64,000 nt of DNA from Ignavibacteriales bacterium (lineage in GTDB: Bacteria; Bacteroidota; Ignavibacteria; UBA10030; SZUA-254): positions 248,001 to 312,000 of the forward strand of contig JACRMQ010000007.1 in the NCBI GenBank assembly GCA_016214905.1, in the 5' to 3' direction. Within the stretch, counting starts at the first letter, position 1. The number at the start of each line of letters is the position of its first letter. The position numbers and the translations under genes are program-made. Positions 1 through 64,000 of this stretch are shown here, piece by piece. The notes below the pieces were generated by a model. That model ran no database searches. It was not told the DNA's origin and was given only the letters and a program-made list of their open reading frames with translations.

Positions 1-84
1 GGTTTTCACTTTGAGTGTCTTCGGATCACAAATCCAGCGTAATTGAGACGGCGGAATTTCTTTTAAAGATATGGTTTTCGGCAT
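1..84 (-). CDS. Lon-related AAA+ protease, N-terminal fragment (cut by window edge)
   Basis: Only the first 28 codons are inside the window, reading leftwards from an ATG at 84-82. The peptide contains IPPSQLRWICDP. The pattern 'L-P-x-x-x-L-R-x-x-C-D-P' is the usual N-terminus of the Lon-related ATP-dependent protease family (COG1067, distinct from classical LonA). The call rests on that short motif alone. An AGGAG lies about 27 nt upstream of the ATG, too far to be a normal ribosome binding site, so the start is probable but not proven. The gene is divergent from the large T9SS substrate that begins at 269. Confidence 0.5.
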   Translation of the reverse strand, partial: MPKTISLKEIPPSQLRWICDPKTLKVKT

Positions 85-183
85 AATAATTTTTCAGTTA
101 TTCAAAGATTTCTCCTCAAAATAAGAACGTTTTGAGTAAATGGCAAATCTAAGGACCTTACACCGAGAGCTAAAAAAATTCTC

Positions 184-212
184 TTGACATTTTCGGATAT
201 AAAGAGTAATTT
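184..212 (+). promoter_or_regulatory. Candidate housekeeping promoter for the 269 gene
   Basis: TTGACA at 184-189 is followed after exactly 17 bp by TAATTT at 207-212, ending 56 nt before the ATG at 269. The -10 hexamer departs from TATAAT and has the TAnnTT character of Bacteroidota -7 boxes. The site at 4866 has the same arrangement (TTGACATT, 17-bp spacer, TAACTT), which strengthens both. Confidence 0.45.
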
Positions 213-268
213 GATTTAGACTTTATTTCCACGAATATCTATATTCCATAAACCTACGAGGTACTTTT

Positions 269-3200
269 ATGCGCCGCATGTTCACTGCTTTACTGAGTTG
301 CGTGTTTTTTGCGACATCGTTATTAACGATTATACATTTTTCCAAAGATAATAACCCAATATTTAAAGAAGAGAGAAAATCGGAGCGATCCGGAGCAATG
401 GAAGCATTAGACTTCTGGACACAAGCTCGTTCTTATCCGGACACAGATATTCCAACGAGTAAATTTTATACCGCTTTCAAATCTTCTAAAACCAAACTGC
501 GCGAAGTATCGAACGTTCTCAGCGCCGGTAGTATCTGGGACCCGATTGGTCCGCTTAATTTGCAAGGACGCACAAAATGTGTTGCTATCAATCCCAAAAA
601 TCCAAGCGTGATTTATGTCGGCACGGCGAGCGGTGGATTGTGGAAATCAAAAACCTCCGGGCTTGGCGCAGATTGGGAACAAGTAAGACTTGGTTATCCC
701 GTGCTTGGTGTAAGTTCTATTGTCATTGATCCTGCGGACACCAATATCATGTACATCGGTACCGGAGAAGTTTATCGCAGGAATAACTCCGTTGGCGGTT
801 TAGTGCAGAGAACAACTCGCGGTAGTTACGGAATCGGTATTTTGAAAACAACTGACGGTGGATTAACTTGGGCAAAAAGTCTCGACTGGTCTTACAACCA
901 ACGGCGGGGAGTTCAAATGCTTAAAATGAACCCGATGAATCCGAAAACAATTTGGGCGGCTACAACCGAAGGCGCATTTAAAACTGTAGATGGTGGTGAA
1001 TCTTGGAGTCTTGTTTTAGGTGCTCAAATGGTAACAGACATTGTGATTCATTATTCCGATAGCAATAAAGTTATGGCAGCGTTCGGAAATTTTACAAACA
1101 GCACAGTAGTATTTACAACCAATGGCGGGGACAATTGGTTAAATTCGCCGCTTCAAAGTTATACGGGAAAAACTCTTCTCGCGGTTTATCCGAAAAATTC
1201 CGACATAGCGTATGCGAGTGCGGCAGACAGCACAAGCGGAGTTGCCGGATTATATCAATCGACAAATTTCGGACAAAATTGGAATTTAATGAGATCATTT
1301 CCAGCAGGATCAATGTATGGTGTTCAGGGGTGGTACTCACATTACGTTGCCGTTCATCCGGAAGATTCAAGCATTATTGTTCTCAACGCCGTTGGAAGAG
1401 CTAAGTCTACAAACAGTGGGATCGCTATTACGAGTGTTTCAAGCGGGTATTCAGACAATCATGGATATGCTATCGATCCGACTAACCCGAACATTTTTTA
1501 CGCGGCGAACGATGACGGTATATATCGTTCAACCAACTTCGGAAGTTCTTACACCAACATCGGTTTTGGGATACAGTCGGGTCAAATCTATAACGGATTT
1601 TCATGCTCAACAACCGATTCACTTATCGCCCTCTCGCAATCTCAAGATCATATTCCGGGTTATCGTTATCTCGGCTCTACAACATGGGATCATGCAAGCG
1701 CAAGAGATGAATCGGGCTGGACTGCAATTACTCCGGGCAATGATAATATTATGTATGCGGTTACGAGATATGGTGGTTCTATATACAAATCAAACGATCG
1801 GGGTGCAACATTTTCATATGCCGGTGGTTTCAGTGCGGGTAGCGAAGGAACCGCGGCTTGGAATTCTCCTGTTGTTGTATGCCCCGCTCAAGCATCTGTT
1901 TTATATATGGGAACTAAAAAGATTTTTAAATCAACAACCGCTGCCGGTTCCTGGTCTGCTACGAATGGCGGCAGTAATCTCGATGGCAATCCGGTTTTAT
2001 CGTTGGCGGTTTCAGCAACAAATCCGGATACGGTGTATGCAGGCACGGCGCCAATTTCTGTCACCGCACATATTTTCAGGACCACTAACGGTGGTTCAAC
2101 ATGGACGAACGTAACCGATATAATTCCCGATAGATACCCGATTGATATTGCTGTTGATCCGCAGAACAGCAGTGTAGCATATGTAACGATGGGTGGTTTC
2201 GGATCGGGGCATGTATATAAAACTACAAACACCGGAACAAGTTGGACAGATGTTACGGGAACACTTCCAGATGTACCTACAACAGCAGTTGTTGTTGATC
2301 CGTTTCGCTCGAATGTTGTTTATGTTGGAAATGATCTTGGAGTATATGTTTCTACAGATGCCGGAACAACATGGTCAACATTCAACGCCGGTTTGCCCGA
2401 TGCAGTTATAGTTGCCGATCTGACAATTTCTCCTTCAAATCGTACACTTCGCGTTGCTACTCACGGTAATGGTGTATGGGAACGAAAAATGTTATTCGAT
2501 ATTCCGGTTGATTTTTTCGATTATAAAATAGCATCCATAAATTATCCTTCGGATGGCGGACAATATTTTCTTGGAACTTCGCTTACATCTTTCCGAGTAT
2601 CGGTGAAAAATTTAAGTACGCTGGCGCAAGTTGATTCGTTCGACGTTAAATACAGAATTCTTTTCGGAGCTACAGAAGTATATTCATCAACAAAACGTAT
2701 TCCCGGACTGGGTCTCGCAGAACAACGCTCGATTACGTTCGATGGAAGTTATGAACCCGCGGTTCTGGGTACTTATACGAGCGAGGCAATTGTGTTATCA
2801 AGCGACAATAATTCGTCTAACGATACTTTACACAGTTCGTTTGAGATCGTTGCTGCCCCAACAATTCCATATTGGACGATCACTAAAGTATACTCACCAT
2901 ATCAGGAAATTATTCCGGACAACACCGGACCAACCGGAGATGATGCGCAGGCAAGTTTTGCACTACCATTCCAATTCAAATTCGATCAATTTCTTTACGA
3001 TTCGATTCAATTAAGCACAAACGGTTGGGCAGAACTTGGAACAGGCAGTAGTGGAAGCGTGCGTGGACTTTCATCTGTTTCTCAGCTTGGTGGTTATTTT
3101 ACACCGACACTCGGCACAGCTCAACGACCAACAAAAGCGTTGGGTCCTTGGTGGGCAGATATGATTGTGAACACTCCCGATCAAATCGGTATGAAAACAA

Positions 3201-4672
3201 TCGGTTCAGCCCCTAACAGAACTTTCGTTATTCAATGGAAAAACATTGAAGCGTATTACGCCAACACATCGCTTCTACTTAATTATCAAATTAGGTTACA
3301 CGAAACAACAAACATAATCGAGTTTTGTTATGGACCCAAAATTGACGGTTCAACTGATCCGGGAATCACCGGCGCCTATATGGGTTTAAAAGATCACATA
3401 GGAGGTGATTATAGATATTTTGATTTGGCAAAAATGGGATGGGGGCTTTCCGGTGATATCACGTCATCACTATTGCCAACCACCGATTGGCCCGGCGAAG
3501 ATAGCAGCTTCCAAATAATCACGGATGTTCTTGAAAAAACAGTATCGTTGCTTGATGGTTGGAATCTTGTTTCTCTGCCGGTTACACGATTAGATCGTTC
3601 TGTACAATCAATCTATCCCACAGTCATACACGGAACTTTGTTTTTATATTCATCAACATATCAGCTTGCCGGAGATACTTTACTTCACGGAAAAGGTTAT
3701 TGGATAAAATCTTCCGCTGCAAAAGATCAGATTGTTAGAGGAGTAGGTTTTCCAACCGTTGAAGTTGAATTGAATTCCGGATGGAATTTGATCGGATCGG
3801 TCGATCACGAAACTCCCGCGCCCAGCGGTGGTATTATTACAAGCGGTGTTTTTACATATAATGGAAGCAACTATGATCAGGCAGCAACACTTCTGCCCGG
3901 TAAGGGTTATTGGGTAAAGGCGAGTAGTACGGGGACTATTACACTTGGTTCAACAAATATTCCGCGTCGCGCAATTCAATCAATCGATCCTTCGTGTGTA
4001 ATAACAATTACCAATGGCTTGGGGAAACAACAATCTCTGGAATTAATGGAACAACCGGAAGGAGGCATAGACGTATCGCGTTATGAACTCCCTCCGCTTC
4101 CACCGGGTGAAATGTTTGACGTTAGATTTTCAAGTCAGAGATACCGTGAAATTTATCCAAAGAATTTCAAAGAAGAAATTTCATTTCCGGTTCAAATGCA
4201 ATCCCCCGTTTATCCATTGTCGGTAAGTATTAAGTCAAGTTCTTCAACAAACACCGGATTTGCGATAGAACAAACCGAAAATGGAAAAGTTGTAAAACGT
4301 TATCCTTTAACAGGTGGAAGAGTTATTATCCATGATGGCGATGGTAAATCTCTGCGCATCGTTGTAACAACAGCGAGAGAAATTCCAATGATATTCGCAC
4401 TTCAACAAAATTATCCGAATCCTTTTAACCCCACAACAATTATCAATTATCAATTACCAATTGACAATTGGGTAACAATTAAAGTATACAATATTATTGG
4501 CGAAGAGATTGCCACGCTGGTTGATGAGATGCAGGATGCGGGGTATAAGTCGGTAACATTTGATGGATCGAATCTGTCGAGCGGAATTTATTTTGTACGG
4601 ATGAATTCAAGTCCTTCGTCAAGCTCAGGACAAGCCTTCGCAGATGTGAAGAAGATTGTGCTGACAAAGTAA
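269..4672 (+). CDS. Giant secreted BNR/sortilin-like repeat protein with T9SS sorting domain
   Basis: 1467 residues. An N-terminal hydrophobic export segment is followed from about residue 90 to 745 by repeated BNR/VPS10-type propeller blades, seen as recurring S/T-x-D/N-x-G-x-x-W units such as TTNGGSTWTNV. Ig-like and flagellin-lectin-like regions follow. Two tandem copies of a 'GWNLVSLP...GKGYWIK' module start near residues 1098 and 1171. The last 90 residues form a type A T9SS sorting domain (QNYPNPFNPTTIINYQLP, ending in KKIVLTK), so the protein should cross the outer membrane and be anchored or released at the surface. The propeller could bind or cleave glycans or proteins, but no catalytic site is evident. 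Stem-loops follow the stop codon. Confidence 0.85.
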   Translation: MRRMFTALLSCVFFATSLLTIIHFSKDNNPIFKEERKSERSGAMEALDFWTQARSYPDTDIPTSKFYTAFKSSKTKLREVSNVLSAGSIWDPIGPLNLQGRTKCVAINPKNPSVIYVGTASGGLWKSKTSGLGADWEQVRLGYPVLGVSSIVIDPADTNIMYIGTGEVYRRNNSVGGLVQRTTRGSYGIGILKTTDGGLTWAKSLDWSYNQRRGVQMLKMNPMNPKTIWAATTEGAFKTVDGGESWSLVLGAQMVTDIVIHYSDSNKVMAAFGNFTNSTVVFTTNGGDNWLNSPLQSYTGKTLLAVYPKNSDIAYASAADSTSGVAGLYQSTNFGQNWNLMRSFPAGSMYGVQGWYSHYVAVHPEDSSIIVLNAVGRAKSTNSGIAITSVSSGYSDNHGYAIDPTNPNIFYAANDDGIYRSTNFGSSYTNIGFGIQSGQIYNGFSCSTTDSLIALSQSQDHIPGYRYLGSTTWDHASARDESGWTAITPGNDNIMYAVTRYGGSIYKSNDRGATFSYAGGFSAGSEGTAAWNSPVVVCPAQASVLYMGTKKIFKSTTAAGSWSATNGGSNLDGNPVLSLAVSATNPDTVYAGTAPISVTAHIFRTTNGGSTWTNVTDIIPDRYPIDIAVDPQNSSVAYVTMGGFGSGHVYKTTNTGTSWTDVTGTLPDVPTTAVVVDPFRSNVVYVGNDLGVYVSTDAGTTWSTFNAGLPDAVIVADLTISPSNRTLRVATHGNGVWERKMLFDIPVDFFDYKIASINYPSDGGQYFLGTSLTSFRVSVKNLSTLAQVDSFDVKYRILFGATEVYSSTKRIPGLGLAEQRSITFDGSYEPAVLGTYTSEAIVLSSDNNSSNDTLHSSFEIVAAPTIPYWTITKVYSPYQEIIPDNTGPTGDDAQASFALPFQFKFDQFLYDSIQLSTNGWAELGTGSSGSVRGLSSVSQLGGYFTPTLGTAQRPTKALGPWWADMIVNTPDQIGMKTIGSAPNRTFVIQWKNIEAYYANTSLLLNYQIRLHETTNIIEFCYGPKIDGSTDPGITGAYMGLKDHIGGDYRYFDLAKMGWGLSGDITSSLLPTTDWPGEDSSFQIITDVLEKTVSLLDGWNLVSLPVTRLDRSVQSIYPTVIHGTLFLYSSTYQLAGDTLLHGKGYWIKSSAAKDQIVRGVGFPTVEVELNSGWNLIGSVDHETPAPSGGIITSGVFTYNGSNYDQAATLLPGKGYWVKASSTGTITLGSTNIPRRAIQSIDPSCVITITNGLGKQQSLELMEQPEGGIDVSRYELPPLPPGEMFDVRFSSQRYREIYPKNFKEEISFPVQMQSPVYPLSVSIKSSSSTNTGFAIEQTENGKVVKRYPLTGGRVIIHDGDGKSLRIVVTTAREIPMIFALQQNYPNPFNPTTIINYQLPIDNWVTIKVYNIIGEEIATLVDEMQDAGYKSVTFDGSNLSSGIYFVRMNSSPSSSSGQAFADVKKIVLTK

Positions 4673-4680
4673 ATTTTCAA

Positions 4681-4733
4681 GAAACCTTCCGAAGGTTTCG
4701 ATTTAATTATCAGATCAACCTTCGGAAGGATCA
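4681..4733 (+). terminator. Paired short hairpins after the T9SS substrate gene
   Basis: GAAACCTT-CCG-AAGGTTTC (4681-4699) is a perfect 8-bp stem. About 18 nt later a second palindrome, CCTTCGGAAGG with flanking GATC/GATC, repeats the same core in the opposite orientation. Neither has a strong U-run, although GAGTTTTTATT follows the second. They may form a terminator or be a small repeat pair. Confidence 0.4.
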
Positions 4734-4865
4734 TGAGTTTTTATTCCTCAAGGTTTTCTTTCCCCCTCCTTCGCTCCGTTCAGGACATGCCATTTCCAGA
4801 GGGGAGATTGATAGCGTAAGGTTTCTTTGTTTCCACCAGGAAAAACAATCACATAAGAATTCCGC
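4734..4865. other. Gene-free stretch with a degenerate palindromic repeat
   Basis: No credible ORF is present. Around 4763-4807 the sequence carries CCCCCTCC and then GAGGGGAG flanking a TTCGCTCCGTTCAGGACAT-like core. This resembles a decayed copy of the CCCTCTCCC/GGGAGAGGG class of intergenic repeat seen intact at 50951. The assignment is by eye. Confidence 0.3.
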
Positions 4866-4894
4866 TTGACATTATGAGAAAATATCTCTAACTT
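4866..4894 (+). promoter_or_regulatory. Candidate housekeeping promoter for the 4993 lipoprotein gene
   Basis: TTGACA (4866-4871), a 17-bp spacer and TAACTT (4889-4894) lie about 100 nt before the start. The -10 match to TATAAT is poor, but the TTGACATT start and the TAAyTT box match the arrangement at 184. Confidence 0.35.
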
Positions 4895-4992
4895 ATGCGA
4901 GATTTAAAAGCGGCTTGGGTGGGCGCCTTCCTTCCTGAGACGTAATAACGAGGTACTAAATTTCCTAACTCATTTAAAGAACAAAAGATGTT

Positions 4993-6378
4993 ATGAAAAT
5001 TAAGCCGTTTATAATGCTAACTATTATATTTTTGTTGGCAGCTTTCTCCTGCAAAGAAACACCGCCGGAGCCGGGAAACGGCACCGTTACCAACGGCATG
5101 TTAACTGTTGAAGATGTAGGAGTGACTGACGCTGTTTTGCGATTACGTTTGCCTGGAGGATTAATGAACCGCACCATTACATTGAAACGCCAAAACACAA
5201 AACAGCAAAATGATACAGCAACAATATACAACTCACGACCAACCACTAACCACTCACCAATCGACACTTTAATTATAGACGAGAGACTTCTACCAAAACA
5301 GAGCTACAGATATACACTCACCGTAGAAAATTTCTTCCACATAAAAGAGCGCAGTTACGCAGATATTATAACGATGGATACGACAAACCATAACTTTACG
5401 TGGCAAATTGATACGCTGGGTGATGGTAACTCGAGTGTGTTGTATGATGTTGCGATTGTGAATGATACTTGTATTATAGCTGTTGGTGAGATTAATATTC
5501 AAGATTCTCTTGGGAATTGGATACGCCCACCCTACAATCTTGCAAGATGGAATGGCAAAAAATGGAACTTAAAACGAGTAATGTATAATTATCAAGGCAC
5601 AGATTATTACTCTCAATTATATTCAATATTCGTGTTTGACGAAAATAATTATTGGGTCGGAAGTAATCAACCAATGCATTGGATCGGAAATAAGTGGGAG
5701 ACGTTCGATTTAGGAAGTAAAATATGGAACGGTTTGATAAATAAAATTTGGGGTTCATCTAGTTCAAATATTTACATTGTTGGCAACCAAGGAGCTTTGG
5801 CACATTTTGACGGCACGAGCTGGCAGAAGATAGAGAGCGGAACAGAAGTAAATTTAACAGATGTATGGGGAAGCCCGGATGGAAAAGCGGTTTGGGCATG
5901 CGGCTATTTTAATAATAAGCGGGGTACTTACCTTCTTCGCAAAAATACCAGTAACTGGGAAGTAGCATATGATGGTACTCCAACCGAATTCAGCTTACTC
6001 TCAGATACTTTATCTGGTGCTTTAACAAGTGTATATACTCCATCAAGTCGTTATATCTATGTTTGTTCACATTTCGGATTGTATAGAGCTAGTGCAAATA
6101 CCCGCGGAGAAGCAAAACGATATTCATTTACATCGTCAACCTTCCCAGGATTTCCAAGAGGAATGCGCGGGAATGGAATAAACGATATTACAATAGCCGG
6201 AGATTACACCATGATAGCACGATGGAATGGATATACATGGCGATATTATGATGATCTTAGAAACTTAAAAATTCATTTTAATGCTGTTGCACAGAAAGGG
6301 AATCTGATCGTCGCAGTGGGTGTTCTAACCGATCCTATCCACGGAAAAGGAATCGCATATATTGGAAGAAGAAGATGA
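4993..6378 (+). CDS. Beta-propeller-like lipoprotein of unknown function
   Basis: 461 residues. The N-terminus has a lipoprotein signal with lipobox AAFSC and a cysteine near residue 20, so it is probably an outer-membrane lipoprotein. An Ig-like segment at about 35-120 is followed by repeated 'W-x-G-S-x-x-x-I/V-x-V-G' units such as DVWGSPDGKAVWACG. These suggest a six- to seven-bladed propeller; such proteins are often mis-annotated as glucosyltransferases. No enzymatic motif is visible. The gene stands alone, followed closely by a convergent gene and its terminator. Confidence 0.65.
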   Translation: MKIKPFIMLTIIFLLAAFSCKETPPEPGNGTVTNGMLTVEDVGVTDAVLRLRLPGGLMNRTITLKRQNTKQQNDTATIYNSRPTTNHSPIDTLIIDERLLPKQSYRYTLTVENFFHIKERSYADIITMDTTNHNFTWQIDTLGDGNSSVLYDVAIVNDTCIIAVGEINIQDSLGNWIRPPYNLARWNGKKWNLKRVMYNYQGTDYYSQLYSIFVFDENNYWVGSNQPMHWIGNKWETFDLGSKIWNGLINKIWGSSSSNIYIVGNQGALAHFDGTSWQKIESGTEVNLTDVWGSPDGKAVWACGYFNNKRGTYLLRKNTSNWEVAYDGTPTEFSLLSDTLSGALTSVYTPSSRYIYVCSHFGLYRASANTRGEAKRYSFTSSTFPGFPRGMRGNGINDITIAGDYTMIARWNGYTWRYYDDLRNLKIHFNAVAQKGNLIVAVGVLTDPIHGKGIAYIGRRR

Positions 6379-6416
6379 AAAGAAAGGAGGTTGGATAATG
6401 ACCAATCAAAAATAAA

Positions 6417-6449
6417 ACCCGCTGAAATGGGATCAGCATTACAGCGGGT
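6417..6449 (-). terminator. Rho-independent terminator of the YbgF-like gene
   Basis: On the minus strand an ACCCGCTG/CAGCGGGT 8-bp stem is followed directly by TTTTATTTTT, a textbook intrinsic terminator about 30 nt past the stop codon. It sits between convergent genes, and its stem may also stop transcription from the plus-strand gene. Confidence 0.8.
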
Positions 6450-6476
6450 GAAGTTGCAAATCACAAGTTGGATTTA

Positions 6477-7163
6477 TTATTTTAACTTCTCCAATTTTTC
6501 TTTCGTTCTTTTTACGAACGGGCTTGCCGGAAATTTTTTTAGAAGTGTTTCGTATGCCTCTGCCGCTTTCGCGCCGTTGCCCATCGCCTTGTAACTGTTC
6601 CCGATCATGATTTGAGCATCATCTTTCTTTTCTGAAATCTGGAATGTGAATACTTTTTGAAAATGCTCAATAGCATCGGCGTATCGGCGCGAGCCGTACG
6701 CGCATTCTCCTAACCAGTATTCGCAATTATCCAAAAGCGTCGGGTGAATGTCGCTCTTCTGCACTTTCACAATCAGTTGTTCCGCTTCATCATATTTTCT
6801 TTCGTTGAATAATCGGAGAGCGTTGGCATAACTTTCTTTTGGATTTAGCAATGTCGGTGTTGCAGTAATCGGAGTTGGTTCAACTTTTTTTTCTTTCCAT
6901 TCGGCAAGCTCGGTTTCAAGTTCGGCAACGCGCGCCACTATAGTTCTTTTTTCCACTTCGCATTTGGCTACTTGCTGTTGCAACGATTCGTTCTGAGTGC
7001 GAAGGTTCGTGACTTCTTTCTGCATCACTTCAGTCGGACTTGGCATCGCCGGGGTTTCGGGCTCTTTAACTGCTTGATCAGAACCGCCGCAACCGATCTG
7101 TGATACAATTAAAAAAAATATACTTATACCGGAAAAAAAACTTGATCGAGCATTGAACTGCAT
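6477..7163 (-). CDS. YbgF/CpoB-like coiled-coil and TPR envelope lipoprotein
   Basis: 228 residues. The signal segment ends in SQIGC, an acceptable but non-canonical lipobox, so membrane anchoring is likely. A coiled coil (about residues 45-90, EVTNLRTQNESLQQQV and onward) is followed by a linker and three TPR-like units (about 108-225), including YWLGECAYGSRRYADAIEHF. This coiled-coil plus C-terminal TPR order is that of YbgF/CpoB, which links Tol-Pal to peptidoglycan synthesis during division. No Tol or Pal genes are adjacent, so the specific role is inferred. It is transcribed divergently from the 7309 operon. Confidence 0.7.
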   Translation of the reverse strand: MQFNARSSFFSGISIFFLIVSQIGCGGSDQAVKEPETPAMPSPTEVMQKEVTNLRTQNESLQQQVAKCEVEKRTIVARVAELETELAEWKEKKVEPTPITATPTLLNPKESYANALRLFNERKYDEAEQLIVKVQKSDIHPTLLDNCEYWLGECAYGSRRYADAIEHFQKVFTFQISEKKDDAQIMIGNSYKAMGNGAKAAEAYETLLKKFPASPFVKRTKEKLEKLK

Positions 7164-7245
7164 CTTTAATCCTTATGGTGGTGTTTTTTAAAAGAGAGGA
7201 ACTGCGCTTAATTTATTGAAAATGTTTAAGAAAAGCAAGAAAAGT

Positions 7246-7274
7246 TTGAGAATAGCGATCTAAATTACTATATT
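7246..7274 (+). promoter_or_regulatory. Candidate promoter of the TPR-DUF4292-EnvC-activator operon
   Basis: TTGAGA (7246-7251), a 17-bp spacer and TATATT (7269-7274) end 34 nt upstream of the ATG at 7309. It lies in the divergent intergenic region. Confidence 0.45.
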
Positions 7275-7308
7275 TTTTCATCGTAAAACATTTGAATTAC
7301 TTTTTATA

Positions 7309-8988
7309 ATGAAAACAAATATTGTATTTGCCCTTATTTTGTTCGTTTGCGGGTGTTCCGGATCGAAGAACACTCCGCCTCAGGTTACCGACGCACAAAG
7401 GAATTTAGCTCTGGAACATTTTATTGCCGGTAGCGCACTCGACCAAAAGGGTGAATTCGCAAAAGCGATATTAGAGTATCAGGATGCGGTGCAGTTAATG
7501 CAAGACCCGGCTATCTATAATGCAATGGCAAAAGATTATTCGCTTCTGGGTAAACATGAACTCGCAATGAATTCAGGTCGGGAAGCCGTGAAGCTTGACG
7601 CTGACAACCGTGTTTACCGGCAGACACTCGCCGAAATTTATTTGAACGCATTCGCATTCGATGATGCGTTAAAAGAATATGAAGAATTGGTCAGAATAGA
7701 TCCCGCATATCAGGACGCATGGTTAACACTCGCGCGACTCCGTCAAATCCGTGGTCCGCAAAAATCTCTCGATACCTATAAAGAAATTCTGGATCGTTTT
7801 GGTCCCATAGGCGATGTTTACTTGCAAATGGCACAGCTTTACGCCGCCACCGGAAAATTAAATGACGCCGCCTCGGCATTGCGCGGCATGCTTGGTCTGG
7901 ACCCTGGGAATTATGAGATTACAAAATCTCTCGGAGATATTTATTTGCGGCAAGATAGCGTAGATGCAGCGTTGCGTATCTACAACGATCTTGCAAACCG
8001 GCGTCCCGATGATGTTGAACTGCGAGCCGCGATGGCTCATGCTTATTTGCTGCAGCAAGATTACGATCACGCCGCGATTCAATTTAATCAGGTTATGGAA
8101 AAAGATACAATATCTGCCGATGAACAAATTCGATTCGGACAGGTGTTCGTATCTTTTATAGAAAAAGATTCGGCGGTTGCACCGTATGCGCTCCGACTTT
8201 TCGATCGTATCAAACAAAATCATCCTGAAGATTGGAGAGCTTATTGGTTTCTCGGAGCCATCAATAATATTCTACACAACGATAGTATCGCTCTGGAATA
8301 TTTTCACCAAGTAATCCAGAAAGCGAAAGGTGTTCCCGACGGTTGGATAGGTGCCGCATCTATCTATTACGACAACAACCGGTTTGAAGACGCGATAGCG
8401 CTCCTGACCGAAGCGAGGAAATTCGTTTCGGAAGAGTTTCGTATTTATTTCCTTCTCGGAATATCAAATCAGCGGATTCATCGTGCGGTTGAAGCCGCTT
8501 CGGCTTTGGAACGAGCTGTTCAACTTAACGAAAAAAATGTCGACGCGTTAAGCGCTCTCGGATTGGTTTATGACGAGTTAAAACGTTTTGACGATTCCGA
8601 CAGTATGTACGAACGCGCACTACGCCTTGATCCTAAAAACCACCTTCTCTTGAATAATTTCGGATACAGTTTGGCAGAGCGCGGCATTGAACTTGAGCGC
8701 GCACTAAAAATGTCGAAGGAGGCGGTCAATCAGCAACCCGAGAACCAATCGTATCTCGACACTTACGGATGGATTTTTTATCGGCTCGGGAATTATAATG
8801 AAGCGGAATTGTGGATCAAGCGCGCGATTGAACTTGGATCCAAGAGCAGCGTGATACACAATCATTTGGGGGATATCTATTTTAAGCTGTCCGAAAAAGA
8901 AAAAGCAATGGAATATTGGCAGAAAGCATCCGAGCTCGATCCAGCAAATGAATCGATAAAAAATAAAATTCAACGGGGAAATTTGTGA
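7309..8988 (+). CDS. TPR-repeat outer-membrane lipoprotein
   Basis: 559 residues. A lipoprotein signal with VCGC at residues 14-17 is followed by about twelve tetratricopeptide repeats spanning nearly the whole chain (for example KSLGDIYLRQDSVDAALRIY and GWIFYRLGNYNEAELWIKRA). It is a scaffold with no catalytic motif. The stop overlaps the GTG start of the DUF4292 gene (GTGA), implying translational coupling. A TPR lipoprotein, DUF4292 and LytM-type protein in this order is a recurrent arrangement in Bacteroidota and points to outer-membrane or cell-wall assembly; that functional reading is inference. Confidence 0.8.
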   Translation: MKTNIVFALILFVCGCSGSKNTPPQVTDAQRNLALEHFIAGSALDQKGEFAKAILEYQDAVQLMQDPAIYNAMAKDYSLLGKHELAMNSGREAVKLDADNRVYRQTLAEIYLNAFAFDDALKEYEELVRIDPAYQDAWLTLARLRQIRGPQKSLDTYKEILDRFGPIGDVYLQMAQLYAATGKLNDAASALRGMLGLDPGNYEITKSLGDIYLRQDSVDAALRIYNDLANRRPDDVELRAAMAHAYLLQQDYDHAAIQFNQVMEKDTISADEQIRFGQVFVSFIEKDSAVAPYALRLFDRIKQNHPEDWRAYWFLGAINNILHNDSIALEYFHQVIQKAKGVPDGWIGAASIYYDNNRFEDAIALLTEARKFVSEEFRIYFLLGISNQRIHRAVEAASALERAVQLNEKNVDALSALGLVYDELKRFDDSDSMYERALRLDPKNHLLLNNFGYSLAERGIELERALKMSKEAVNQQPENQSYLDTYGWIFYRLGNYNEAELWIKRAIELGSKSSVIHNHLGDIYFKLSEKEKAMEYWQKASELDPANESIKNKIQRGNL

Positions 8989-9749
8989 GGTATATCGTTC
9001 ATTTTGTTATAATTGCCTCCGTTATGATTTCATTATACGGTTGCAGCAGCTCAAAAAGAGTATTGGATGAAAAAGCCCTTACGTCCGTCGAATTATTCGA
9101 ATTGTTAAACCGGCGCTCCGATTCGATAAAATCTTTTTATGCGGAAGGAACAATTTCGTTTGAGTCACCTGACATTTCTAACTCAGGTTCATTCCGTTTA
9201 TATATTCAAGGAACAGATTCGCTTCGTATCGATCTGCGTGGACCACTCGGTATTCGTGTTGCAACTTTTCTCTTGACAGAAAAAAAGGGGATCTACTACG
9301 ATTGGTTCGAAAACCGCGCTGTATTTGACTCCGATTATTCGAGATCGTCAATTATTCCCATTCCGCTAGAGCTTCATCAACTCATTTCAATATTAACCTG
9401 GGGAATCCCTAAAATTGATATGAGTGATCCATTGGATTACTTTTCAACATCTCCCGAAGAATATTTATTGAAGTATATTTCCATTGATGGAGATAAAAAT
9501 ATCTCAATCGATCGTCTTAATTATACCGGAAGATATTATCGATATTCAAAAAAAGATTCAACAACGCAATTGCTAGTACAATCGTCCGAGAGTGTTGATG
9601 CGAGTGAATTGAGTTTCCCCGAAACAATCCGTATTTCAGACCGTAACGAAACAAACAACATAACGGTTGTGTACGATGAAATACAATTGAACGAACCTGT
9701 GACATGTGCTTTCACGATTCCCAAATCGGCTAAGATAATTTATCGATGA
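8985..9749 (+). CDS. DUF4292 lipoprotein (LolB/LolA-like fold likely)
   Basis: 254 residues, starting with GTG at 8985 inside the preceding stop (GTGA overlap). The signal peptide ends at SLYGC, a good lipobox. The body has the DUF4292 pattern: a strand-rich region beginning IKSFYAEGTISFESP, then SLRIDLRGPLGIRVATF. DUF4292 proteins resemble LolA/LolB-type lipoprotein carriers, which would fit an outer-membrane maturation role, although transport activity is unproven. It overlaps the next gene by 4 nt (ATGA). Confidence 0.75.
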   Translation: MRYIVHFVIIASVMISLYGCSSSKRVLDEKALTSVELFELLNRRSDSIKSFYAEGTISFESPDISNSGSFRLYIQGTDSLRIDLRGPLGIRVATFLLTEKKGIYYDWFENRAVFDSDYSRSSIIPIPLELHQLISILTWGIPKIDMSDPLDYFSTSPEEYLLKYISIDGDKNISIDRLNYTGRYYRYSKKDSTTQLLVQSSESVDASELSFPETIRISDRNETNNITVVYDEIQLNEPVTCAFTIPKSAKIIYR

Positions 9750-10945
9750 ACCGTATAGCGGTAAATATTATACTCTGCTTCCTTCTTCTTTCCGCGGTAA
9801 ATATTGGTTTAGCTTCGACCGATCAGGATATTCAAAAAAAGCAAACGCAGATTGAAAAGTTGAGAAAAGAGATCGATAAATTTGAAGATAAAATAAAAGA
9901 GAGCTCTAAAAAAGAAAAAGCCACTCTTGAACTTTTATCAACATACGACCGGCAGAGCATGCTGTTGAGAAAGTTGGTTGCAAAACTTCGTGAACGTGAG
10001 ATCGCCCTTGAAGCAGAAATCAAGCAGACAAAAGTCACCGTAGGTGAATTAGGAGGACAGCTCTCATCTTTGAAAAAACATTATGCCGGATATGTTTCCA
10101 CGGTATATAAATACGGTAGGGTATATGATCTCGAATTGCTTCTTTCTTCAAAATCGTTCAATCAGCTTCTGGTCCGGTCTGAATATCTAAGAAGATTTTC
10201 CAATCAGAGGCAGCAGGATATGATTCGCATCGATACCAAGAAAAGCTCGGTGGAAAAACAACACGACCTTCTCAATCAGCAATTAGCGGAGCAGCAAGAC
10301 CTGATTCGGCAAAAGAAGAAAGAAGAAAACAGGTTGGCAGCGAAAGCGAAGAAACGGAAAAGTTTGTTGACAGAAATAAGGCGGGATAAGAAAAATTTTA
10401 AGAAAGAGATAGAACGGCGAAAGCAGGACGTTCGTGAATTGGAAAAAATTATCGCGCGGCTCATTGAGGAAGAAGTGGAAGCCCGCAATAAAAAAGATAA
10501 AACGGTTGAATCTCCAATTGGCGGCGGTTTCCTTTCAAAACGCGGACAATTACGCTGGCCCGTTGAACGCGGTAAAGTCACAACCCGCTTCGGATCAGAA
10601 CAACATCCCACGCTGCACACTATAACGCAAAACACGGGAATTGATATAACCGTTTCTGCCGGCAGCGATGTTGTGGCTGTTGCCGATGGTGAGGTGTCTA
10701 AAATACACTGGCTGCCATCATACGGAAATTTGTTGATACTCAACCATCGCAACGGATTCAGAACTGTTTACGCGCACCTTTCTGATATTTCTGTCACCGA
10801 AGGTCAATCCGTAAAAGAGGGGTCGCGGATTGGAAAAAGCGGTGAATCGATAGTCGGTTCAATTTTACATTTCGAAATATACAAAGAGAGAGAAAAATTA
10901 GACCCCGAGCAGTGGCTTAAACAAAAAGGACCCAATCAACGATGA
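9746..10945 (+). CDS. EnvC-like murein hydrolase activator (degenerate LytM/M23)
   Basis: 399 residues. A signal peptide is followed by a long charged coiled coil (about 25-235) and a C-terminal LytM domain (about 275-395). The metal-site residues are largely lost. The H-x3-D motif reads NTGID (His to Asn), and the H-x-H motif reads ILH before FEI (first His to Ile); only the YAH histidine is kept. This is the pattern of EnvC/NlpD-type proteins, which activate amidases instead of cutting peptidoglycan. It overlaps both neighbours by 4 nt (ATGA), so it is co-translated with the DUF4292 lipoprotein and the CHASE2 activator. Confidence 0.8.
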   Translation: MNRIAVNIILCFLLLSAVNIGLASTDQDIQKKQTQIEKLRKEIDKFEDKIKESSKKEKATLELLSTYDRQSMLLRKLVAKLREREIALEAEIKQTKVTVGELGGQLSSLKKHYAGYVSTVYKYGRVYDLELLLSSKSFNQLLVRSEYLRRFSNQRQQDMIRIDTKKSSVEKQHDLLNQQLAEQQDLIRQKKKEENRLAAKAKKRKSLLTEIRRDKKNFKKEIERRKQDVRELEKIIARLIEEEVEARNKKDKTVESPIGGGFLSKRGQLRWPVERGKVTTRFGSEQHPTLHTITQNTGIDITVSAGSDVVAVADGEVSKIHWLPSYGNLLILNHRNGFRTVYAHLSDISVTEGQSVKEGSRIGKSGESIVGSILHFEIYKEREKLDPEQWLKQKGPNQR

Positions 10946-13590
10946 AGAAAGATAATTTGAGCATAAAACCTTACCTTCTGATCGGGATTACTTCTGCGAT
11001 TTTCGTAATTATCATATCACTTCTTTCTCCGGGATTAGTTCAAACCGTTGATGATGGATGGTTGAATGTTTCCTACCGGATAAGAGGTGAACAAAACATC
11101 GATTCTTCAATCGCCGTTTTCTACATCGATGCCGATGATATAAACGCTCTCGGCGGCTTACCGTTAAAACGGAGTTACTATGCATTGCTCGCAAATGCTT
11201 TACACAACAAAGGAGCAAAGGCAATTGGATTTGATATTATTTTCAGTGAATCGGAAGCAGAATATGCAGAACACGATCGTTTATTTGCTTCAACAATTCA
11301 GCATATTAAAGGAGTTGTTCTCTCCGGTTATTTTCACACAATATCCGATACGGAGAAAGCAATTGAAGAAAATATCTCCACGCGATTTTTAATACCTTTT
11401 AACGATAATGCAAACTGGAAATACGGCTCCCGATTTGATTTACCTTACAGGGCGTTGAGTGATGCTGCGGAAGGAGTTGGCCATTCTCATTTCGATAATT
11501 CAAACAGCATTCCAATTTTTGTGGCAACACAGGGGATGTTGCTTCCTTCTTTTGTTTTCGAATTGATGCGTGTTTGGCTCGGCAAACACAATTCCGATGT
11601 AAAGTTTAATCAAAGCAATGTTTTAATCGAAGCAAACGAAAACAGCATTAATTTTCCTTTCGATAAAAACGGAAATTTGAATATAAATTATTCCGGAGGA
11701 ATTCAATCTCTTAACTTAATATCTGCTGTTGAATTTCTTAAATCATATGATGCCGATATTACGGGCAATAAACAGGATGATTTTCAATATTCTATCGAGG
11801 GAAAAATTGTTTTGATAGGAATCATCGCAGAAGGCAGAAGCAAGTTTATCCCAAATCCCTTTTCAGAGGAATTTCCAAGCATCGGTATTCATGCCATGGT
11901 ATTAGACAATGCCCTGAACGACAATTTTCTTGAATACAGCAGTAAAACAATAAACACCATTACCATTATTGTTCTCGGTTTATTAGCCGGGGCTTTGTTG
12001 GCAATTCGAAAAGAAATATATGGATTGCTAAGCGTGCTTGGATTAGTACCATTATTTTTAGCAATCTCTTTGTGGCTGTTTGTCTCGTGTAATTTTGTCG
12101 TTCCAGTGGCGGCGCCGGTTTTCACAATTGTGCTTTTATTTACGATCGGTATGTATTACAAACATCGATCCATGAAAATATTTATGCGCACTCTTTCGGA
12201 TGAAAGAATACATTTTATTGATGAGATAGAAAAAAAACAATCGGCTCTTGAAAAATTACAAACAGAACTTGCCGGCAGTTCAGTCATTAACCGAACTTCA
12301 GATCGGGAAGATATGCTGGCGCAGATAAAAAAATACGAGGTAGAAATAAACCAGCTGCGTACCGCAGCTATTGATTACCTTCCTGATATAACATCGGCAG
12401 ACGCTAATTTACATGAGAGAGAAATATTTGAAGGAATAATTTATGCGAATAACGGTCCTATGCGGGAAGTTATTTCGTTCATCAAAAAAATTGCAAATAC
12501 GTGCTCAACGGTTTTGATTCTGGGAGAAAGCGGGACAGGGAAAGAACTCGTTGCTCACGCTCTTCACGCACACTCTGATAGAAACTCGAAAGCATTTATT
12601 CCGGTAAACTGTGGCGCGCTTTCGGAATCGCTCCTAGAGAGCGAATTGTTCGGTCATGAGAAAGGTGCGTTTACCGGCGCGCTAAAAGAACGCCCCGGAA
12701 GATTCGAACTTGCCGACGGCGGTACGATTTTTCTTGATGAAATTGGAGATACAAGCGAATCTTTTCAGGTAAAATTATTAAGAGTTCTGCAGGATGGAAC
12801 ATTCGAACGTGTTGGAGGTACATCGATAAAAAAAGTGGATGTCAGGATTATTGCCGCCACAAACAAAAACCTCAAACAAAATGTAATAGATAAGACATTC
12901 CGGGAAGATCTCTATTACCGGCTGAATGTTTTAACGATACATCTACCACCACTCAGAGAAAGACAAGGCGACATTCCCATGCTTGTTAAGCAATTCCTTT
13001 TTGAAGAAGATGAAAATATGCAATGCAGTCTTGGCGTGATGAATGTTCTGCGGCAGAACCAATGGAAGGGAAATATACGCGAACTCCAAAGTATTGTTAA
13101 ACGCGCGATTCTCATAGCTAAGACAGAAAACCGCAACCTTATACAACTCCGCGACTTACCCGATGAAATTGCAAAAACTTCTAACACCTCTTTAGATTTC
13201 GAGGAACATATTCCTATCCTGTTGCGCGTAAAAAACTTTTCGAGAAATTCGATTTCTGAAACCGCCAAAGAACTGGGCGGAATAAGCCGCGGAACAGTTG
13301 CAGAATATTTTCGCGGTTACTGCTTCAAGATCTTCTGTGAGTCAAATTGGGATATAGAGAAAACCGTAAAAATCATATCGGAGAGTGATGATCAAAAATA
13401 TAACGATAAAGTTAGAAATAAAATATCAGACTATTTCAACAATGCCATAGATCTCGTTGATCCCATTGTCGGCATCGAAGAAAATATTAAAAAATCAAAA
13501 CCAAAATATAAAAACCTACCACAAAAATATCATACTTATCTAGATAGATTAATTGAAGCATACAATTTGAAACTTTGGTCGAAATTTTAG
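10942..13590 (+). CDS. Membrane-bound CHASE2 sigma-54-dependent transcriptional activator
   Basis: 882 residues. One TM helix is followed by an extracytoplasmic CHASE2 domain (about 40-320, with IAVFYIDADDINALGG), then about three TM helices (about 335-415) and a coiled coil (about 415-475). The AAA+ domain (about 500-735) has Walker A GESGTGKE, an intact GAFTGA loop that contacts sigma-54, Walker B GTIFLDEIG and the REDLYYRLN arginine-finger region. The C-terminus is not a standard Fis tail. It has a helix-turn-helix (SISETAKELGGISRGTVAEY) and about 90 further residues. It should sense an envelope or periplasmic signal and activate sigma-54 promoters while tethered to the membrane. The start overlaps the EnvC stop (ATGA). 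A sigma-54 promoter follows 128 bp after its stop. Confidence 0.88.
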   Translation: MKKDNLSIKPYLLIGITSAIFVIIISLLSPGLVQTVDDGWLNVSYRIRGEQNIDSSIAVFYIDADDINALGGLPLKRSYYALLANALHNKGAKAIGFDIIFSESEAEYAEHDRLFASTIQHIKGVVLSGYFHTISDTEKAIEENISTRFLIPFNDNANWKYGSRFDLPYRALSDAAEGVGHSHFDNSNSIPIFVATQGMLLPSFVFELMRVWLGKHNSDVKFNQSNVLIEANENSINFPFDKNGNLNINYSGGIQSLNLISAVEFLKSYDADITGNKQDDFQYSIEGKIVLIGIIAEGRSKFIPNPFSEEFPSIGIHAMVLDNALNDNFLEYSSKTINTITIIVLGLLAGALLAIRKEIYGLLSVLGLVPLFLAISLWLFVSCNFVVPVAAPVFTIVLLFTIGMYYKHRSMKIFMRTLSDERIHFIDEIEKKQSALEKLQTELAGSSVINRTSDREDMLAQIKKYEVEINQLRTAAIDYLPDITSADANLHEREIFEGIIYANNGPMREVISFIKKIANTCSTVLILGESGTGKELVAHALHAHSDRNSKAFIPVNCGALSESLLESELFGHEKGAFTGALKERPGRFELADGGTIFLDEIGDTSESFQVKLLRVLQDGTFERVGGTSIKKVDVRIIAATNKNLKQNVIDKTFREDLYYRLNVLTIHLPPLRERQGDIPMLVKQFLFEEDENMQCSLGVMNVLRQNQWKGNIRELQSIVKRAILIAKTENRNLIQLRDLPDEIAKTSNTSLDFEEHIPILLRVKNFSRNSISETAKELGGISRGTVAEYFRGYCFKIFCESNWDIEKTVKIISESDDQKYNDKVRNKISDYFNNAIDLVDPIVGIEENIKKSKPKYKNLPQKYHTYLDRLIEAYNLKLWSKF

Positions 13591-13635
13591 TATCTTTCAG
13601 AAGCAAGAAAATATTCAACCGCCTGAATTTGAGCA

Positions 13636-13664
13636 TTCCCGCAGTTCTTAGTTGTTTTCCCGCA
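13636..13664. promoter_or_regulatory. Candidate activator-binding sites (TTCCCGCA direct repeat)
   Basis: TTCCCGCA occurs at 13636-13643 and 13657-13664, 21 bp start to start (two helical turns), on the same DNA face. They lie 54-82 bp upstream of the -24 element at 13718, about -80 to -110 from the expected start site, which is the usual place for enhancer sites of sigma-54 activators. A related inverted CCCGCA core (TGCGGG) occurs near 13777, downstream of the promoter. Confidence 0.5.
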
Positions 13665-13717
13665 TATGATGAAAAGAAAAACCTTCTAATATCACATAAT
13701 TTGTTTGATAAAATGGT

Positions 13718-13733
13718 TGGCACGCCGTTTGTA
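13718..13733 (+). promoter_or_regulatory. Sigma-54 (-24/-12) promoter
   Basis: TGGCACGCCGTTTGTA matches TGGCACG-N4-TTGCW at every defined base except one (TTGTA for TTGCA), with the correct GG-N10-GC/T spacing. It lies directly downstream of a sigma-54 activator gene and about 104 bp before the ATG at 13838. Transcription should start near 13744. Confidence 0.7.
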
Positions 13734-13837
13734 AATATATGACTTGTCGTTCCGTTGCACAACAACCTAAATCACATGCGGGCATTGAGGGAAAAGCGAC
13801 GGGACGACATTTTATTAAAACAAAAACAGGAGCATTT

Positions 13838-14788
13838 ATGATACATCATAGATTAAAAGTAATAATTAGTATGATAATCATCATTTTATTTTTTGGATGC
13901 TCGGAAGACACCTCAACTAATCCCACGGTAATTACAGATCAAGAAGCGATCATTCAACAAACTACAGACTTAGATTCAATCGCCGATTTTTCCGCATCTG
14001 ATGATGCAACAATTGATGATGGAACTGCCCAAAGCTGGAGTAATAACCTTGAAAAAATTACGACTCCCATTACCCCTTTATTGTGGGGCCGAAAAGTGGA
14101 TAATATTCAAAAAACCGTTACGGTTAATATTGATGGTGATACCGTTGCCACAGCAACAATCAGAAAAATGGTTACGGGCCGTTTGATTATTTTAGCAAGA
14201 GCGGATTCAACTGCACGGCTTGATACTGTTCAAAAACAATTTACAAAAGAATTAAAAAGACAAATACGGTTTGTTAGAATTGCGCGGAATGATGATCGGA
14301 CAAAGAATTGGAAACCAACCGCAATCACATCTATACTCGGCAAAACACAGTTGAGAGATTTTAACATTGCAAGCATAGAACTGATAACACCGAATGACAC
14401 AATAATAATGACAGATACATTACCGCGATGGTTCCGCTTGGGTACAGGTATTGGAACAATTCCCGTGGTAAACGAAGGAGATTCTATAAAAATTAGGTTA
14501 CGGTTATTAAGCAATAATCCGAATACCGAATATGCCGTTGTTCGTCATTGTGTACACCATCGTTTCAGTTACAGGTATCGTGTCAGGATGGGAGTGGTTG
14601 ATAGTCTTTTCAACGGTGAGAAATACGAACGGCAGTATGAGAAGCATTTTGCGGTTCGGCTACCTCCCACGGTAGATATTGCGCGATATAATGCAGTAGT
14701 CGATATTATGTCTTATCAATCTATTAACGACGACACCGAACTATACATGAATATGGTGCTTGGTATACCATATATTGTTAAAAAATAA
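13838..14788 (+). CDS. Lipoprotein of unknown function under the sigma-54 promoter
   Basis: 316 residues from the ATG at 13838. This start was chosen because AGGAG sits 7 nt upstream and the product then begins with a clean lipoprotein signal (lipobox LFFGC). The reading frame is open back to 13739, but that extension has no signal peptide and would overlap the expected transcription start. The mature chain begins with an acidic D/S/T-rich segment and then looks beta-rich, with VTVNIDGDTVATATIRK and a late VRHCVHHRFSYRYRVRMG stretch. I do not recognise a family. A hairpin follows the stop, before the next lipoprotein gene. Confidence 0.7.
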   Translation: MIHHRLKVIISMIIIILFFGCSEDTSTNPTVITDQEAIIQQTTDLDSIADFSASDDATIDDGTAQSWSNNLEKITTPITPLLWGRKVDNIQKTVTVNIDGDTVATATIRKMVTGRLIILARADSTARLDTVQKQFTKELKRQIRFVRIARNDDRTKNWKPTAITSILGKTQLRDFNIASIELITPNDTIIMTDTLPRWFRLGTGIGTIPVVNEGDSIKIRLRLLSNNPNTEYAVVRHCVHHRFSYRYRVRMGVVDSLFNGEKYERQYEKHFAVRLPPTVDIARYNAVVDIMSYQSINDDTELYMNMVLGIPYIVKK

Positions 14789-14803
14789 ATTGTACGTCCC
14801 AAC

Positions 14804-14837
14804 GCCCGACAGAACGCTTTTATTCTGTCAGGCATTT
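14804..14837 (+). terminator. Weak terminator or attenuator between the two lipoprotein genes
   Basis: GCCCGACAGAA/TTCTGTCAGGC forms a stem with one internal mismatch and an 8-nt loop. It is followed by ATTTCAATTTTG, a broken U-tract. It could terminate the sigma-54 transcript or only reduce expression of downstream genes. Confidence 0.5.
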
Positions 14838-14886
14838 CAATTTTGTATATGTATTAAGTGAGATAAATTTATTAAATTAGAGTGTT

Positions 14887-15780
14887 ATGAAAACCTTAAA
14901 TTTTACAAAAATCCCTGTTTTCCTTTTCCTTATCATGCTTTGGAATGGTTGTCAGGAACCCCAACCCGTTTCAATAATAGATGAGAATAGTGACGCGCAA
15001 CTGATCGAGATGAATGCCATTGTTGGTGCAGTAGATTCGTTGTTTGCAACCTCCGGTGTAGACAGCTCGGGGCTTGGTGGAAACAGTGGAAAATATTTTG
15101 CGAGAATGGTAGTCACCGGCATTCTATATGATTTACCGCTGCGTAGCGACAGCGTATCCCAGGCAGAGGCAATTTTCTTTGATCGATTAAATCCTCTGAT
15201 AACCAATGGCAGAACGTCTGCCTATCCATCGTTTGATGTCGGTTCAGTTTTATTAAATGGTGACACTCTTATAAAGCAAAAACGGCACACACGATTATCC
15301 GGGAGAGATTCATCGTTAGGATACAGATATCAGATGCGGGAAAACTACAGTTATGATGCCGGCAAAAATTATCGGTGGCAAATTACGGGGAACGGAAATA
15401 TTGATTCAGCAGAAGTTTCAATAATTGCTCCATCCGAAATACGTGTGCAAAAAATTGATCCTCAAGCTATTTTACCAGGCGTTCCTTTATACATCAAGTG
15501 GCAATGTGCAAATAAATTCGTGAATATTGTTGTAAGCAGAGAGGGTGGACAACAGCAAAAAACATGGATTCCTACCCTTCATCTTAAAATCCGGAATTCT
15601 AAAGGCGAAATTACAATTCCGGAAAAAATCATGGATCTACTTCCAACAAACAAATATCGGAGGTTTTTATTCACGTTTTCGTCTGAATCAAAATTTTCAA
15701 CAAACTTCAATGGCTATCAAGATTCAGTGCTTATCGAGTCTGCTTCTTTGCACAATATTTTATTGAATGTTGGTCCATAA
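14887..15780 (+). CDS. Second lipoprotein of unknown function
   Basis: 297 residues. The N-terminal signal has its lipobox at LWNGC (about residue 22). The mature part has a helical N-terminal stretch with GVDSSGLGGNSGKYFARM, then beta-rich sequence including YRWQITGNGNIDSAEVSI, which could be Ig-like. No known family is evident. It is not an obvious paralogue of the preceding lipoprotein, although size and context match. The stop is 5 nt before the ATG of the barrel-transglutaminase gene, so the two are almost certainly co-transcribed and may form an outer-membrane complex. Confidence 0.7.
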   Translation: MKTLNFTKIPVFLFLIMLWNGCQEPQPVSIIDENSDAQLIEMNAIVGAVDSLFATSGVDSSGLGGNSGKYFARMVVTGILYDLPLRSDSVSQAEAIFFDRLNPLITNGRTSAYPSFDVGSVLLNGDTLIKQKRHTRLSGRDSSLGYRYQMRENYSYDAGKNYRWQITGNGNIDSAEVSIIAPSEIRVQKIDPQAILPGVPLYIKWQCANKFVNIVVSREGGQQQKTWIPTLHLKIRNSKGEITIPEKIMDLLPTNKYRRFLFTFSSESKFSTNFNGYQDSVLIESASLHNILLNVGP

Positions 15781-15785
15781 ACCGG

Positions 15786-17807
15786 ATGAAAATTTTTATA
15801 AGACACATCATCTTGTTGGTTTTCGTTTTTATGAACTTATATAATACATATTCGCAACACCTCAGTTCAGCCCGGGGAATTTCGCTTGGAGCGTTTTCTT
15901 CATTTGCGGGGAGCATCGGTTCGTTGGACTGGAATCCTGCCGGCTTAAACAGTTTAGGAAACTGGGAAATAACATTATCGAATTTTACGACTACGAAAAA
16001 CCAGTCAAACGGCATAGGTGTGTTTAATTCCGTCGGAATTGGAAAAAGATTTTTAGAAAATCAGGCGGTTGCAGTTCAATATTCACCGGGTAAAAAGCTT
16101 GATTTTATTCTTTCTTCATCGTTCTCTATTTATGATACTGCAGGGATTGAAGTTGCGGCAAAATTTGATCGAAAAATATCTTACAACCAAAATTATTCAT
16201 TCGGCTATTCATATTTATTTTCTAACGGATTATCGGTTGGAGTAGGTGCGCATTATTTCGAAACAAAGGTTTCGGATATGAGGTACCGATTCGATGAAAA
16301 TAATTCAATCAAATCGTACACCGAAGATTATACCGCTCAACTGTGGTCCGTAGACTTAGGTTTAATGACGCCGATTTCACAGCATTGGTCGTGCGGAATA
16401 ACATTGAAAAATATATTTCAATTCTCAGAACATGAACTAAATCAGAAATTCGAATATTACCGCCTTAATTTATCAAAAATAATGCGTTTTGGATTCGGCT
16501 ATACCGGAGTCGATGATTTTATAATCGGGGTTGATGGCGATTCAAAATATCATTTTCAGGTCGGTACAGAATGGTCTCCATACTCCTGGTTTCAGTTGCG
16601 ATCAAGCATTTATAATTCAAAATGGAAAGTGATAGATGCGATCGGTCTCGGTTTCGGCATTATTTATAATCCAATTCGAATCGATGTTGCATATCTAAAG
16701 TTTCCGCATTCAGAAAATCGAAATAATTCCGTGAGCGATAATGTTTTTAGATCTGATTCTTTTGTTGATATAGACTATACAGCTTTCACCGCCGATCGAT
16801 TATCGCTTACCGCAACAATTAATCTTTGGCAAACGAGAGAAACTCTTGCGCGGATTGAATATGTTGAAATACTCGGCGAAGTTTTTACAGCTTCGCATCA
16901 AGTTTACGCATTCAGACCAATAGGTAAAGCACGAGTGAAGAATATTTCTTCAAAACCGATTCAGGCAAAAGTGAGCTTCTTCGTCGACGAGATAATGACA
17001 GCACCAACAGATACAAAGTCTTACACGATTTCTCCGGACGAAGTCATTGAAATACCATTCTTTGCAGTGTTCAACGAATTGATTTCTGCTGTGAAGAAAT
17101 TTTCTATATTCGATGGAACTGTATTTGTAAACGCTGAAACAGCAGTCGAATACGATGACAGATACCAAACCAGGGTACTTGTTAGGAGCAAAAACGATTG
17201 GGATGGCGATCCGTTGTCGTTGAGATACTTTGTAACGCCAAATGATCCGGAGATTATCAAATTTTCACGCGACGCTCTAAGCACCAACAAGAAAATATTC
17301 GACAGTCTGGATGTTGTTATTCATAACTTTGCAAAGAGCAAAATTATCTTTAACACATTCGCCGAAAAAATGCTATACGTACACGATCCTATGACCAGCA
17401 AAGATTATGTTCAATATCCATCTGAAACTTTACTGCTACATGGTGGTGATTGCGATGATCTGACTGTTTCGTACGCGTCTCTGCTGAAGAGCATCGGAAT
17501 ATCAGTAGCACTCGTTGATGTTGTGCCTCCGAATCAACCGGACAAAGCTCATATATATTTAATGTTCGATTCAGGTGTACGGCCGGAAAACGGTGAAATG
17601 ATTTCTACCAATCCAAAAAAATATATCGTAAGAAAAAATATAGATGGTAAAGAAACCATCTGGATTCCGGTTGAGACTACGCTAATCTCCAAAGGGTTCG
17701 ATGAAGCATGGACTGAAAGCGCGCAACAATATTATGAAAACACAGAACTTCATTCAGCTATCGAAAAGGGGTGGCTGAGGATAATTGATTTACCAGACGG
17801 AATATGA
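15786..17807 (+). CDS. Outer-membrane beta-barrel fused to a transglutaminase-like domain
   Basis: 673 residues. A signal peptide is followed by a PorV/UPF0164-style barrel (about 25-345): it begins SSARGISLGAFSSFAGSIGS and contains the typical DWNPAGL. An Ig-like segment (about 370-450) and a C-terminal transglutaminase-like domain follow. The catalytic cysteine motif LHGGDCDDL lies near residue 555, with a downstream KAHIYLMFD histidine. The Cys-His layout suggests a papain-fold protease, transglutaminase or amidase acting at the outer membrane. It sits between a lipoprotein and a FecR-like gene, 5 and 15 nt away. Substrate unknown. Confidence 0.75.
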   Translation: MKIFIRHIILLVFVFMNLYNTYSQHLSSARGISLGAFSSFAGSIGSLDWNPAGLNSLGNWEITLSNFTTTKNQSNGIGVFNSVGIGKRFLENQAVAVQYSPGKKLDFILSSSFSIYDTAGIEVAAKFDRKISYNQNYSFGYSYLFSNGLSVGVGAHYFETKVSDMRYRFDENNSIKSYTEDYTAQLWSVDLGLMTPISQHWSCGITLKNIFQFSEHELNQKFEYYRLNLSKIMRFGFGYTGVDDFIIGVDGDSKYHFQVGTEWSPYSWFQLRSSIYNSKWKVIDAIGLGFGIIYNPIRIDVAYLKFPHSENRNNSVSDNVFRSDSFVDIDYTAFTADRLSLTATINLWQTRETLARIEYVEILGEVFTASHQVYAFRPIGKARVKNISSKPIQAKVSFFVDEIMTAPTDTKSYTISPDEVIEIPFFAVFNELISAVKKFSIFDGTVFVNAETAVEYDDRYQTRVLVRSKNDWDGDPLSLRYFVTPNDPEIIKFSRDALSTNKKIFDSLDVVIHNFAKSKIIFNTFAEKMLYVHDPMTSKDYVQYPSETLLLHGGDCDDLTVSYASLLKSIGISVALVDVVPPNQPDKAHIYLMFDSGVRPENGEMISTNPKKYIVRKNIDGKETIWIPVETTLISKGFDEAWTESAQQYYENTELHSAIEKGWLRIIDLPDGI

Positions 17808-17822
17808 GAAGGGAAAATAATC

Positions 17823-18533
17823 ATGAGAACAGTTATAATAGTTTGTATTGCTTTTATGCTCTCGAGCGTTTATACCAGCGCTGCCGATTTCAAAGTTTTA
17901 GCTACACAAGGTGGTGTAACGGTTCGCCACGGTGTTAACGAAAACTGGAATCCGGTTGCGGTCGGAGATATATTAAATTCCGATGATTCGATAGAATTAG
18001 ACAAGCAATCATCGGCAACTCTCCTATCTAACGGAACTGCGAAGATTACTCTGCCTGAAATGGTGATAATCGATCTTTCCGATCTCCGCATGTTATCTCA
18101 AGAAGATCTGCTCTTGAAGTTAGCGATGGAAAATATAAGATCAATACCGCCTCGCGATGATATAAAAGAGTTAAATATACCACGTGTTACGATTGTGCAT
18201 GGTGAAAAGAAAGACCAATCACCGAAAATAAATCAACAAGATATTCAAAATGGTGTAAAACAATTAAACGGCTGCAAAGTTCTGCATCGAGGCGGGTATT
18301 ATGCAACATGTGCGTTGAAGGTGAAGCAGGTATTACGTTTGTACCCGGCTTTAAAGGAGGATATCGATACGAGAATGCTCGTTGCATCTTCTTTCGAAAA
18401 AATGAATTTGAATCAAGAAGCGCTTGAAGAGTATTATGCCATCCTAGAAAAACCGCTTTCAAAAGAACAACAAACTATGCTTAATAAAAAAATTGAATTG
18501 TTAACCAGCATATTAAAATCTTCACAAAACTAA
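17823..18533 (+). CDS. FecR-like periplasmic domain protein
   Basis: 236 residues. A cleavable signal ends near YTSAAD. Residues about 25-95 match the FecR-type pattern (QGGVTVRHGVNENWNPVAVG, then a 'D-x-I-x-L/T' and 'A-T-L-L-S-N-G' run). The C-terminal 90 residues are helical and TPR-like (MLVASSFEKMNLNQEALEEY). FecR-like domains often occur with CHASE2 proteins, as here (CHASE2 at 10942), suggesting a shared envelope-sensing pathway. There is no TM helix or anti-sigma N-domain, so it is not a classical FecR regulator. AAGGG precedes the ATG. Confidence 0.6.
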   Translation: MRTVIIVCIAFMLSSVYTSAADFKVLATQGGVTVRHGVNENWNPVAVGDILNSDDSIELDKQSSATLLSNGTAKITLPEMVIIDLSDLRMLSQEDLLLKLAMENIRSIPPRDDIKELNIPRVTIVHGEKKDQSPKINQQDIQNGVKQLNGCKVLHRGGYYATCALKVKQVLRLYPALKEDIDTRMLVASSFEKMNLNQEALEEYYAILEKPLSKEQQTMLNKKIELLTSILKSSQN

Positions 18534-18582
18534 AATTTTCCGGAGAATGCCTGCTATAAACCTAAATAATATGGAGGTTAGT

Positions 18583-20517
18583 ATGAAAAAACTAACTACA
18601 TACTTTGTACTGATTATGTCTCTGATCGTGATATCATATTCGGTGAATGCTCAATCTGTCCTTCCTCCGCCCGCAAATTTGACCGTTGAACAACAGGGAG
18701 CAATTGCTAAGCTGACATGGAACTCAGCGCAAGGTGCTTCGTGGTACAAAATTTATAAATCGGTCGATTCATTGCCTTATGTTTTATTGGCTACAATTCA
18801 CCAGACGAATTATTCTGATCCGTCTGTGAGTTATGAAAAAATATATAAATACTATGTTACCGCATCCAATTACATCGGCGAAAGTTTACCAAGTAACGAT
18901 GTAATTTTTAAACTTGATGCGCAACCGCCATCGCCGATTAGGGGATTCATTAAAGGAAAAATTGTCGATGATAGTTCCGGTTTTTCGATATGTGGTGTTC
19001 GACTTCGTTTTTACAAACCTGATGGTTTTCTCTATTTTCGAGAAGCAAGAACAGATTCGCTTGGCGACTATTCCATTCACATTGATACCGGCTCATACTA
19101 TATATATGCTTCGAAATGGACATACCAATCTGAATGGTTCGACAATGTCGCAGATCGAGAAAATGCTACGTTAGTTCATGTTGCACACAAAGATACCAGC
19201 ATCGCCGATTTCGGATTAAAAAAGATTGTTCCAGCATTACCACCCCGGTTAGTATCAATTAGTGGCACAGTTACCGATAGCATAACAGGTAATCCTATTA
19301 AAGATGCTTTCGTGGTTATCATGCGTTCGACAAGGCAAATTAACTTAATCCAGAATCAGGAAGGTCATCTTTTTGGAAATCGGAACGAAACGTTCATGAT
19401 TCCGGGTTTTGGGACGCTTATCGGCGTTATGCGGGTGGTGAGAACTACAGACGAAGGTTCATATACCGCGTGGGTGCCCGACAGCTTAAATTATATCATG
19501 CTCTCTTTTAAACTTGGATATGTTCCGGAATTCTATAACAACAAACTCACACCATACGATGCCGACCGGATTTTTGCGGCATCCAACATGACCGGTTTGA
19601 ATTTCGATTTAGTTAGTAATCCGGATGCTCAGAATTCGGTCTCAGGTCAGGTGAAAAGTCTTGCTGGTGAGGGAGTTTTCTCTAAGGTTGTACTTTTTGA
19701 AAAAACACCGATCGGAATTTTTCCATTGCGTTGTGGCATAACCGACACAAATGGAAACTATTCTTTCGGTTATTTATATAGTGGCTATTATTACACTAAA
19801 GCATATCCATACTCTGCATTCGCACCGGCGTGGTATTCTGCAGACAGTTGCGGAATCGGGTGCTGGGTCAATGCCGATAGTTTCTTGGTGGATGGTAACA
19901 CGACCGGCGCCGATATATGCGTTCAACCTATAACCATCACCGGTTTTGCATGTATCAGTGGAAGTGTTAACGAATCCGGCAGTGGAACGGAAATTCAAGG
20001 CGCAACGGTTTATGCCGTCTCGCCTCTCTCAAATACCATTATTGGTTATGATATAACAGAACAGGATGGTAGTTTTGAAATACAAAATCTACCGCCGGGA
20101 CTATATCAGATGGTGGTTGATAAAGAAGGATATACCGCCAATGAATTCACTGTCTATTCGGTTGATGCAGTTAATAATTTCAGAGTCACCGAAGCAGATA
20201 TAAGCATATCGAATTTTACACTCGAAGTGCCGGGAACAGATAACAATATGCCGGTTAATTATCGACTAAGTCAGAATTATCCAAATCCGTTTAATCCTGT
20301 AACTAATATAGAGTTTTCGATTGCTAACTCTCAATTGACAATTCTGAAAGTGTTTGATATGCTGGGCAGAGAAGTAGTGACGCTGGTAAATGAAGTGAAG
20401 CAGTCCGGTGTTTACACACTAAACTGGGATGCAAGTGTTTATCCAAGTGGCGTTTATTATTATCGATTGCAATCCGGCGGTTTTATGGAAACGAAGAAAT
20501 TAATTTTAATGAAATAA
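18583..20517 (+). CDS. Secreted fibronectin/carboxypeptidase-regulatory repeat protein with T9SS sorting domain
   Basis: 644 residues from the ATG at 18583, chosen for its GGAGG 6 nt upstream and the signal peptide that follows; a longer frame starts at 18547. After the signal, a fibronectin III-like domain (about 25-105, PPPANLTVEQQGAIAKLTW) is followed by four carboxypeptidase-regulatory-like beta-sandwiches (starting GFIKGKIVDD, ISGTVTDSITG, SVSGQVKSLAG and CISGSVNESGSG). A T9SS sorting domain (QNYPNPFNPVTNIEFSIA, ending KKLILMK) completes it. It is a surface-exposed structural or adhesive protein with no catalytic site seen. It may be the last gene of the 13838 transcription unit, 49 nt after the FecR-like gene. 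Confidence 0.8.
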   Translation: MKKLTTYFVLIMSLIVISYSVNAQSVLPPPANLTVEQQGAIAKLTWNSAQGASWYKIYKSVDSLPYVLLATIHQTNYSDPSVSYEKIYKYYVTASNYIGESLPSNDVIFKLDAQPPSPIRGFIKGKIVDDSSGFSICGVRLRFYKPDGFLYFREARTDSLGDYSIHIDTGSYYIYASKWTYQSEWFDNVADRENATLVHVAHKDTSIADFGLKKIVPALPPRLVSISGTVTDSITGNPIKDAFVVIMRSTRQINLIQNQEGHLFGNRNETFMIPGFGTLIGVMRVVRTTDEGSYTAWVPDSLNYIMLSFKLGYVPEFYNNKLTPYDADRIFAASNMTGLNFDLVSNPDAQNSVSGQVKSLAGEGVFSKVVLFEKTPIGIFPLRCGITDTNGNYSFGYLYSGYYYTKAYPYSAFAPAWYSADSCGIGCWVNADSFLVDGNTTGADICVQPITITGFACISGSVNESGSGTEIQGATVYAVSPLSNTIIGYDITEQDGSFEIQNLPPGLYQMVVDKEGYTANEFTVYSVDAVNNFRVTEADISISNFTLEVPGTDNNMPVNYRLSQNYPNPFNPVTNIEFSIANSQLTILKVFDMLGREVVTLVNEVKQSGVYTLNWDASVYPSGVYYYRLQSGGFMETKKLILMK

Positions 20518-20537
20518 TTTAGACGCATTTAATCGAT

Positions 20538-20597
20538 TTACCGCCTCCTCGTTAAAAACTCTGGGGGCGGTAATTTAAAAATCCCTCATGGATTTTT
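20538..20597 (+). terminator. Two consecutive hairpins after the T9SS gene
   Basis: TTACCGCC/GGCGGTAA (20538-20573) is followed by AAAAATCC-CTCAT-GGATTTTT (20577-20597), a perfect 8-bp stem ending in U residues. The second hairpin is a plausible bidirectional intrinsic terminator. Confidence 0.65.
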
Positions 20598-20629
20598 CTA
20601 TACTAAGAAATATTTAGTCATTGTAAAGT

Positions 20630-23494
20630 ATGCAGTATGCCCGTTTAATAATATTTGTACAATGTATTTTGTTTTCTTCCGTGATTCAGAGCGCGGAAGT
20701 TAAACGAGGTAATCATTTACCTCTTCCGATTACCGGTTCGGCGTTAAGCAGAGGTCAAATATTTAATTTAAATTCTACTTTCTCGGTCAATCGATCAACA
20801 CCTGCCAACATCAAAACCACCACATCAACCGTAATATTTCAGGAAGAATTCGATGGGGGTGCAGGGTTTCCCCCGCCGGGATGGAAAACTGTCAATGCCG
20901 ATGGCGGCGGAACAACGGGACCATGGTTTCAGGGTAATAATTCAATTTTTTATTCTTACAGCGGTGAAGGATACGCAGCCGCCAATTATCAGGGTGCAAA
21001 TGATTTCTATATTGACGAGTGGCTGATATCTCCGCAGATTAGTTCAGTATCTGAATTCGACACACTTCAATTCTGGCATCGGTCTCCCGATTTTTCCGCG
21101 TGGGATGATTCACTTGAAGTAAGAATTTCCACGACCGATACAGCTGTTGCTTCGTTTACAATACGTCTCGGATTTTTTAAGAGTTCTACAAACGGTTGGT
21201 TATCGATGAAGTATCCGTTGAAAAATATTGTTCCGAACGGAAGCAATATATTCATCGCTTTCAGATATCTTCTTTATAACGGAGGTATTTCGGGATTAAG
21301 TTCGGATTACATTGGACTCGATCTTGTCCAGATAATCAGACCTCAAGTTGATAAAGATATACAGGCTCTCTCAATAGATTACCCTTTCGCAAAAAGTAAA
21401 ATTATTGAAGGATTGGCATTCACGCCGCTCGTCAGTTTTCGGAATGCGGGATTGATAGACCAAGAAAATATTCCGATACGATTGAAAATTATTGATCCAT
21501 CAGGTTCAGTTTACGAAGATGCAGATTCTATAACTTCGTTAACAACCGGTGAAACCGTTCAATTTGAATTTAAGAATTACACCCCGTCCGTATCCGGTAT
21601 CTACAAAGTTTCGGCATATTCGAATATATCCGGCGACCTAAACAGAAGCAATGACTCGACAACATCGTTATTCCGCGGATCAGTTTTGATATCCGGAACT
21701 TTTACCGTAGGAATTTCCGGGGATATCACCACGCTCGAGAAAGCATTCGATACATTGAACAATAATATTCTCTCCGGAGACGTTACATTATCTCTTATTT
21801 CATCTCTGTATACCGAACCTCCACTCACACTGGGTCCGATCGATTACGCTTCTACCCCGACGCGGATTGATCTGAATGTCAGAGAAGAACAAATTTCAAC
21901 CATCAACATCAATTCTACATCATCGCAGCCATACGGAATTGCGATTCGTGGTACATCGTATGTAACCATAAACGGTTCCGACATTTCAACAAACAGTCGC
22001 AATATATCGTTGAACGCGGTTGGTAAATACGGAATGGTTGGCGTTCTTGTTGGTGGTGTGGATGGAGCATATGCCGATAGTAATCTCATTAAAAATTTGA
22101 ATATTCGCACAGGAGCCGATTCTCTTTCTAATTCCGACGGGTATTATGGAGTATTACTTTGTGGAAATAATAATTATTACCCGGATGGAGGAAATAAAAT
22201 TATCAATTGCGATATATCTAAGCATGGTGCAGTTGGAGTCGGCATTCAGTGGCAATTGGGCGGATTTATTAAGGACAACATTATTCATGACTGGGTACAA
22301 ATTTCAGGAGAGAATGATGTTCATGGTATCTGGCTTGGAGAAGGGGCAACCAGCTCAACTATTGAAGGCAATATTATCGGTAATATTCAAACTAACGTAA
22401 ATTATTTTTGGGCGTATGGAATTGAGAACGGTGTTGGTGAAGGATCAAACGTTAAAATATTCAATAATATGATTTATAACATTCTTGCTAAGGGTGCGGG
22501 CACGAATGTGAATTTCTCCCGTGGTATATACAGCAGCAACACCCTTAACTCAAATGATAAATATTATTTCAATTCAATTTATATGTCGGGATATGATTCT
22601 TCCGCGAGTTTAGAGAGTCGTTCGGCAGGTTTTGAAATTTTTGGCGGAACAGATCATTTACTTCTCAACAATATAATTTTTAACAATATATCTTTCAACC
22701 AAACTTCTGCAGACAATAAAGCTTACGGTATATATCTATCTGCTTTACCGGATAATTTATTTTCGGATTATAATGATATTTACTCACCTGGAACTCAAGG
22801 GGTAATTGGCTACAATAACGGAAATAAAGTAACCCTTCCCGATTGGATAAATTCTTTTGTGTATCCGGTCGATACGGCAAGTATTTCTGCCAACCCTTTA
22901 TTTGATTCGGCGGCAGCAGGGAATCTGCACATCAATACAAACTCTATTTCTCCGGTAGACGGTAAAGGAATCCCGATTTCTGGTATTTCGACAGACATTG
23001 ATGGGAATACGCGTAGTGAAACAGTTCCAGATATAGGTGCCGATGAATTTTTGCCGGGCGGAGTTACAATACAATCAACATATCAACCGGGTTGGAATTT
23101 ACTTTCCGTTCCGGTTGTTGTCGAAGATTTCCGTAAGAATTCTATCTTCCCGAATGCTTCATCATCCGCTTTTGCGTTTGTTTCCGGTTATGTTCTGGCA
23201 GACACTTTAGAAAACAGGAAAGGTTACTGGTTAAAATTCAGTACATCACAAGAGGTCGGATTTGCCGGTGCCAAGGTTGATTCCGATACAATCGATGTAA
23301 ATCCGGGCTGGAATATGATCGGCTCAATTTCCGACACTGTGGATGTAACAGAGATTATTCAGATCCCAACTGACAATGTCATTTCTAAATTTTATAAATA
23401 CAATTCAACGTATTTTGAATCTTCTGTTCTTGTGCCGGGACGGGCTTATTGGGTGAAAGTTAGTAATGCGGGAAAAATCATATTAACAAAATAA
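20630..23494 (+). CDS. Secreted adhesin-like protein with beta-helix and duplicated GWNL module
   Basis: 954 residues with a signal peptide. Residues about 65-235 are a cleaved-adhesin/choice-of-anchor-J-like jelly roll (IFQEEFDGGAGFPPPGWKTV). A CARDB-like segment (about 240-350) is followed by a right-handed parallel beta-helix (about 370-790, N-rich turns such as INCDISKHGAVGVGIQW). The C-terminus has two tandem 'PGWNLLSVP...KGYWLK' and 'PGWNMIGSI...RAYWVK' modules and stops there. No NYPNPFNP sorting domain is present. It is either exported to the periplasm, released by another route, or has lost its sorting domain. Beta-helix proteins often act on polysaccharides, but no catalytic residues are evident. 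Confidence 0.75.
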   Translation: MQYARLIIFVQCILFSSVIQSAEVKRGNHLPLPITGSALSRGQIFNLNSTFSVNRSTPANIKTTTSTVIFQEEFDGGAGFPPPGWKTVNADGGGTTGPWFQGNNSIFYSYSGEGYAAANYQGANDFYIDEWLISPQISSVSEFDTLQFWHRSPDFSAWDDSLEVRISTTDTAVASFTIRLGFFKSSTNGWLSMKYPLKNIVPNGSNIFIAFRYLLYNGGISGLSSDYIGLDLVQIIRPQVDKDIQALSIDYPFAKSKIIEGLAFTPLVSFRNAGLIDQENIPIRLKIIDPSGSVYEDADSITSLTTGETVQFEFKNYTPSVSGIYKVSAYSNISGDLNRSNDSTTSLFRGSVLISGTFTVGISGDITTLEKAFDTLNNNILSGDVTLSLISSLYTEPPLTLGPIDYASTPTRIDLNVREEQISTININSTSSQPYGIAIRGTSYVTINGSDISTNSRNISLNAVGKYGMVGVLVGGVDGAYADSNLIKNLNIRTGADSLSNSDGYYGVLLCGNNNYYPDGGNKIINCDISKHGAVGVGIQWQLGGFIKDNIIHDWVQISGENDVHGIWLGEGATSSTIEGNIIGNIQTNVNYFWAYGIENGVGEGSNVKIFNNMIYNILAKGAGTNVNFSRGIYSSNTLNSNDKYYFNSIYMSGYDSSASLESRSAGFEIFGGTDHLLLNNIIFNNISFNQTSADNKAYGIYLSALPDNLFSDYNDIYSPGTQGVIGYNNGNKVTLPDWINSFVYPVDTASISANPLFDSAAAGNLHINTNSISPVDGKGIPISGISTDIDGNTRSETVPDIGADEFLPGGVTIQSTYQPGWNLLSVPVVVEDFRKNSIFPNASSSAFAFVSGYVLADTLENRKGYWLKFSTSQEVGFAGAKVDSDTIDVNPGWNMIGSISDTVDVTEIIQIPTDNVISKFYKYNSTYFESSVLVPGRAYWVKVSNAGKIILTK

Positions 23495-23571
23495 GATATG
23501 CTAAATTATTGCATTTCATCAATACGTATTATTTATTAACTACTGATAATTCCAGAAACTTTTTCATAAAA

Positions 23572-23601
23572 AAATCCCTTTCTCTCTCGAGATCGGGATT
23601 T
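23572..23601 (-). terminator. Terminator of the cold-shock gene pair
   Basis: On the minus strand an AAATCCC/GGGATTT stem with a 16-nt loop is followed by an uninterrupted run of T (GGGATTTTTTT). On the plus strand the same stem is followed by GAATTTTTT, so it may also terminate the 20630 gene. Confidence 0.7.
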
Positions 23602-23626
23602 GAATTTTTTAAACCGGTTAATGAAG

Positions 23627-23830
23627 TCAAATCCGGTTGATGTTGTAAGCGCGCTTTCCTTTTTGCTCTTCTTTTACATCAAACTGAACTTTATCTCCTT
23701 GGTTAAGCACATCGCGGAATCCGGTGCTCTTCACGTTGCTTTTATGAAAGAAGATATCTTCTCCACTTTCGCTTGTGATGAAACCGAATCCTTTTGTTGC
23801 ATTAAAAAATTTTATCGTTCCTTCTGCCAT
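23627..23830 (-). CDS. Cold-shock domain protein (CspA family)
   Basis: 67 residues, a single cold-shock domain of normal length. The RNA-binding motifs KGFGFI (RNP1) and DIFFH (RNP2) are present, after the usual GTIKFFN opening. It is an RNA chaperone and anti-terminator acting in the cytoplasm. It differs from its upstream paralogue in having an extended DVLNQGDKVQFDVKEEQKGK loop. It is the second gene of a tandem pair, separated from the first by 72 bp that can form a hairpin. Confidence 0.92.
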   Translation of the reverse strand: MAEGTIKFFNATKGFGFITSESGEDIFFHKSNVKSTGFRDVLNQGDKVQFDVKEEQKGKRAYNINRI

Positions 23831-23864
23831 GTTTATCCTTCCGACACGTTATATATTCGTTCGA

Positions 23865-23893
23865 ACCCCCGTAGGAATTTATGCCGGCGGGGT
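23865..23893 (-). terminator. Hairpin between the two cold-shock genes
   Basis: On the minus strand CCCCG and CGGGG arms pair around a 16-nt loop containing a CCGG, just after the stop of the first cold-shock gene. No U-run follows. It may stabilise the upstream message or act as a partial terminator. Confidence 0.35.
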
Positions 23894-23902
23894 ATTTGTT
23901 AA

Positions 23903-24103
23903 TTAGACTTTCTGAACGTTGGTTGCTTGCAAGCCCTTTGGACCTTGCTCGGTTTCGAATTCAACTTTATCGCCTTCATTCAGCGTCTTATAGCCATCGC
24001 CGACAATTGCTTTGAAGTGCACGAATACATCTTCGCCGCCTTGTCGTGAAATGAAGCCGTAACCTTTTGCTCCGTTGAACCATTTAACCGTTCCTTTTTC
24101 CAT
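23903..24103 (-). CDS. Cold-shock domain protein (CspA family), first of the pair
   Basis: 66 residues, one complete cold-shock domain opening [18 protein letters not shown], with RNP1 KGYGFI and RNP2 DVFVHF. This is closer to the CspA consensus than its downstream partner (aromatic residues W, Y, F, F and H in place). It has a GAAAGGAAAAGTTCC leader before the ATG. The tandem arrangement suggests recent or regulated duplication. The region upstream to about 24244 would form a structured leader of at least 130 nt, as in temperature-responsive csp messages. Confidence 0.93.
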
Positions 24104-24442
24104 GGAACTTTTCCTTTCTTATTCGCCTGTTGCGAATTTTTATGGGTTTTATCTCGATACTCTGAGACGGGAGGTACGCCTGACCTGTATGCTCTTAAAA
24201 TGAAAAATCGCATTCGATAGCATTCACAATCACCATCCAATGCGACTCAAACAACCGGCGACCTCTTTACTGATGGTTCTAACGGTGTACAGATTCATCT
24301 TATCGCGAAGCGATCCCCAAAGGGAAAAGCAACACAACGGTGTACTGTTGATTGCGACTTTAATATATAGATTATTCCATCTAAATCCAAATAAATTATC
24401 TTGTTTATCCATTTCAAAATCGCTATTTTGATTAAAAAACCT
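24104..24442. other. Divergent intergenic region with cold-shock leader and direct repeats
   Basis: No credible ORF. Reading on the minus strand towards the cold-shock genes there is a CGCATT...AATGCG stem (24244-24209) followed by ATTTTTCATTTT, which looks like an attenuator or terminator. AACGGTGTAC is repeated directly at 24281-24290 and 24336-24345, and TGCGACT at about 24241 and 24353. A 22-residue potential leader peptide on the minus strand (start near 24298) ends inside the stem region but is not supported by other evidence. Confidence 0.4.
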
Positions 24443-25234
24443 ATGAATTTATCGATTATCCAAACAAAACCAATTTTCGGGGAAGTTAAAATTAATATTC
24501 GCGATTCGCTTGCAATGATGGAATCGGTCGAGGCCGACCTGTATGTGTTACCCGAACTGTTCAATACCGGTTATAATTTTATTGATCTCTCCGAAGTGCA
24601 ATCGCTTGCCGAAAGATCGGATGGATATACGTTTCAAGCGATTGCTGAATTTGCGAAAAAAAGGAAATGTTACATTGTGTATGGATTTACAGAGAAGGCA
24701 GAATCGTTCTTTAACTCATGTGCGCTCGTAGGACCTGAAGGTTTAATCGGTGTCTATAGGAAAATCCACCTCTTTTATAGAGAAAAACTTTTTTTTGCAA
24801 CAGGTAATCTCGGTTTTCCTGTCTTTGATTTGCCGTTCGGGAAGATTGGATTGATGATTTGTTTCGATTGGATTTACCCGGAAGCCGCGCGGACCCTCGC
24901 TCTGAAAGGAGCGAATTTAATCGCCCATCCATCGAATCTTGTCATGCCGTATTGTCCCGATGCTATGATAACAAGATGTTTGGAAAATAAAATATTCAGC
25001 GCAACAGCCGATAGAGTGGGAAAAGAAAATAGAGGTGATCAGAAATTGAGTTTCATTGGTCAGAGCGAAGTGGTTTCACCAAAAGGAGAAATCCTCCTTC
25101 GTTTAAGCCACGATAAGCCCGAAGCCGGAGTTGTTCAAGTTGATTTGCATCTCTCGGAAAATAAAAAGAGTACCGACTATAACGATCTGTTTGAGGATAG
25201 AAAACCGGAATATTATCTGCAGAAAGGTAATTGA
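24443..25234 (+). CDS. Carbon-nitrogen hydrolase (nitrilase superfamily amidase)
   Basis: 263 residues from the ATG at 24443. The frame stays open to 24401, but homology-style sequence begins at MNLSIIQTKPIFGE. The Glu-Lys-Cys triad is visible: LPELF (about 37), YRKIHLF (about 107) and ICFDWIYPEAA (about 140). The DWIYPE surrounding is typical of omega-amidase and N-carbamoyl-type aliphatic amidases, not true nitrilases. It hydrolyses C-N bonds of small amides in the cytoplasm; the substrate cannot be fixed from sequence. The next gene starts 5 nt after its stop, so the pair is likely co-transcribed. Confidence 0.85.
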   Translation: MNLSIIQTKPIFGEVKINIRDSLAMMESVEADLYVLPELFNTGYNFIDLSEVQSLAERSDGYTFQAIAEFAKKRKCYIVYGFTEKAESFFNSCALVGPEGLIGVYRKIHLFYREKLFFATGNLGFPVFDLPFGKIGLMICFDWIYPEAARTLALKGANLIAHPSNLVMPYCPDAMITRCLENKIFSATADRVGKENRGDQKLSFIGQSEVVSPKGEILLRLSHDKPEAGVVQVDLHLSENKKSTDYNDLFEDRKPEYYLQKGN

Positions 25235-25238
25235 AATT

Positions 25239-26120
25239 ATGAACGCACAATTGGACAATCGAAGAAAGATAAAAGAAATGGAAGTAATGGTGGCTGATGT
25301 AATTAATGAAACACCTGATGCCACAACTCTTGTACTTTTCACTGGAAATGATCGGCTTGATTATAAAGCCGGACATTTTCTCACAATCGATCCACATCAA
25401 TTCGAAGCGCTCGAAAGATTCACCGCATTTCTGGAAGATCTCAAAGGGAAAAAGGAACCTCCTCGCGCATATTCGTTAACATCCACACCACACGAAAAAT
25501 ATTTAGCGATCACAATCAAAGAAGAACGATATATAACCGGTGTTACAAAATATCCACCGCTACTTTCACCGCTTTTGGTCAAAAGAACCGCGAGCGGAAT
25601 GAAGATGGTAGTTACCGGTTTTACCGGTCCTTACACGCTTCCCGATAATATTGGTTCAGACACTAAACATATTGTTCATATTTGCGCGGGCTCCGGTATT
25701 GTTCCTAATTATTCAATTATAAAATTTGCTTTGATGAATCATCCGGAAATTAAACATACACTTTTATATTCCAGCAAATCTTATCACGATATAATATTTA
25801 GAGATACATTGTTAGATTTATCGTTAAAATCTAACGGAAAGCTAAATGTGATATTCACACTAACCCGAGAAGAAAATTCTGCTATTTATGGAAAAAATTT
25901 TCGGAAGGGAAGAATTACCACAGATTTGTTGAAAGAGATAATTCCCGATCCATCTTGTTGTAATCTATTTGTTTGCGGTCCGGCAATCAGTATTCATGAA
26001 AAGCGGGAAGCAAAAATTGCAGGGATAGAATTAAAAAACCGGTTTTTTGAAGCAGTTTTGGAAGGATTGCTTGATCTTGGCGTACCCAAAGATCGAATTC
26101 AGCATGAGACTTATGGTTAA
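25239..26120 (+). CDS. Ferredoxin-NADP reductase-like flavoprotein oxidoreductase
   Basis: 293 residues from the ATG at 25239, 5 nt after the amidase stop. The open frame extends to 25131 inside that gene, but the extra residues are shadow sequence. The FAD-binding motif RAYSLTST lies near residue 78, an NAD(P)-binding GSGIVPNYS near 155, and a C-terminal LFVCGPA. There is no 2Fe-2S domain, so it needs a separate electron acceptor such as ferredoxin or an oxygenase. Organisation resembles the reductase modules of PaaE/BoxA-type enzymes. The partner is not in the window. A tight palindrome overlaps the stop codon. Confidence 0.8.
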   Translation: MNAQLDNRRKIKEMEVMVADVINETPDATTLVLFTGNDRLDYKAGHFLTIDPHQFEALERFTAFLEDLKGKKEPPRAYSLTSTPHEKYLAITIKEERYITGVTKYPPLLSPLLVKRTASGMKMVVTGFTGPYTLPDNIGSDTKHIVHICAGSGIVPNYSIIKFALMNHPEIKHTLLYSSKSYHDIIFRDTLLDLSLKSNGKLNVIFTLTREENSAIYGKNFRKGRITTDLLKEIIPDPSCCNLFVCGPAISIHEKREAKIAGIELKNRFFEAVLEGLLDLGVPKDRIQHETYG

Positions 26121-26173
26121 TTTGACTTAAAGTCAAATCTTTCGTACCATCTTGCATGGAACTTTTTAGTTCC
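26120..26173. promoter_or_regulatory. Two tight palindromes between the reductase and a membrane protein gene
   Basis: ATTTGACTT-A-AAGTCAAAT (26120-26138) is a perfect 19-bp palindrome that begins in the reductase stop codon. GGAACT-TTTT-AGTTCC (26158-26173) follows. Neither ends in a U-run. They could be an operator pair, a terminator or a processing site upstream of the 26205 gene. Confidence 0.35.
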
Positions 26174-26204
26174 GATCATTTCATATTCATTAACGGAGAT
26201 TATT

Positions 26205-26624
26205 ATGAATAAAAAGTTTTGGATAGCTTTTCCGGTGATATTCATATTATGGAATGTCATTAATTTCATAGTTCACACGCTCCTTCTCGGAGGCGATTAT
26301 CAATCTGAAGAAATGCTCAAGCTATGGCGCCCCGATATGATGCAGAAAATGTGGATCTTTTATCTGAATACTTTCATACAGTCGTTTTTCTTCGTGCTTA
26401 TATTTTCAAAATGGTATAAAGGGAAAGGAATAGTTGAGGGAATTCAATATGGAGTTTATGTCGGGTTCTTGATGACAATCGGAATGGCATACAGTACTTA
26501 TGCTATGTTTCCAATTCCGTACTTAATCGCGGAAAAATGGTTTATATTCGGGATGCTACATTTTATTATTCTCGGTATTGTTTCGGCGCTTCTATTCGGC
26601 AAGAAGCAAATTACAAGTAGCTGA
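26205..26624 (+). CDS. Small four-helix integral membrane protein
   Basis: 139 residues with four predicted TM helices (about 6-26, 48-66, 78-98 and 108-130). The first loop contains LLGGDYQSEEMLKLWRPDMM, and short positively charged loops such as KWYKGK place the termini in the cytoplasm. It resembles small hypothetical membrane proteins found widely in Bacteroidota. No functional motif was recognised. It is probably transcribed apart from the upstream reductase, given the palindromes in the gap, and lies 49 nt before the GAF-phosphatase gene. Confidence 0.65.
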   Translation: MNKKFWIAFPVIFILWNVINFIVHTLLLGGDYQSEEMLKLWRPDMMQKMWIFYLNTFIQSFFFVLIFSKWYKGKGIVEGIQYGVYVGFLMTIGMAYSTYAMFPIPYLIAEKWFIFGMLHFIILGIVSALLFGKKQITSS

Positions 26625-26673
26625 CAGGTACTTTGGAGTAAACATATTTATTCCTATTAAGATAGAGAATTAA

Positions 26674-27957
26674 ATGTCTCAAAATTCTAATCTTCAGGAA
26701 GAGAATCAACAACTAAGAAAAGCAATTGAAGAACTTTCCTTATTGAACGAATTGTCGAGAGTTATTAACTCGACGATAAGTCTGGATGTTGTAATTGAAA
26801 ATATAATAAAGAAATCTGTAAAAGCTATTCATGCAAATCAGGGAATGATTACGCTTATAGATGAAATTAATCCGAATTCAATGTTTACATTCATCCGGTC
26901 GGTTGATTCGGGATTGAATCACAAACAATTTCATTTGAATCAGAATATTCTTGGGTGGATGATGATTCACAAAACACCCTTAGTTGCAAATAAATTTCAA
27001 TCCGATCCGCGTTTTATAGGAATAAAGACGGAAGAAAAAATTGAATCTCTTCTTTGTTCTCCATTACTGGTTAAAAATCGGTTGATCGGGATTTTAGCTG
27101 TATTTGATAAAAACGGAAACGGTGAATTCACAAGCGATGACACGCGGCTTTTGACAATAATTGCATCGCAGTCGGCGCAGGTGCTCGAGAATGCCCGCCT
27201 TTATGAACAGGAGAAAAATAAACAGGCCCTTGAAAAAGAATTTGTTGCCGCGCGTGAAGTGCAGATGAGTTTGCTGCCGAAACAATTACCGGAAATAAAA
27301 AATTTTGAATTGGCAGCCGCAACTATTCCGGCAAAAGAAGTGGGGGGAGATTTCTATGACATAATAAAGATCAACGATTCATTGTTTGAAATAATTCTTG
27401 CCGATGTTTCCGGAAAAGGATTGTCGGCAGCTTTGCTTGCCACATTAGGAAAGGGAATTTTGTGTTCACAGGTTATGCAGCATCGCTCGGCATTAACACA
27501 ACTTGAACAAAGCAACACTATACTGCGTGGCAGCATACAGAGGAAATCTTTTATCACACTGTTGCTGGCAGTTGTAAGGCCGGACGATGGTTCCGTTTCG
27601 ATTTTTAATGTTGGGCATTGTTATCCAATTCTGTACACCGCAGAGAATGATACGATTGAGATGTTAAGCGTGAAAGGGACCGCCTTAAATTTAACCGATA
27701 AAATAAAATGTGAAGAACGACTAATCATGATGAAAAAAAATGATTGTTTGTTGATCTACAGTGATGGTGTAAGTGAAGCGCAGAATTTAACCATGGAGTT
27801 TTTTGGCGAAGAGCGAATATTAAATTTACTGAAAAATAATGCCAACCAGAAAGCGGAAACGATAGTTCAAAAAATAAATGATGAAGTGAAATTATTTTGT
27901 AAGGGAGTTTCACAAACTGATGATATTACAATGGTAGTTTTGAAAGCTGTTGCGTAG
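26674..27957 (+). CDS. GAF-SpoIIE (PP2C-type) serine phosphatase
   Basis: 427 residues. A short N-terminal coiled coil is followed by a GAF sensor domain (about 20-170), a linker helix with EFVAAREVQMSLLPKQLP and a SpoIIE/RsbU-type PP2C phosphatase domain (about 205-425). Metal-binding aspartates are in VGGDFYDII and LADVSGKGLSAAL, and a C-terminal SQTDDITMVVLK is intact. RsbU-type phosphatases usually dephosphorylate anti-sigma-factor antagonists. No such partner is in the window, but a Ser/Thr kinase gene and a kinase relic follow immediately, suggesting a phosphatase-kinase pair. Confidence 0.88.
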   Translation: MSQNSNLQEENQQLRKAIEELSLLNELSRVINSTISLDVVIENIIKKSVKAIHANQGMITLIDEINPNSMFTFIRSVDSGLNHKQFHLNQNILGWMMIHKTPLVANKFQSDPRFIGIKTEEKIESLLCSPLLVKNRLIGILAVFDKNGNGEFTSDDTRLLTIIASQSAQVLENARLYEQEKNKQALEKEFVAAREVQMSLLPKQLPEIKNFELAAATIPAKEVGGDFYDIIKINDSLFEIILADVSGKGLSAALLATLGKGILCSQVMQHRSALTQLEQSNTILRGSIQRKSFITLLLAVVRPDDGSVSIFNVGHCYPILYTAENDTIEMLSVKGTALNLTDKIKCEERLIMMKKNDCLLIYSDGVSEAQNLTMEFFGEERILNLLKNNANQKAETIVQKINDEVKLFCKGVSQTDDITMVVLKAVA

Positions 27958-27970
27958 AAATATGATTGAT

Positions 27971-28117
27971 ATGATCGGACAAACTATATTGTATTATAAA
28001 ATTCTTGAAAAACTCGGCGAAGGTGGAATGTCTCAAAACTTCCTACGAGTGCAACGAGTAGTTGAAGTTTTGAGGATCCAGCTGGAGCGGAGTGGAAGCG
28101 GGAGGCGTGGTACATGA
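27971..28117 (+). pseudogene. Relic of a Ser/Thr kinase start interrupted by a palindromic repeat
   Basis: The first 20 codons encode MIGQTILYYKILEKLGEGGM, the glycine-rich loop start of a Ser/Thr kinase. At nucleotide level they are closer to the kinase at 31175 than to the one at 28114. After the ATG for that last methionine the sequence switches to a repeat (CTCAAAACTTC...GAAGTTTTGAG) and G/A-rich sequence. The frame runs on for 28 more codons and ends in ATGA overlapping the start of the intact kinase. It is therefore a truncated kinase copy or a recombination scar, not a functional kinase. Confidence 0.7.
28032..28074. repeat. Palindromic repeat inserted in the kinase relic
   Basis: Perfect 11-bp arms CTCAAAACTTC (28032-28042) and GAAGTTTTGAG (28064-28074) flank a 21-bp core, CTACGAGTGCAACGAGTAG plus TT, which itself has CTAC/GTAG ends. 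It interrupts the kinase coding sequence exactly after GGTGGAATG. The arms and a self-similar core are what a dispersed intergenic repeat would show. Confidence 0.6.
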
Positions 28118-30450
28118 TTGGCCAGATCATCTCTCACTATAAGATTATCGAAAAATTAGGCGAAGGCGGGATGGGCGTTGTGTACCGTGCCCACGACACG
28201 AAGCTTAATCGAGATGTGGCACTGAAGTTTTTACCAGCCAATCTTACTGCATCTTTTGAAGATATACAACGATTCGAGTTGGAAGCCAAAGCAATATCTG
28301 CTTTGAATCATCCCAACATTGCTACAATCTATGATGTCGATGAATTCAGCGGACAGAAGTATCTTGTGCTCGAATACATCTCTGGTGGTACGCTTAAATC
28401 CAAATTAAAGCAACTGAAATCGGAAGACAAAGAGTTTCCAATTAGTGAAGTCGTTAATTACGGTATACAAATGGCTGAAGCATTGGCACATGCTCACCGG
28501 CATCAGATTATCCATCGGGACGTAAAGACAGACAACATGATGCTCACTGAGGACGGAAAAGTAAAACTTACAGACTTCGGATTGGCAAAGCTTCGTGGTA
28601 GTGTACAGATTACCAAAACAGGAAGCACGCTTGGCACTGCAGCATACATGTCACCAGAGCAAATCCGTGGCGAGGAAGTCGATCAGAGGTCAGATATCTT
28701 CTCCTTTGGTATTGTACTATACGAACTCGTTACATCGCATCTGCCATTCCGTGGTCAGTTTGAAGCTGCTCTAAGCTATTCCATCCTGAATGAGAATCCG
28801 CCATCGGTTAAATTGTTAAGACAGAATGTACCACAAGCGCTTGAACAAATTATCAATCGATGTTTAGAGAAGGACAAAACAAAAAGATATCAGAGTGTGG
28901 ATGAGGTTGTAAAAGAGTTGAAGAATATAGAGCGAGATTTTTCTCGCTCACCTGAGCGATCTAAAGATCGCTCTACAAAATCAGTGTGGATAGTTGCTGC
29001 TGTTGTTGTCGTCCTCGCCGTTCTCGGCATTTATCTCTTCTATCCCAAACCAGTTCTAACTTCAGCAAACAGCAAAACCATTGCTGTGCTTCCATTCAAC
29101 AACATGAGTGGTAATCAGGAGGATGAATATTTCAGCGATGGTGTTACTGAAGATATCCTGACCCAATTATCGAAGATCGCCGACCTCAACGTCATATCCA
29201 GGACGACGATAATGCAGTACAAGAGCACGAAGAAGCCGTTAAAAGAAATTGGTAAAGAGTTAAATGCCGGTGTCGTCCTTGAAGGAAGTGTCCGGCATGC
29301 GGGCAATCGCATCAGAATTTCAAGCCAGTTGATTGATGCAGCAACGGATCGACACCTTTGGGCTGAGACGTACGATCGTGACATGAAGGACGTATTTGCC
29401 ATCCAGAGCGATGTTGCCCAGCAGATTGCCTTTGCTCTGAGGGCTAAACTATCTGCCGATGAGAAATTGAACATCGAGAAAGCACCGACCGAGAACACCG
29501 AGGCGTACCACCTATACCTTAAAGGGAGATTCTACTGGAACAAGCGACGGGCTGAGGATGTAGAAAAAGCAATGACTTATTTCCAGCAAGCCATCGACAA
29601 AGATTCAAACTACGCTCTCGCTTACGCTGGACTGGCGGCAGCGTACCTCATTTATCCTGACTTAGCTGGACGTCCACGGAAGGAGTATGTGCCGACGGCA
29701 AGAATCCTGGCAATCAAGGCGATAAAGCTTGATGGAACACTTGCCGAGCCGCATGCGGTCTTAGGGACCATTAAGAGGGATTTCGAGTGGGACTGGGAAG
29801 GTGCGAAGAAAGAATACGAGCGCGCCATTGAACTTGATCCCAACTACCCCACCGCTCATCAATGGTATGGTCTCTGGTTCTTGGCCCAGGGACGTTTTGA
29901 CGAAGCTTTGACGGAAATGCAACGGGCGTTGTCACTCGACCCGCTTTCGCTCATCATAAATTCAAATTTGGGGTATATTTATGAATGCTCAGGGCGGTAC
30001 GAGAGTGCGATCGATCAGTTTAAGAAAACGATCGATCTTGACCCCAACTTTGCAAATGTGCACACCTCGCTTGGAATGAACTACATTATTCTCAGGAGGT
30101 TCAATGAGGGCATTGCCGAGCTGCAGAAAAGACGTAGTCTTGATGCTGGATACGTCTCGGGAATCGCAGATCTTGGTTGGGCGTACGCACGGGCGGGAAG
30201 GAGGAGTGAGGCACTCCGTTCGCTCAACGAAATCCTGGCCTTATCGAAAAAAGGCAATTCATTATCCCTAGAGATTGCATATGTGTACGTTGCACTCGGT
30301 GATATGGAGAAAGCATTCGAATGGCTCAACCGTGCGGCTGAAGAGCGGAATAGTTACCTGCGATGGCTCAAGGTTGACCCAAGCTGGGATAATCTCAGGG
30401 GTGATCTACGATATCATGAGTTGTTGAAGAAGATAGGATTGGAGAAATGA
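28114..30450 (+). CDS. Transmembrane Ser/Thr protein kinase with TolB-like and TPR domains
   Basis: 778 residues. The Hanks-type kinase domain (about 5-275) is complete: GEGGMGVVYRA loop, catalytic lysine in VALKFLP, HRDVKTDN, DFGLAKL, and SPEQ in place of APE. A short linker (RDFSRSPERSKDRS) leads to one TM helix (about 290-312). The periplasmic part starts with a FlgO/TolB-like nucleotide-independent domain (about 318-450, KTIAVLPFNNMSG) followed by about seven TPRs to the end. This is the layout of many soil and FCB kinases thought to couple envelope signals to phosphorylation. GC content looks higher than in neighbours, hinting at transfer. An in-frame palindrome lies in the linker. Confidence 0.9.
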   Translation: MIGQIISHYKIIEKLGEGGMGVVYRAHDTKLNRDVALKFLPANLTASFEDIQRFELEAKAISALNHPNIATIYDVDEFSGQKYLVLEYISGGTLKSKLKQLKSEDKEFPISEVVNYGIQMAEALAHAHRHQIIHRDVKTDNMMLTEDGKVKLTDFGLAKLRGSVQITKTGSTLGTAAYMSPEQIRGEEVDQRSDIFSFGIVLYELVTSHLPFRGQFEAALSYSILNENPPSVKLLRQNVPQALEQIINRCLEKDKTKRYQSVDEVVKELKNIERDFSRSPERSKDRSTKSVWIVAAVVVVLAVLGIYLFYPKPVLTSANSKTIAVLPFNNMSGNQEDEYFSDGVTEDILTQLSKIADLNVISRTTIMQYKSTKKPLKEIGKELNAGVVLEGSVRHAGNRIRISSQLIDAATDRHLWAETYDRDMKDVFAIQSDVAQQIAFALRAKLSADEKLNIEKAPTENTEAYHLYLKGRFYWNKRRAEDVEKAMTYFQQAIDKDSNYALAYAGLAAAYLIYPDLAGRPRKEYVPTARILAIKAIKLDGTLAEPHAVLGTIKRDFEWDWEGAKKEYERAIELDPNYPTAHQWYGLWFLAQGRFDEALTEMQRALSLDPLSLIINSNLGYIYECSGRYESAIDQFKKTIDLDPNFANVHTSLGMNYIILRRFNEGIAELQKRRSLDAGYVSGIADLGWAYARAGRRSEALRSLNEILALSKKGNSLSLEIAYVYVALGDMEKAFEWLNRAAEERNSYLRWLKVDPSWDNLRGDLRYHELLKKIGLEK
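28929..28974. repeat. Nested palindromic repeat inside the kinase coding sequence
   Basis: GAGCGAGA-TTTT-TCTCGCTC (28930-28949) and GAGCGATCT-AA-AGATCGCTC (28954-28973) are two perfect hairpins sharing a GAGCGA core. The whole 46-bp unit also begins AGAGCGA and ends TCGCTCT, an outer inverted repeat. It encodes the juxtamembrane linker just before the TM helix, and looks like a small dispersed element captured in frame. Confidence 0.6.
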
Positions 30451-30482
30451 TCTATCAATCGAAATTTAAATGGCGGAGCGTT

Positions 30483-31076
30483 ATGAAGAAGAACTTAATT
30501 CTGAAACTCGTTAGTCCCCTGCTTGTCATCCTCATTGGGTGTGGGTCCTCGAAGTACATTCCGCCAACGATTATTGCGGTGCCACCCAATACGTTTGCGC
30601 AGACATTTGATAGATCATTCGATTCCACTTGGTCTACCGTCATCCAATATGTCGGCACATCATCCTTTCATATCGACAATTTCGAGAAAGCTTCGGGTTT
30701 GATTACGCTATCTTTCACCTCGACAAATCCTTCCGAGCTTATTTCGGGTGGATATTGGGAAACAAAAGGGAAAACAGAATTCTCAGGTGACTACGTCGAT
30801 TACCTTGTGCAGCACGCAGACGCCTACTTGCAGGGGACAATGAACATTATCGTAGTCCCTGTGGCAAACGATAAAACCAGGATATCGGTCAAAACCAGCT
30901 ATACGTTCACAGCCACTATTCCCGATGAGGGTACGTATATTTGGTCATTCGATACCGGTTCCTCGGATACCCGGCTCGTTTCAAATGGGATATCCTCAAC
31001 GCGGGATACGATCACAATTGTGCCTACATACAAGGCAGAAAAAGTTATACTCAATGCGATTACCAGGATGCAATGA
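30483..31076 (+). CDS. Lipoprotein of unknown function downstream of the kinase
   Basis: 197 residues from the ATG at 30483, preferred because GGAG precedes it and a lipoprotein signal follows (lipobox ILIGC). The frame is open from 30447, four bases overlapping the kinase stop, but that extension would bury the signal. The mature chain looks beta-alpha-beta, with FAQTFDRSFDSTWSTVIQY near the start and MNIIVVPVANDKTRISVKTS in the middle. This is a pattern seen in small 'BamC-like' or DUF-type envelope lipoproteins, and no family is certain. Close spacing to the kinase suggests a shared transcript and possibly a phosphorylation-linked envelope role. Confidence 0.65.
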   Translation: MKKNLILKLVSPLLVILIGCGSSKYIPPTIIAVPPNTFAQTFDRSFDSTWSTVIQYVGTSSFHIDNFEKASGLITLSFTSTNPSELISGGYWETKGKTEFSGDYVDYLVQHADAYLQGTMNIIVVPVANDKTRISVKTSYTFTATIPDEGTYIWSFDTGSSDTRLVSNGISSTRDTITIVPTYKAEKVILNAITRMQ

Positions 31077-31174
31077 TTTAGTATGATGTTTGATACATGG
31101 CGAATTACCAATTTCAAATCGCCCGCGGTGCACAATGCAAGCACACGGTCTGATATGAAGAGAGCGTAGATAAA

Positions 31175-32523
31175 ATGATCGGACAAACAATATCACATTA
31201 TAAAATTCTTGAGAAGCTCGGTGAGGGCGGAATGGGTATCGTCTACAAAGCCCACGACACTAAACTTGATCGCATTATTGCACTCAAATTTTTACCTGCT
31301 CACATCTCAACTGACGATGAAGTAAAACAGAGATTCATCCATGAAGCTCAGGCGGCATCTGCATTAAACCATACGAATATTTGTAGTATCCACACCATCG
31401 AAGAATATGACGGGCAGCAATTTATAGATATGGAGTTTGTTGAAGGTAAAACCCGCGGTGTGTTACTGAAAGAGAAAGAATTATCACTGAAGGAGGTTGT
31501 GGATATTGCTCTTCAAATTGCAGAAGGTTTGAACGCGGCACACAAGAAAGGTATTGTACACCGAGACATCAAACCAGATAATATTATGGTAACCGATGAA
31601 CATCTTGTAAAAATAATGGACTTTGGTTTGGCAAAGTTGAAGGGATCGCTCAAACTCACCAAGACTTCAAGCACTGTAGGCACGCTTGCTTACATGGCGC
31701 CAGAGCAGATTTAAGGTAGTGAAGTCGATACACGGTCGGATATATTCTCGTTTGGGACTGTGCTGTTCAAGATGCTCACGGGTCATCTGCCGTTCCGTGG
31801 TGAACACGAGGAGGCAATGATGTATTCACTATTGAATGAGACCCCAGAACCGCTGATCAGGTACAAAGCATCCGTTACCGACTGTCTGCAAAGGATAATA
31901 GATAAGGCATCGGCAAAAGATCGTAGCTTACGTTATCAACATATTGATGAATTATTAGCGGACTTACGATCAGCGCAACGAGATACTAATGATAGTAAAA
32001 AATATAATTTTATCGGTAAATCTAGAAGAAAATATTTTTTGTATACCATTGCTTCCGTTTTATTTATTATAATCTTAGTCATTATTATTAAATCCAATTT
32101 GTTTTCTCCAAGCAGACAAGATGCTGAAAATATCAACACCTTGGTTCAAAAACCAGAAGAATCGGAATGGACAAATTCTGTTGCCGTGCTGCCCTTCTGA
32201 GATTTCAGCACCAAAAAAGATCAGGAATAATTTTCCGATGGAATGACAGACGCGATTATTTTGCGTTAGCCTTGAAAATGTTCCAGAAAGCAATGAGGCT
32301 TGCTCTTACGCCGAGCGATCAACTGTATGCAATTCTTGGGATAAAGGATAGTGCCGTCGCAATCTTGCAGCAAAACATCAAAAAAGGAAGGTATAGTCAA
32401 TATCTTTTTCTTTTGAACAACCCCTTTTTTGATAATCTGCGTTCCGATGTACGATTTCAGGATATTATTAATAAACAGAGAGTTATCTACGAAGAGGGAT
32501 TGAAAACATTCAGCGGTTTGTAA
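31175..32523 (+). pseudogene. Decayed Ser/Thr kinase-TolB-TPR gene
   Basis: The kinase domain is nearly intact (GEGGMGIVYKA, HRDIKPDN, DFGLAKL, APEQI), but a TAA at 31712-31714 replaces the codon after PEQI. The same frame then continues with SEVDTRSDIFSFGTVLF to the end of the kinase fold and a TM helix. Further in-frame stops (TGA at 32198-32200 after AVLPF, TAA about 30 nt later, TAG near 32267) and loss of most of the TolB and TPR region follow. A different frame resumes the C-terminal end (LLNNPFFDNLRSDVRFQDII). Multiple stops plus a deletion make this a pseudogene, a paralogue of the intact 28114 gene. A truncated kinase fragment of 179 residues could still be made. Confidence 0.85.
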
Positions 32524-32656
32524 ACGAAGAAAGTGAAATGTATCGGGATTGAATAACGAAAATTATGAAAAATCAAACCCACGTTTTATTTAAAGTAAGA
32601 AGCAAACGATAAATTTTTCAATAGCCAATAATTTCTTCAGGAACCTCAAATATCCG

Positions 32657-32685
32657 TTGACTGTTATTAATAATAACGATTTGAT
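32657..32685 (+). promoter_or_regulatory. Possible promoter upstream of msrB
   Basis: TTGACT (32657-32662), a 17-bp spacer and TTTGAT (32680-32685) end 14 nt before the ATG at 32700. This is close for a leader, and the -10 is weak. Confidence 0.25.
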
Positions 32686-32699
32686 GGAATCCCCCTTTT

Positions 32700-33161
32700 A
32701 TGAAGCTATCTATATATTCGACAATAATTCTTTTCTTTTTATTTTACACATTAGATATTAGCACCTCACAGAATAAAATGAATTACAATAAGCTCACCCC
32801 AGAAGAAGAAAAAATAATAATCCACAAAGGAACCGAATACCCGTTCACAGGCAAATACACTAACCACAAAGAAAAAGGTACTTACATCTGTAAACGATGT
32901 GATGCGCTATTGTATAAATCTACTGACAAATTTGAATCGGAATGTGGTTGGCCCAGTTTCGATGATGAAATTACCGGCGCGGTGAAACGAATCCCTGATA
33001 AAGACGGAATGAGAACTGAAATTGTTTGTGCTAAATGCGGTGCTCACCTTGGCCACGTTTTTATAGGAGAAAAAATGACAAGGAAAAATACCCGTCACTG
33101 TGTGAACTCAGTATCTCTAAATTTTATTCCTGAAAAAGAATCCGCAAAAATAAAAAAGTGA
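32700..33161 (+). CDS. msrB: Exported peptide-methionine (R)-S-oxide reductase MsrB
   Basis: 153 residues. An N-terminal hydrophobic signal (about 1-23) precedes a complete MsrB domain. It has the zinc-binding pairs CKRCD and CAKCG, GWPSF and the catalytic cysteine in RHCVNS. It reduces methionine-R-sulfoxide in proteins, here in the periplasm, where oxidised envelope proteins would be repaired. A thioredoxin-like lipoprotein gene follows 90 nt later and could supply electrons, though that protein lacks the second active-site cysteine. It has no fused MsrA domain. Confidence 0.9.
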   Translation: MKLSIYSTIILFFLFYTLDISTSQNKMNYNKLTPEEEKIIIHKGTEYPFTGKYTNHKEKGTYICKRCDALLYKSTDKFESECGWPSFDDEITGAVKRIPDKDGMRTEIVCAKCGAHLGHVFIGEKMTRKNTRHCVNSVSLNFIPEKESAKIKK

Positions 33162-33251
33162 AACGCATTTTTATTTGGATTTGAACGGCAAAATTAAGAA
33201 ATTAAATGAACTAAATCGACTCATTTACACTATTAGTAGGAATATGTTTCT

Positions 33252-33779
33252 ATGAGTACTGTGTCAATTCGATCAGCATTTCTTTTTTTTATTTTAAACA
33301 TATCTTCATTTTTAATTGGCTGCGGTTCATCAAATAAAGTATCGGTGAAACCTAACGAGCATATGGAAGTCGGCTGGACTCCGCGTTCCGTATTCCAATC
33401 TCCGGTATATGCAGCATGGTTCGATACGGGATACGCAAACTATATTCCGTCGGTAGATAAAATTAATCAACTTAAGAGAATGAAAGATAGTGTAGAGTTT
33501 TTTGTAGTGTACGGAACATGGTGTGGTGATAGCAAGCGTGAAATGCCCAGGTTTTTCAAAATTATGGATGATGTTCAATTTCCATCGGATAAGATAACGC
33601 TGATAGCAATTGACAGAACAAAACAGATACCTGCCGGAATTGCTGTAGAAAATAATATCACTAATGTGCCGACGTTTCTAATTAAATATCGTGGAATGGA
33701 GCTTGGGCGGATAATAGAATCTCCTAAAACCTCATTAGAAAACGATATTTTTGAATATTTATCCCCCGCATTCCCGTAA
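33252..33779 (+). CDS. Thioredoxin-fold lipoprotein with CGDS active site
   Basis: 175 residues. A lipoprotein signal (lipobox FLIGC, cysteine near residue 24) is followed by a thioredoxin fold (about 60-170). The active site is TWCGDSKREMPRF, so the usual CxxC is CGDS with serine in the resolving position, and the cis-proline is in NVPTFLIKY. CxxS thioredoxins can isomerise or glutathionylate disulfides but cannot carry out a standard dithiol reduction. It probably faces the periplasm from an outer- or inner-membrane anchor, next to exported MsrB. Confidence 0.8.
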   Translation: MSTVSIRSAFLFFILNISSFLIGCGSSNKVSVKPNEHMEVGWTPRSVFQSPVYAAWFDTGYANYIPSVDKINQLKRMKDSVEFFVVYGTWCGDSKREMPRFFKIMDDVQFPSDKITLIAIDRTKQIPAGIAVENNITNVPTFLIKYRGMELGRIIESPKTSLENDIFEYLSPAFP

Positions 33780-33809
33780 TACTTTTACTAAATGTGGGGG
33801 ATTATTGTA

Positions 33810-33839
33810 GGCTATTTTTAAACCTTTCAAAGAATAGCC
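33810..33839 (+). terminator. Hairpin after the thioredoxin-like gene
   Basis: GGCTATT and AATAGCC form a 7-bp stem with a 16-nt loop 30 nt past the stop codon. Only a weak U-rich tail (CGAATCTTATTC) follows. Confidence 0.4.
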
Positions 33840-33883
33840 GAATCTTATTCATTATTATCGCATCCTATAAAAAAAGTGTGTTC

Positions 33884-33935
33884 ATTTTAGAATCTTCAAA
33901 AAAGATAAAATCGAAGTCCTAATCTATTCTAAAAT
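33884..33935. repeat. Inverted repeat upstream of the heptaheme cytochrome gene
   Basis: ATTTTAGAAT (33884-33893) and ATTCTAAAAT (33926-33935) are perfect 10-bp arms, with a further CTTC/GAAG pair inside. The loop is about 32 nt. It lies 60 nt before the cytochrome start and may be an operator or leader structure. Confidence 0.35.
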
Positions 33936-33995
33936 CAACCCAATAATTAATTGATGTATAAGCTCTAAGCGATATGATTAATACAAGGAGAGATT

Positions 33996-36590
33996 ATGAA
34001 AAATGCCCGCACGATTGCTTCGCTTGGTTTCTGGATTATTTTATTTTTTCTGTTCACTTTTTCAATTAGCGCCCAGGAATACGTTCTGCTAGGTTGGAAT
34101 GATCTTGGTATGCATTGTTCGAATAAAGATTTTGCCAAAGTTGTTGTCCTGCCCCCATATAATAATGTCAGCGCTCAGCTAATATATAAAGCTAACGGAC
34201 AACCACCACAAATCGTTAATTCCGGTTATGCGATAGAATATTCAATTCCCAACAACACATATTCTGTTGGGAAAACAAATTTCTGGAGTTATGCCCAGCA
34301 ATTATTTGGTCTTGCCTCACCGTTGCCGGATAATATCGGATTAACGGGAAAAGATTTAACAGGTACACTTGATAGCAGCGGTAATTATTTCGCTGTGCAT
34401 GGTATTCCGATAACTCCATTTGCAGATTCAGACCATGTTAATGAAGCACCTTTTCAACTAATTCATCTTGTCGCGAAAAATAAATCTAACGGTGCTGTAT
34501 TAGCAACTACAGATGTTGTAATTCCCGTCAGTAATGAAGTTGGCTGTGTCCAGTCTGGATGTCATTCATCAGAAACATCAATCTTAAACTCGCACCCCGG
34601 TGTGACAGGTTTCAATCGTTCGGGTCCGGTTCTTTGCGCGTCGTGTCACGCTTCGAATGCTCTTGGCACAACCGGAACATCATCCGCGAAACCCTTCTCC
34701 TTACGAATTCATGAAAAGCATAGCGGTATTGCGGGACCATCGAACGCAATCGAAACTTGTTATAAATGCCATCCCGGACCGAAGACTCAATGCCTTCGTG
34801 ATATTATGGGTAAAAATCCTGCAAACCCGATGGTATGCCAGGATTGTCACGGCACTATGGCACAGGTTGCGGCAACGATTGATGCCGGTAGAAGACCATG
34901 GCTTGATGAGCCGAAATGCGGCGATTGTCATGGCAGTGCTCATGCAGAACAGCCGGGTAAACTTTTCCGCGAATCACAAGGGCACGGTGGACTATTCTGC
35001 TCTGCCTGTCACGGCAGTCCGCATGCGATTCAACCGACCATTCAACCGAACGATAATCTTCAGAATATCAGATTGCAAGGATACGCTGGTACGCTCGGCA
35101 AATGTTCTGTTTGCCACGCAACTCCGCCGGCTGGCACAGGTCCACATGGGCTAACGGATACTACTTCATATCAACCATCCATTCCACTTCTATCCTCTCC
35201 GCCAAACGGAACTTTTGGTATTGGCGTAGCCCCGTTATTACAATGGAGTGCTGCGTTACATTCGATTAGCTATAATGTTCAAATCGCAGCCGATTCTTTT
35301 TTTACTACGATTGTAAAAAATGAATCGTTATTGACGATAACATCTTTTCAATCAACACTTTTAAATATGAGCCAAAAATATTTCTGGCGTGTTAGAAGTA
35401 AGAACAGTGCCGGCAACAGCGATTGGTCTGCAATCTGGTCGTTCACAACCGGAAGTGGAACATCGTCAATGTTTTCATTCAACGGTAATTGGAATCTGAT
35501 TTCACTTCCGATGTCAATTGATAATCCGGCTGTAAATCTGCAATTTCCTTTTGCAGTTTCTAATGCTTATGAATACGTACCATCCGGCGGATATTATTCC
35601 CGCGACTCTTTGACTCTTGGTAAAGGATACTGGCTAAAATTTTCATCTTCCAACAACACAAGTATTACCGGTCAGCCGATTACATCTAATACGATTGGTG
35701 TCTCGGAGGGATGGAACTTGATAGGTGCGTTATCCGATACGGTGCCGGTAAGTTCGGTCGCATCATCTCCAGCAGGAATTATATCATCGATGTTTTTCGG
35801 ATATAATAACGGTTATTTGAATTCCGATTTTTTGATTCCCGCTCACGGTTATTGGGTGAAATCGTCATCGGCAGGTTCGGTGATATTCTCCGTACCCGGA
35901 GGGCAGAGCGAGAAGAAAATTAATTCGTTAACTCAAATGTTGCAGAATTCTAACAGACTGATTCTGCGCGACGCTGAAGGCCGGGAACAAAAATTATATC
36001 TTGCTCGAAATCTGCCCGCAGGATTATCATATTCGTTTTTTGAATCACCACCGTTACCACCGGAAGGAATTTTTGATGCACGATTCAGTTCTAACAGGTT
36101 TGTTGAGATTACAAACGGTACGGCAGAATATCCTGTTTCAATAAAGTCGGCGGTTTATCCGTTATCTGTGAAGTTGGAAAGCAATTCTCCAGAAGGCACT
36201 GTGCTCTTGAATATCGACGGCAAAAATATCGAACAGTCAAATAATTCTTCAATAATTCTCGATAAGGAACCTTCATTTTTTTCGCTCGTTGTTAAATCAA
36301 GCGCATCGTTGCCGGCACAATTTACGCTTGAACAAAATTATCCGAATCCGTTCAATCCATCAACAATGGTCAATTATCAATTACCAATTGCCAGCCGTGT
36401 AACAATTAAGGTATACAATATACTCGGCGTGGAAATAACAACGCTTGTTGATGGATATAAAGAAGCCGGAACTTACACGGCTAACTTCGATGTCGGTTCA
36501 ATCGCCAGTGGATTACCGAGTGGAATATATTTATACAAAATGAATGTAAACAATTCTACTTACGTTAAGAAAATGGTTTATATGAGGTGA
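33996..36590 (+). CDS. T9SS-sorted heptaheme c-type cytochrome
   Basis: 864 residues. A signal peptide precedes EYVLLGWNDLGMHCSNKDF, a conserved start of a multiheme protein family. Seven heme motifs lie between about residues 185 and 375: CVQSGCH (a CX4CH), CASCH, CYKCH, CQDCH, CGDCH, CSACH and CSVCH. A fibronectin-like domain (FWRVRSKNSAGNSDWSAIW) comes next, then two GWNLISLP/GKGYWLK modules and a full T9SS sorting domain (QNYPNPFNPSTMVNYQLP). The predicted product is a heme-loaded protein carried through the outer membrane to the surface, where it could pass electrons to external acceptors. An AGGAGAG site precedes the ATG. Confidence 0.88.
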   Translation: MKNARTIASLGFWIILFFLFTFSISAQEYVLLGWNDLGMHCSNKDFAKVVVLPPYNNVSAQLIYKANGQPPQIVNSGYAIEYSIPNNTYSVGKTNFWSYAQQLFGLASPLPDNIGLTGKDLTGTLDSSGNYFAVHGIPITPFADSDHVNEAPFQLIHLVAKNKSNGAVLATTDVVIPVSNEVGCVQSGCHSSETSILNSHPGVTGFNRSGPVLCASCHASNALGTTGTSSAKPFSLRIHEKHSGIAGPSNAIETCYKCHPGPKTQCLRDIMGKNPANPMVCQDCHGTMAQVAATIDAGRRPWLDEPKCGDCHGSAHAEQPGKLFRESQGHGGLFCSACHGSPHAIQPTIQPNDNLQNIRLQGYAGTLGKCSVCHATPPAGTGPHGLTDTTSYQPSIPLLSSPPNGTFGIGVAPLLQWSAALHSISYNVQIAADSFFTTIVKNESLLTITSFQSTLLNMSQKYFWRVRSKNSAGNSDWSAIWSFTTGSGTSSMFSFNGNWNLISLPMSIDNPAVNLQFPFAVSNAYEYVPSGGYYSRDSLTLGKGYWLKFSSSNNTSITGQPITSNTIGVSEGWNLIGALSDTVPVSSVASSPAGIISSMFFGYNNGYLNSDFLIPAHGYWVKSSSAGSVIFSVPGGQSEKKINSLTQMLQNSNRLILRDAEGREQKLYLARNLPAGLSYSFFESPPLPPEGIFDARFSSNRFVEITNGTAEYPVSIKSAVYPLSVKLESNSPEGTVLLNIDGKNIEQSNNSSIILDKEPSFFSLVVKSSASLPAQFTLEQNYPNPFNPSTMVNYQLPIASRVTIKVYNILGVEITTLVDGYKEAGTYTANFDVGSIASGLPSGIYLYKMNVNNSTYVKKMVYMR

Positions 36591-36597
36591 TGTTTGT

Positions 36598-36647
36598 AAG
36601 ACCTCCGGTTTTTACAAGTTGATTTCAGCGAAAAAACCGGAGGTCTT
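36598..36647 (+). terminator. Long hairpin after the heptaheme cytochrome gene
   Basis: AAGACCTCCGGTTTTT and AAAAACCGGAGGTCTT are perfect 16-bp arms with an 18-nt loop, just after the stop. No U-run follows on the plus strand, so it may act as a 3' stabiliser as much as a terminator. Confidence 0.6.
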
Positions 36648-36848
36648 CGATGTAACCATCAGGAGGTTTGTTTTTCTATCCACGATTTTTTTTACCGATA
36701 AAATTTCTTACTTTAACTCACGCATCATTTAAAAGAATAAAAAAGGCAGCATATCAAACAAATGAAACCGAACCAATGGAATGATTTCGACCCGATAAAC
36801 GTTTTATAGTCATATCGGATTAAATACCGAAAATTTCAGGAATAAAAA
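36648..36848. other. Intergenic leader of the cNMP-GAF phosphatase gene
   Basis: No ORF or clear promoter was recognised in these 201 bases. AGGA lies 8 nt before the ATG at 36849. Confidence 0.3.
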
Positions 36849-38543
36849 ATGACCCGCTATCACGAAAGATTACGACACAATATACTTTTCGAAACAATTT
36901 CAGATGCGGCATTCAAAACCGTTGCCGGCAACATGGAGGAAAAACATTTTCAAGCCGGTGATATTATACTCGAAGACAACGCGAACGGGAATGAATTGTT
37001 TCTGCTGGTAGAAGGACGGGTATCAATTATCAAGCAAACAAAAACCGGTGAATTGAAAATGCTCGCGCTTCTGCATGCCGGTGATTTCTTCGGTGAATTG
37101 GAATTGATCGATGGTCGTGCGCGTTCAGCACGAGTTACAGCGTTCGATAATTGCACGGTTTATACTCTTAACAAATTTGTCTTTGATGATCTTCTTACCA
37201 AGAACCATCCCTTCGCTTTGCGGGTAATGCAGGTTTTAAGTTTGAGGTTGCGCGCAACGAACAACCATTTTATCAGCGAACTTGAAAAACATACACAGCA
37301 GTGGAAACAGGAAGTAGAAAAATTAGAAAAACTGATTGAAGCCACAAAAAATGTAAACTCAACGCTTGATCTTGATAAACTTCTGAAAATCATTCTTGAT
37401 ACAGCATTAAACATTGTTGACGGCGACAGGGGAACACTTTATCTTGTTGAAGAGGATCGAAATGAATTGTGGTCGAAACTTTTTGTCGGAAAAGAAAGAG
37501 TGACTATAAAACTTCCGATAGGCAAAGGAATTGCAGGGTATGTTGCGGCAACAGGTGATACGCTGAATATTGAAGATGCTTATGTGGATCCGCGGTTTAA
37601 CCCGGATGTTGACAAAAAAACCGGATACCGAACAAAAACAATTTTATGTATGCCTTTAAAAAATAAAGCAGGAAAAATTGTCGGTGTTCTGCAATTGTTG
37701 AATAAGCGAAAGGGAGGGTTCACGCAGGAAGATGAGCAATTTTTACGCGCGTTATCAATCCATGCCGCAATTGCGATTGAGAATGCACGTCTTTATGAAT
37801 CTGAAAAAGCGTATCAACAAATGCGAGAAGAGGTGCGGCTTGCCGCAAAGATACAGCTTGACCTTCTCCCTAAATCAAATCCAAAAATTTTTGGATATGA
37901 CATTGCGGCCATATCAATCCCCGCAAAAGAAGTTGGAGGGGATTATTACGATTTCATAAATCTTGATAATACACATATCGGTATTTGTCTCGGCGATGTG
38001 TCGGGCAAGGGACTTCCGGCATCGCTTTTGATGGCGAATCTTCAGGCAACATTACGCGGACAGTCGTTCGGAGAGTGTTCACCAAAAAAATGTTTAAATC
38101 GCTCCAACAGTTTGCTTTATAGAAGTACAAGCTCCGATAAATTTGTAACATTATTTTACAGCATGCTGGATACGGATCAGAATCGACTTGTCTATTCAAA
38201 TGCCGGCCACGAAAACCCGATTCTGTTAAGATCGAAAGATAAAACAATAAGGCTTAACAAGGGGGGAGTTGTCCTCGGGATTATGGATAATTTTCCCTAT
38301 GAGGAAGAAGAAGTTGAAATCCAACACGGTGATTTTCTTACAATCTATTCGGACGGAATCTCGGAGGCGATGAACAGTAAAGATGAAATGTTCGGCGAAG
38401 AGAGACTTGAAAAGATTTTATCGGCATATAAAAATGAACCTGCTGAAAAAATAATCGAATCGGTTGTGGACGCAGTGAAAAAATTTGCAGGTGGTAGAGC
38501 TCAGTCGGATGATATCACGATCCTGATTATCAAACGGAATTAA
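36849..38543 (+). CDS. Cyclic-nucleotide-binding/GAF/SpoIIE serine phosphatase
   Basis: 564 residues with three domains: an N-terminal cNMP-binding fold (about 10-130, FLLVEGRVSI and DFFGELELIDGRARSARVTA with the phosphate-binding R), a GAF domain (about 170-320, VNSTLDLDKLLKIILD and DRGTLYLVEE) and a C-terminal PP2C/SpoIIE phosphatase (about 350-563, VGGDYYDFI, CLGDVSGKGLPASL, QSDDITILII). It should respond to cAMP or another ligand and dephosphorylate Ser/Thr phosphoproteins, typically anti-sigma antagonists. No target gene is adjacent. The other phosphatase of this type in the window is at 26674. Confidence 0.88.
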   Translation: MTRYHERLRHNILFETISDAAFKTVAGNMEEKHFQAGDIILEDNANGNELFLLVEGRVSIIKQTKTGELKMLALLHAGDFFGELELIDGRARSARVTAFDNCTVYTLNKFVFDDLLTKNHPFALRVMQVLSLRLRATNNHFISELEKHTQQWKQEVEKLEKLIEATKNVNSTLDLDKLLKIILDTALNIVDGDRGTLYLVEEDRNELWSKLFVGKERVTIKLPIGKGIAGYVAATGDTLNIEDAYVDPRFNPDVDKKTGYRTKTILCMPLKNKAGKIVGVLQLLNKRKGGFTQEDEQFLRALSIHAAIAIENARLYESEKAYQQMREEVRLAAKIQLDLLPKSNPKIFGYDIAAISIPAKEVGGDYYDFINLDNTHIGICLGDVSGKGLPASLLMANLQATLRGQSFGECSPKKCLNRSNSLLYRSTSSDKFVTLFYSMLDTDQNRLVYSNAGHENPILLRSKDKTIRLNKGGVVLGIMDNFPYEEEEVEIQHGDFLTIYSDGISEAMNSKDEMFGEERLEKILSAYKNEPAEKIIESVVDAVKKFAGGRAQSDDITILIIKRN

Positions 38544-38564
38544 ACGCAGAATAACCGAAAAACA

Positions 38565-39536
38565 TCAACTGAATAACTCGATATTTCCTCCTGTATGTAA
38601 GAATAATATATTTTCTCCCGGTTCGAATATACCTTTCCGGGCATATTCAATTACCGCGGCTGCTGCTTTTCCGGAGTAAACATTATCAAGCATTATTCCC
38701 TCCAATTGCGCAAAATAATTTATTGCTTCTGTAGATTCTGCTGTTTTAACACCGTAAGCATCACCCATAAATGATGAATCAATCAGTACATTCTTTTTTT
38801 CGATTTTCAGATCCAGAAGCTTTCCTGTTCTACCGGCGAGGGAAAAAACTTCATCTGTCAGAATCGAATCAGTTTTAGCTACACCTATTCCGATAATTTT
38901 TCCGCTCCAATTCATCAATTCTTTTCCGGTGATCAGACCGGCTTGAGTTCCGCCTGATGATGTAGCATGGATTATTTTCCGGATCGATATTCCCATCCGC
39001 CTACAATCATCCATAATTTCTTTGAAAGCATCCACATAACCTAAAGCTCCCACAGGCGTAGAACCGCCTATCGGCAATCGGTAAACCATTTTGCCGGAAT
39101 GTTCCAACTCTTTTTGTAAATTATCTGCAAACAACTCCCACTCATTCCAGTCGGGGGATTTGATAAAGAGAATTTCCGGATCGAACAAATTTCCGATCAG
39201 CAAATTACCTTTCGATTCGTTGCTTTCATCCCCTCCCAATACAAGATGAACTTTCATGTTGACAGATTTTCCTGCCGCGGCGGCAAGCCGACAAAAATTC
39301 GATTGTACCGCACCCGATGCGATTAAAGTGTCGCACCCTTTGTTTTTAGCATCGGCAATAAGATAATCTAATTTGCGTGTTTTATTTCCACCGAATGCAA
39401 AACTGGTCAGATCGTCCCGCTTACAATAAAGGTTAATTCCCAATTCCCTTGAAATATTCTCAAGCTTCTGAAGAGGAGTTGGCAGAAGTGAAAAAGTAAA
39501 TTTTGGAAAGTGCTTAAACTCTTTTTCATCAATCAT
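38565..39536 (-). CDS. PLP-dependent ACC deaminase/D-cysteine desulfhydrase family enzyme
   Basis: About 323 residues from the ATG at 39536. The frame extends to 39572, but the extra 12 residues look unconserved; the start is uncertain because neither ATG has a clear ribosome binding site. The PLP lysine is in GGNKTRKLDYL (near residue 45), with the surrounding KRDDLTSFAFGGN characteristic of this family. A glycine-rich phosphate loop SSGGTQAG follows near residue 190. It deaminates or desulfhydrates small amino acids in the cytoplasm. It may follow the DUF2721 gene in an operon (53-nt gap) and is convergent with the phosphatase gene. Confidence 0.85.
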   Translation of the reverse strand: MIDEKEFKHFPKFTFSLLPTPLQKLENISRELGINLYCKRDDLTSFAFGGNKTRKLDYLIADAKNKGCDTLIASGAVQSNFCRLAAAAGKSVNMKVHLVLGGDESNESKGNLLIGNLFDPEILFIKSPDWNEWELFADNLQKELEHSGKMVYRLPIGGSTPVGALGYVDAFKEIMDDCRRMGISIRKIIHATSSGGTQAGLITGKELMNWSGKIIGIGVAKTDSILTDEVFSLAGRTGKLLDLKIEKKNVLIDSSFMGDAYGVKTAESTEAINYFAQLEGIMLDNVYSGKAAAAVIEYARKGIFEPGENILFLHTGGNIELFS

Positions 39537-39588
39537 AACAATTTGCCAATTATTCAATACTCCAATAATCAATCATTATAATCAATTC

Positions 39589-40074
39589 TTATTCTTCCCC
39601 CCGAACTTCCAATAAAATAATCTTGTAAGAGCGGTAAACATCCATACCATAAAACAAAACCGCAACCAAAACACAACACATTCCAATAATGAAGACAATA
39701 AGCGGGGCGATTTTTAAAAATTCTGCCGATGTGAATAAATTCAAAGCGATAATAACCGATGAAAGCACGAATAATCCTATCGCTAATTGAAGTGAGAGTA
39801 TCGCGTTTCTTACGAACTTGCTTCGATACAAAAGTTCTTCGGTTTGTTTTGAGATGCTCATGAATCGGATGTTATCCGGATATGTTAAATCTCCCTTCTC
39901 ACCTATTTGACGGGAATATCTTCGTTTCTCATCGTTCAGCAAACGGATGCGATTGATAATGGTTGAATAGCGATTACTTAAACTTAATAAGAGTAAACCG
40001 ACCGCAGAAATTCCCAGGGCAGGCGCTAAAATCGCTTGAATTGCTTGAATTGCAGTTACCGGAGTGTCAGGCAT
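39589..40074 (-). CDS. DUF2721 membrane protein
   Basis: 161 residues with about three TM helices. It starts with IQAIQAILAPALGISAVGLL, followed by the DUF2721 hallmark NRYSTIINRIRLL, and two further TM helices around residues 85-145. The family is small and its function unknown. It is transcribed towards the PLP enzyme and lies divergently from the CotH gene. Confidence 0.8.
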   Translation of the reverse strand: MPDTPVTAIQAIQAILAPALGISAVGLLLLSLSNRYSTIINRIRLLNDEKRRYSRQIGEKGDLTYPDNIRFMSISKQTEELLYRSKFVRNAILSLQLAIGLFVLSSVIIALNLFTSAEFLKIAPLIVFIIGMCCVLVAVLFYGMDVYRSYKIILLEVRGEE

Positions 40075-40179
40075 AATTTTTAACAGATTATGTTCATGAA
40101 TAATCTAATATAAAAAAATACTTTTCATTAAGTAAAAACAACAAATCCTTATGAAAATGTGACGAGGCAATTTGAATGT

Positions 40180-40208
40180 TTGAATCTGGAATTGTCAATC
40201 TGTATATT
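40180..40208 (+). promoter_or_regulatory. Candidate promoter of the CotH gene
   Basis: TTGAAT (40180-40185), a 17-bp spacer and TATATT (40203-40208) end 53 nt before the ATG at 40262. Confidence 0.45.
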
Positions 40209-40261
40209 GTTCGTGAGAAGATATTGATAATATTGAATTGAGATTTTAAATAGGATTGAGT

Positions 40262-43057
40262 ATGAGATACATATTTTTGTGTTTGATCGGAATATCTGTC
40301 AATCTGTTTGCTCAGGTTGAGCAATACAGTGCTACCATGCTTAATGACGATTATCGACTTTTATTCACCCGCGATATTTTCAGCGATTCCCTCCTACCGG
40401 CTTCATTTGAAAATCAGGGAAACTATTGGAACGATGCACAAATACGATTCAAGGGTCATTCAACCCGTTACTACCCTAAAAAATCATATCGAATAAAATT
40501 TAACAAGAATAATCTTTTTCAAAATATGCAGAGCATCAATTTCAATGCGATGTATACAGATAAATCATACCTAAGAGAAAAGCTTGCGTGGGAATTATAC
40601 GCTGAATTGAATCAGCTTGCACCGCATGCGGAGCACGCACGTTTTTCGATGAATGGAAACGAAGGACTTTATCTTTTTATCGAGAAAGTTGATAAATATT
40701 TTTTGCAGAACCGCGGCAGAAAAATTGCCCCGATGTATGAAGCAAACGATACATATATAAGTGCCGATTTAACGATTCAACCGGATAATGTTTTAAAAAT
40801 GTATTATGATAAAGAAATTGGCAATGCTGCCGATTATTCGGATCTTGCTCAATTAATATCGGCAATTAATTCTGCGTCCGATGCAACCTTCAGAGACACG
40901 GTTTATAAATATTTCGATGTCAGCAGTATTCTTAATTGGTTTACGGGCAACATACTTACGATGATGGGAGATAGTTATAATAAAAATTATCTGCTCTACC
41001 GTGATACATCTAAAGTAACTCAACAATGGACGATCATTCCGTGGGATTACGATTTATCTTTTGGCAGAAGCGGTGATCTTGCTATTCCATATCCGGGTTC
41101 ACTGCTTAACGATGGATTCGCCTATACTTTTGAGCCGCTTGCCGGACCTTCAAACGTGCTCAAAGACAGATTTATTACAACACCGTCTTTATGGGAAGAA
41201 TTACGTTTGCATGTAGATTCTTCACTCAATACAATTTTTACTGAAGAACATCTCTCTCCTCGTATCGACAGCTTAGCTACGCTTGTTGAAAATTATGTCT
41301 CACTTGATAATCAAAAATGGGGAACAATTCAGGATTTCTACGACCATGTAGAGGCATTGAAATATTACGTAACTGCCCGGCGAAATTATTTAAAGAAAAC
41401 ATTCATCAACCCACCGAGCGGAGAGTATAATAGAGTAACAGTTCCAATTTCTCAGATCGGGATACCTTATCATTTTATTGCCTACGATGGCAGACAGATT
41501 GCCACACTGTGGTTTACAGAATTTCAGGGATTGGATAGTATTCTTGTGCAGGCACACCCGGAATCAGTTCCGCCGGGAATTGTAAATCCCAGTGATGAAA
41601 AATTCGTTAAACGATGGATCGAGATTATTCCATACCCATCAACTGCGCAATTCACAGCAAAACTTCAATGGATGTACAGCGATGTTTCGTCACTCGATCG
41701 TGAAGTTGGTACTGGAGTTCAGGATGAACGACTTCTCCGTTGTTATTCTTATGATGGAAGGAACTGGAATAGTTTATCGTCGAAGGTAAATTATTTTGGT
41801 AACTTTGTAACGGTAGATTCAATCACTCAAAATGAATGCGGCGCTGGAAAACATTTCGCGTTGATGATGCCTGAAACATATACGCAAAAGTGGTTCCGTC
41901 AGCCGTTGAATTTTTGGCAGAAGTGGTATGATATTCAATTTGCCGATAGTTTAATCGGATTCATTGTCGGTGAGCATGGTACTATATTAAAAACAACTGA
42001 TCGCGGATCAACATGGGTGGAAAGCAATGTCGGATTGGCATTACCTTTAACTTCTATTGGAATTGCCTCTTTCGATAATATTTTTGTCGTGGCAGAAAAT
42101 GGTTTTATGTTTCGAAGCAACGATACAGGTAAAAGTTGGTCGAGAATTATACTGACACAAAATAAAAATATTAGAGGATTTCTCTTCGAATCACCACAAA
42201 ACGGCTGGGTGTATGGTGATAGTGCACAGCTAATGAAAACAACCGATGGCGGCTTAAACTGGTTGTTGTTAACGCTAAACAGTACAAAGAATATTGCCGG
42301 AATCGCAAGAAAAGGAGCTAATCTTTTAATTATTTATTTTGAAGATGGGTACTTTGCTACTTCTACGGATGAAGGACAAACGTGGATTCCGGATTCAAAC
42401 GGAACAGGAAAGAAAATTACTTGTGTTAAATCTGATGGAATTTCTCACTGGATATTAGGTGAGAATGGAACAGTTATTTGCATATCTATGTATGGAGAAA
42501 GTTTTGATCGCAGTGTGGGGACATTGGCGACATTACGCGACATGGAGTTTTTCAATAGTGGTGAAATGTACGTTGCCGGTGGTGGTGGCAAAATCTTCTA
42601 CACAACAAATGGCGGAATCGATTGGTACTCTCAGTACACCGCCGATTCGCACGATCTCTACGGTATGACGTTCACAAACAGTACCCACGGTTTCGCAATC
42701 GGAAACGGCGGAACTATACTTACAACTTCATCCGAAGGAACGGTCACGGATGTAAAAAACATTGCATCAAGTGCTCCTTCCGAAATCCGTTTATATCAAA
42801 ATTATCCAAACCCGTTCAATCCCGTTACCGATATCCGATATCAAATATCCACAGTTAGCCACGTAATGCTGAAGGTTTATGATGTTTTAGGTCGAGAAGT
42901 TGCTACGCTTGTCAATGAGATTCAGGATGCAGGGTTCAAGTCTGTAAAGTGGAATGCCGCTGATTTCTCAAGCGGAATTTATTTTTACTCTCTTACAATA
43001 ACCGGAGACAATGGTTCGATGTTTCATGATGTGAAAAAATTGGTTCTCTTAAAATGA
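40262..43057 (+). CDS. Secreted CotH-like kinase protein with YCF48/BNR repeats and T9SS sorting domain
   Basis: 931 residues from the ATG at 40262, 7 nt after AGGA. A TTG 6 nt earlier is in frame but less likely. After the signal a CotH-type domain (about 30-390) begins AQIRFKGHSTRYYPKKSYRI and contains the WTIIPWDYDLSFGRSG catalytic-like segment. CotH family members are atypical kinases that phosphorylate secreted proteins. Repeats of the BNR/YCF48 type (about 540-830, IVGEHGTILKTTDRGSTW) and a T9SS sorting domain (QNYPNPFNPVTDIRYQIS, ending KKLVLLK) complete it. It overlaps the next gene by 4 nt (ATGA). Confidence 0.85.
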   Translation: MRYIFLCLIGISVNLFAQVEQYSATMLNDDYRLLFTRDIFSDSLLPASFENQGNYWNDAQIRFKGHSTRYYPKKSYRIKFNKNNLFQNMQSINFNAMYTDKSYLREKLAWELYAELNQLAPHAEHARFSMNGNEGLYLFIEKVDKYFLQNRGRKIAPMYEANDTYISADLTIQPDNVLKMYYDKEIGNAADYSDLAQLISAINSASDATFRDTVYKYFDVSSILNWFTGNILTMMGDSYNKNYLLYRDTSKVTQQWTIIPWDYDLSFGRSGDLAIPYPGSLLNDGFAYTFEPLAGPSNVLKDRFITTPSLWEELRLHVDSSLNTIFTEEHLSPRIDSLATLVENYVSLDNQKWGTIQDFYDHVEALKYYVTARRNYLKKTFINPPSGEYNRVTVPISQIGIPYHFIAYDGRQIATLWFTEFQGLDSILVQAHPESVPPGIVNPSDEKFVKRWIEIIPYPSTAQFTAKLQWMYSDVSSLDREVGTGVQDERLLRCYSYDGRNWNSLSSKVNYFGNFVTVDSITQNECGAGKHFALMMPETYTQKWFRQPLNFWQKWYDIQFADSLIGFIVGEHGTILKTTDRGSTWVESNVGLALPLTSIGIASFDNIFVVAENGFMFRSNDTGKSWSRIILTQNKNIRGFLFESPQNGWVYGDSAQLMKTTDGGLNWLLLTLNSTKNIAGIARKGANLLIIYFEDGYFATSTDEGQTWIPDSNGTGKKITCVKSDGISHWILGENGTVICISMYGESFDRSVGTLATLRDMEFFNSGEMYVAGGGGKIFYTTNGGIDWYSQYTADSHDLYGMTFTNSTHGFAIGNGGTILTTSSEGTVTDVKNIASSAPSEIRLYQNYPNPFNPVTDIRYQISTVSHVMLKVYDVLGREVATLVNEIQDAGFKSVKWNAADFSSGIYFYSLTITGDNGSMFHDVKKLVLLK

Positions 43058-44946
43058 CGTTCTACAATAAACGAAAATTATCAATCTTAGTATTGTTGCT
43101 TATCTTTGCGAATTGTTTGCTTTCCCAAACACGCACAGATTTATATATTGAGACGGTACACAAAGATACTCTTGATGCAACTTACTATGTTCCGACCACA
43201 CCAAAACCTGCAAACGGTTATCCGGCAATTCTTTTCGTGCATGGATTCAGCTTATCAAAGGATTGGGATACTTCGAACTGTTCGTTTTATTCGAAGAGCG
43301 GCTATTTCACAATGTGTTACAGCGTACGCGGTCACGGAAAATCCACAGGTGGTTCAACCATCATGTCTACTAAAGAACGATCGGATCTTGCAGATGTTGT
43401 AAATTTTCTCAAGTCATTGCCGGAAGTTGATACAAATAAAATCGGACTTTCCGGCGGTTCGCAAGGCGGACTGCATGGCTTATGGGCTATCGCCGACGAT
43501 CTTCCCGTGCGGGCTGTTTCATCCGATGTAATTGTGCCCCACTGGGCTTCGGACATGCTTATGAACGGTTCAATACGGCGAACAGTTCTTTTACTTCATC
43601 AATCTAATATCGGCGTTCGATTTGATCCCATAAGAGATACACTCTGGAACTATATTAGAACAGACGATTACGATGCTTTTGCATCAAAATTTATTCCCGG
43701 AAGAGATATCGACACTTCTCAGTTGAACAATAAATCGATTCCATCTCTCCGCTTATTGAAATGGCAGGATCACTACTTTTCTGCTGATGATGGAATAAAG
43801 TCTTTTGCGGATTATGGAGGGATGAAAAAACTTTATTTGGGAACTCACGGACATTTTTCCGATGTGAACAGTATGGAAAGTTCATACCAGCATTCTATTG
43901 TAAGCAGGTGGTTAGATTATTTTCTTAAGGATGTCCAAAACGGAATTCTTGATGAACCAACCTACACTTATGCGTACAGTCATCTACCGATGGATTCACT
44001 CGGATATTTTTCATGGACGAGGAATCAGGAAGTTGCTTATCCTCCCGCGGGAATAACTGAGAATAAATTTTATCTTGCCCCCGACTCCATGCTTTTATTT
44101 TCAACCCCAACCCATTCAGATACATTTACACTTTTGAACAACTATTTGAATCCTGCCTACACATTTGATACGGCGTATATAGAAGGATTCAGAGGTTCCA
44201 GATTTAATGTACTGCTTCCTAAAAAAACCATTTCGTTCACTTCACCGGTATTATGGGAAGATATAATATGGATCGGAACACCGAGAGTGAAATTTTTCGT
44301 GCAATCTGATTATGAAAAGTTTCCTCTTCATATTCAGATATATGAAGTTGACAGCGAAGGGAACAAATACTTTATAAACCGGATCAATTATACCGCAAGG
44401 CATTGGATTCCGGGAGAAAGCAAGTGGATTGAGATTGATGGTATTGCACATGCGCATAAATTCTTGAAGGGAAGCCGGATAAGAATAGAGATTACAAACA
44501 TTGATAAAACAAACCGGAAATATTTAGGAGATTATCCGTTTGTTGTGCCTATGTTAAGTCAGACCGGAGCAAATATTATGGTAGATGAAGTACATCCGGC
44601 ATACATTGCAATTCCGATGATCGGCGACCCGACCTCGGTAGTTTTAGCGAGTGACTTTATACCTGACCGATTCGAGCTTTCGCAAAACTATCCTAATCCA
44701 TTCAATCCATCGACAAAAATCAATTATCAATTGCCAATTGATGGTTGGGTAACGATAGATGTATATAATGTGCTCGGGCAAGAAGTAATGACATTGATTA
44801 ATGAATATAAGAGGATAGGAAAATATGAAGTTGGATTTAACGGCGAGAAGTTATCGAGTGGTGTGTATTTTTATCGTTTAATAATTCAACCGTTTGATGG
44901 CTCGCGGGCATTCACAAAAATTCGAAAGATGATGCTGGTAAAATAA
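43054..44946 (+). CDS. Secreted X-Pro dipeptidyl-peptidase (S15)/CocE-type hydrolase with T9SS sorting domain
   Basis: 630 residues. A signal peptide precedes an alpha/beta-hydrolase fold with FVHGFSLSKDW and the nucleophile serine in LSGGSQGGLHGL (near residue 137). The active-site histidine is likely in LGTHGHFSD (near 268). A beta-sandwich of CocE/NonD type (about 330-520, WIPGESKWIEIDG) follows, then a T9SS domain (QNYPNPFNPSTKINYQLP). S15 enzymes release X-Pro dipeptides or hydrolyse acyl esters; the exact substrate is uncertain. It is translationally coupled to the CotH gene by ATGA overlap, so both surface proteins are probably made together. Confidence 0.85.
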   Translation: MTFYNKRKLSILVLLLIFANCLLSQTRTDLYIETVHKDTLDATYYVPTTPKPANGYPAILFVHGFSLSKDWDTSNCSFYSKSGYFTMCYSVRGHGKSTGGSTIMSTKERSDLADVVNFLKSLPEVDTNKIGLSGGSQGGLHGLWAIADDLPVRAVSSDVIVPHWASDMLMNGSIRRTVLLLHQSNIGVRFDPIRDTLWNYIRTDDYDAFASKFIPGRDIDTSQLNNKSIPSLRLLKWQDHYFSADDGIKSFADYGGMKKLYLGTHGHFSDVNSMESSYQHSIVSRWLDYFLKDVQNGILDEPTYTYAYSHLPMDSLGYFSWTRNQEVAYPPAGITENKFYLAPDSMLLFSTPTHSDTFTLLNNYLNPAYTFDTAYIEGFRGSRFNVLLPKKTISFTSPVLWEDIIWIGTPRVKFFVQSDYEKFPLHIQIYEVDSEGNKYFINRINYTARHWIPGESKWIEIDGIAHAHKFLKGSRIRIEITNIDKTNRKYLGDYPFVVPMLSQTGANIMVDEVHPAYIAIPMIGDPTSVVLASDFIPDRFELSQNYPNPFNPSTKINYQLPIDGWVTIDVYNVLGQEVMTLINEYKRIGKYEVGFNGEKLSSGVYFYRLIIQPFDGSRAFTKIRKMMLVK

Positions 44947-45012
44947 ACTCAGATCCTTCCATAATCCAACTTGTTTAACAGATATTATTGAGTGGTTTGA
45001 TAAAAGACCGAA

Positions 45013-45041
45013 TTGCATTTATTATTATTATTTTGGATATT
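45013..45041 (+). promoter_or_regulatory. Possible promoter of the APC permease gene
   Basis: TTGCAT (45013-45018), a 17-bp spacer that includes a TTA repeat, and GATATT (45036-45041) lie 32 nt before the ATG at 45074. GATATTTG also resembles the Bacteroidota -7 box TAnnTTTG. Confidence 0.4.
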
Positions 45042-45073
45042 TGCATCGGTTTTTATAGAATTTATTGATTATT

Positions 45074-47080
45074 ATGGAAGAAAAAGAAGAACTAAGTGCC
45101 GGGAAGAGATTCAGAAGATTTTTAATTGGCTCTTCCCGCGATCCCGAGGATAAAACACTCTTTCACAAACTTTCCTTAATCGCTTTTTTCGCATGGGTTG
45201 CGCTTGGCGCCGACGGTATGTCGTCGTCAAGTTACGGTCCCGAGGAAGCATTTCGTGCGCTGTCCGGTCATCATGCATTAAGTTTGTTCGTGGCTTTAGG
45301 AACAGCGATTACAATTTTTGTCATTAGCACAAGTTATAATCAAATCATACAACTTTTTCCCTCTGGTGGAGGGGGGTATTTAGTTGCAAGCAAATTACTT
45401 TCGCCAAAAGCAGGAATGGTTGCGGGTTGTGCCCTGCTGATCGACTATGTTCTTACAATAACACTTTCTATAGCAAGCGGTGCAGATGCATTGTTCAGCT
45501 TTCTTCCATCGAACTGGTATCATCTCCGCCTCGAATTTGCTTTGGTTATTTTATTAATTCTAATTATTCTTAATTTACGTGGTGTTAAAGAATCTGTAAT
45601 ACCGCTGATACCTATTTTTATACTATTTGTTTTAACTCACATAATACTTATCGGTTATGCGTGGGGCGCGAATTTGTTCAATCTTCCCGCGATAGTTTCA
45701 GAGACAAGGGTTGACTTTAATAACTCAGTTTCAGAGCTTGGAATGTTCGGTGTTGTGTTTCTTATCTTGCGTGCTTACAGCATGGGTGCGGGTACATTCA
45801 CCGGTATTGAAGCAGTAAGCAACGGTCTTCCGATATTGCGAGAACCCAAAGTCGAAACAGCTAAACGAACAATGCGTTATATGACAATATCGCTGGCGTT
45901 GCTTGTGCTGGGTTTGATGTTCTCTTATCTATTGTATGGAGTTCAACCTCAACAAGGAAAAACATTGAATGCAATATTGTTCGAAAGTATTACGGCAACT
46001 TGGGGAAGTAGTTGGGGATATTATTTGGTTCTGATTGCTCTTTTATCTGAAGCGGCACTGCTTACCGTTGCCGCGCAAACTGGATTTATAGATGGTCCCC
46101 GCGTTCTTTCAAATATGGCGCTTGACAGGTGGATGCCAACGAGGTTTGCAACGCTAAGCGATCGACTTGTAACTCAAAACGGTATAGTAATTATGGGTGT
46201 GGGGGCTCTTATTTTAATGGTCGCTACACGAGGATCGGTACAATTTCTTGTTGTTCTCTACAGTATCAATGTGTTTATTACTTTCGTTCTATCTCAATCG
46301 GGAATGGTGCGGCACTGGTGGCTCGAGCGAAAACAGGAAAAGTATTGGAAACGAAAATTAGTAATAAATGGAGTGGGATTGATACTTACTTCTTTTATAC
46401 TTGTATCTGTTATAATATTGAAATTTTTTGAAGGCGGGTGGATAACCTTATTAGTAACCGGCGGGCTTGTTGTGATTGTGCTTTATGTAAAGCGGCACTA
46501 TCTAACAACACAAAAACTACTTAAACGTTTAGACACTCTTGTTAACGTGGTTGAAACCTCCGACAGCGTAATATCTCCGGAGGATATTAAAAATCCGAAG
46601 CCTAAAATCTCATTCAACAATAAAGCTAAGACGGCAGTGATTCTTGTGAATGGTTTCAACGGACTCGGATTGCATACACTTTTCAGCGTGATAAGATATT
46701 TTGGTGATGCATACAAAAATTATCTTTTTGTTGAGGTTGGTATTTTTGACGCGGGTAATTTCAAAGGGGCAACAGAAATCGATCGATTGCAAGCGGCGAT
46801 CAAACTGGACGTCGATCGATACATCAATTACATGAAACAAAATGGATATTACGCTGAGGGATTCACAGGTGTTGGCATTGATGTAGTGGAGGAGATTTCT
46901 AATTTATCGAAAGATATTTTGGCAAAATATCCGAGTGCGGTTTTCTTCGGGGGTCAACTTGTGTTCGGTAAGGAATCTATTTTATCTCGCTGGTTGCATA
47001 ACTATACGGTCTTCTCGCTTCAGAGAAAATTTTATCATGAGGGAGTGCCGGTTGTAATTCTCCCGATCCGCGTGTACTAA
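45074..47080 (+). CDS. APC-superfamily amino acid/polyamine permease with C-terminal cytoplasmic domain
   Basis: 668 residues from the ATG at 45074; a TTG nine bases earlier is in frame but less favoured. About twelve TM helices span residues 35-480. The first helix region has FFAWVALGADGMSSSSYGPE, characteristic of APC-type transporters related to KUP-like and amino acid permeases; LFPSGGGGYLVA is a substrate-site loop. The last 170 residues are soluble and contain KTAVILVNGFNGLGLHTLFS, an unusual Rossmann-like tail. It imports an amino acid or cation; substrate unknown. It is followed by a strong terminator. Confidence 0.85.
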   Translation: MEEKEELSAGKRFRRFLIGSSRDPEDKTLFHKLSLIAFFAWVALGADGMSSSSYGPEEAFRALSGHHALSLFVALGTAITIFVISTSYNQIIQLFPSGGGGYLVASKLLSPKAGMVAGCALLIDYVLTITLSIASGADALFSFLPSNWYHLRLEFALVILLILIILNLRGVKESVIPLIPIFILFVLTHIILIGYAWGANLFNLPAIVSETRVDFNNSVSELGMFGVVFLILRAYSMGAGTFTGIEAVSNGLPILREPKVETAKRTMRYMTISLALLVLGLMFSYLLYGVQPQQGKTLNAILFESITATWGSSWGYYLVLIALLSEAALLTVAAQTGFIDGPRVLSNMALDRWMPTRFATLSDRLVTQNGIVIMGVGALILMVATRGSVQFLVVLYSINVFITFVLSQSGMVRHWWLERKQEKYWKRKLVINGVGLILTSFILVSVIILKFFEGGWITLLVTGGLVVIVLYVKRHYLTTQKLLKRLDTLVNVVETSDSVISPEDIKNPKPKISFNNKAKTAVILVNGFNGLGLHTLFSVIRYFGDAYKNYLFVEVGIFDAGNFKGATEIDRLQAAIKLDVDRYINYMKQNGYYAEGFTGVGIDVVEEISNLSKDILAKYPSAVFFGGQLVFGKESILSRWLHNYTVFSLQRKFYHEGVPVVILPIRVY

Positions 47081-47163
47081 GCCGATAAGAAGTCTGCTGA
47101 GAATAAAGAATCTATTATCTGATTCTCCAGCATTTTTTATTATATAATAATTATCAACCATAG

Positions 47164-47211
47164 ACTCCGACATCTGCTTGAATCATCCAAGCTCAGATGT
47201 CGGAGTTTTTT
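47164..47211 (+). terminator. Strong rho-independent terminator of the permease gene
   Basis: ACTCCGACATCTG and CAGATGTCGGAGT form a perfect 13-bp stem, extended inside by CTTG/CAAG, followed by six T residues. It lies between convergent genes. Confidence 0.9.
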
Positions 47212-47238
47212 CAGTAAAGACTCGTAGAGAACCGGGAA

Positions 47239-48405
47239 TTAAAACGCGGTCATAAACCCGAATGTCAGCTTAGGTTGCTTGCGTTCTAGATCATACCCAA
47301 ACTCACCTAATAGTTTCAGGTTACGCGCCAACATGTATGTAAAATTTCCGGCAACGGCGTGGTATTTTAAATCTTCCTGTCCCGAATCAATCCGGTTATA
47401 CATAAGGAAAACATACCAATCGCTTTTATCGAGTTCCGGCGCGAACATCAATTGAGCAAAACCTCCGCGTGTGACTATTTTCTGATTTTCCTCTTTGAAG
47501 TACGGATTAGAATCTTCGCGGTACATGAACTGTCCGCACAATTCAAGTTGATCGTACGATAATGTGGCGTCGACTCCCGCCATTCCAATACCGTTTTTTA
47601 ACAGGTCGATTTTTTCTTTCCCGATGTAACCGAGAGTTCCGATTGAGAAATTTGAATCAATCGGTTGCGCAACACGGAAAAATAAATTTTTGTAAGGATC
47701 GGTATCGAACATGAAATCTTCGCCGGCTTCAATACCGTTTCCGTTTGATACAGATGCGATGATATCCGTTTCTGTTGGCAGGGTGTAGCTGAGCATTAAT
47801 CCGCGGTCGTATGTCAAATCTACCATCGACATTCCCGGCTTCGCTTTATAGATTTCGTAATCTTCATACATCGGTCGAAGCTCTCGTTTGAATACCGGAT
47901 CGCAAACCTGATACTGACCCGCCATTATATCGAAATCGATATTGCCGACATTGTTGAAATAGAGAAACGCGTCTTCAACGCCGACCAGCGATCCTTTTTC
48001 GTTCATCAGGAAATAAAAAAAGTACGATACATCCTTAGCAATCTGACCGCTTGATAAAATTTTCATAACAAAGGGCCATTCGATGTCGGTTTTTGCGTTG
48101 ACAGAATCTTTACCTGGACGCATCCTAAAAGCTCCATCGAACCTAATAGCGATAGGCAATTCACGCATCAATAAAAGCTTATCGTCTCCCGTTTCCCGCG
48201 CAAAACGCGGCGGTTCTTTATCTTTTAACTGATAACCGTTCGCGGCAAATTCATCTCCATATGGTTTTAATTTTGGTATCGGCGAGTGACAAACATTGCA
48301 CGACATATCGTACTTCCGTGCGTATGCCGGTATTGCCGATGCTTGATCGGAAACAATACTAATAAAAACTATAATGATGCTAATAATAAAAATGATTTTT
48401 TTCAT
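47239..48405 (-). CDS. Outer-membrane barrel protein with a single c-type heme motif
   Basis: 388 residues from the ATG at 48405, selected by a perfect AAGGAGG 7 nt upstream; the frame is open to 48507 but overlaps the preceding gene. A signal peptide (cleaved near SDQASA) is followed by YARKYDMSCNVCHSPIPKL, one CxxCH heme site close to the mature N-terminus, and then by an aromatic and amphipathic strand-rich region typical of a 14-18-stranded porin, ending in F. Such heme-tipped barrels resemble components of porin-cytochrome electron conduits. It is in one operon with the pentaheme cytochrome (16-nt gap) and is translated second. Confidence 0.8.
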   Translation of the reverse strand: MKKIIFIISIIIVFISIVSDQASAIPAYARKYDMSCNVCHSPIPKLKPYGDEFAANGYQLKDKEPPRFARETGDDKLLLMRELPIAIRFDGAFRMRPGKDSVNAKTDIEWPFVMKILSSGQIAKDVSYFFYFLMNEKGSLVGVEDAFLYFNNVGNIDFDIMAGQYQVCDPVFKRELRPMYEDYEIYKAKPGMSMVDLTYDRGLMLSYTLPTETDIIASVSNGNGIEAGEDFMFDTDPYKNLFFRVAQPIDSNFSIGTLGYIGKEKIDLLKNGIGMAGVDATLSYDQLELCGQFMYREDSNPYFKEENQKIVTRGGFAQLMFAPELDKSDWYVFLMYNRIDSGQEDLKYHAVAGNFTYMLARNLKLLGEFGYDLERKQPKLTFGFMTAF

Positions 48406-48421
48406 GATATATTCCTCCTTA

Positions 48422-49795
48422 TTATTGAGCGATATTAATATTTGTTTCATGAAAATTGACTTCGATAATCTCAGCTTCATCTTTAGGCACGCCAAGGAAT
48501 TCAACAATCGGAGTCGGTAGCTTCTGATAGTTCAGAACCGCTTTTACTTTCATCGGTCCGGGCGCCGCGTTTGCAGGAACCGTCCAAGTAAAAGTTTCGA
48601 GTTTTGTTTCTCTCGGACCGATACGATAATCTGTCGATTGAGATGCTGTGTTCCATTGCTGTATCGTCATTCTTCCCTGCGGATCTAGGTATGGCAATCT
48701 AAAAATTCTATCTCCTTCAGGCACGCCATCACGTTGAACACCTTTGAAATCTGGTTGGTTCAAAGCAATTCCCATATCTTGATATGCTAACGTATTGGCA
48801 GCAATCGTATATTCTTCGCCGGGGAATCCCTTTTTATCAACAGACAGATGATAAACAGTACCCTTCGCATCAGTTGCTTCTACGTGAAGCCAAAGCATTC
48901 GTTCTTCGGCAGAACCGGTTGGAAATTTATGTCCCGTCTTTTGATTGAATAGCGCGACCGTGAATTTTACCGGCTCACCAGGTTCAACATCTCGTATGTC
49001 GGGATGAATGCGTAGCTCAACGACTCCTCGTACTTTTCCCGGATCGTGCGCGCCATGAAAAAGATGCTGAGCAACATCAGGCAATTCAGGTCCCATCGAG
49101 GCATTATGCCCTTTAGCGAATGTCATATGACACGATTGACAAGGCACGCCTTCTTTTGCGTATGGACCCTCTTTCCATTCGAGATGAGTTGATTTAACCC
49201 AGATGCCGTATGGATCTTTTTCGTTATGACAAACTCCGCAGAAGTCCGCACTCTTATGAAACTCGGAATATTTCGTTTCGTGAGCAGGTGAACTTGCCGC
49301 TTGACGCGGTCCGTATTTTATTTTACCCGGTTCGGAAATAAAATTAAAGTTGAACGGTGTGTCTCCCGAAAAACCGGTGATTGTATGGCACACATCGCAC
49401 GAGACAGATTCATTCGCGCGGCTGTTTGCTTCCGGCTTCGGTGGCGGAACATCACCTGCGAGAAATGCTATTGGCGCGTGGCATCCGTTGCAGCCAGCTT
49501 TTACGCCCGCGACCTTCGGATCCTTTTCGGCATGTGGAACCGCTAACTTGAAATACTCGATCTCGTCCCAATGATGGGTGTATGCCTGCGACATCATCGC
49601 TTGCTTCCACTGCTGATAGAAGTCCACGTGGCACGATGCACCACAAACTTCCGGTTTTTCAAAATCGTCATACTTTTTCGTACCTAGTGCATCATCACCT
49701 GTTTTTGGTGGCTGCGCAACAACGGTAACCACGGTTATCAGTATAAAAAGTAAAAGTATTAACAATGTTTTAGTGTGAATTATAGAAAGCTTCAT
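48422..49795 (-). CDS. Pentaheme c-type cytochrome (cytochrome c554 family)
   Basis: 457 residues from the ATG at 49795, chosen for GGAGG at an 8-nt distance; an earlier ATG at 49810 lies next to the same site and lacks spacing. A signal peptide precedes five heme sites in the first 240 residues: CGASCH (a CX3CH variant), CNGCH, CDVCH, CGVCH and CQSCH, with histidines between them as sixth ligands. The C-terminal 200 residues form a beta-rich domain with TGHKFPTGSAEERM. It should be a periplasmic or outer-membrane electron carrier acting with the downstream heme-barrel protein. Confidence 0.88.
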   Translation of the reverse strand: MKLSIIHTKTLLILLLFILITVVTVVAQPPKTGDDALGTKKYDDFEKPEVCGASCHVDFYQQWKQAMMSQAYTHHWDEIEYFKLAVPHAEKDPKVAGVKAGCNGCHAPIAFLAGDVPPPKPEANSRANESVSCDVCHTITGFSGDTPFNFNFISEPGKIKYGPRQAASSPAHETKYSEFHKSADFCGVCHNEKDPYGIWVKSTHLEWKEGPYAKEGVPCQSCHMTFAKGHNASMGPELPDVAQHLFHGAHDPGKVRGVVELRIHPDIRDVEPGEPVKFTVALFNQKTGHKFPTGSAEERMLWLHVEATDAKGTVYHLSVDKKGFPGEEYTIAANTLAYQDMGIALNQPDFKGVQRDGVPEGDRIFRLPYLDPQGRMTIQQWNTASQSTDYRIGPRETKLETFTWTVPANAAPGPMKVKAVLNYQKLPTPIVEFLGVPKDEAEIIEVNFHETNINIAQ

Positions 49796-49928
49796 AGAAT
49801 CATCCTCCATGAAAATATTGTTAAATGTATGTTAACAGCGGGCTGATTAAGAAAAATATCTTTTTCATGAACCATGTGTAAATTTAGCATAAAACAAAAA
49901 CAAAAGCAAATAATTTACTATATAGCAA

Positions 49929-49957
49929 TTGATTTTTCCACCTTTTATTTGTAACAT
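49929..49957 (+). promoter_or_regulatory. Candidate promoter of the ABC importer operon
   Basis: TTGATT (49929-49934), a 17-bp spacer and TAACAT (49952-49957) lie 39 nt before the TTG start at 49997, in the divergent region facing the cytochrome operon. Confidence 0.4.
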
Positions 49958-49996
49958 ATTACAACTCAAAAGTTATCGACTAACATAATTATACTC

Positions 49997-50941
49997 TTGA
50001 AATCCCAACGTCTCGGCATCTGGCTCGCTCTGGTCGTGGAAGTGCTTCTTTTAACGATTCTCACCTCTTCTATCGGAAGCGATGGTTCATTCCAGTCGAC
50101 TTTTCTAAACTGGTCTAATATTTCTCAGGTCATTCGCGCTTTGTCATTCATAGCGATAATGGCAATCGGTGTGGCTCCTGTGATTATCTCGGGTGGCATC
50201 GATTTATCGATGGGTTCTATTCTCGGTTTTTCAGGCGTTGTTACCGCAGTTCTTTTAAATAATGGAATTGATATTTTCTCAGCATCGATCGCGGGTCTTG
50301 CCGTCGGACTACTGAGCGGATTTGTTAATGGAATATTAGTCACTGAAGCAAAACTACCTCCGTTCATTGCAACATTAGGAATGATGAGCATAGCGCGCGG
50401 ACTTGCATTCGCGCTAACAGGCGGAGAAACAATAAGAAATCTTCCGCCGGAATTTATTGCTACCGGACAAGGAGCTATACTAAATATTCCAATTCCAATT
50501 TTAATCTTGATAATATTCGCTATCGCTATCGGGTACTTCCTCAAATCGACAAAATGGGGAAGATATGTTTATGCAATCGGCGGAAACGAAGAAGCGTCGT
50601 TCTTCAGCGGGGTTAATGTTGGGAAAATGAAAATTTTTGTTTACACTTTATGCGGACTTGCGGCCGGCATTGCCGGGGTTTTATTCACTGCGCGCTTCGG
50701 TGTCGGTCAGTCAACATCCGGTCTCGGTTATGAACTCGATGTTATCGCGGCGGCTGTGATTGGCGGAGTAAGTTTGAGCGGAGGACGGGGAACAATCGTT
50801 GGTGTTATTATCGGCTCTTTATTGATGGGGATTTTACGAAACGGTTTGGTTCTTCTGAATGTCTCAGCTTACTGGCAGCAAGTTGCAATCGGACTTGTAA
50901 TTTTGTTAGCTGTGATATTAGATAGGAAGACGAAACGGTGA
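49997..50941 (+). CDS. Sugar ABC transporter permease (RbsC-like), first
   Basis: 314 residues starting with TTG at 49997, since no ATG precedes the first TM helix. About nine TM helices in the BPD_transp_2 family pattern, with ISGGIDLSMGSILGFSGV and AAAVIGGVSLSGGRGTIVG, which are the standard signature of ribose/rhamnose/AI-2-type permeases. It forms a heteromeric pore, presumably with the permease at 54539, which is unusual in lying four genes away. A palindromic repeat occupies the gap before the next gene. The substrate is a sugar by family. Confidence 0.88.
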   Translation: MKSQRLGIWLALVVEVLLLTILTSSIGSDGSFQSTFLNWSNISQVIRALSFIAIMAIGVAPVIISGGIDLSMGSILGFSGVVTAVLLNNGIDIFSASIAGLAVGLLSGFVNGILVTEAKLPPFIATLGMMSIARGLAFALTGGETIRNLPPEFIATGQGAILNIPIPILILIIFAIAIGYFLKSTKWGRYVYAIGGNEEASFFSGVNVGKMKIFVYTLCGLAAGIAGVLFTARFGVGQSTSGLGYELDVIAAAVIGGVSLSGGRGTIVGVIIGSLLMGILRNGLVLLNVSAYWQQVAIGLVILLAVILDRKTKR

Positions 50942-50950
50942 ACCCGAGTT

Positions 50951-51015
50951 ACCCTCTTCCTATAATCCCTCTCCCAAAATGGGAGAGGGATGTCACGAAG
51001 TGACAAGGAGAGGGT
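50951..51015. repeat. Nested palindromic repeat between permease and binding protein genes
   Basis: TCCCTCTCCC-AAAAT-GGGAGAGGGA (50966-50990) and TGTCAC-GAA-GTGACA (50991-51005) are two perfect hairpins. They are enclosed by an imperfect outer pair ACCCTCTTCCT/AGGAGAGGGT. This is the look of a dispersed intergenic repeat. It can fold as a multi-arm structure in mRNA between the first permease and first binding protein. Confidence 0.75.
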
Positions 51016-51052
51016 CAAGCAAGAAACTTCAAATAATTATCGAAGGAATAAA

Positions 51053-52006
51053 ATGAAAAAATATTTAGTTGCAATTATCGCAATCATACTGTTTCTCTCC
51101 GGTTGCGGCAAAAAGCAAGAAGAGAAAAAATTAGTATTCGCGTTCGTACCGAAATTATTAGACAACCCTGTTTTTCAGGTTGCATGGCAGGGTGCGCAAG
51201 GTGCGGCAAAAGATTTAGGTAACGGGAAAATAGAAGTTCAACGTTTCGCACCTGTAAAATCTGATGCGGTTGAACAGGCACAAATTATCGAGAGTTTAAT
51301 CGAAAAGAAAGTCGACGGCATTGCAGTATCCGTCAACGACGCAGACGCCCTTACTGAATCTATCAACAAAGCTGTTGATGCGGGAATACCTGTTGTCTGT
51401 TTCGATTCGGACGCACCGAAGAGCAAACGGTTCGCTTATTACGGAACAGCCAACTTCCCAAGCGGAAAACAAATGGCAGAGCATCTTGTAAAGCTTATGG
51501 GAACAAAAGGAAACGTTGCAATGCTGATGGGCACGCCGGGTGCGCCGAATCTTGAAGAACGCCGGCAGGGAATTCTTGAGTACTTCAAAACTTATCCCGA
51601 TATTAAAGTTGTTGCAACCGAATATTGTTATGACGATGTGAACAAAGGTGTGAGCGGAATGGAAGCGGCAATACAGGCACATCCCGATCTTAATGGCTGG
51701 GTTTTGCCGGGCGCATGGGCATTGTTCACTCCGCCTCCCGGACCATTCGCTGCAAAAAAGCCGGGTGATCTGTTTGTTGTTTCCATTGATGCACTTCCAG
51801 AACAACTTGATTATGTTCGTCAAGGATATGTGCAAGTTTTAATGGGACAAAAGCTCTGGGGCTGGGGTTATGAAAGCGTTCGGATGCTGAAGGAATACAA
51901 AGAAGGTAAAACACCGGCACAACCGGTAATTGATTCCGGGCTCGATATTATTACAAAAGAAAATGTTGAAGAGTATACAATGAAGTGGAAAACCGGAAAA
52001 TTCTGA
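51053..52006 (+). CDS. Sugar-binding lipoprotein of ABC importer, first
   Basis: 317 residues from the ATG at 51053, with GAAGGA 7 nt upstream; the frame open from 50990 lies in the repeat and is rejected. The lipobox is FLSGC. The mature chain has the two-domain periplasmic-binding-protein pattern of RbsB/MglB (PBP type 1): an IIESLIEKKVDGIAVSVNDA and GKQMAEHLVKLMG first lobe, and GQKLWGWGYESVRMLKEYKEG at the end. It captures a sugar and hands it to the permeases. A second binding lipoprotein follows at once. Confidence 0.85.
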   Translation: MKKYLVAIIAIILFLSGCGKKQEEKKLVFAFVPKLLDNPVFQVAWQGAQGAAKDLGNGKIEVQRFAPVKSDAVEQAQIIESLIEKKVDGIAVSVNDADALTESINKAVDAGIPVVCFDSDAPKSKRFAYYGTANFPSGKQMAEHLVKLMGTKGNVAMLMGTPGAPNLEERRQGILEYFKTYPDIKVVATEYCYDDVNKGVSGMEAAIQAHPDLNGWVLPGAWALFTPPPGPFAAKKPGDLFVVSIDALPEQLDYVRQGYVQVLMGQKLWGWGYESVRMLKEYKEGKTPAQPVIDSGLDIITKENVEEYTMKWKTGKF

Positions 52007-52031
52007 ATCAATTAAAAAGGAAAAATTAAAA

Positions 52032-52952
52032 ATGAAAAAAAATATCTGCATTATATTAGTGTTGAGTCTATTGATCTTTTCATGTGGAAAGAAAGATGAT
52101 GTCAAATCCACAAAAACCATCGGCGTAACTCTTCTAACTCGCGCGCATGTCTTCTATAAAGATTTGGAAGAAGGTTTGAAGAACGAAGCCGCGAAAAACG
52201 GTTACGAGTTGATAGTCACTGCCGGTGATTTCGATCTTGGGAAGCAAAGCAATCAGATCGAGGATTTCATCACGCGGAAAGTTGATGCCATCATAGTCTG
52301 TCCGGTAGATTCGCGAGGTGTTGGTCCTGCAATCAGGAAAGCAAATGATGCGAAGATTCCCGTCTTCACCGCCGATATTGCATCGCAAGAAGGTGAAATC
52401 GTCAGCCACATTGCTTCGGATAATGTTGCCGGCGGAAGATTGGCAGGAGAATATCTTGCAAAAGTTTTGAATGGCAAAGGAAAAGTTGCGATAATCGGTC
52501 AGCCGACTGTAACCTCAGTACTGGATAGAACTCAGGGATTCAAAGACGCCATTGCAAAATATCCCGACATTAAAATTGTTGCCGATTTGAATGCGGAGGG
52601 TGTCCGCGATAAAGCAATGCAGATTACATCCGATGTTTTGCAGGCACATCCAGATCTTGATGGAATCTTCGGCATCAACGACGATTCCGCCCTCGGCGCG
52701 TTAGATGCAGTGATGCAATACAAACGTCTCAATGTTAAAATTGTCGGATACGATGCAACCCCACCCGCACGTGATGCGATAATGAAAGACACTCCTTTGA
52801 AAGCAGATGTTATTCAGAACCCGAAGAAAATCGGAGAAACAACCATCCAGAAAATAAAAGAGTTTTTCTCCGGCGCATCGGTACCGAAAGTCGTGCCTGT
52901 TGAGGTTGGCATTGTAGATAAAGAAGAATTACAAAAAGTTACAGGAAGATGA
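52032..52952 (+). CDS. Sugar-binding lipoprotein of ABC importer, second
   Basis: 306 residues. The lipobox is LIFSC (cysteine near 18). The chain follows the RbsB pattern: TIGVTLLTRAHVFYKDLEEG, FITRKVDAIIVCPVDSRGVG, KVAIIGQPTVTSVLDRTQGF and LDGIFGINDDSALGALDA, the last being the family ligand loop. It is only distantly similar to the first binding protein, so it is not a recent copy, and the two may give one importer two substrate ranges. The gene is 25 nt after its neighbour; an 88-bp palindromic repeat separates it from the ATPase. Confidence 0.88.
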   Translation: MKKNICIILVLSLLIFSCGKKDDVKSTKTIGVTLLTRAHVFYKDLEEGLKNEAAKNGYELIVTAGDFDLGKQSNQIEDFITRKVDAIIVCPVDSRGVGPAIRKANDAKIPVFTADIASQEGEIVSHIASDNVAGGRLAGEYLAKVLNGKGKVAIIGQPTVTSVLDRTQGFKDAIAKYPDIKIVADLNAEGVRDKAMQITSDVLQAHPDLDGIFGINDDSALGALDAVMQYKRLNVKIVGYDATPPARDAIMKDTPLKADVIQNPKKIGETTIQKIKEFFSGASVPKVVPVEVGIVDKEELQKVTGR

Positions 52953-53035
52953 AACCACAGATAACACGAAAAACACACAGATTCACACTGATAATCAGCG
53001 CAAATCAGTGTTGTATCTGTGTCATCAGTGGTAAA
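52953..53035. repeat. Palindromic repeat between binding protein and ATPase genes
   Basis: ACACTGAT/ATCAGTGT, ACACAGAT/ATCTGTGT and ACCAC/GTGGT arms nest symmetrically around AATCAGCGCAA. The 'ACCACAGAT...ATCTGTGT...GTGGT' layout matches a common class of dispersed bacterial intergenic palindromes. It fills the whole gap between the genes. Confidence 0.75.
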
Positions 53036-53040
53036 TAATT

Positions 53041-54546
53041 ATGACACCTCTCCTCCAAATGCAAAATATCCGCAAGCAGTACCCGGGCGTGTTGGCGTTA
53101 TCGGATGTGAATTTTGATCTTCGTGCCGGCGAAGTGCATTGTCTTCTCGGTGAAAATGGTGCCGGCAAATCTACGCTGATGAAAGTTCTTTCAGGTGCGA
53201 TCAAAAAAGATAGCGGTGTAATTTTAATAGATGATAAAGAAGTCGATTTCCACTCTCCGGCAGATTCTCAAAAAGCCGGAATTGGAATGATTTATCAGGA
53301 TTTTAAATTAGTGCCTGAACTTACTGTAGCTGAAAATATTCTACTCGGTAATGAACCGACCAAAGGAAAATCTCCGTTTGTCGACTACAAGAAGATGAAT
53401 AAGGTTGCACGTGCATCGCTTGCACAACTTGGAGAGGAGATATCACCAACAGCGATCGTCAGTTCGCTGAGTGTCGCAAAACGACAGATAGTTGAAATCG
53501 CAAAAGCGTTATCGAAAAAAGTAAGAATACTTGCAATGGATGAGCCGTCTGCGGCGCTTACTGATAACGAGTTGAGAAATCTGTTTGCTGTCATAAAAAA
53601 ATTAAAACAGGAAGGTGTTGGAATAATTTATATCTCGCACCGGCTTGAAGAAATTTTCGAAATCGGTGATCGATTGACTGTGTTGCGCGACGGAAAATTC
53701 GTTCATAGCTGCAATGTGGCAGAATCGGATCGTAGAAGTTTGGTTAGATGGATGGTGGGACGAGAGCTTGAGCAGGAATATCCAAAGATCGAATTGAAAC
53801 GTGGAGAGGAAATTCTTCGTATCGAAAATCTCAATACCGGTATTTTAAAAAATATCAATCTGAATGTATACCGCGGAGAAATTTTAGGATTATCCGGACT
53901 TGTTGGAGCGGGACGGAGCGAACTTGCCCGGATAATTTTTGGTGCTGATCCAAAAGAAAACGGTTCGTTATATCTGGAAGGAAAAGAAGTTTATCCTAAG
54001 TCTCCCCGCGAAGCTATCGATCTTGGGATTGGACTTCTTACAGAAGATCGAAACAAGTATGGCCTTATTATGCAGATGAATTTGAGAGAAAATATTTCTC
54101 TTTCAAATCTTCATGATGTTGTGAAAGGATATTTCATAAATCGCTCAAAAGAAAATTCGGTAGCGGATAAATTTACAAATGACCTGAGGATAAAAACCCC
54201 GTCAATCGAGCAGGAGGTTGAAAACTTAAGCGGCGGTAACAGGCAAAAAGTTGTCCTCGCCCGATGGCTTTTCACGAAATCGAAATTGCTCATCTTCGAT
54301 GAGCCGACAGTCGGAATTGATGTCGGTGTGAAATACGAAATCTATAACCTCATCAACCAATTAGCTAAAGATGGAATCGGAGTGATCGTGATTTCTTCCG
54401 ATTTACCCGAGTTGCTCGGCATAAGTGACCGGGTTGCCGTGATGTGTGAGGGAAAATTAACCGGAGTTTTATCCCGCTCAGAAGCGACACAAGAAAAAAT
54501 AATGACGCTTGCAACTGGGGGAACTTTGGAGTTAGCAAATGACTGA
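53041..54546 (+). CDS. Sugar ABC transporter ATPase with two nucleotide-binding domains (RbsA-like)
   Basis: 501 residues with tandem ATPase domains. The first (about 5-240) has Walker A GENGAGKST, a variant signature LSVAKRQIVEIAKAL and Walker B ILAMDEPSAALT. The second (about 250-495) has GLVGAGRSE, a degenerate Walker A, then LSGGNRQKVVLARWL and LLIFDEPTVGIDVG. This split, with the second Walker A altered, is normal for RbsA/MglA/RhaT-type proteins. It powers import through the two permeases. The stop overlaps the following permease start by 8 nt. Confidence 0.93.
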   Translation: MTPLLQMQNIRKQYPGVLALSDVNFDLRAGEVHCLLGENGAGKSTLMKVLSGAIKKDSGVILIDDKEVDFHSPADSQKAGIGMIYQDFKLVPELTVAENILLGNEPTKGKSPFVDYKKMNKVARASLAQLGEEISPTAIVSSLSVAKRQIVEIAKALSKKVRILAMDEPSAALTDNELRNLFAVIKKLKQEGVGIIYISHRLEEIFEIGDRLTVLRDGKFVHSCNVAESDRRSLVRWMVGRELEQEYPKIELKRGEEILRIENLNTGILKNINLNVYRGEILGLSGLVGAGRSELARIIFGADPKENGSLYLEGKEVYPKSPREAIDLGIGLLTEDRNKYGLIMQMNLRENISLSNLHDVVKGYFINRSKENSVADKFTNDLRIKTPSIEQEVENLSGGNRQKVVLARWLFTKSKLLIFDEPTVGIDVGVKYEIYNLINQLAKDGIGVIVISSDLPELLGISDRVAVMCEGKLTGVLSRSEATQEKIMTLATGGTLELAND

Positions 54547-55501
54547 GCAATTACAACATTCAAAAAAAATCAAGACCATAATCGGTGAATTCGGAATTAC
54601 CATTGCACTTCCTGCCGAAATCGCTTTATTCTCTTCACTTTCGCCGTATTTCTTTACCGCTGATAATATTTTAAATGTAACATTACAAACTTCCATCACA
54701 GCAATTATCGCGGCGGGAATGACATTTGTTATTCTCACAGCAGGTATTGACTTATCTGTCGGTGCGATGGTTGCTTTCAGCGGTGTGATTGCAACGAGTT
54801 TCTTGAAGCTTGATTTACCGTTCGCAATTTCATTTCCTTTAGCAGTACTTATTGCGCTTTCTATTGGAATATTCTCCGGTTCAATAGCAGGATTGTTTGT
54901 TACGCGCTTTAATATTACTCCGTTTATTGTCACGCTTTCACTTATGACGATCTGGCGCGGCGCATCTTACATGTATACCGATGGCAGACCTATTTGGGGA
55001 TTCCCGGATGAATTTAGTTTTCTTGGAAGCGGAAGAGTTTTCGGTATTCCGATTCCCACGATTATAATGATATCCGTTTACGTTATTGCTTACACAGTTT
55101 TGAAGCATACGAAGTTCGGAAGATATGTTTACGCAGTCGGCGGCAACAAAGAGGCAGCCCGATTGGCTGGCATAAACGTAAACCGCACGTTGTTATCTGT
55201 TTATGTTATCAGTGGAGTTCTCTCAGCGATCAGCGGCATTCTGCTGGCATCACGAATGAATTCCGGCCAGCCGAACGCAGGATTAATGTATGAAATGGAT
55301 GTTATCGCAGCGGTTGTTGTTGGAGGAACAAGTTTATTCGGAGGTCGTGGTACAATCGTCGGAACATTTTTAGGCGCGATGCTCATCGGCATTCTTAGAA
55401 ATGGTCTAAATCTTCTCAACGTCGGTTCGTATGTTCAGATGGTGATACTTGGCGTGGTAATTTTACTGGCAGTTCTATTAGATCAAATGAGGACAAAATG
55501 A
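54539..55501 (+). CDS. Sugar ABC transporter permease (RbsC-like), second
   Basis: 320 residues, about nine TM helices. The family signatures ILTAGIDLSVGAMVAFSGVI and AAVVVGGTSLFGGRGTIVG match those of the permease at 49997 while other regions have diverged. This suggests a heterodimeric channel as in Lsr or Rha systems instead of RbsC homodimers. It overlaps the ATPase gene by 8 nt and the following barrel gene by 4 nt (ATGA). Confidence 0.92.
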   Translation: MTEQLQHSKKIKTIIGEFGITIALPAEIALFSSLSPYFFTADNILNVTLQTSITAIIAAGMTFVILTAGIDLSVGAMVAFSGVIATSFLKLDLPFAISFPLAVLIALSIGIFSGSIAGLFVTRFNITPFIVTLSLMTIWRGASYMYTDGRPIWGFPDEFSFLGSGRVFGIPIPTIIMISVYVIAYTVLKHTKFGRYVYAVGGNKEAARLAGINVNRTLLSVYVISGVLSAISGILLASRMNSGQPNAGLMYEMDVIAAVVVGGTSLFGGRGTIVGTFLGAMLIGILRNGLNLLNVGSYVQMVILGVVILLAVLLDQMRTK

Positions 55502-56091
55502 AAATCTTCCGCTCATTAACATTCATATTATTATTTATTCCAAGTTCATTCATAGTTGCACAGAGTCAGGCGTTCGTCTTCACGCTGTATGGCGGATTAT
55601 TCCTTCCGTCGAACATAGATTTTCGTTCGAATTATAAATCAAACTCCGATTTGATTTGGGGTGGTGGAATCGGATTGCCCATGTCATCCACGCTGTTTGC
55701 CACGGGCGATCTTTCATATTTTAACGTAAAAGGAATTGCCGATCCCGTAATCGACAGCACATTAAAACTGGAAGAAAGATTTATTCATATCGGTGTTTTG
55801 AATAAACAACCACTTACAGGAAATTTTTTTGTACGGCTATCCGGTGGAATAAGCTATACTACGATTAAACAAAAATACTCAAGCTCCGGAAGTTCGGAAA
55901 TTACAGTGGATGCTGATAAAAAATTAGGATATTATGGGGGTATCGGAATTGAACAACCGCTCGATCCGCAGGGACATCTTTCGATTTTTGCAGATGCGGT
56001 TTACGATTACCGTCGCTCCGGAAGGAAGGAGCTTTTCGGCGATTTCGGTGGAATAAGAGTGATATTAGGCGTTCATATGATAATGTTTTAA
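55498..56091 (+). CDS. Small outer-membrane beta-barrel protein
   Basis: 197 residues with a signal peptide (cleaved near VAQSQ). It has alternating aromatic strands (FTLYGGLFLPSNIDF, DLIWGGGIGLPMSSTLFAT, LGYYGGIGIEQPLD) and ends in VHMIMF, a terminal aromatic that suits barrel insertion. An eight-stranded OmpA/OmpW-like barrel is the likely fold. The ATGA overlap with the permease gene places it in the import operon, where it could be an outer-membrane pore or receptor for the imported sugar; that is inference. Confidence 0.7.
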   Translation: MKIFRSLTFILLFIPSSFIVAQSQAFVFTLYGGLFLPSNIDFRSNYKSNSDLIWGGGIGLPMSSTLFATGDLSYFNVKGIADPVIDSTLKLEERFIHIGVLNKQPLTGNFFVRLSGGISYTTIKQKYSSSGSSEITVDADKKLGYYGGIGIEQPLDPQGHLSIFADAVYDYRRSGRKELFGDFGGIRVILGVHMIMF

Positions 56092-56104
56092 TATTTTTTC
56101 GCCA

Positions 56105-57973
56105 ATGGATTCTCCTCTAACATCTGAATCAAAGAACCTTTCAATTGATTTTTCATTTATCGGAGGAACGATATTAATATTTCATTTCATGGGTGCTGGC
56201 GCTCCATCATCCTGGAATTGGGGCTTTCATCATTTCGGTTTTCTAAATATTATGTTTGTTGTTGTCGGATGGTTGATGATGACGGTTTCTTTGCTTCCAT
56301 CGATTCAGCAAAAAATAATTTATCGATTGGATAATACAATAAAACAGTTCAGTTCTCTTTCAAGGTTTTATCGTAGATTGATATTAACCACGATATTTTT
56401 TTTATTCGCATTGATTTGCTGGATGGTAAAAGAAAAAATATTTCTCCTTGGAGATGGCTATCTGATGCTTAGGATATTGCCGACGCTTCAAAATGTGAGC
56501 GATCATTATTTCACCAGAAACGAACCTCTTCCATTTATTTTGGTCGGAAAGTTGTGGCAATTTCTGCGCGCATTCAGCCCGTCAATTATTCCGGAAATCC
56601 CATTCATAATAATCAGTATATTAAGCGGGTTGATATCATTATTCTTTATTTGGTCTATTGCCAAAATCATTACATCAGATTTTGTTACCCGTTTATTATT
56701 AGCTTTATTCTTCTTCGCATCGGGTGGGACACAATTGTTTTTCGGTTATGTGGAAAACTATTCTCTCCTATATTTGTTTATGCTATTGTTCCTCTGGAGC
56801 TCGCTTAAATATTTGGAAAATGAAATTGATTTGCTTTATCCGTCGGTCGTTTACGGTTTTCTTTTTGTCTCTCATTTCGGTGTATTTATTATTGCTCCGG
56901 CATTAATCGTTCTTTATTATCATTCTTATAGAGCGAATAAAATAAAAGAAATTGTCACCTCAATTGGCGCTACAATAATCACCATCGCTGCTCTCCTTTG
57001 GTTGTTTGGTTATTCGTCCAAAATATTTACCGATCAACTTTTTCAGAGTTCAAACCGGTTTATTCAATTCACATCTGGTCAGGATTATCAATTTATCAGT
57101 TGGGGGCATTTAATCAATAATATCAATATTCAGATATTGATTTCTCCTTTTGCTCTTATTACCGTTATCATATTATTACCTTCTCTTTTAAAACAGATAT
57201 TCAAAGGTGATAGAATAATTTTGTTTTTATCGGTGATAGCGGCAGGCGGAATTGTTTTTACTGCTGTTCTTAATTTTAGAATCGGGATGAGTCGCGATTG
57301 GGATTTGATCGCTCCTTTCTTGCTCGGAATAATTGTTTTAGCGGGATACGCATGGAACAAAATTGAATTTGATCATACCGAAAAAAATAAATTGCTAACA
57401 ATGATTGTTATAATTTCAATAATTCATACTGCTGCCTGGATTTCGGTTAATGCTAACGAAAGCGCATCGTTGAAAAGATTCGAAACTCTATCGGATTCAC
57501 GATTCTGGAGTAAAGAAGCGATGCTTGCAGGATATGAAGAACTAGCGATTTATCATCGCGGTAGAATGGACGGGGAAAATTCGCTCAAATATTATAAAAA
57601 ATATATACAAATTGATTCGTCAAACACAAGGATTCTGCAGGGGATAGCACACGTTTACTTCTTGATGAATAATACAGAAGAAGAGATGAAGTTCCTAGAA
57701 AAAGCTGTTATGGCGGGGGCAAAAAATTGGGATTTATTCCAAAGACTTGGTGAAGCGAATTTTGAGACCAAACAATATTCGAAAGCCGTTTCATATTTTC
57801 TGTGTGCCATCTCGATCGACAATAACAATCCCGCTTCTTATTTAAGTGCGGGGCTCGCGTTCAGAGCGATGAACGACAGCGTGAATATGAAAATATACAT
57901 TAAATCATATTTAAACATGAATCCGAATACACCTGATAGATCAGCAGTGCAAAAATTAATTCAGGAAAAATAA
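56105..57973 (+). CDS. Polytopic GT-C-like membrane protein with C-terminal TPR domain
   Basis: 622 residues. About eleven TM helices span 15-450; an acidic motif in the first large outer loop (FLLGDGYLMLRILP) fits the catalytic aspartate of GT-C glycosyltransferases that use lipid-linked sugars. The final 160 residues are TPR-like (ELAIYHRGRMDGENSLKYYK, then KYSKAVSYFLCAISID). A glycosyltransferase with attached protein-binding TPRs could glycosylate exported proteins. It shares the operon with a sugar importer and mannosidase. The enzymatic role is inferred from topology only. Confidence 0.6.
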   Translation: MDSPLTSESKNLSIDFSFIGGTILIFHFMGAGAPSSWNWGFHHFGFLNIMFVVVGWLMMTVSLLPSIQQKIIYRLDNTIKQFSSLSRFYRRLILTTIFFLFALICWMVKEKIFLLGDGYLMLRILPTLQNVSDHYFTRNEPLPFILVGKLWQFLRAFSPSIIPEIPFIIISILSGLISLFFIWSIAKIITSDFVTRLLLALFFFASGGTQLFFGYVENYSLLYLFMLLFLWSSLKYLENEIDLLYPSVVYGFLFVSHFGVFIIAPALIVLYYHSYRANKIKEIVTSIGATIITIAALLWLFGYSSKIFTDQLFQSSNRFIQFTSGQDYQFISWGHLINNINIQILISPFALITVIILLPSLLKQIFKGDRIILFLSVIAAGGIVFTAVLNFRIGMSRDWDLIAPFLLGIIVLAGYAWNKIEFDHTEKNKLLTMIVIISIIHTAAWISVNANESASLKRFETLSDSRFWSKEAMLAGYEELAIYHRGRMDGENSLKYYKKYIQIDSSNTRILQGIAHVYFLMNNTEEEMKFLEKAVMAGAKNWDLFQRLGEANFETKQYSKAVSYFLCAISIDNNNPASYLSAGLAFRAMNDSVNMKIYIKSYLNMNPNTPDRSAVQKLIQEK

Positions 57974-58016
57974 AGATAATCATTGTGTAGTTGTTTTTAT
58001 TCAGAAAGGATTTATC

Positions 58017-61000
58017 ATGAAAACATTTTTCTTTCTTTTAATGATTTGTTTTGTCCCACACGCGATAATTGCGCAGACCGATGTTGATATACTAGCAACT
58101 TCACTCGATTCGCTTGGAATATTATCTTACAACAATTGGAAAGTCAGTGCCGATTTGAAAATTCCTGTAGTCGGAGATCCGACCAAACAAGAATTTAACG
58201 ATTCACAATGGGGAAACTATAAACTGAATGATCGACTCACTTTCGATTCATGTTGGTTTCGAAAAGAAATTGTGATACCGGAAAATATTCTCGGTCAAAC
58301 GGTTTCGGGATCGATTAAAATTATCGTTTCGGTGGATGATTACGGATATCTCTGGGTGAACGGTGAAGGTAAAGGATATTTTCCGTGGGATGGTGATTTT
58401 GAGTTGACCAATGATGCAAAGCCGGGACAGAAGTTTTTAATTGCGATAAAAGCAATCAATACAGGCGGACCACTTCGTCTCATAAGAGCATATGCAGAAT
58501 CGAAACAGTCTGAAGAAATCAGTAAAACAATAAAAGATTTTATGCTGAGTATGAAAGTTGGACAAAAACTTCTGAGTTTCGATACCTATCAAACAAACGC
58601 GAGGAGAAAACAAGATCCGGGCACCGATAAGTCAGTGATGGTTCGTGAAGAAAAAATCAAACTGAACACTCTTTTGCAAAAACTTGCCGCTGATGTCGAT
58701 GTTCAATCGCTTGCCGCAGGTTCTCTGCAAAAATTCATTCAATCACTCGATAAAGTAAAATCGCAATTAAAACCTATAGGTGAATTCGCAAAACGATACA
58801 CGTTGTTCTTCGATGCGAATGCGCATATTGATGCCGCTTGGTTGTGGCGTGAGAGAGAAACAATAGAAGTCTGTAAAAATACTTTTACATCTGTGTTAAA
58901 TATGATGGATGCACGACCCGATTTTACATTCACACAAAGTTCAGCCTCATACTATGACTGGATGGAGAAACTTTATCCTGAAGTTTACAAAAGAATAGTT
59001 CCGCGTGTTAAAGATGGTCGGTGGGAAATTATAGGCGGTATGTGGATTGAACCCGATTGCAACCTGCCAAGCGGGGAATCGTGGGCGCGGCAATTACTTT
59101 ATGCAAAAAAATATTTTAAAGAGAAATTTGGAGTTGATGTTAAAATCGGTTGGAATCCCGATTCGTTCGGCTACAATTGGAATATGCCGATGTTTTATAT
59201 AAATGCCGGTATTGACGCGTTCGTGACGCAAAAGATCGGCTGGAACGAGACAAATGTTTTCCCATACCGTGCGTTTTGGTGGGAAAGTCCCGATGGCTCT
59301 CGAGTGCTGAGTTATTTTCCGTTCGATTATGTGAACACTGTCGACGATCCTCATCGCTTGGTAGATTGGGTGCGGCAGTTCGACGCGAATACAGGATTCA
59401 CGAAGATGATGATTCTCTTCGGCGTCGGCGATCATGGCGGTGGACCAACTGACGATATGATTGATCGCATTGAAAGATTGAAGAAGCTCGATATTTATCC
59501 GACGATAGAATACGGAACAACGACTCAATATCTTGATTGGCTGAAAAGACAAAATTTATCTACTCTTCCTGTTTGGAAAGATGAATTGTACCTCGAATAT
59601 CACCAGGGAACATTTACTACTCAGGCGAATAGCAAAGAGTGGAACCGCAAAAGCGAAGTGCTGTTGACCAATGCGGAAAAGTTTTCTTCTCTTGCTTCTT
59701 TGTACGGACGAAATTATAATTCCGTTGATATTGAAGATGCATGGAAGAATGTTCTCTTCAACCAATTCCACGACATTCTTCCCGGATCGAGCATACGCGA
59801 AGTTTATATTGATTCACCTGAAAGATACAAATTGGCAGATGCAACAGGATCGTACGAATTAGAAAAATCTCTCGGTTATATTTCAAAACAAATCAATACA
59901 GCCAAAGTGAAAGGCAAACCGGTTGTTGTTTTTAATCCACTTTCGTGGACGCGGTCGGATGTTGTTTCGCTTGATCTGCCTGAAGGCGATGATAATAATT
60001 ACGCTGTTACTGAGATACCAGGAAAAGAAATAGAATCTCAGATTATCCAAAAAGAAAAATATCATCGAACTATACTTTTTAAAGCCACAGATGTTCCATC
60101 TTTGGGATATAAAACTTTTTCACTGGTAAAAAATAAAATCATTAAAGAAAATAAAATTGCAAATTCTAATTATATAATTGAAAATGAATTCTTCATCGTT
60201 AAGATTGATGATGCAACGGGATGGTTGAAGAGTATTATAGACAAGCGGAACGGAAGAGAGTTAATGTCAGGATCCGGGAATGAACTGCAAATGTTGGAAG
60301 ATAAACCTGCGGCTTGGGATGCGTGGAATGTTGGTTTAACGGGGGTTCAATATCCTACAAAATTGAGAAAAATAGAATGGATTGAAAATGGTCCGGTGCA
60401 GAAAACCATCAGAGTTACACGCGATTATCTGAAGCCGGGAGTTAAAAAAGAATATCCGGCAGCGGAATATCCGAATTCATTTTTTACACAGGATATATCG
60501 CTGCACAATGGCATTGATCGAATTGATTTTACAACAAACGTAGATTGGTGGGAAGAAAAAACCATGCTCAAGGTTGCTTTCCCGGTCAACGTTCAAAGTA
60601 AAATTGCGACTTATGAAATTCCATATGGAACGGTACGACGTTCAACCGAGTGGCGGAACAGTTTAGACAGCGCGAAAGTGGAAGTTCCCGCATCCCGCTG
60701 GGCAGATTTATCTCAGTCCGATTACGGTATTAGCTTGCTTAACAATTCAAAATATGGATACGATATTAAAGGAAACGTAATTCGGCTTTCACTTCTTCGC
60801 TCACCAGTCTGGCCCGATCCGACTGCGGACAGAGGAAAACATTCCATCCAATACTCGCTTTATCCTCACGCAGGAAAATGGGAAGATGCAAAAACAGTAC
60901 AGCGCGGGTATGAATATAACACTCCGATGATTGCAGTGATAACTGAAAAACAAAATGGAAAACTATCAACTGAACAAGCACTTGTTAAAATATCACCGGA

Positions 61001-61238
61001 CAATCTTATTCTTACAAGCATAAAAAAAGCGGAAGGTGCGGAGGCTTGGATTTATCAGTGGTACGATGCAATAGGCGCAGAATCGGAAGCAACATTGACA
61101 TTACAGAAGAGTCCTAAAAAAGCTGTTGTCTCTAATTTCATGGAAGAAAATGGTGACGTCATACCGGTTAGCGGAAACAGCATAAAAGTGCCGACAAAAA
61201 AACATGGTGTTGTAACAATCAAAGTATATTACCGTTGA
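58017..61238 (+). CDS. Exported GH38 alpha-mannosidase
   Basis: 1073 residues with a signal peptide ending at IIAQ. An N-terminal galactose-binding-like domain (about 25-165, CWFRKEIVIPENI) is followed by the GH38 catalytic domain (about 260-560). The zinc ligands are in NAHIDAAWLW, the nucleophile aspartate in GWNPDSFGYNWNMP and a further site in FNQFHDILPGSS. The C-terminal half has the usual mannosidase beta-sandwiches (GLTGVQYPTKLRKIEW onward). It removes alpha-linked mannose or related sugars from glycans in the periplasm or outside the cell. The released sugar could feed the adjacent ABC importer. Confidence 0.92.
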   Translation: MKTFFFLLMICFVPHAIIAQTDVDILATSLDSLGILSYNNWKVSADLKIPVVGDPTKQEFNDSQWGNYKLNDRLTFDSCWFRKEIVIPENILGQTVSGSIKIIVSVDDYGYLWVNGEGKGYFPWDGDFELTNDAKPGQKFLIAIKAINTGGPLRLIRAYAESKQSEEISKTIKDFMLSMKVGQKLLSFDTYQTNARRKQDPGTDKSVMVREEKIKLNTLLQKLAADVDVQSLAAGSLQKFIQSLDKVKSQLKPIGEFAKRYTLFFDANAHIDAAWLWRERETIEVCKNTFTSVLNMMDARPDFTFTQSSASYYDWMEKLYPEVYKRIVPRVKDGRWEIIGGMWIEPDCNLPSGESWARQLLYAKKYFKEKFGVDVKIGWNPDSFGYNWNMPMFYINAGIDAFVTQKIGWNETNVFPYRAFWWESPDGSRVLSYFPFDYVNTVDDPHRLVDWVRQFDANTGFTKMMILFGVGDHGGGPTDDMIDRIERLKKLDIYPTIEYGTTTQYLDWLKRQNLSTLPVWKDELYLEYHQGTFTTQANSKEWNRKSEVLLTNAEKFSSLASLYGRNYNSVDIEDAWKNVLFNQFHDILPGSSIREVYIDSPERYKLADATGSYELEKSLGYISKQINTAKVKGKPVVVFNPLSWTRSDVVSLDLPEGDDNNYAVTEIPGKEIESQIIQKEKYHRTILFKATDVPSLGYKTFSLVKNKIIKENKIANSNYIIENEFFIVKIDDATGWLKSIIDKRNGRELMSGSGNELQMLEDKPAAWDAWNVGLTGVQYPTKLRKIEWIENGPVQKTIRVTRDYLKPGVKKEYPAAEYPNSFFTQDISLHNGIDRIDFTTNVDWWEEKTMLKVAFPVNVQSKIATYEIPYGTVRRSTEWRNSLDSAKVEVPASRWADLSQSDYGISLLNNSKYGYDIKGNVIRLSLLRSPVWPDPTADRGKHSIQYSLYPHAGKWEDAKTVQRGYEYNTPMIAVITEKQNGKLSTEQALVKISPDNLILTSIKKAEGAEAWIYQWYDAIGAESEATLTLQKSPKKAVVSNFMEENGDVIPVSGNSIKVPTKKHGVVTIKVYYR

Positions 61239-61261
61239 ATAAAAAGAATTAAAGGATCATC

Positions 61262-62140
61262 ATGTTTAAAATAATTGTATTTATCGTTCTCATAATTTTA
61301 CCGAATTATATGTTTTCACAAATTAAAACACGCGAATTGCTGCCGGGAAAAATAAACGGATGGGAAATGTCGGACACGGCAAGATACTATTCCGGCGAAG
61401 AAATATTTGATTATATGGATGGAGCGGGTGAAATATACCGCTCCTACAATTTTCAAAATCTAACTGTCCAGCGGTATGCTTGTCAGGGCAATGAAGAAAT
61501 TCTGGTTGAAATATTCGATATGGGTTCGGCACGGAATGCGTACGGAGTATTTACTTATATGCAGGGTCGCGGAACAGGTGTTTCAATCGGGCAGAGCGGA
61601 GAATACAAACTCGGTTTATTAACTTTCTGGAAAAATAAATATTTCGTCTGTGTCCAAATCGAAAAAGAAAACAACAAAGTATCGCAAATGGTATTTGATA
61701 TCGGTAAATCAATTTCAAATGCGATACCGGGCAATGGAACAATGCCCGAAATCATCGGTTACCTACCGATAAATAAAATTGAAGAAAAAAGCATCCGGTA
61801 TTTCTTCCGATATGAAATTCTGAACATACATTTTTTTGTTGCCGATAAGAATATATTGAATCTGAACGACAGCACCGATGGCGTTCTTGTAAAATTGAAG
61901 AACGATAAAAGCACTTTTTTGCTGATAAGTTATCCGGATAATGCACAGGCCGATTTAGCTTACAATAGTTTTCTCACACATTATATGCCTGATGCAAAAG
62001 AGAAGGGAGTAATTGAAACGGAAAACAAAAAGTGGACAGCCTGTTCGAAGCAGAAAAACTATTTACTCATAAATTTCGATTCACCGACAAAAGAACAAGC
62101 AGCGATTATAATTGATACATTCAAAAGGAGATTATCATGA
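61262..62140 (+). CDS. DUF6599 secreted protein
   Basis: 292 residues with a signal peptide (cleaved near MFSQ). The opening LLPGKINGWEMSDTARYYSG and EEIFDYMDGAGEIYRSYNF fit the DUF6599 pattern, a family of exported proteins of unknown function often followed by Tat-exported DUF362 proteins. That context is kept here: the stop overlaps the next ATG by 4 nt. It follows the mannosidase by 23 nt. No catalytic residues were recognised. Confidence 0.75.
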   Translation: MFKIIVFIVLIILPNYMFSQIKTRELLPGKINGWEMSDTARYYSGEEIFDYMDGAGEIYRSYNFQNLTVQRYACQGNEEILVEIFDMGSARNAYGVFTYMQGRGTGVSIGQSGEYKLGLLTFWKNKYFVCVQIEKENNKVSQMVFDIGKSISNAIPGNGTMPEIIGYLPINKIEEKSIRYFFRYEILNIHFFVADKNILNLNDSTDGVLVKLKNDKSTFLLISYPDNAQADLAYNSFLTHYMPDAKEKGVIETENKKWTACSKQKNYLLINFDSPTKEQAAIIIDTFKRRLS

Positions 62141-63021
62141 CACATATAATAACCCGGCGGGATTTTCTCCGCAAAACAGGTGCCGCGGCAATAATAGCAA
62201 CAACCGGAGCGCCATTATTCGCAAATCAAACAGTTGAAAAGAAATCAAAGGTTATACTTATCCGTAACCAAAGTATTGTCGATAAAAACGGGAATGTTAA
62301 CCAAAATATTTTCGGGCAGATGCTTGATGAGGCGACGGTAAAATTGTTTGATACTAAAACTTCCGATGCGGCATGGAAACAGATTTTCAAACCGGCCGAT
62401 ATTGTTGGTATAAAATCTAACACATGGAAGTATTTGCCCACTCCGCCTGAAGTTGAGAACACGCTAAAAGCACGACTGAAGAGTGTTGGTGTTAAAGAAG
62501 AAAATATAAGCATAGACGATCAGGGAGTGTTGAGCAATCCGGTTTTCCAAAAAGCTACCGCGCTTATCAATGCACGTGCGATGCGGGCACATCATTGGGC
62601 GGGTGTGAGCGGATGTCTGAAAAATTATATCATGTTCACTCCGGAACCGTCGGATCTTCACCCTGATTCGTGTGTTGATCTTGGAAGTTTGTTTAAACTT
62701 CCGATAGTGAAAGGTAAAACACGGCTACATGTTCTCTTAATGATGACGCCGCAATTCAATTGTTTGGGACCACATCACTTCGATAAAGAATTTATCTGGC
62801 AGTACAAGGGGATACTTGTCGGCACAGATCCGGTGGCGCTCGATGCTGTCGGTTTAAAAATAATCGAAGCGAAACGTAGACTGTATTTCAAAGAAGATTT
62901 ACCGATACGTCCGGCACCGAAACATATAGCAGCGGCGGAACAGAAGCACGGTGTTGGTGTAGCAGATATGAAGAAAATCGACCTACTCAAACTCGGGTGG
63001 AATGATGGAGTGTTGATATAG
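62137..63021 (+). CDS. Tat-exported DUF362 protein
   Basis: 294 residues. The twin-arginine signal RRDFLRKTGAAAIIATT lies at the N-terminus, so it should be exported folded, often with a cofactor. The body has the DUF362 features GIKSNTW, FQKATALINARAMRAHHWAG and GTDPVALDAVGLKIIEAKRR. It lacks CxxC clusters; family members with ferredoxin domains bind iron-sulfur centres, but this one does not show such motifs. Function unknown. It is coupled to the DUF6599 gene and ends the operon. Confidence 0.82.
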   Translation: MTHIITRRDFLRKTGAAAIIATTGAPLFANQTVEKKSKVILIRNQSIVDKNGNVNQNIFGQMLDEATVKLFDTKTSDAAWKQIFKPADIVGIKSNTWKYLPTPPEVENTLKARLKSVGVKEENISIDDQGVLSNPVFQKATALINARAMRAHHWAGVSGCLKNYIMFTPEPSDLHPDSCVDLGSLFKLPIVKGKTRLHVLLMMTPQFNCLGPHHFDKEFIWQYKGILVGTDPVALDAVGLKIIEAKRRLYFKEDLPIRPAPKHIAAAEQKHGVGVADMKKIDLLKLGWNDGVLI

Positions 63022-63095
63022 ATAATTTTATACGTTTAAAAAATTACTCGATGAATTAAAGTTTTTCTTTTGTTTACAGGAAGTCAAAAGCAAAA

Positions 63096-63344
63096 TTAGT
63101 TACTCGTCGTGGCGAGTTGCCTTTTGAAATCCTCTTCATTTTCGGTTTTGTTTTCTTGAATATCGGTACTGATCTGATTCTCTTCAATAGAAACAGCGGG
63201 TGGGCGGTTCCTTTTCCACGGTTTCTTCATAAGCCATTCAATTAAATCATTAATTGCCATCAGAATTAGAAGAAGGGCTATTAAAAATATTATCGTGATG
63301 CCTACGTCGGGAATGGATTTACTTAATATCAATAACATAATCAT
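63096..63344 (-). CDS. Small single-pass membrane protein
   Basis: 82 residues from the ATG at 63344, which has AGGAG 5 nt upstream; the frame also opens at 63359. A TM helix (about residues 10-35, VGITIIFLIALLLILMAI) is followed by a basic KKPWKRNR stretch and an acidic, low-complexity tail rich in E, N and Q. It has no known family. It is convergent with the DUF362 gene and divergent from the DUF6526 gene. Confidence 0.55.
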   Translation of the reverse strand: MIMLLILSKSIPDVGITIIFLIALLLILMAINDLIEWLMKKPWKRNRPPAVSIEENQISTDIQENKTENEEDFKRQLATTSN

Positions 63345-63416
63345 ATTTGCTCCTGACATGTTGATATCGTCTTATGGAATGTAAATAATTTCATCAATGT
63401 TAACAAATCTATTTTA

Positions 63417-63445
63417 TTGATAAAATGAATAAATATCGTTACAAT
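63417..63445 (+). promoter_or_regulatory. Candidate promoter of the DUF6526 gene
   Basis: TTGATA (63417-63422), a 17-bp spacer and TACAAT (63440-63445) end 52 nt before the ATG at 63498. This is the closest match to the sigma-70 consensus in the window. Confidence 0.6.
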
Positions 63446-63497
63446 ATCACGGATAAAGTATAATCATTAATCTTTCATTAAAACAAGGGAATTTATA

Positions 63498-63932
63498 ATG
63501 GAAAAACAGAGTTACAAGAATCATAGACGCTGGGTGTTTGGATTTCACGGCATCCTATTTTTGCTCGTTATTCTTCTTCTTGGCGGATCGGCAGTAAACC
63601 TGTGGAAATCATTCGGTGATCATACGCGTGTTTACAGCGCTTCGTTGCTTTTTGTGGTGAGCATCTGCTTGCTGATGTTATTTTTCTATTCACGCTCATT
63701 CGCTCTTAAAGCGCAAGATCGTGCCATTCGAGCTGAAGAGAATCTCCGCCACTTTATTTTAACCGGTAAACCGCTTGATCCGAAACTAACGGTCAGGCAA
63801 ATTATCGGTTTGCGCTTCGCGCCGGATGATGAGTTTGTTGTATTGGCAAAAAGAGCGGTTGAAGAAAAATTGTCTGAAGATGATATCAAGCGAGCGGTGA
63901 AGAATTGGAAAGAAGATTACTACAGAGTTTAA
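63498..63932 (+). CDS. DUF6526 membrane protein
   Basis: 144 residues with two TM helices (about 15-36 and 47-66) and a conserved cytoplasmic tail that contains QDRAIRAEENLRHFILTGKP and ends VKNWKEDYYRV, the usual pattern of DUF6526. Function is unknown. It has a good upstream promoter and lies 21 nt before a DinB-family gene. Confidence 0.8.
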   Translation: MEKQSYKNHRRWVFGFHGILFLLVILLLGGSAVNLWKSFGDHTRVYSASLLFVVSICLLMLFFYSRSFALKAQDRAIRAEENLRHFILTGKPLDPKLTVRQIIGLRFAPDDEFVVLAKRAVEEKLSEDDIKRAVKNWKEDYYRV

Positions 63933-63953
63933 AAGTATTAGAAGGAATTATTG

Positions 63954-64000
63954 ATGATCAACCAACTGAATGAGTTATACGGTCACCAAGCCTGGGCAGA
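63954..64000 (+). CDS. DinB-family protein, N-terminal fragment (cut by window edge)
   Basis: The ATG at 63954 has GAAGGA upstream and encodes MINQLNELYGHQAWA before the window ends. The 'L-Y-x-H-Q-x-W-A' start with helix and histidine is typical of DinB/YfiT four-helix metal-binding proteins. Only 15 codons are visible, so the call is tentative. Confidence 0.5.
   Translation, partial: MINQLNELYGHQAWA

Follow-up and report, generated by a model that had tools for sequence, protein, structure and literature searches.

In the genome of an Ignavibacteriales bacterium, a gene coding for a CHASE2-containing sigma-54 activator is followed by a short direct repeat, a sigma-54-type promoter, and a series of genes for surface proteins, which raises the question whether the activator itself switches on its neighbours through this repeat. 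The locus was analysed in a window, i.e., the whole stretch of DNA of 64,000 nucleotides, and was compared with orthologous loci of related genomes. Comparative sequence analysis made it highly probable that sigma-54 is activated here by a one-component protein anchored in the membrane, which acts through a dedicated enhancer to drive an outer-membrane and type IX secretion (T9SS) surface operon. The coordinates of the features are given in Table 1.

Table 1. Features of the activator locus and of the genes under its presumed control (positions in the window)
Feature	Coordinates	Strand	Evidence or remark
EnvC-like M23 peptidase gene	9746..10945	+	3' end overlaps activator start by 4 nt
CHASE2-AAA+ sigma-54 activator, 882 aa	10942..13590	+	Pfam and hydropathy
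GAFTGA sigma-54 contact loop, aa 575-580	12664..12681	+	exact in 26/29 orthologs
C-terminal DNA-binding domain (predicted), aa 745-882	13174..13587	+	alignment, AlphaFold2
Activator half-site 1 (candidate)	13636..13647	+	TTCCCGCAGTTC; window sequence and ortholog alignment
Activator half-site 2 (candidate)	13657..13668	+	TTCCCGCATATG; 21 bp from half-site 1
Sigma-54 -24/-12 promoter (predicted)	13718..13733	+	TGGCACGCCGTTTGTA
5' leader stem-loop	13746..13808	+	arms 13746-13758 and 13796-13808, conserved apical CACATGCGGGC
lipA, lipoprotein, 316 aa	13838..14788	+	beta-sandwich model; first gene of operon
lipB, second lipoprotein-like gene	14887..15780	+	second gene of operon
barTG, PorV/PorQ-like outer-membrane barrel	15786..17807	+	transglutaminase-like C-terminal half
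fecR, secreted FecR-like protein	17823..18533	+	by-eye assignment, family model matches none
fn3T9, CarboxypepD_reg protein	18547..20517	+	fifth gene; sorting tail for type IX secretion

The CHASE2-AAA+ activator and its genomic context

Pfam analysis revealed that the activator combines a CHASE2 domain (PF05226; E = 1e-34; 120.5 bits, cut-off 26.3) with a Sigma54_activat domain (E = 6e-70; 234.8 bits, cut-off 20.2), and both domains were present in 29 of the 29 aligned full-length orthologs. Three hydrophobic segments (aa 11-29, 337-355, and 363-381) flanked the CHASE2 domain, and from this hydropathy profile the protein is predicted to be membrane-anchored. Walker motifs were found as well (GESGTGKE at aa 528 and GGTIFLDEI at aa 593), and the exceptions to an exact GAFTGA loop among the orthologs were GAFTEA, GSFTGA, and one ortholog without the HEKG anchor used for locating the loop. 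An earlier note on this DNA had made its proposal of sigma-54 control dependent on the presence of rpoN in the genome (3.3 Mb, 10 contigs); indeed, a single copy was retrieved (one Sigma54_DBD match, 193.6 bits), and about twelve further proteins of this genome gave strong Sigma54_activat matches. The genome also encodes another CHASE2 protein, which is about 750 aa long (G000:C7:342435-343427).

The AlphaFold2 model of the C-terminal domain (pLDDT 92.6) placed a helix-turn-helix in the block of highest conservation, around SETAKELGGISRGTVAEYFRG, with helices near aa 770-777 and 783-800. Neither HTH_8 (Fis-type) nor any other Pfam helix-turn-helix family was found in the C-terminal 138 residues at E <= 0.001 (0/29 orthologs). 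Comparison with PDB folds gave nothing significant with Foldseek and, in a second fold search, low-Z matches only (best 4.4, mostly TetR-type), which show neither novelty nor relationship; a profile search of PDB sequences returned two weak TetR-like matches (E = 0.1). In the preferred reading, this is a putative DNA-binding domain of an uncatalogued type.

On the other side of the activator gene, a DUF4292 gene (8985-9749) precedes the EnvC-like gene, and the gene order of the latter and the activator was kept in relatives. The overlap of 4 nt between these two genes indicates that the activator is probably made together with the envelope-gene operon.

Tandem sites, predicted promoter, and presumed target genes in the window

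The earlier note had reported two copies of the half-site core TTCCCGCA at 13636 and 13657, 21 bp apart, as well as the promoter element at 13718-13733 beyond the activator stop at 13590, and all of these proved exact on recheck. Transcription of the lipA operon is predicted to start near 13743-13744. The pair TTCCCGCA-N13-TTCCCGCA occurred once at zero mismatches in the 3.3-Mb genome and nowhere with exactly one mismatch, and none of the nine other genomic places with a two-mismatch pair was followed by a -24/-12 element (0/9). Similarly, TGGCACG-N4-TTGYA had a single occurrence in this genome. The repeat and promoter observed in the window are far beyond chance. The broader pattern TGGCAY-N5-TTGC gave eight matches in the same genome versus five for the reversed pattern, which is near background, so that this pattern alone cannot map the sigma-54 regulon.

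The five genes lipA, lipB, barTG, fecR, and fn3T9 would be transcribed as one operon. The start of lipA is most plausibly 13838, where an AGGAG ribosome site and a lipobox were present; an upstream in-frame ATG (13739) is less plausible, as it would precede the predicted transcript start. The position of lipA after the module of tandem sites and promoter was conserved in relatives. Structural matches of its product to RhoGDI/Unc119/NPC2-like beta-sandwiches had low TM-scores and were taken as a generic fold. The barTG product matched NCBIfam NF033709 with E = 1.3e-6, below the curated cut-off of this model, and its transglutaminase-like domain showed a weak LapG resemblance (E = 0.014). The T9SS tail of fn3T9 was recognised by Por_Secre_tail models (PF18962, E = 1.2e-11; TIGR04183, E = 7.5e-14), and in some relatives fn3T9 was a unit by itself, preceded by a further copy of the module. 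A role of the operon products at the cell surface is suggested by their sequences, and barTG may be involved in surface attachment or processing.

Conservation of the module across orthologous loci

The module was traced in 54 distinct loci that contained an ortholog of the CHASE2-AAA+ activator and enough downstream sequence; most of the genomes were metagenome bins, some of which had broken contigs or errors in the sequence (e.g., L106, L114, and L142). In a motif-free test, exact 7-mer repeats at 21 bp were found in 28 of the 54 loci versus 1.3 in shuffles; no repeat signal obtained without presupposing a motif was stronger than that of the pair spacing. TTCCSGCA pairs were present in 39/54 loci, of which 27 had no mismatch and a spacing of 21-22 bp, and the other 12 had a single mismatch and a spacing of 20-22 bp. 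The alignment of 74 half-sites yielded a longer consensus than the core of the earlier note, TTCCSGCASTTC, with TCC and GC occurring in 74 of the 74. Four bases upstream, the nucleotides of alignment column -4 were fully mixed (T19 C19 A18 G18), indicating that the flanks are without any memory of common ancestry.

The sense strand carried TGGCAY-N5-TTG in 41 of the 54 loci, versus none on the antisense strand and 0.16 in shuffles. In 33 loci the pair was located 38-129 bp upstream of this promoter, so tandem upstream sites precede a -24/-12 element there as they do in sigma-54 enhancer-binding protein systems. The promoter in the window had been described as one base off the consensus; this deviation is real but is a shared trait and not noise, as the TTG of the -12 element preceded a base other than C in 29 of the 33 promoters from orthologous loci. 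The distance from the activator stop to the pair was 10-100 bp in most genomes. A good pair in L064 was accompanied by an unrecognisable -12 half, and the pair of L130 was without a clear promoter. A third TTCCCGCA copy directly followed the second one in L087 and L090 (TTCCCGCACTTCCCGCA). Loss of the repeat and promoter in close relatives that keep the genes had been named beforehand as an argument against the circuit; nearly all of these relatives keep both. As judged by this comparison, the arrangement recurs across the whole class of little-studied Ignavibacteria-type bacteria.

Co-occurrence and displacement of activator, module, and operon

Activator orthologs were found in 32 of 60 related genomes (own genome counted), and a scan of 84,980 species retrieved 49 activator loci, among others in Ignavibacteria/Ignavibacteriae, Kryptonia, and Calditrichota bins. 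Strong barTG matches were present in 30 of the 32 genomes with the activator versus 0 of the 28 without it, a count in which related lineages are not independent; in families f1 and f6, activator and barTG were mostly both there or both missing. Two complete genomes of a single contig each, G184 and G236, are among those with the operon.

The circuit is less strictly local than the earlier note had suggested, as linkage was absent in some genomes, and the activator lies outside the controlled operon. Indeed, activator and operon were on different contigs in G004 and G012 (L143 and L144), with no operon beside the activator, whereas G045 (L085) had a gap of 5.9 kb between them and G184 (L213) a convergent operon. 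In all four genomes (4/4), lipA was immediately preceded by the tandem sites, which were not located behind the activator. A promoter match was found upstream of lipA in three of them, and G184 contained a promoter-like TGGCAC with a spacer one base longer. Judged from these positions, it is the operon that the module accompanies, not the activator.

Seven unlinked site pairs were looked at as well. Four exact pairs, all in family f5, each stood ahead of a canonical -24/-12 element, followed by an fn3T9 homolog in G054, G039, and G032 and by a different secreted T9SS-tailed protein in G018. The remaining three, all in or overlapping long reading frames, were considered chance occurrences; G014:C393 and G004:C29 lacked a downstream promoter, and at G023:C23 the sole match, CGGCAC, overlapped the second half-site. 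A directed search found the module at fn3T9 homologs in G054, G042, G039, G032, and G020, and the homolog of G057 had the promoter with no recognisable pair. The module was absent from the fn3T9 homologs of the activator-less genomes G005, G009, and G010. Several f5 fn3T9 paralogs and those of f2 g12 were without the module too, indicating that fn3T9 is not a universal target. In family f14, the activator homologs of L212, L214, L216, L219, and L225 lacked an adjoining lipA operon or recognisable module, and the Calditrichota activator orthologs, like most of those in f14, had no recognisable module adjoining them.

Co-divergence of recognition helix and site

Four orthologs with a changed start of the recognition helix (NRS twice within one genus, HRG, and HRS) had CCGGCA cores in both half-sites, versus 2 of 35 other orthologs (p about 2e-4, or 1e-3 with the genus merged), an association that spans few independent lineages. 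Most members of genus g33 have ACCCCGCA in both copies. The class includes a sister order in which the activator helix reads [NS]RT-V-EN in place of NRGTVAEY, and these activators precede the same lipA-(lipB)-barTG-fecR operon. The tandem site of this order was CAGGCA in L215, L217, L218, L220-L223, and L226, and CATGCA in L224 and, upstream of the convergent operon, in L213. Spacing was 21-22 bp, and a TGGCA-type promoter mostly followed, L218 being without a clear one. The Kryptonia loci L137 and L142 displayed ACCCAGC-type pairs at 21 bp, as read by eye. In the aligned sequences, site and recognition helix change together, both within the order and between orders.

A conserved leader hairpin

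Between promoter and lipA, a leader stem of 12-13 bp was found, with a consensus helix of 12 pairs, seven of which were changed on both sides. In the alignment, 97% of the cells were paired versus 38-60% in slid controls. A covariance model of the leader retrieved one copy in each of 13 genomes, including the own one, and two copies in a fourteenth. The extra copy (L171; G011:C56:26588-26650) immediately followed the stop codon of an unrelated gene with a T9SS tail, indicating that lipA is not the only gene with which the element is associated. In the Rfam search, no family was assigned to the leader, the only hit being a spurious antisense histone hairpin (E = 0.018, far below cut-off). The leader may be a regulatory RNA of a new kind, or a 5' hairpin that stabilises the transcript.

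Proposed mechanism and alternative explanations

In the proposed mechanism, the CHASE2 domain would be periplasmic and would sense an envelope or extracellular cue, and the signal would reach the AAA+ ring in the cytoplasm by way of the membrane segments. The C-terminal helix-turn-helix would bind directly to the two half-sites, two helical turns apart, and the AAA+ ring, by DNA looping across some 50-130 bp, would open sigma-54 polymerase at the TGGCAY-N5-TTG promoter. The presumed outcome is activation, not repression, of lipA-lipB-barTG-fecR, and also of fn3T9, whether this gene belongs to the operon or stands apart behind a module of its own. This would supply lipoproteins of the outer membrane, a PorV-like barrel that includes a transglutaminase-like domain, and a surface protein exported by the T9SS. 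The chain that the earlier note had drawn, from CHASE2 activator through enhancer pair and sigma-54 promoter to the lipoprotein/barrel-transglutaminase operon, is supported by sequence comparison through conservation, co-mobility, a second target, the joint change of site and helix, and co-occurrence.

The pair and promoter might form a real enhancer-promoter unit that is bound by another sigma-54 activator of the genome, the adjacency of the CHASE2 gene being incidental. Although about a dozen further candidates are encoded, this explanation is improbable, as the activator and target genes co-occur (30/32 versus 0/28), the site core changes together with the recognition helix of this very protein, and the fn3T9 homologs of activator-less genomes are without the module. 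The probability is negligible that the pair is a by-product of the activator 3' end (terminator-like or REP) and that the -24/-12 match arose by chance. This would fit the position of the pair shortly past the activator stop in most genomes but is contradicted by G004, G012, G045, and G184, in which pair and promoter lie upstream of lipA instead, by the modules ahead of unlinked fn3T9 homologs, and by the strand specificity of the promoter match.

Membrane-tethered transcription factors freed by proteolysis are known in principle, and the topology of the CHASE2 protein is a predicted one; both points count for the explanation that this protein does bind the pair, yet chiefly represses or buffers the operon or becomes active only on release from the membrane. 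However, the AAA+ motor, Walker motifs, and GAFTGA loop, needed only for sigma-54 activation, are kept in nearly all orthologs, and this explanation is considered quite improbable, although release from the membrane is compatible with these features. Direct activation by the membrane-anchored CHASE2 protein is the preferred reading. Its widest form, which is somewhat less likely than not, is that of a class-wide, undescribed type of signalling. In this form, a CHASE2 receptor integral to the membrane would double as the sigma-54 activator, its DNA-binding domain would belong to a new family, and the enhancer would have co-evolved with it. Such a receptor would pass the state of outer-membrane or type IX surface assembly straight to transcription, the leader adding a step of control at the RNA level.

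Comparison with known systems

The activator resembles enhancer-binding proteins of the NtrC/NifA/PspF type in its AAA+ domain with GAFTGA and its C-terminal helix-turn-helix, and the tandem upstream sites with a TGGCAY-N5-TTG promoter are likewise shared. It differs in its sensor, which is a cytoplasmic receiver, GAF, or V4R domain in the latter type and a predicted membrane-embedded CHASE2 domain here; a Pfam scan found no receiver domain on the activator of the window. Furthermore, NtrC possesses a Fis-type HTH_8, whereas the present C-terminal domain matches no Pfam helix-turn-helix, although HTH_8 is not obligatory for enhancer-binding proteins. A review of their architecture describes the plan of these proteins as N-terminal regulatory, AAA+, and C-terminal DNA-binding (R-C-D), and membrane sensors are not mentioned in the passages concerned (PMC7175178). 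The present activator fits this plan as outlined there, with an unusual membrane sensor and a putatively uncatalogued DNA-binding domain.

The nearest functional analog is the PrsK/PrsR-sigma-54 system controlling PEP-CTERM surface proteins, for which a conserved site motif with a -24/-12 element and a phylogenetic profile matching the activator have been described (PMC1569441). Both systems have a motif and a -24/-12 element upstream of surface-protein genes. However, PrsR is a response regulator that depends on a distinct sensor, a histidine kinase of the membrane (PMC1569441), whereas sensor and activator would be one protein here. The targets differ as well, being lipoproteins, a PorV-like barrel, and T9SS cargo in a different phylum; those targets that were scanned with Pfam had no PEP-CTERM but a T9SS tail instead. 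CHASE2 receptors such as the adenylate cyclases of Sinorhizobium meliloti share the extracellular sensor family, but the outputs described for them are cyclases and not a sigma-54 AAA+ domain (PMC13001267). No published CHASE2-type sigma-54 activator or membrane-bound enhancer-binding protein of such type was found in open-licence PMC papers, which is weak evidence of novelty.

The finding points to an uncharacterised surface-assembly gene set. In a phylum where hardly any regulators have been studied, it offers a defined regulon and a defined operator, along with variants in which site and helix are matched. The variants NRGTVAEY/TTCCCGCA, NRSTVAEY/TTCCGGCA, and RTxVSEN/CAGGCA are suited to swap tests. 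Sigma-54 activators normally read cytoplasmic signals or depend on a separate kinase; in the present system, the membrane receptor appears to be the transcription motor itself, so that the way in which a tethered AAA+ ring reaches its promoter becomes directly testable.
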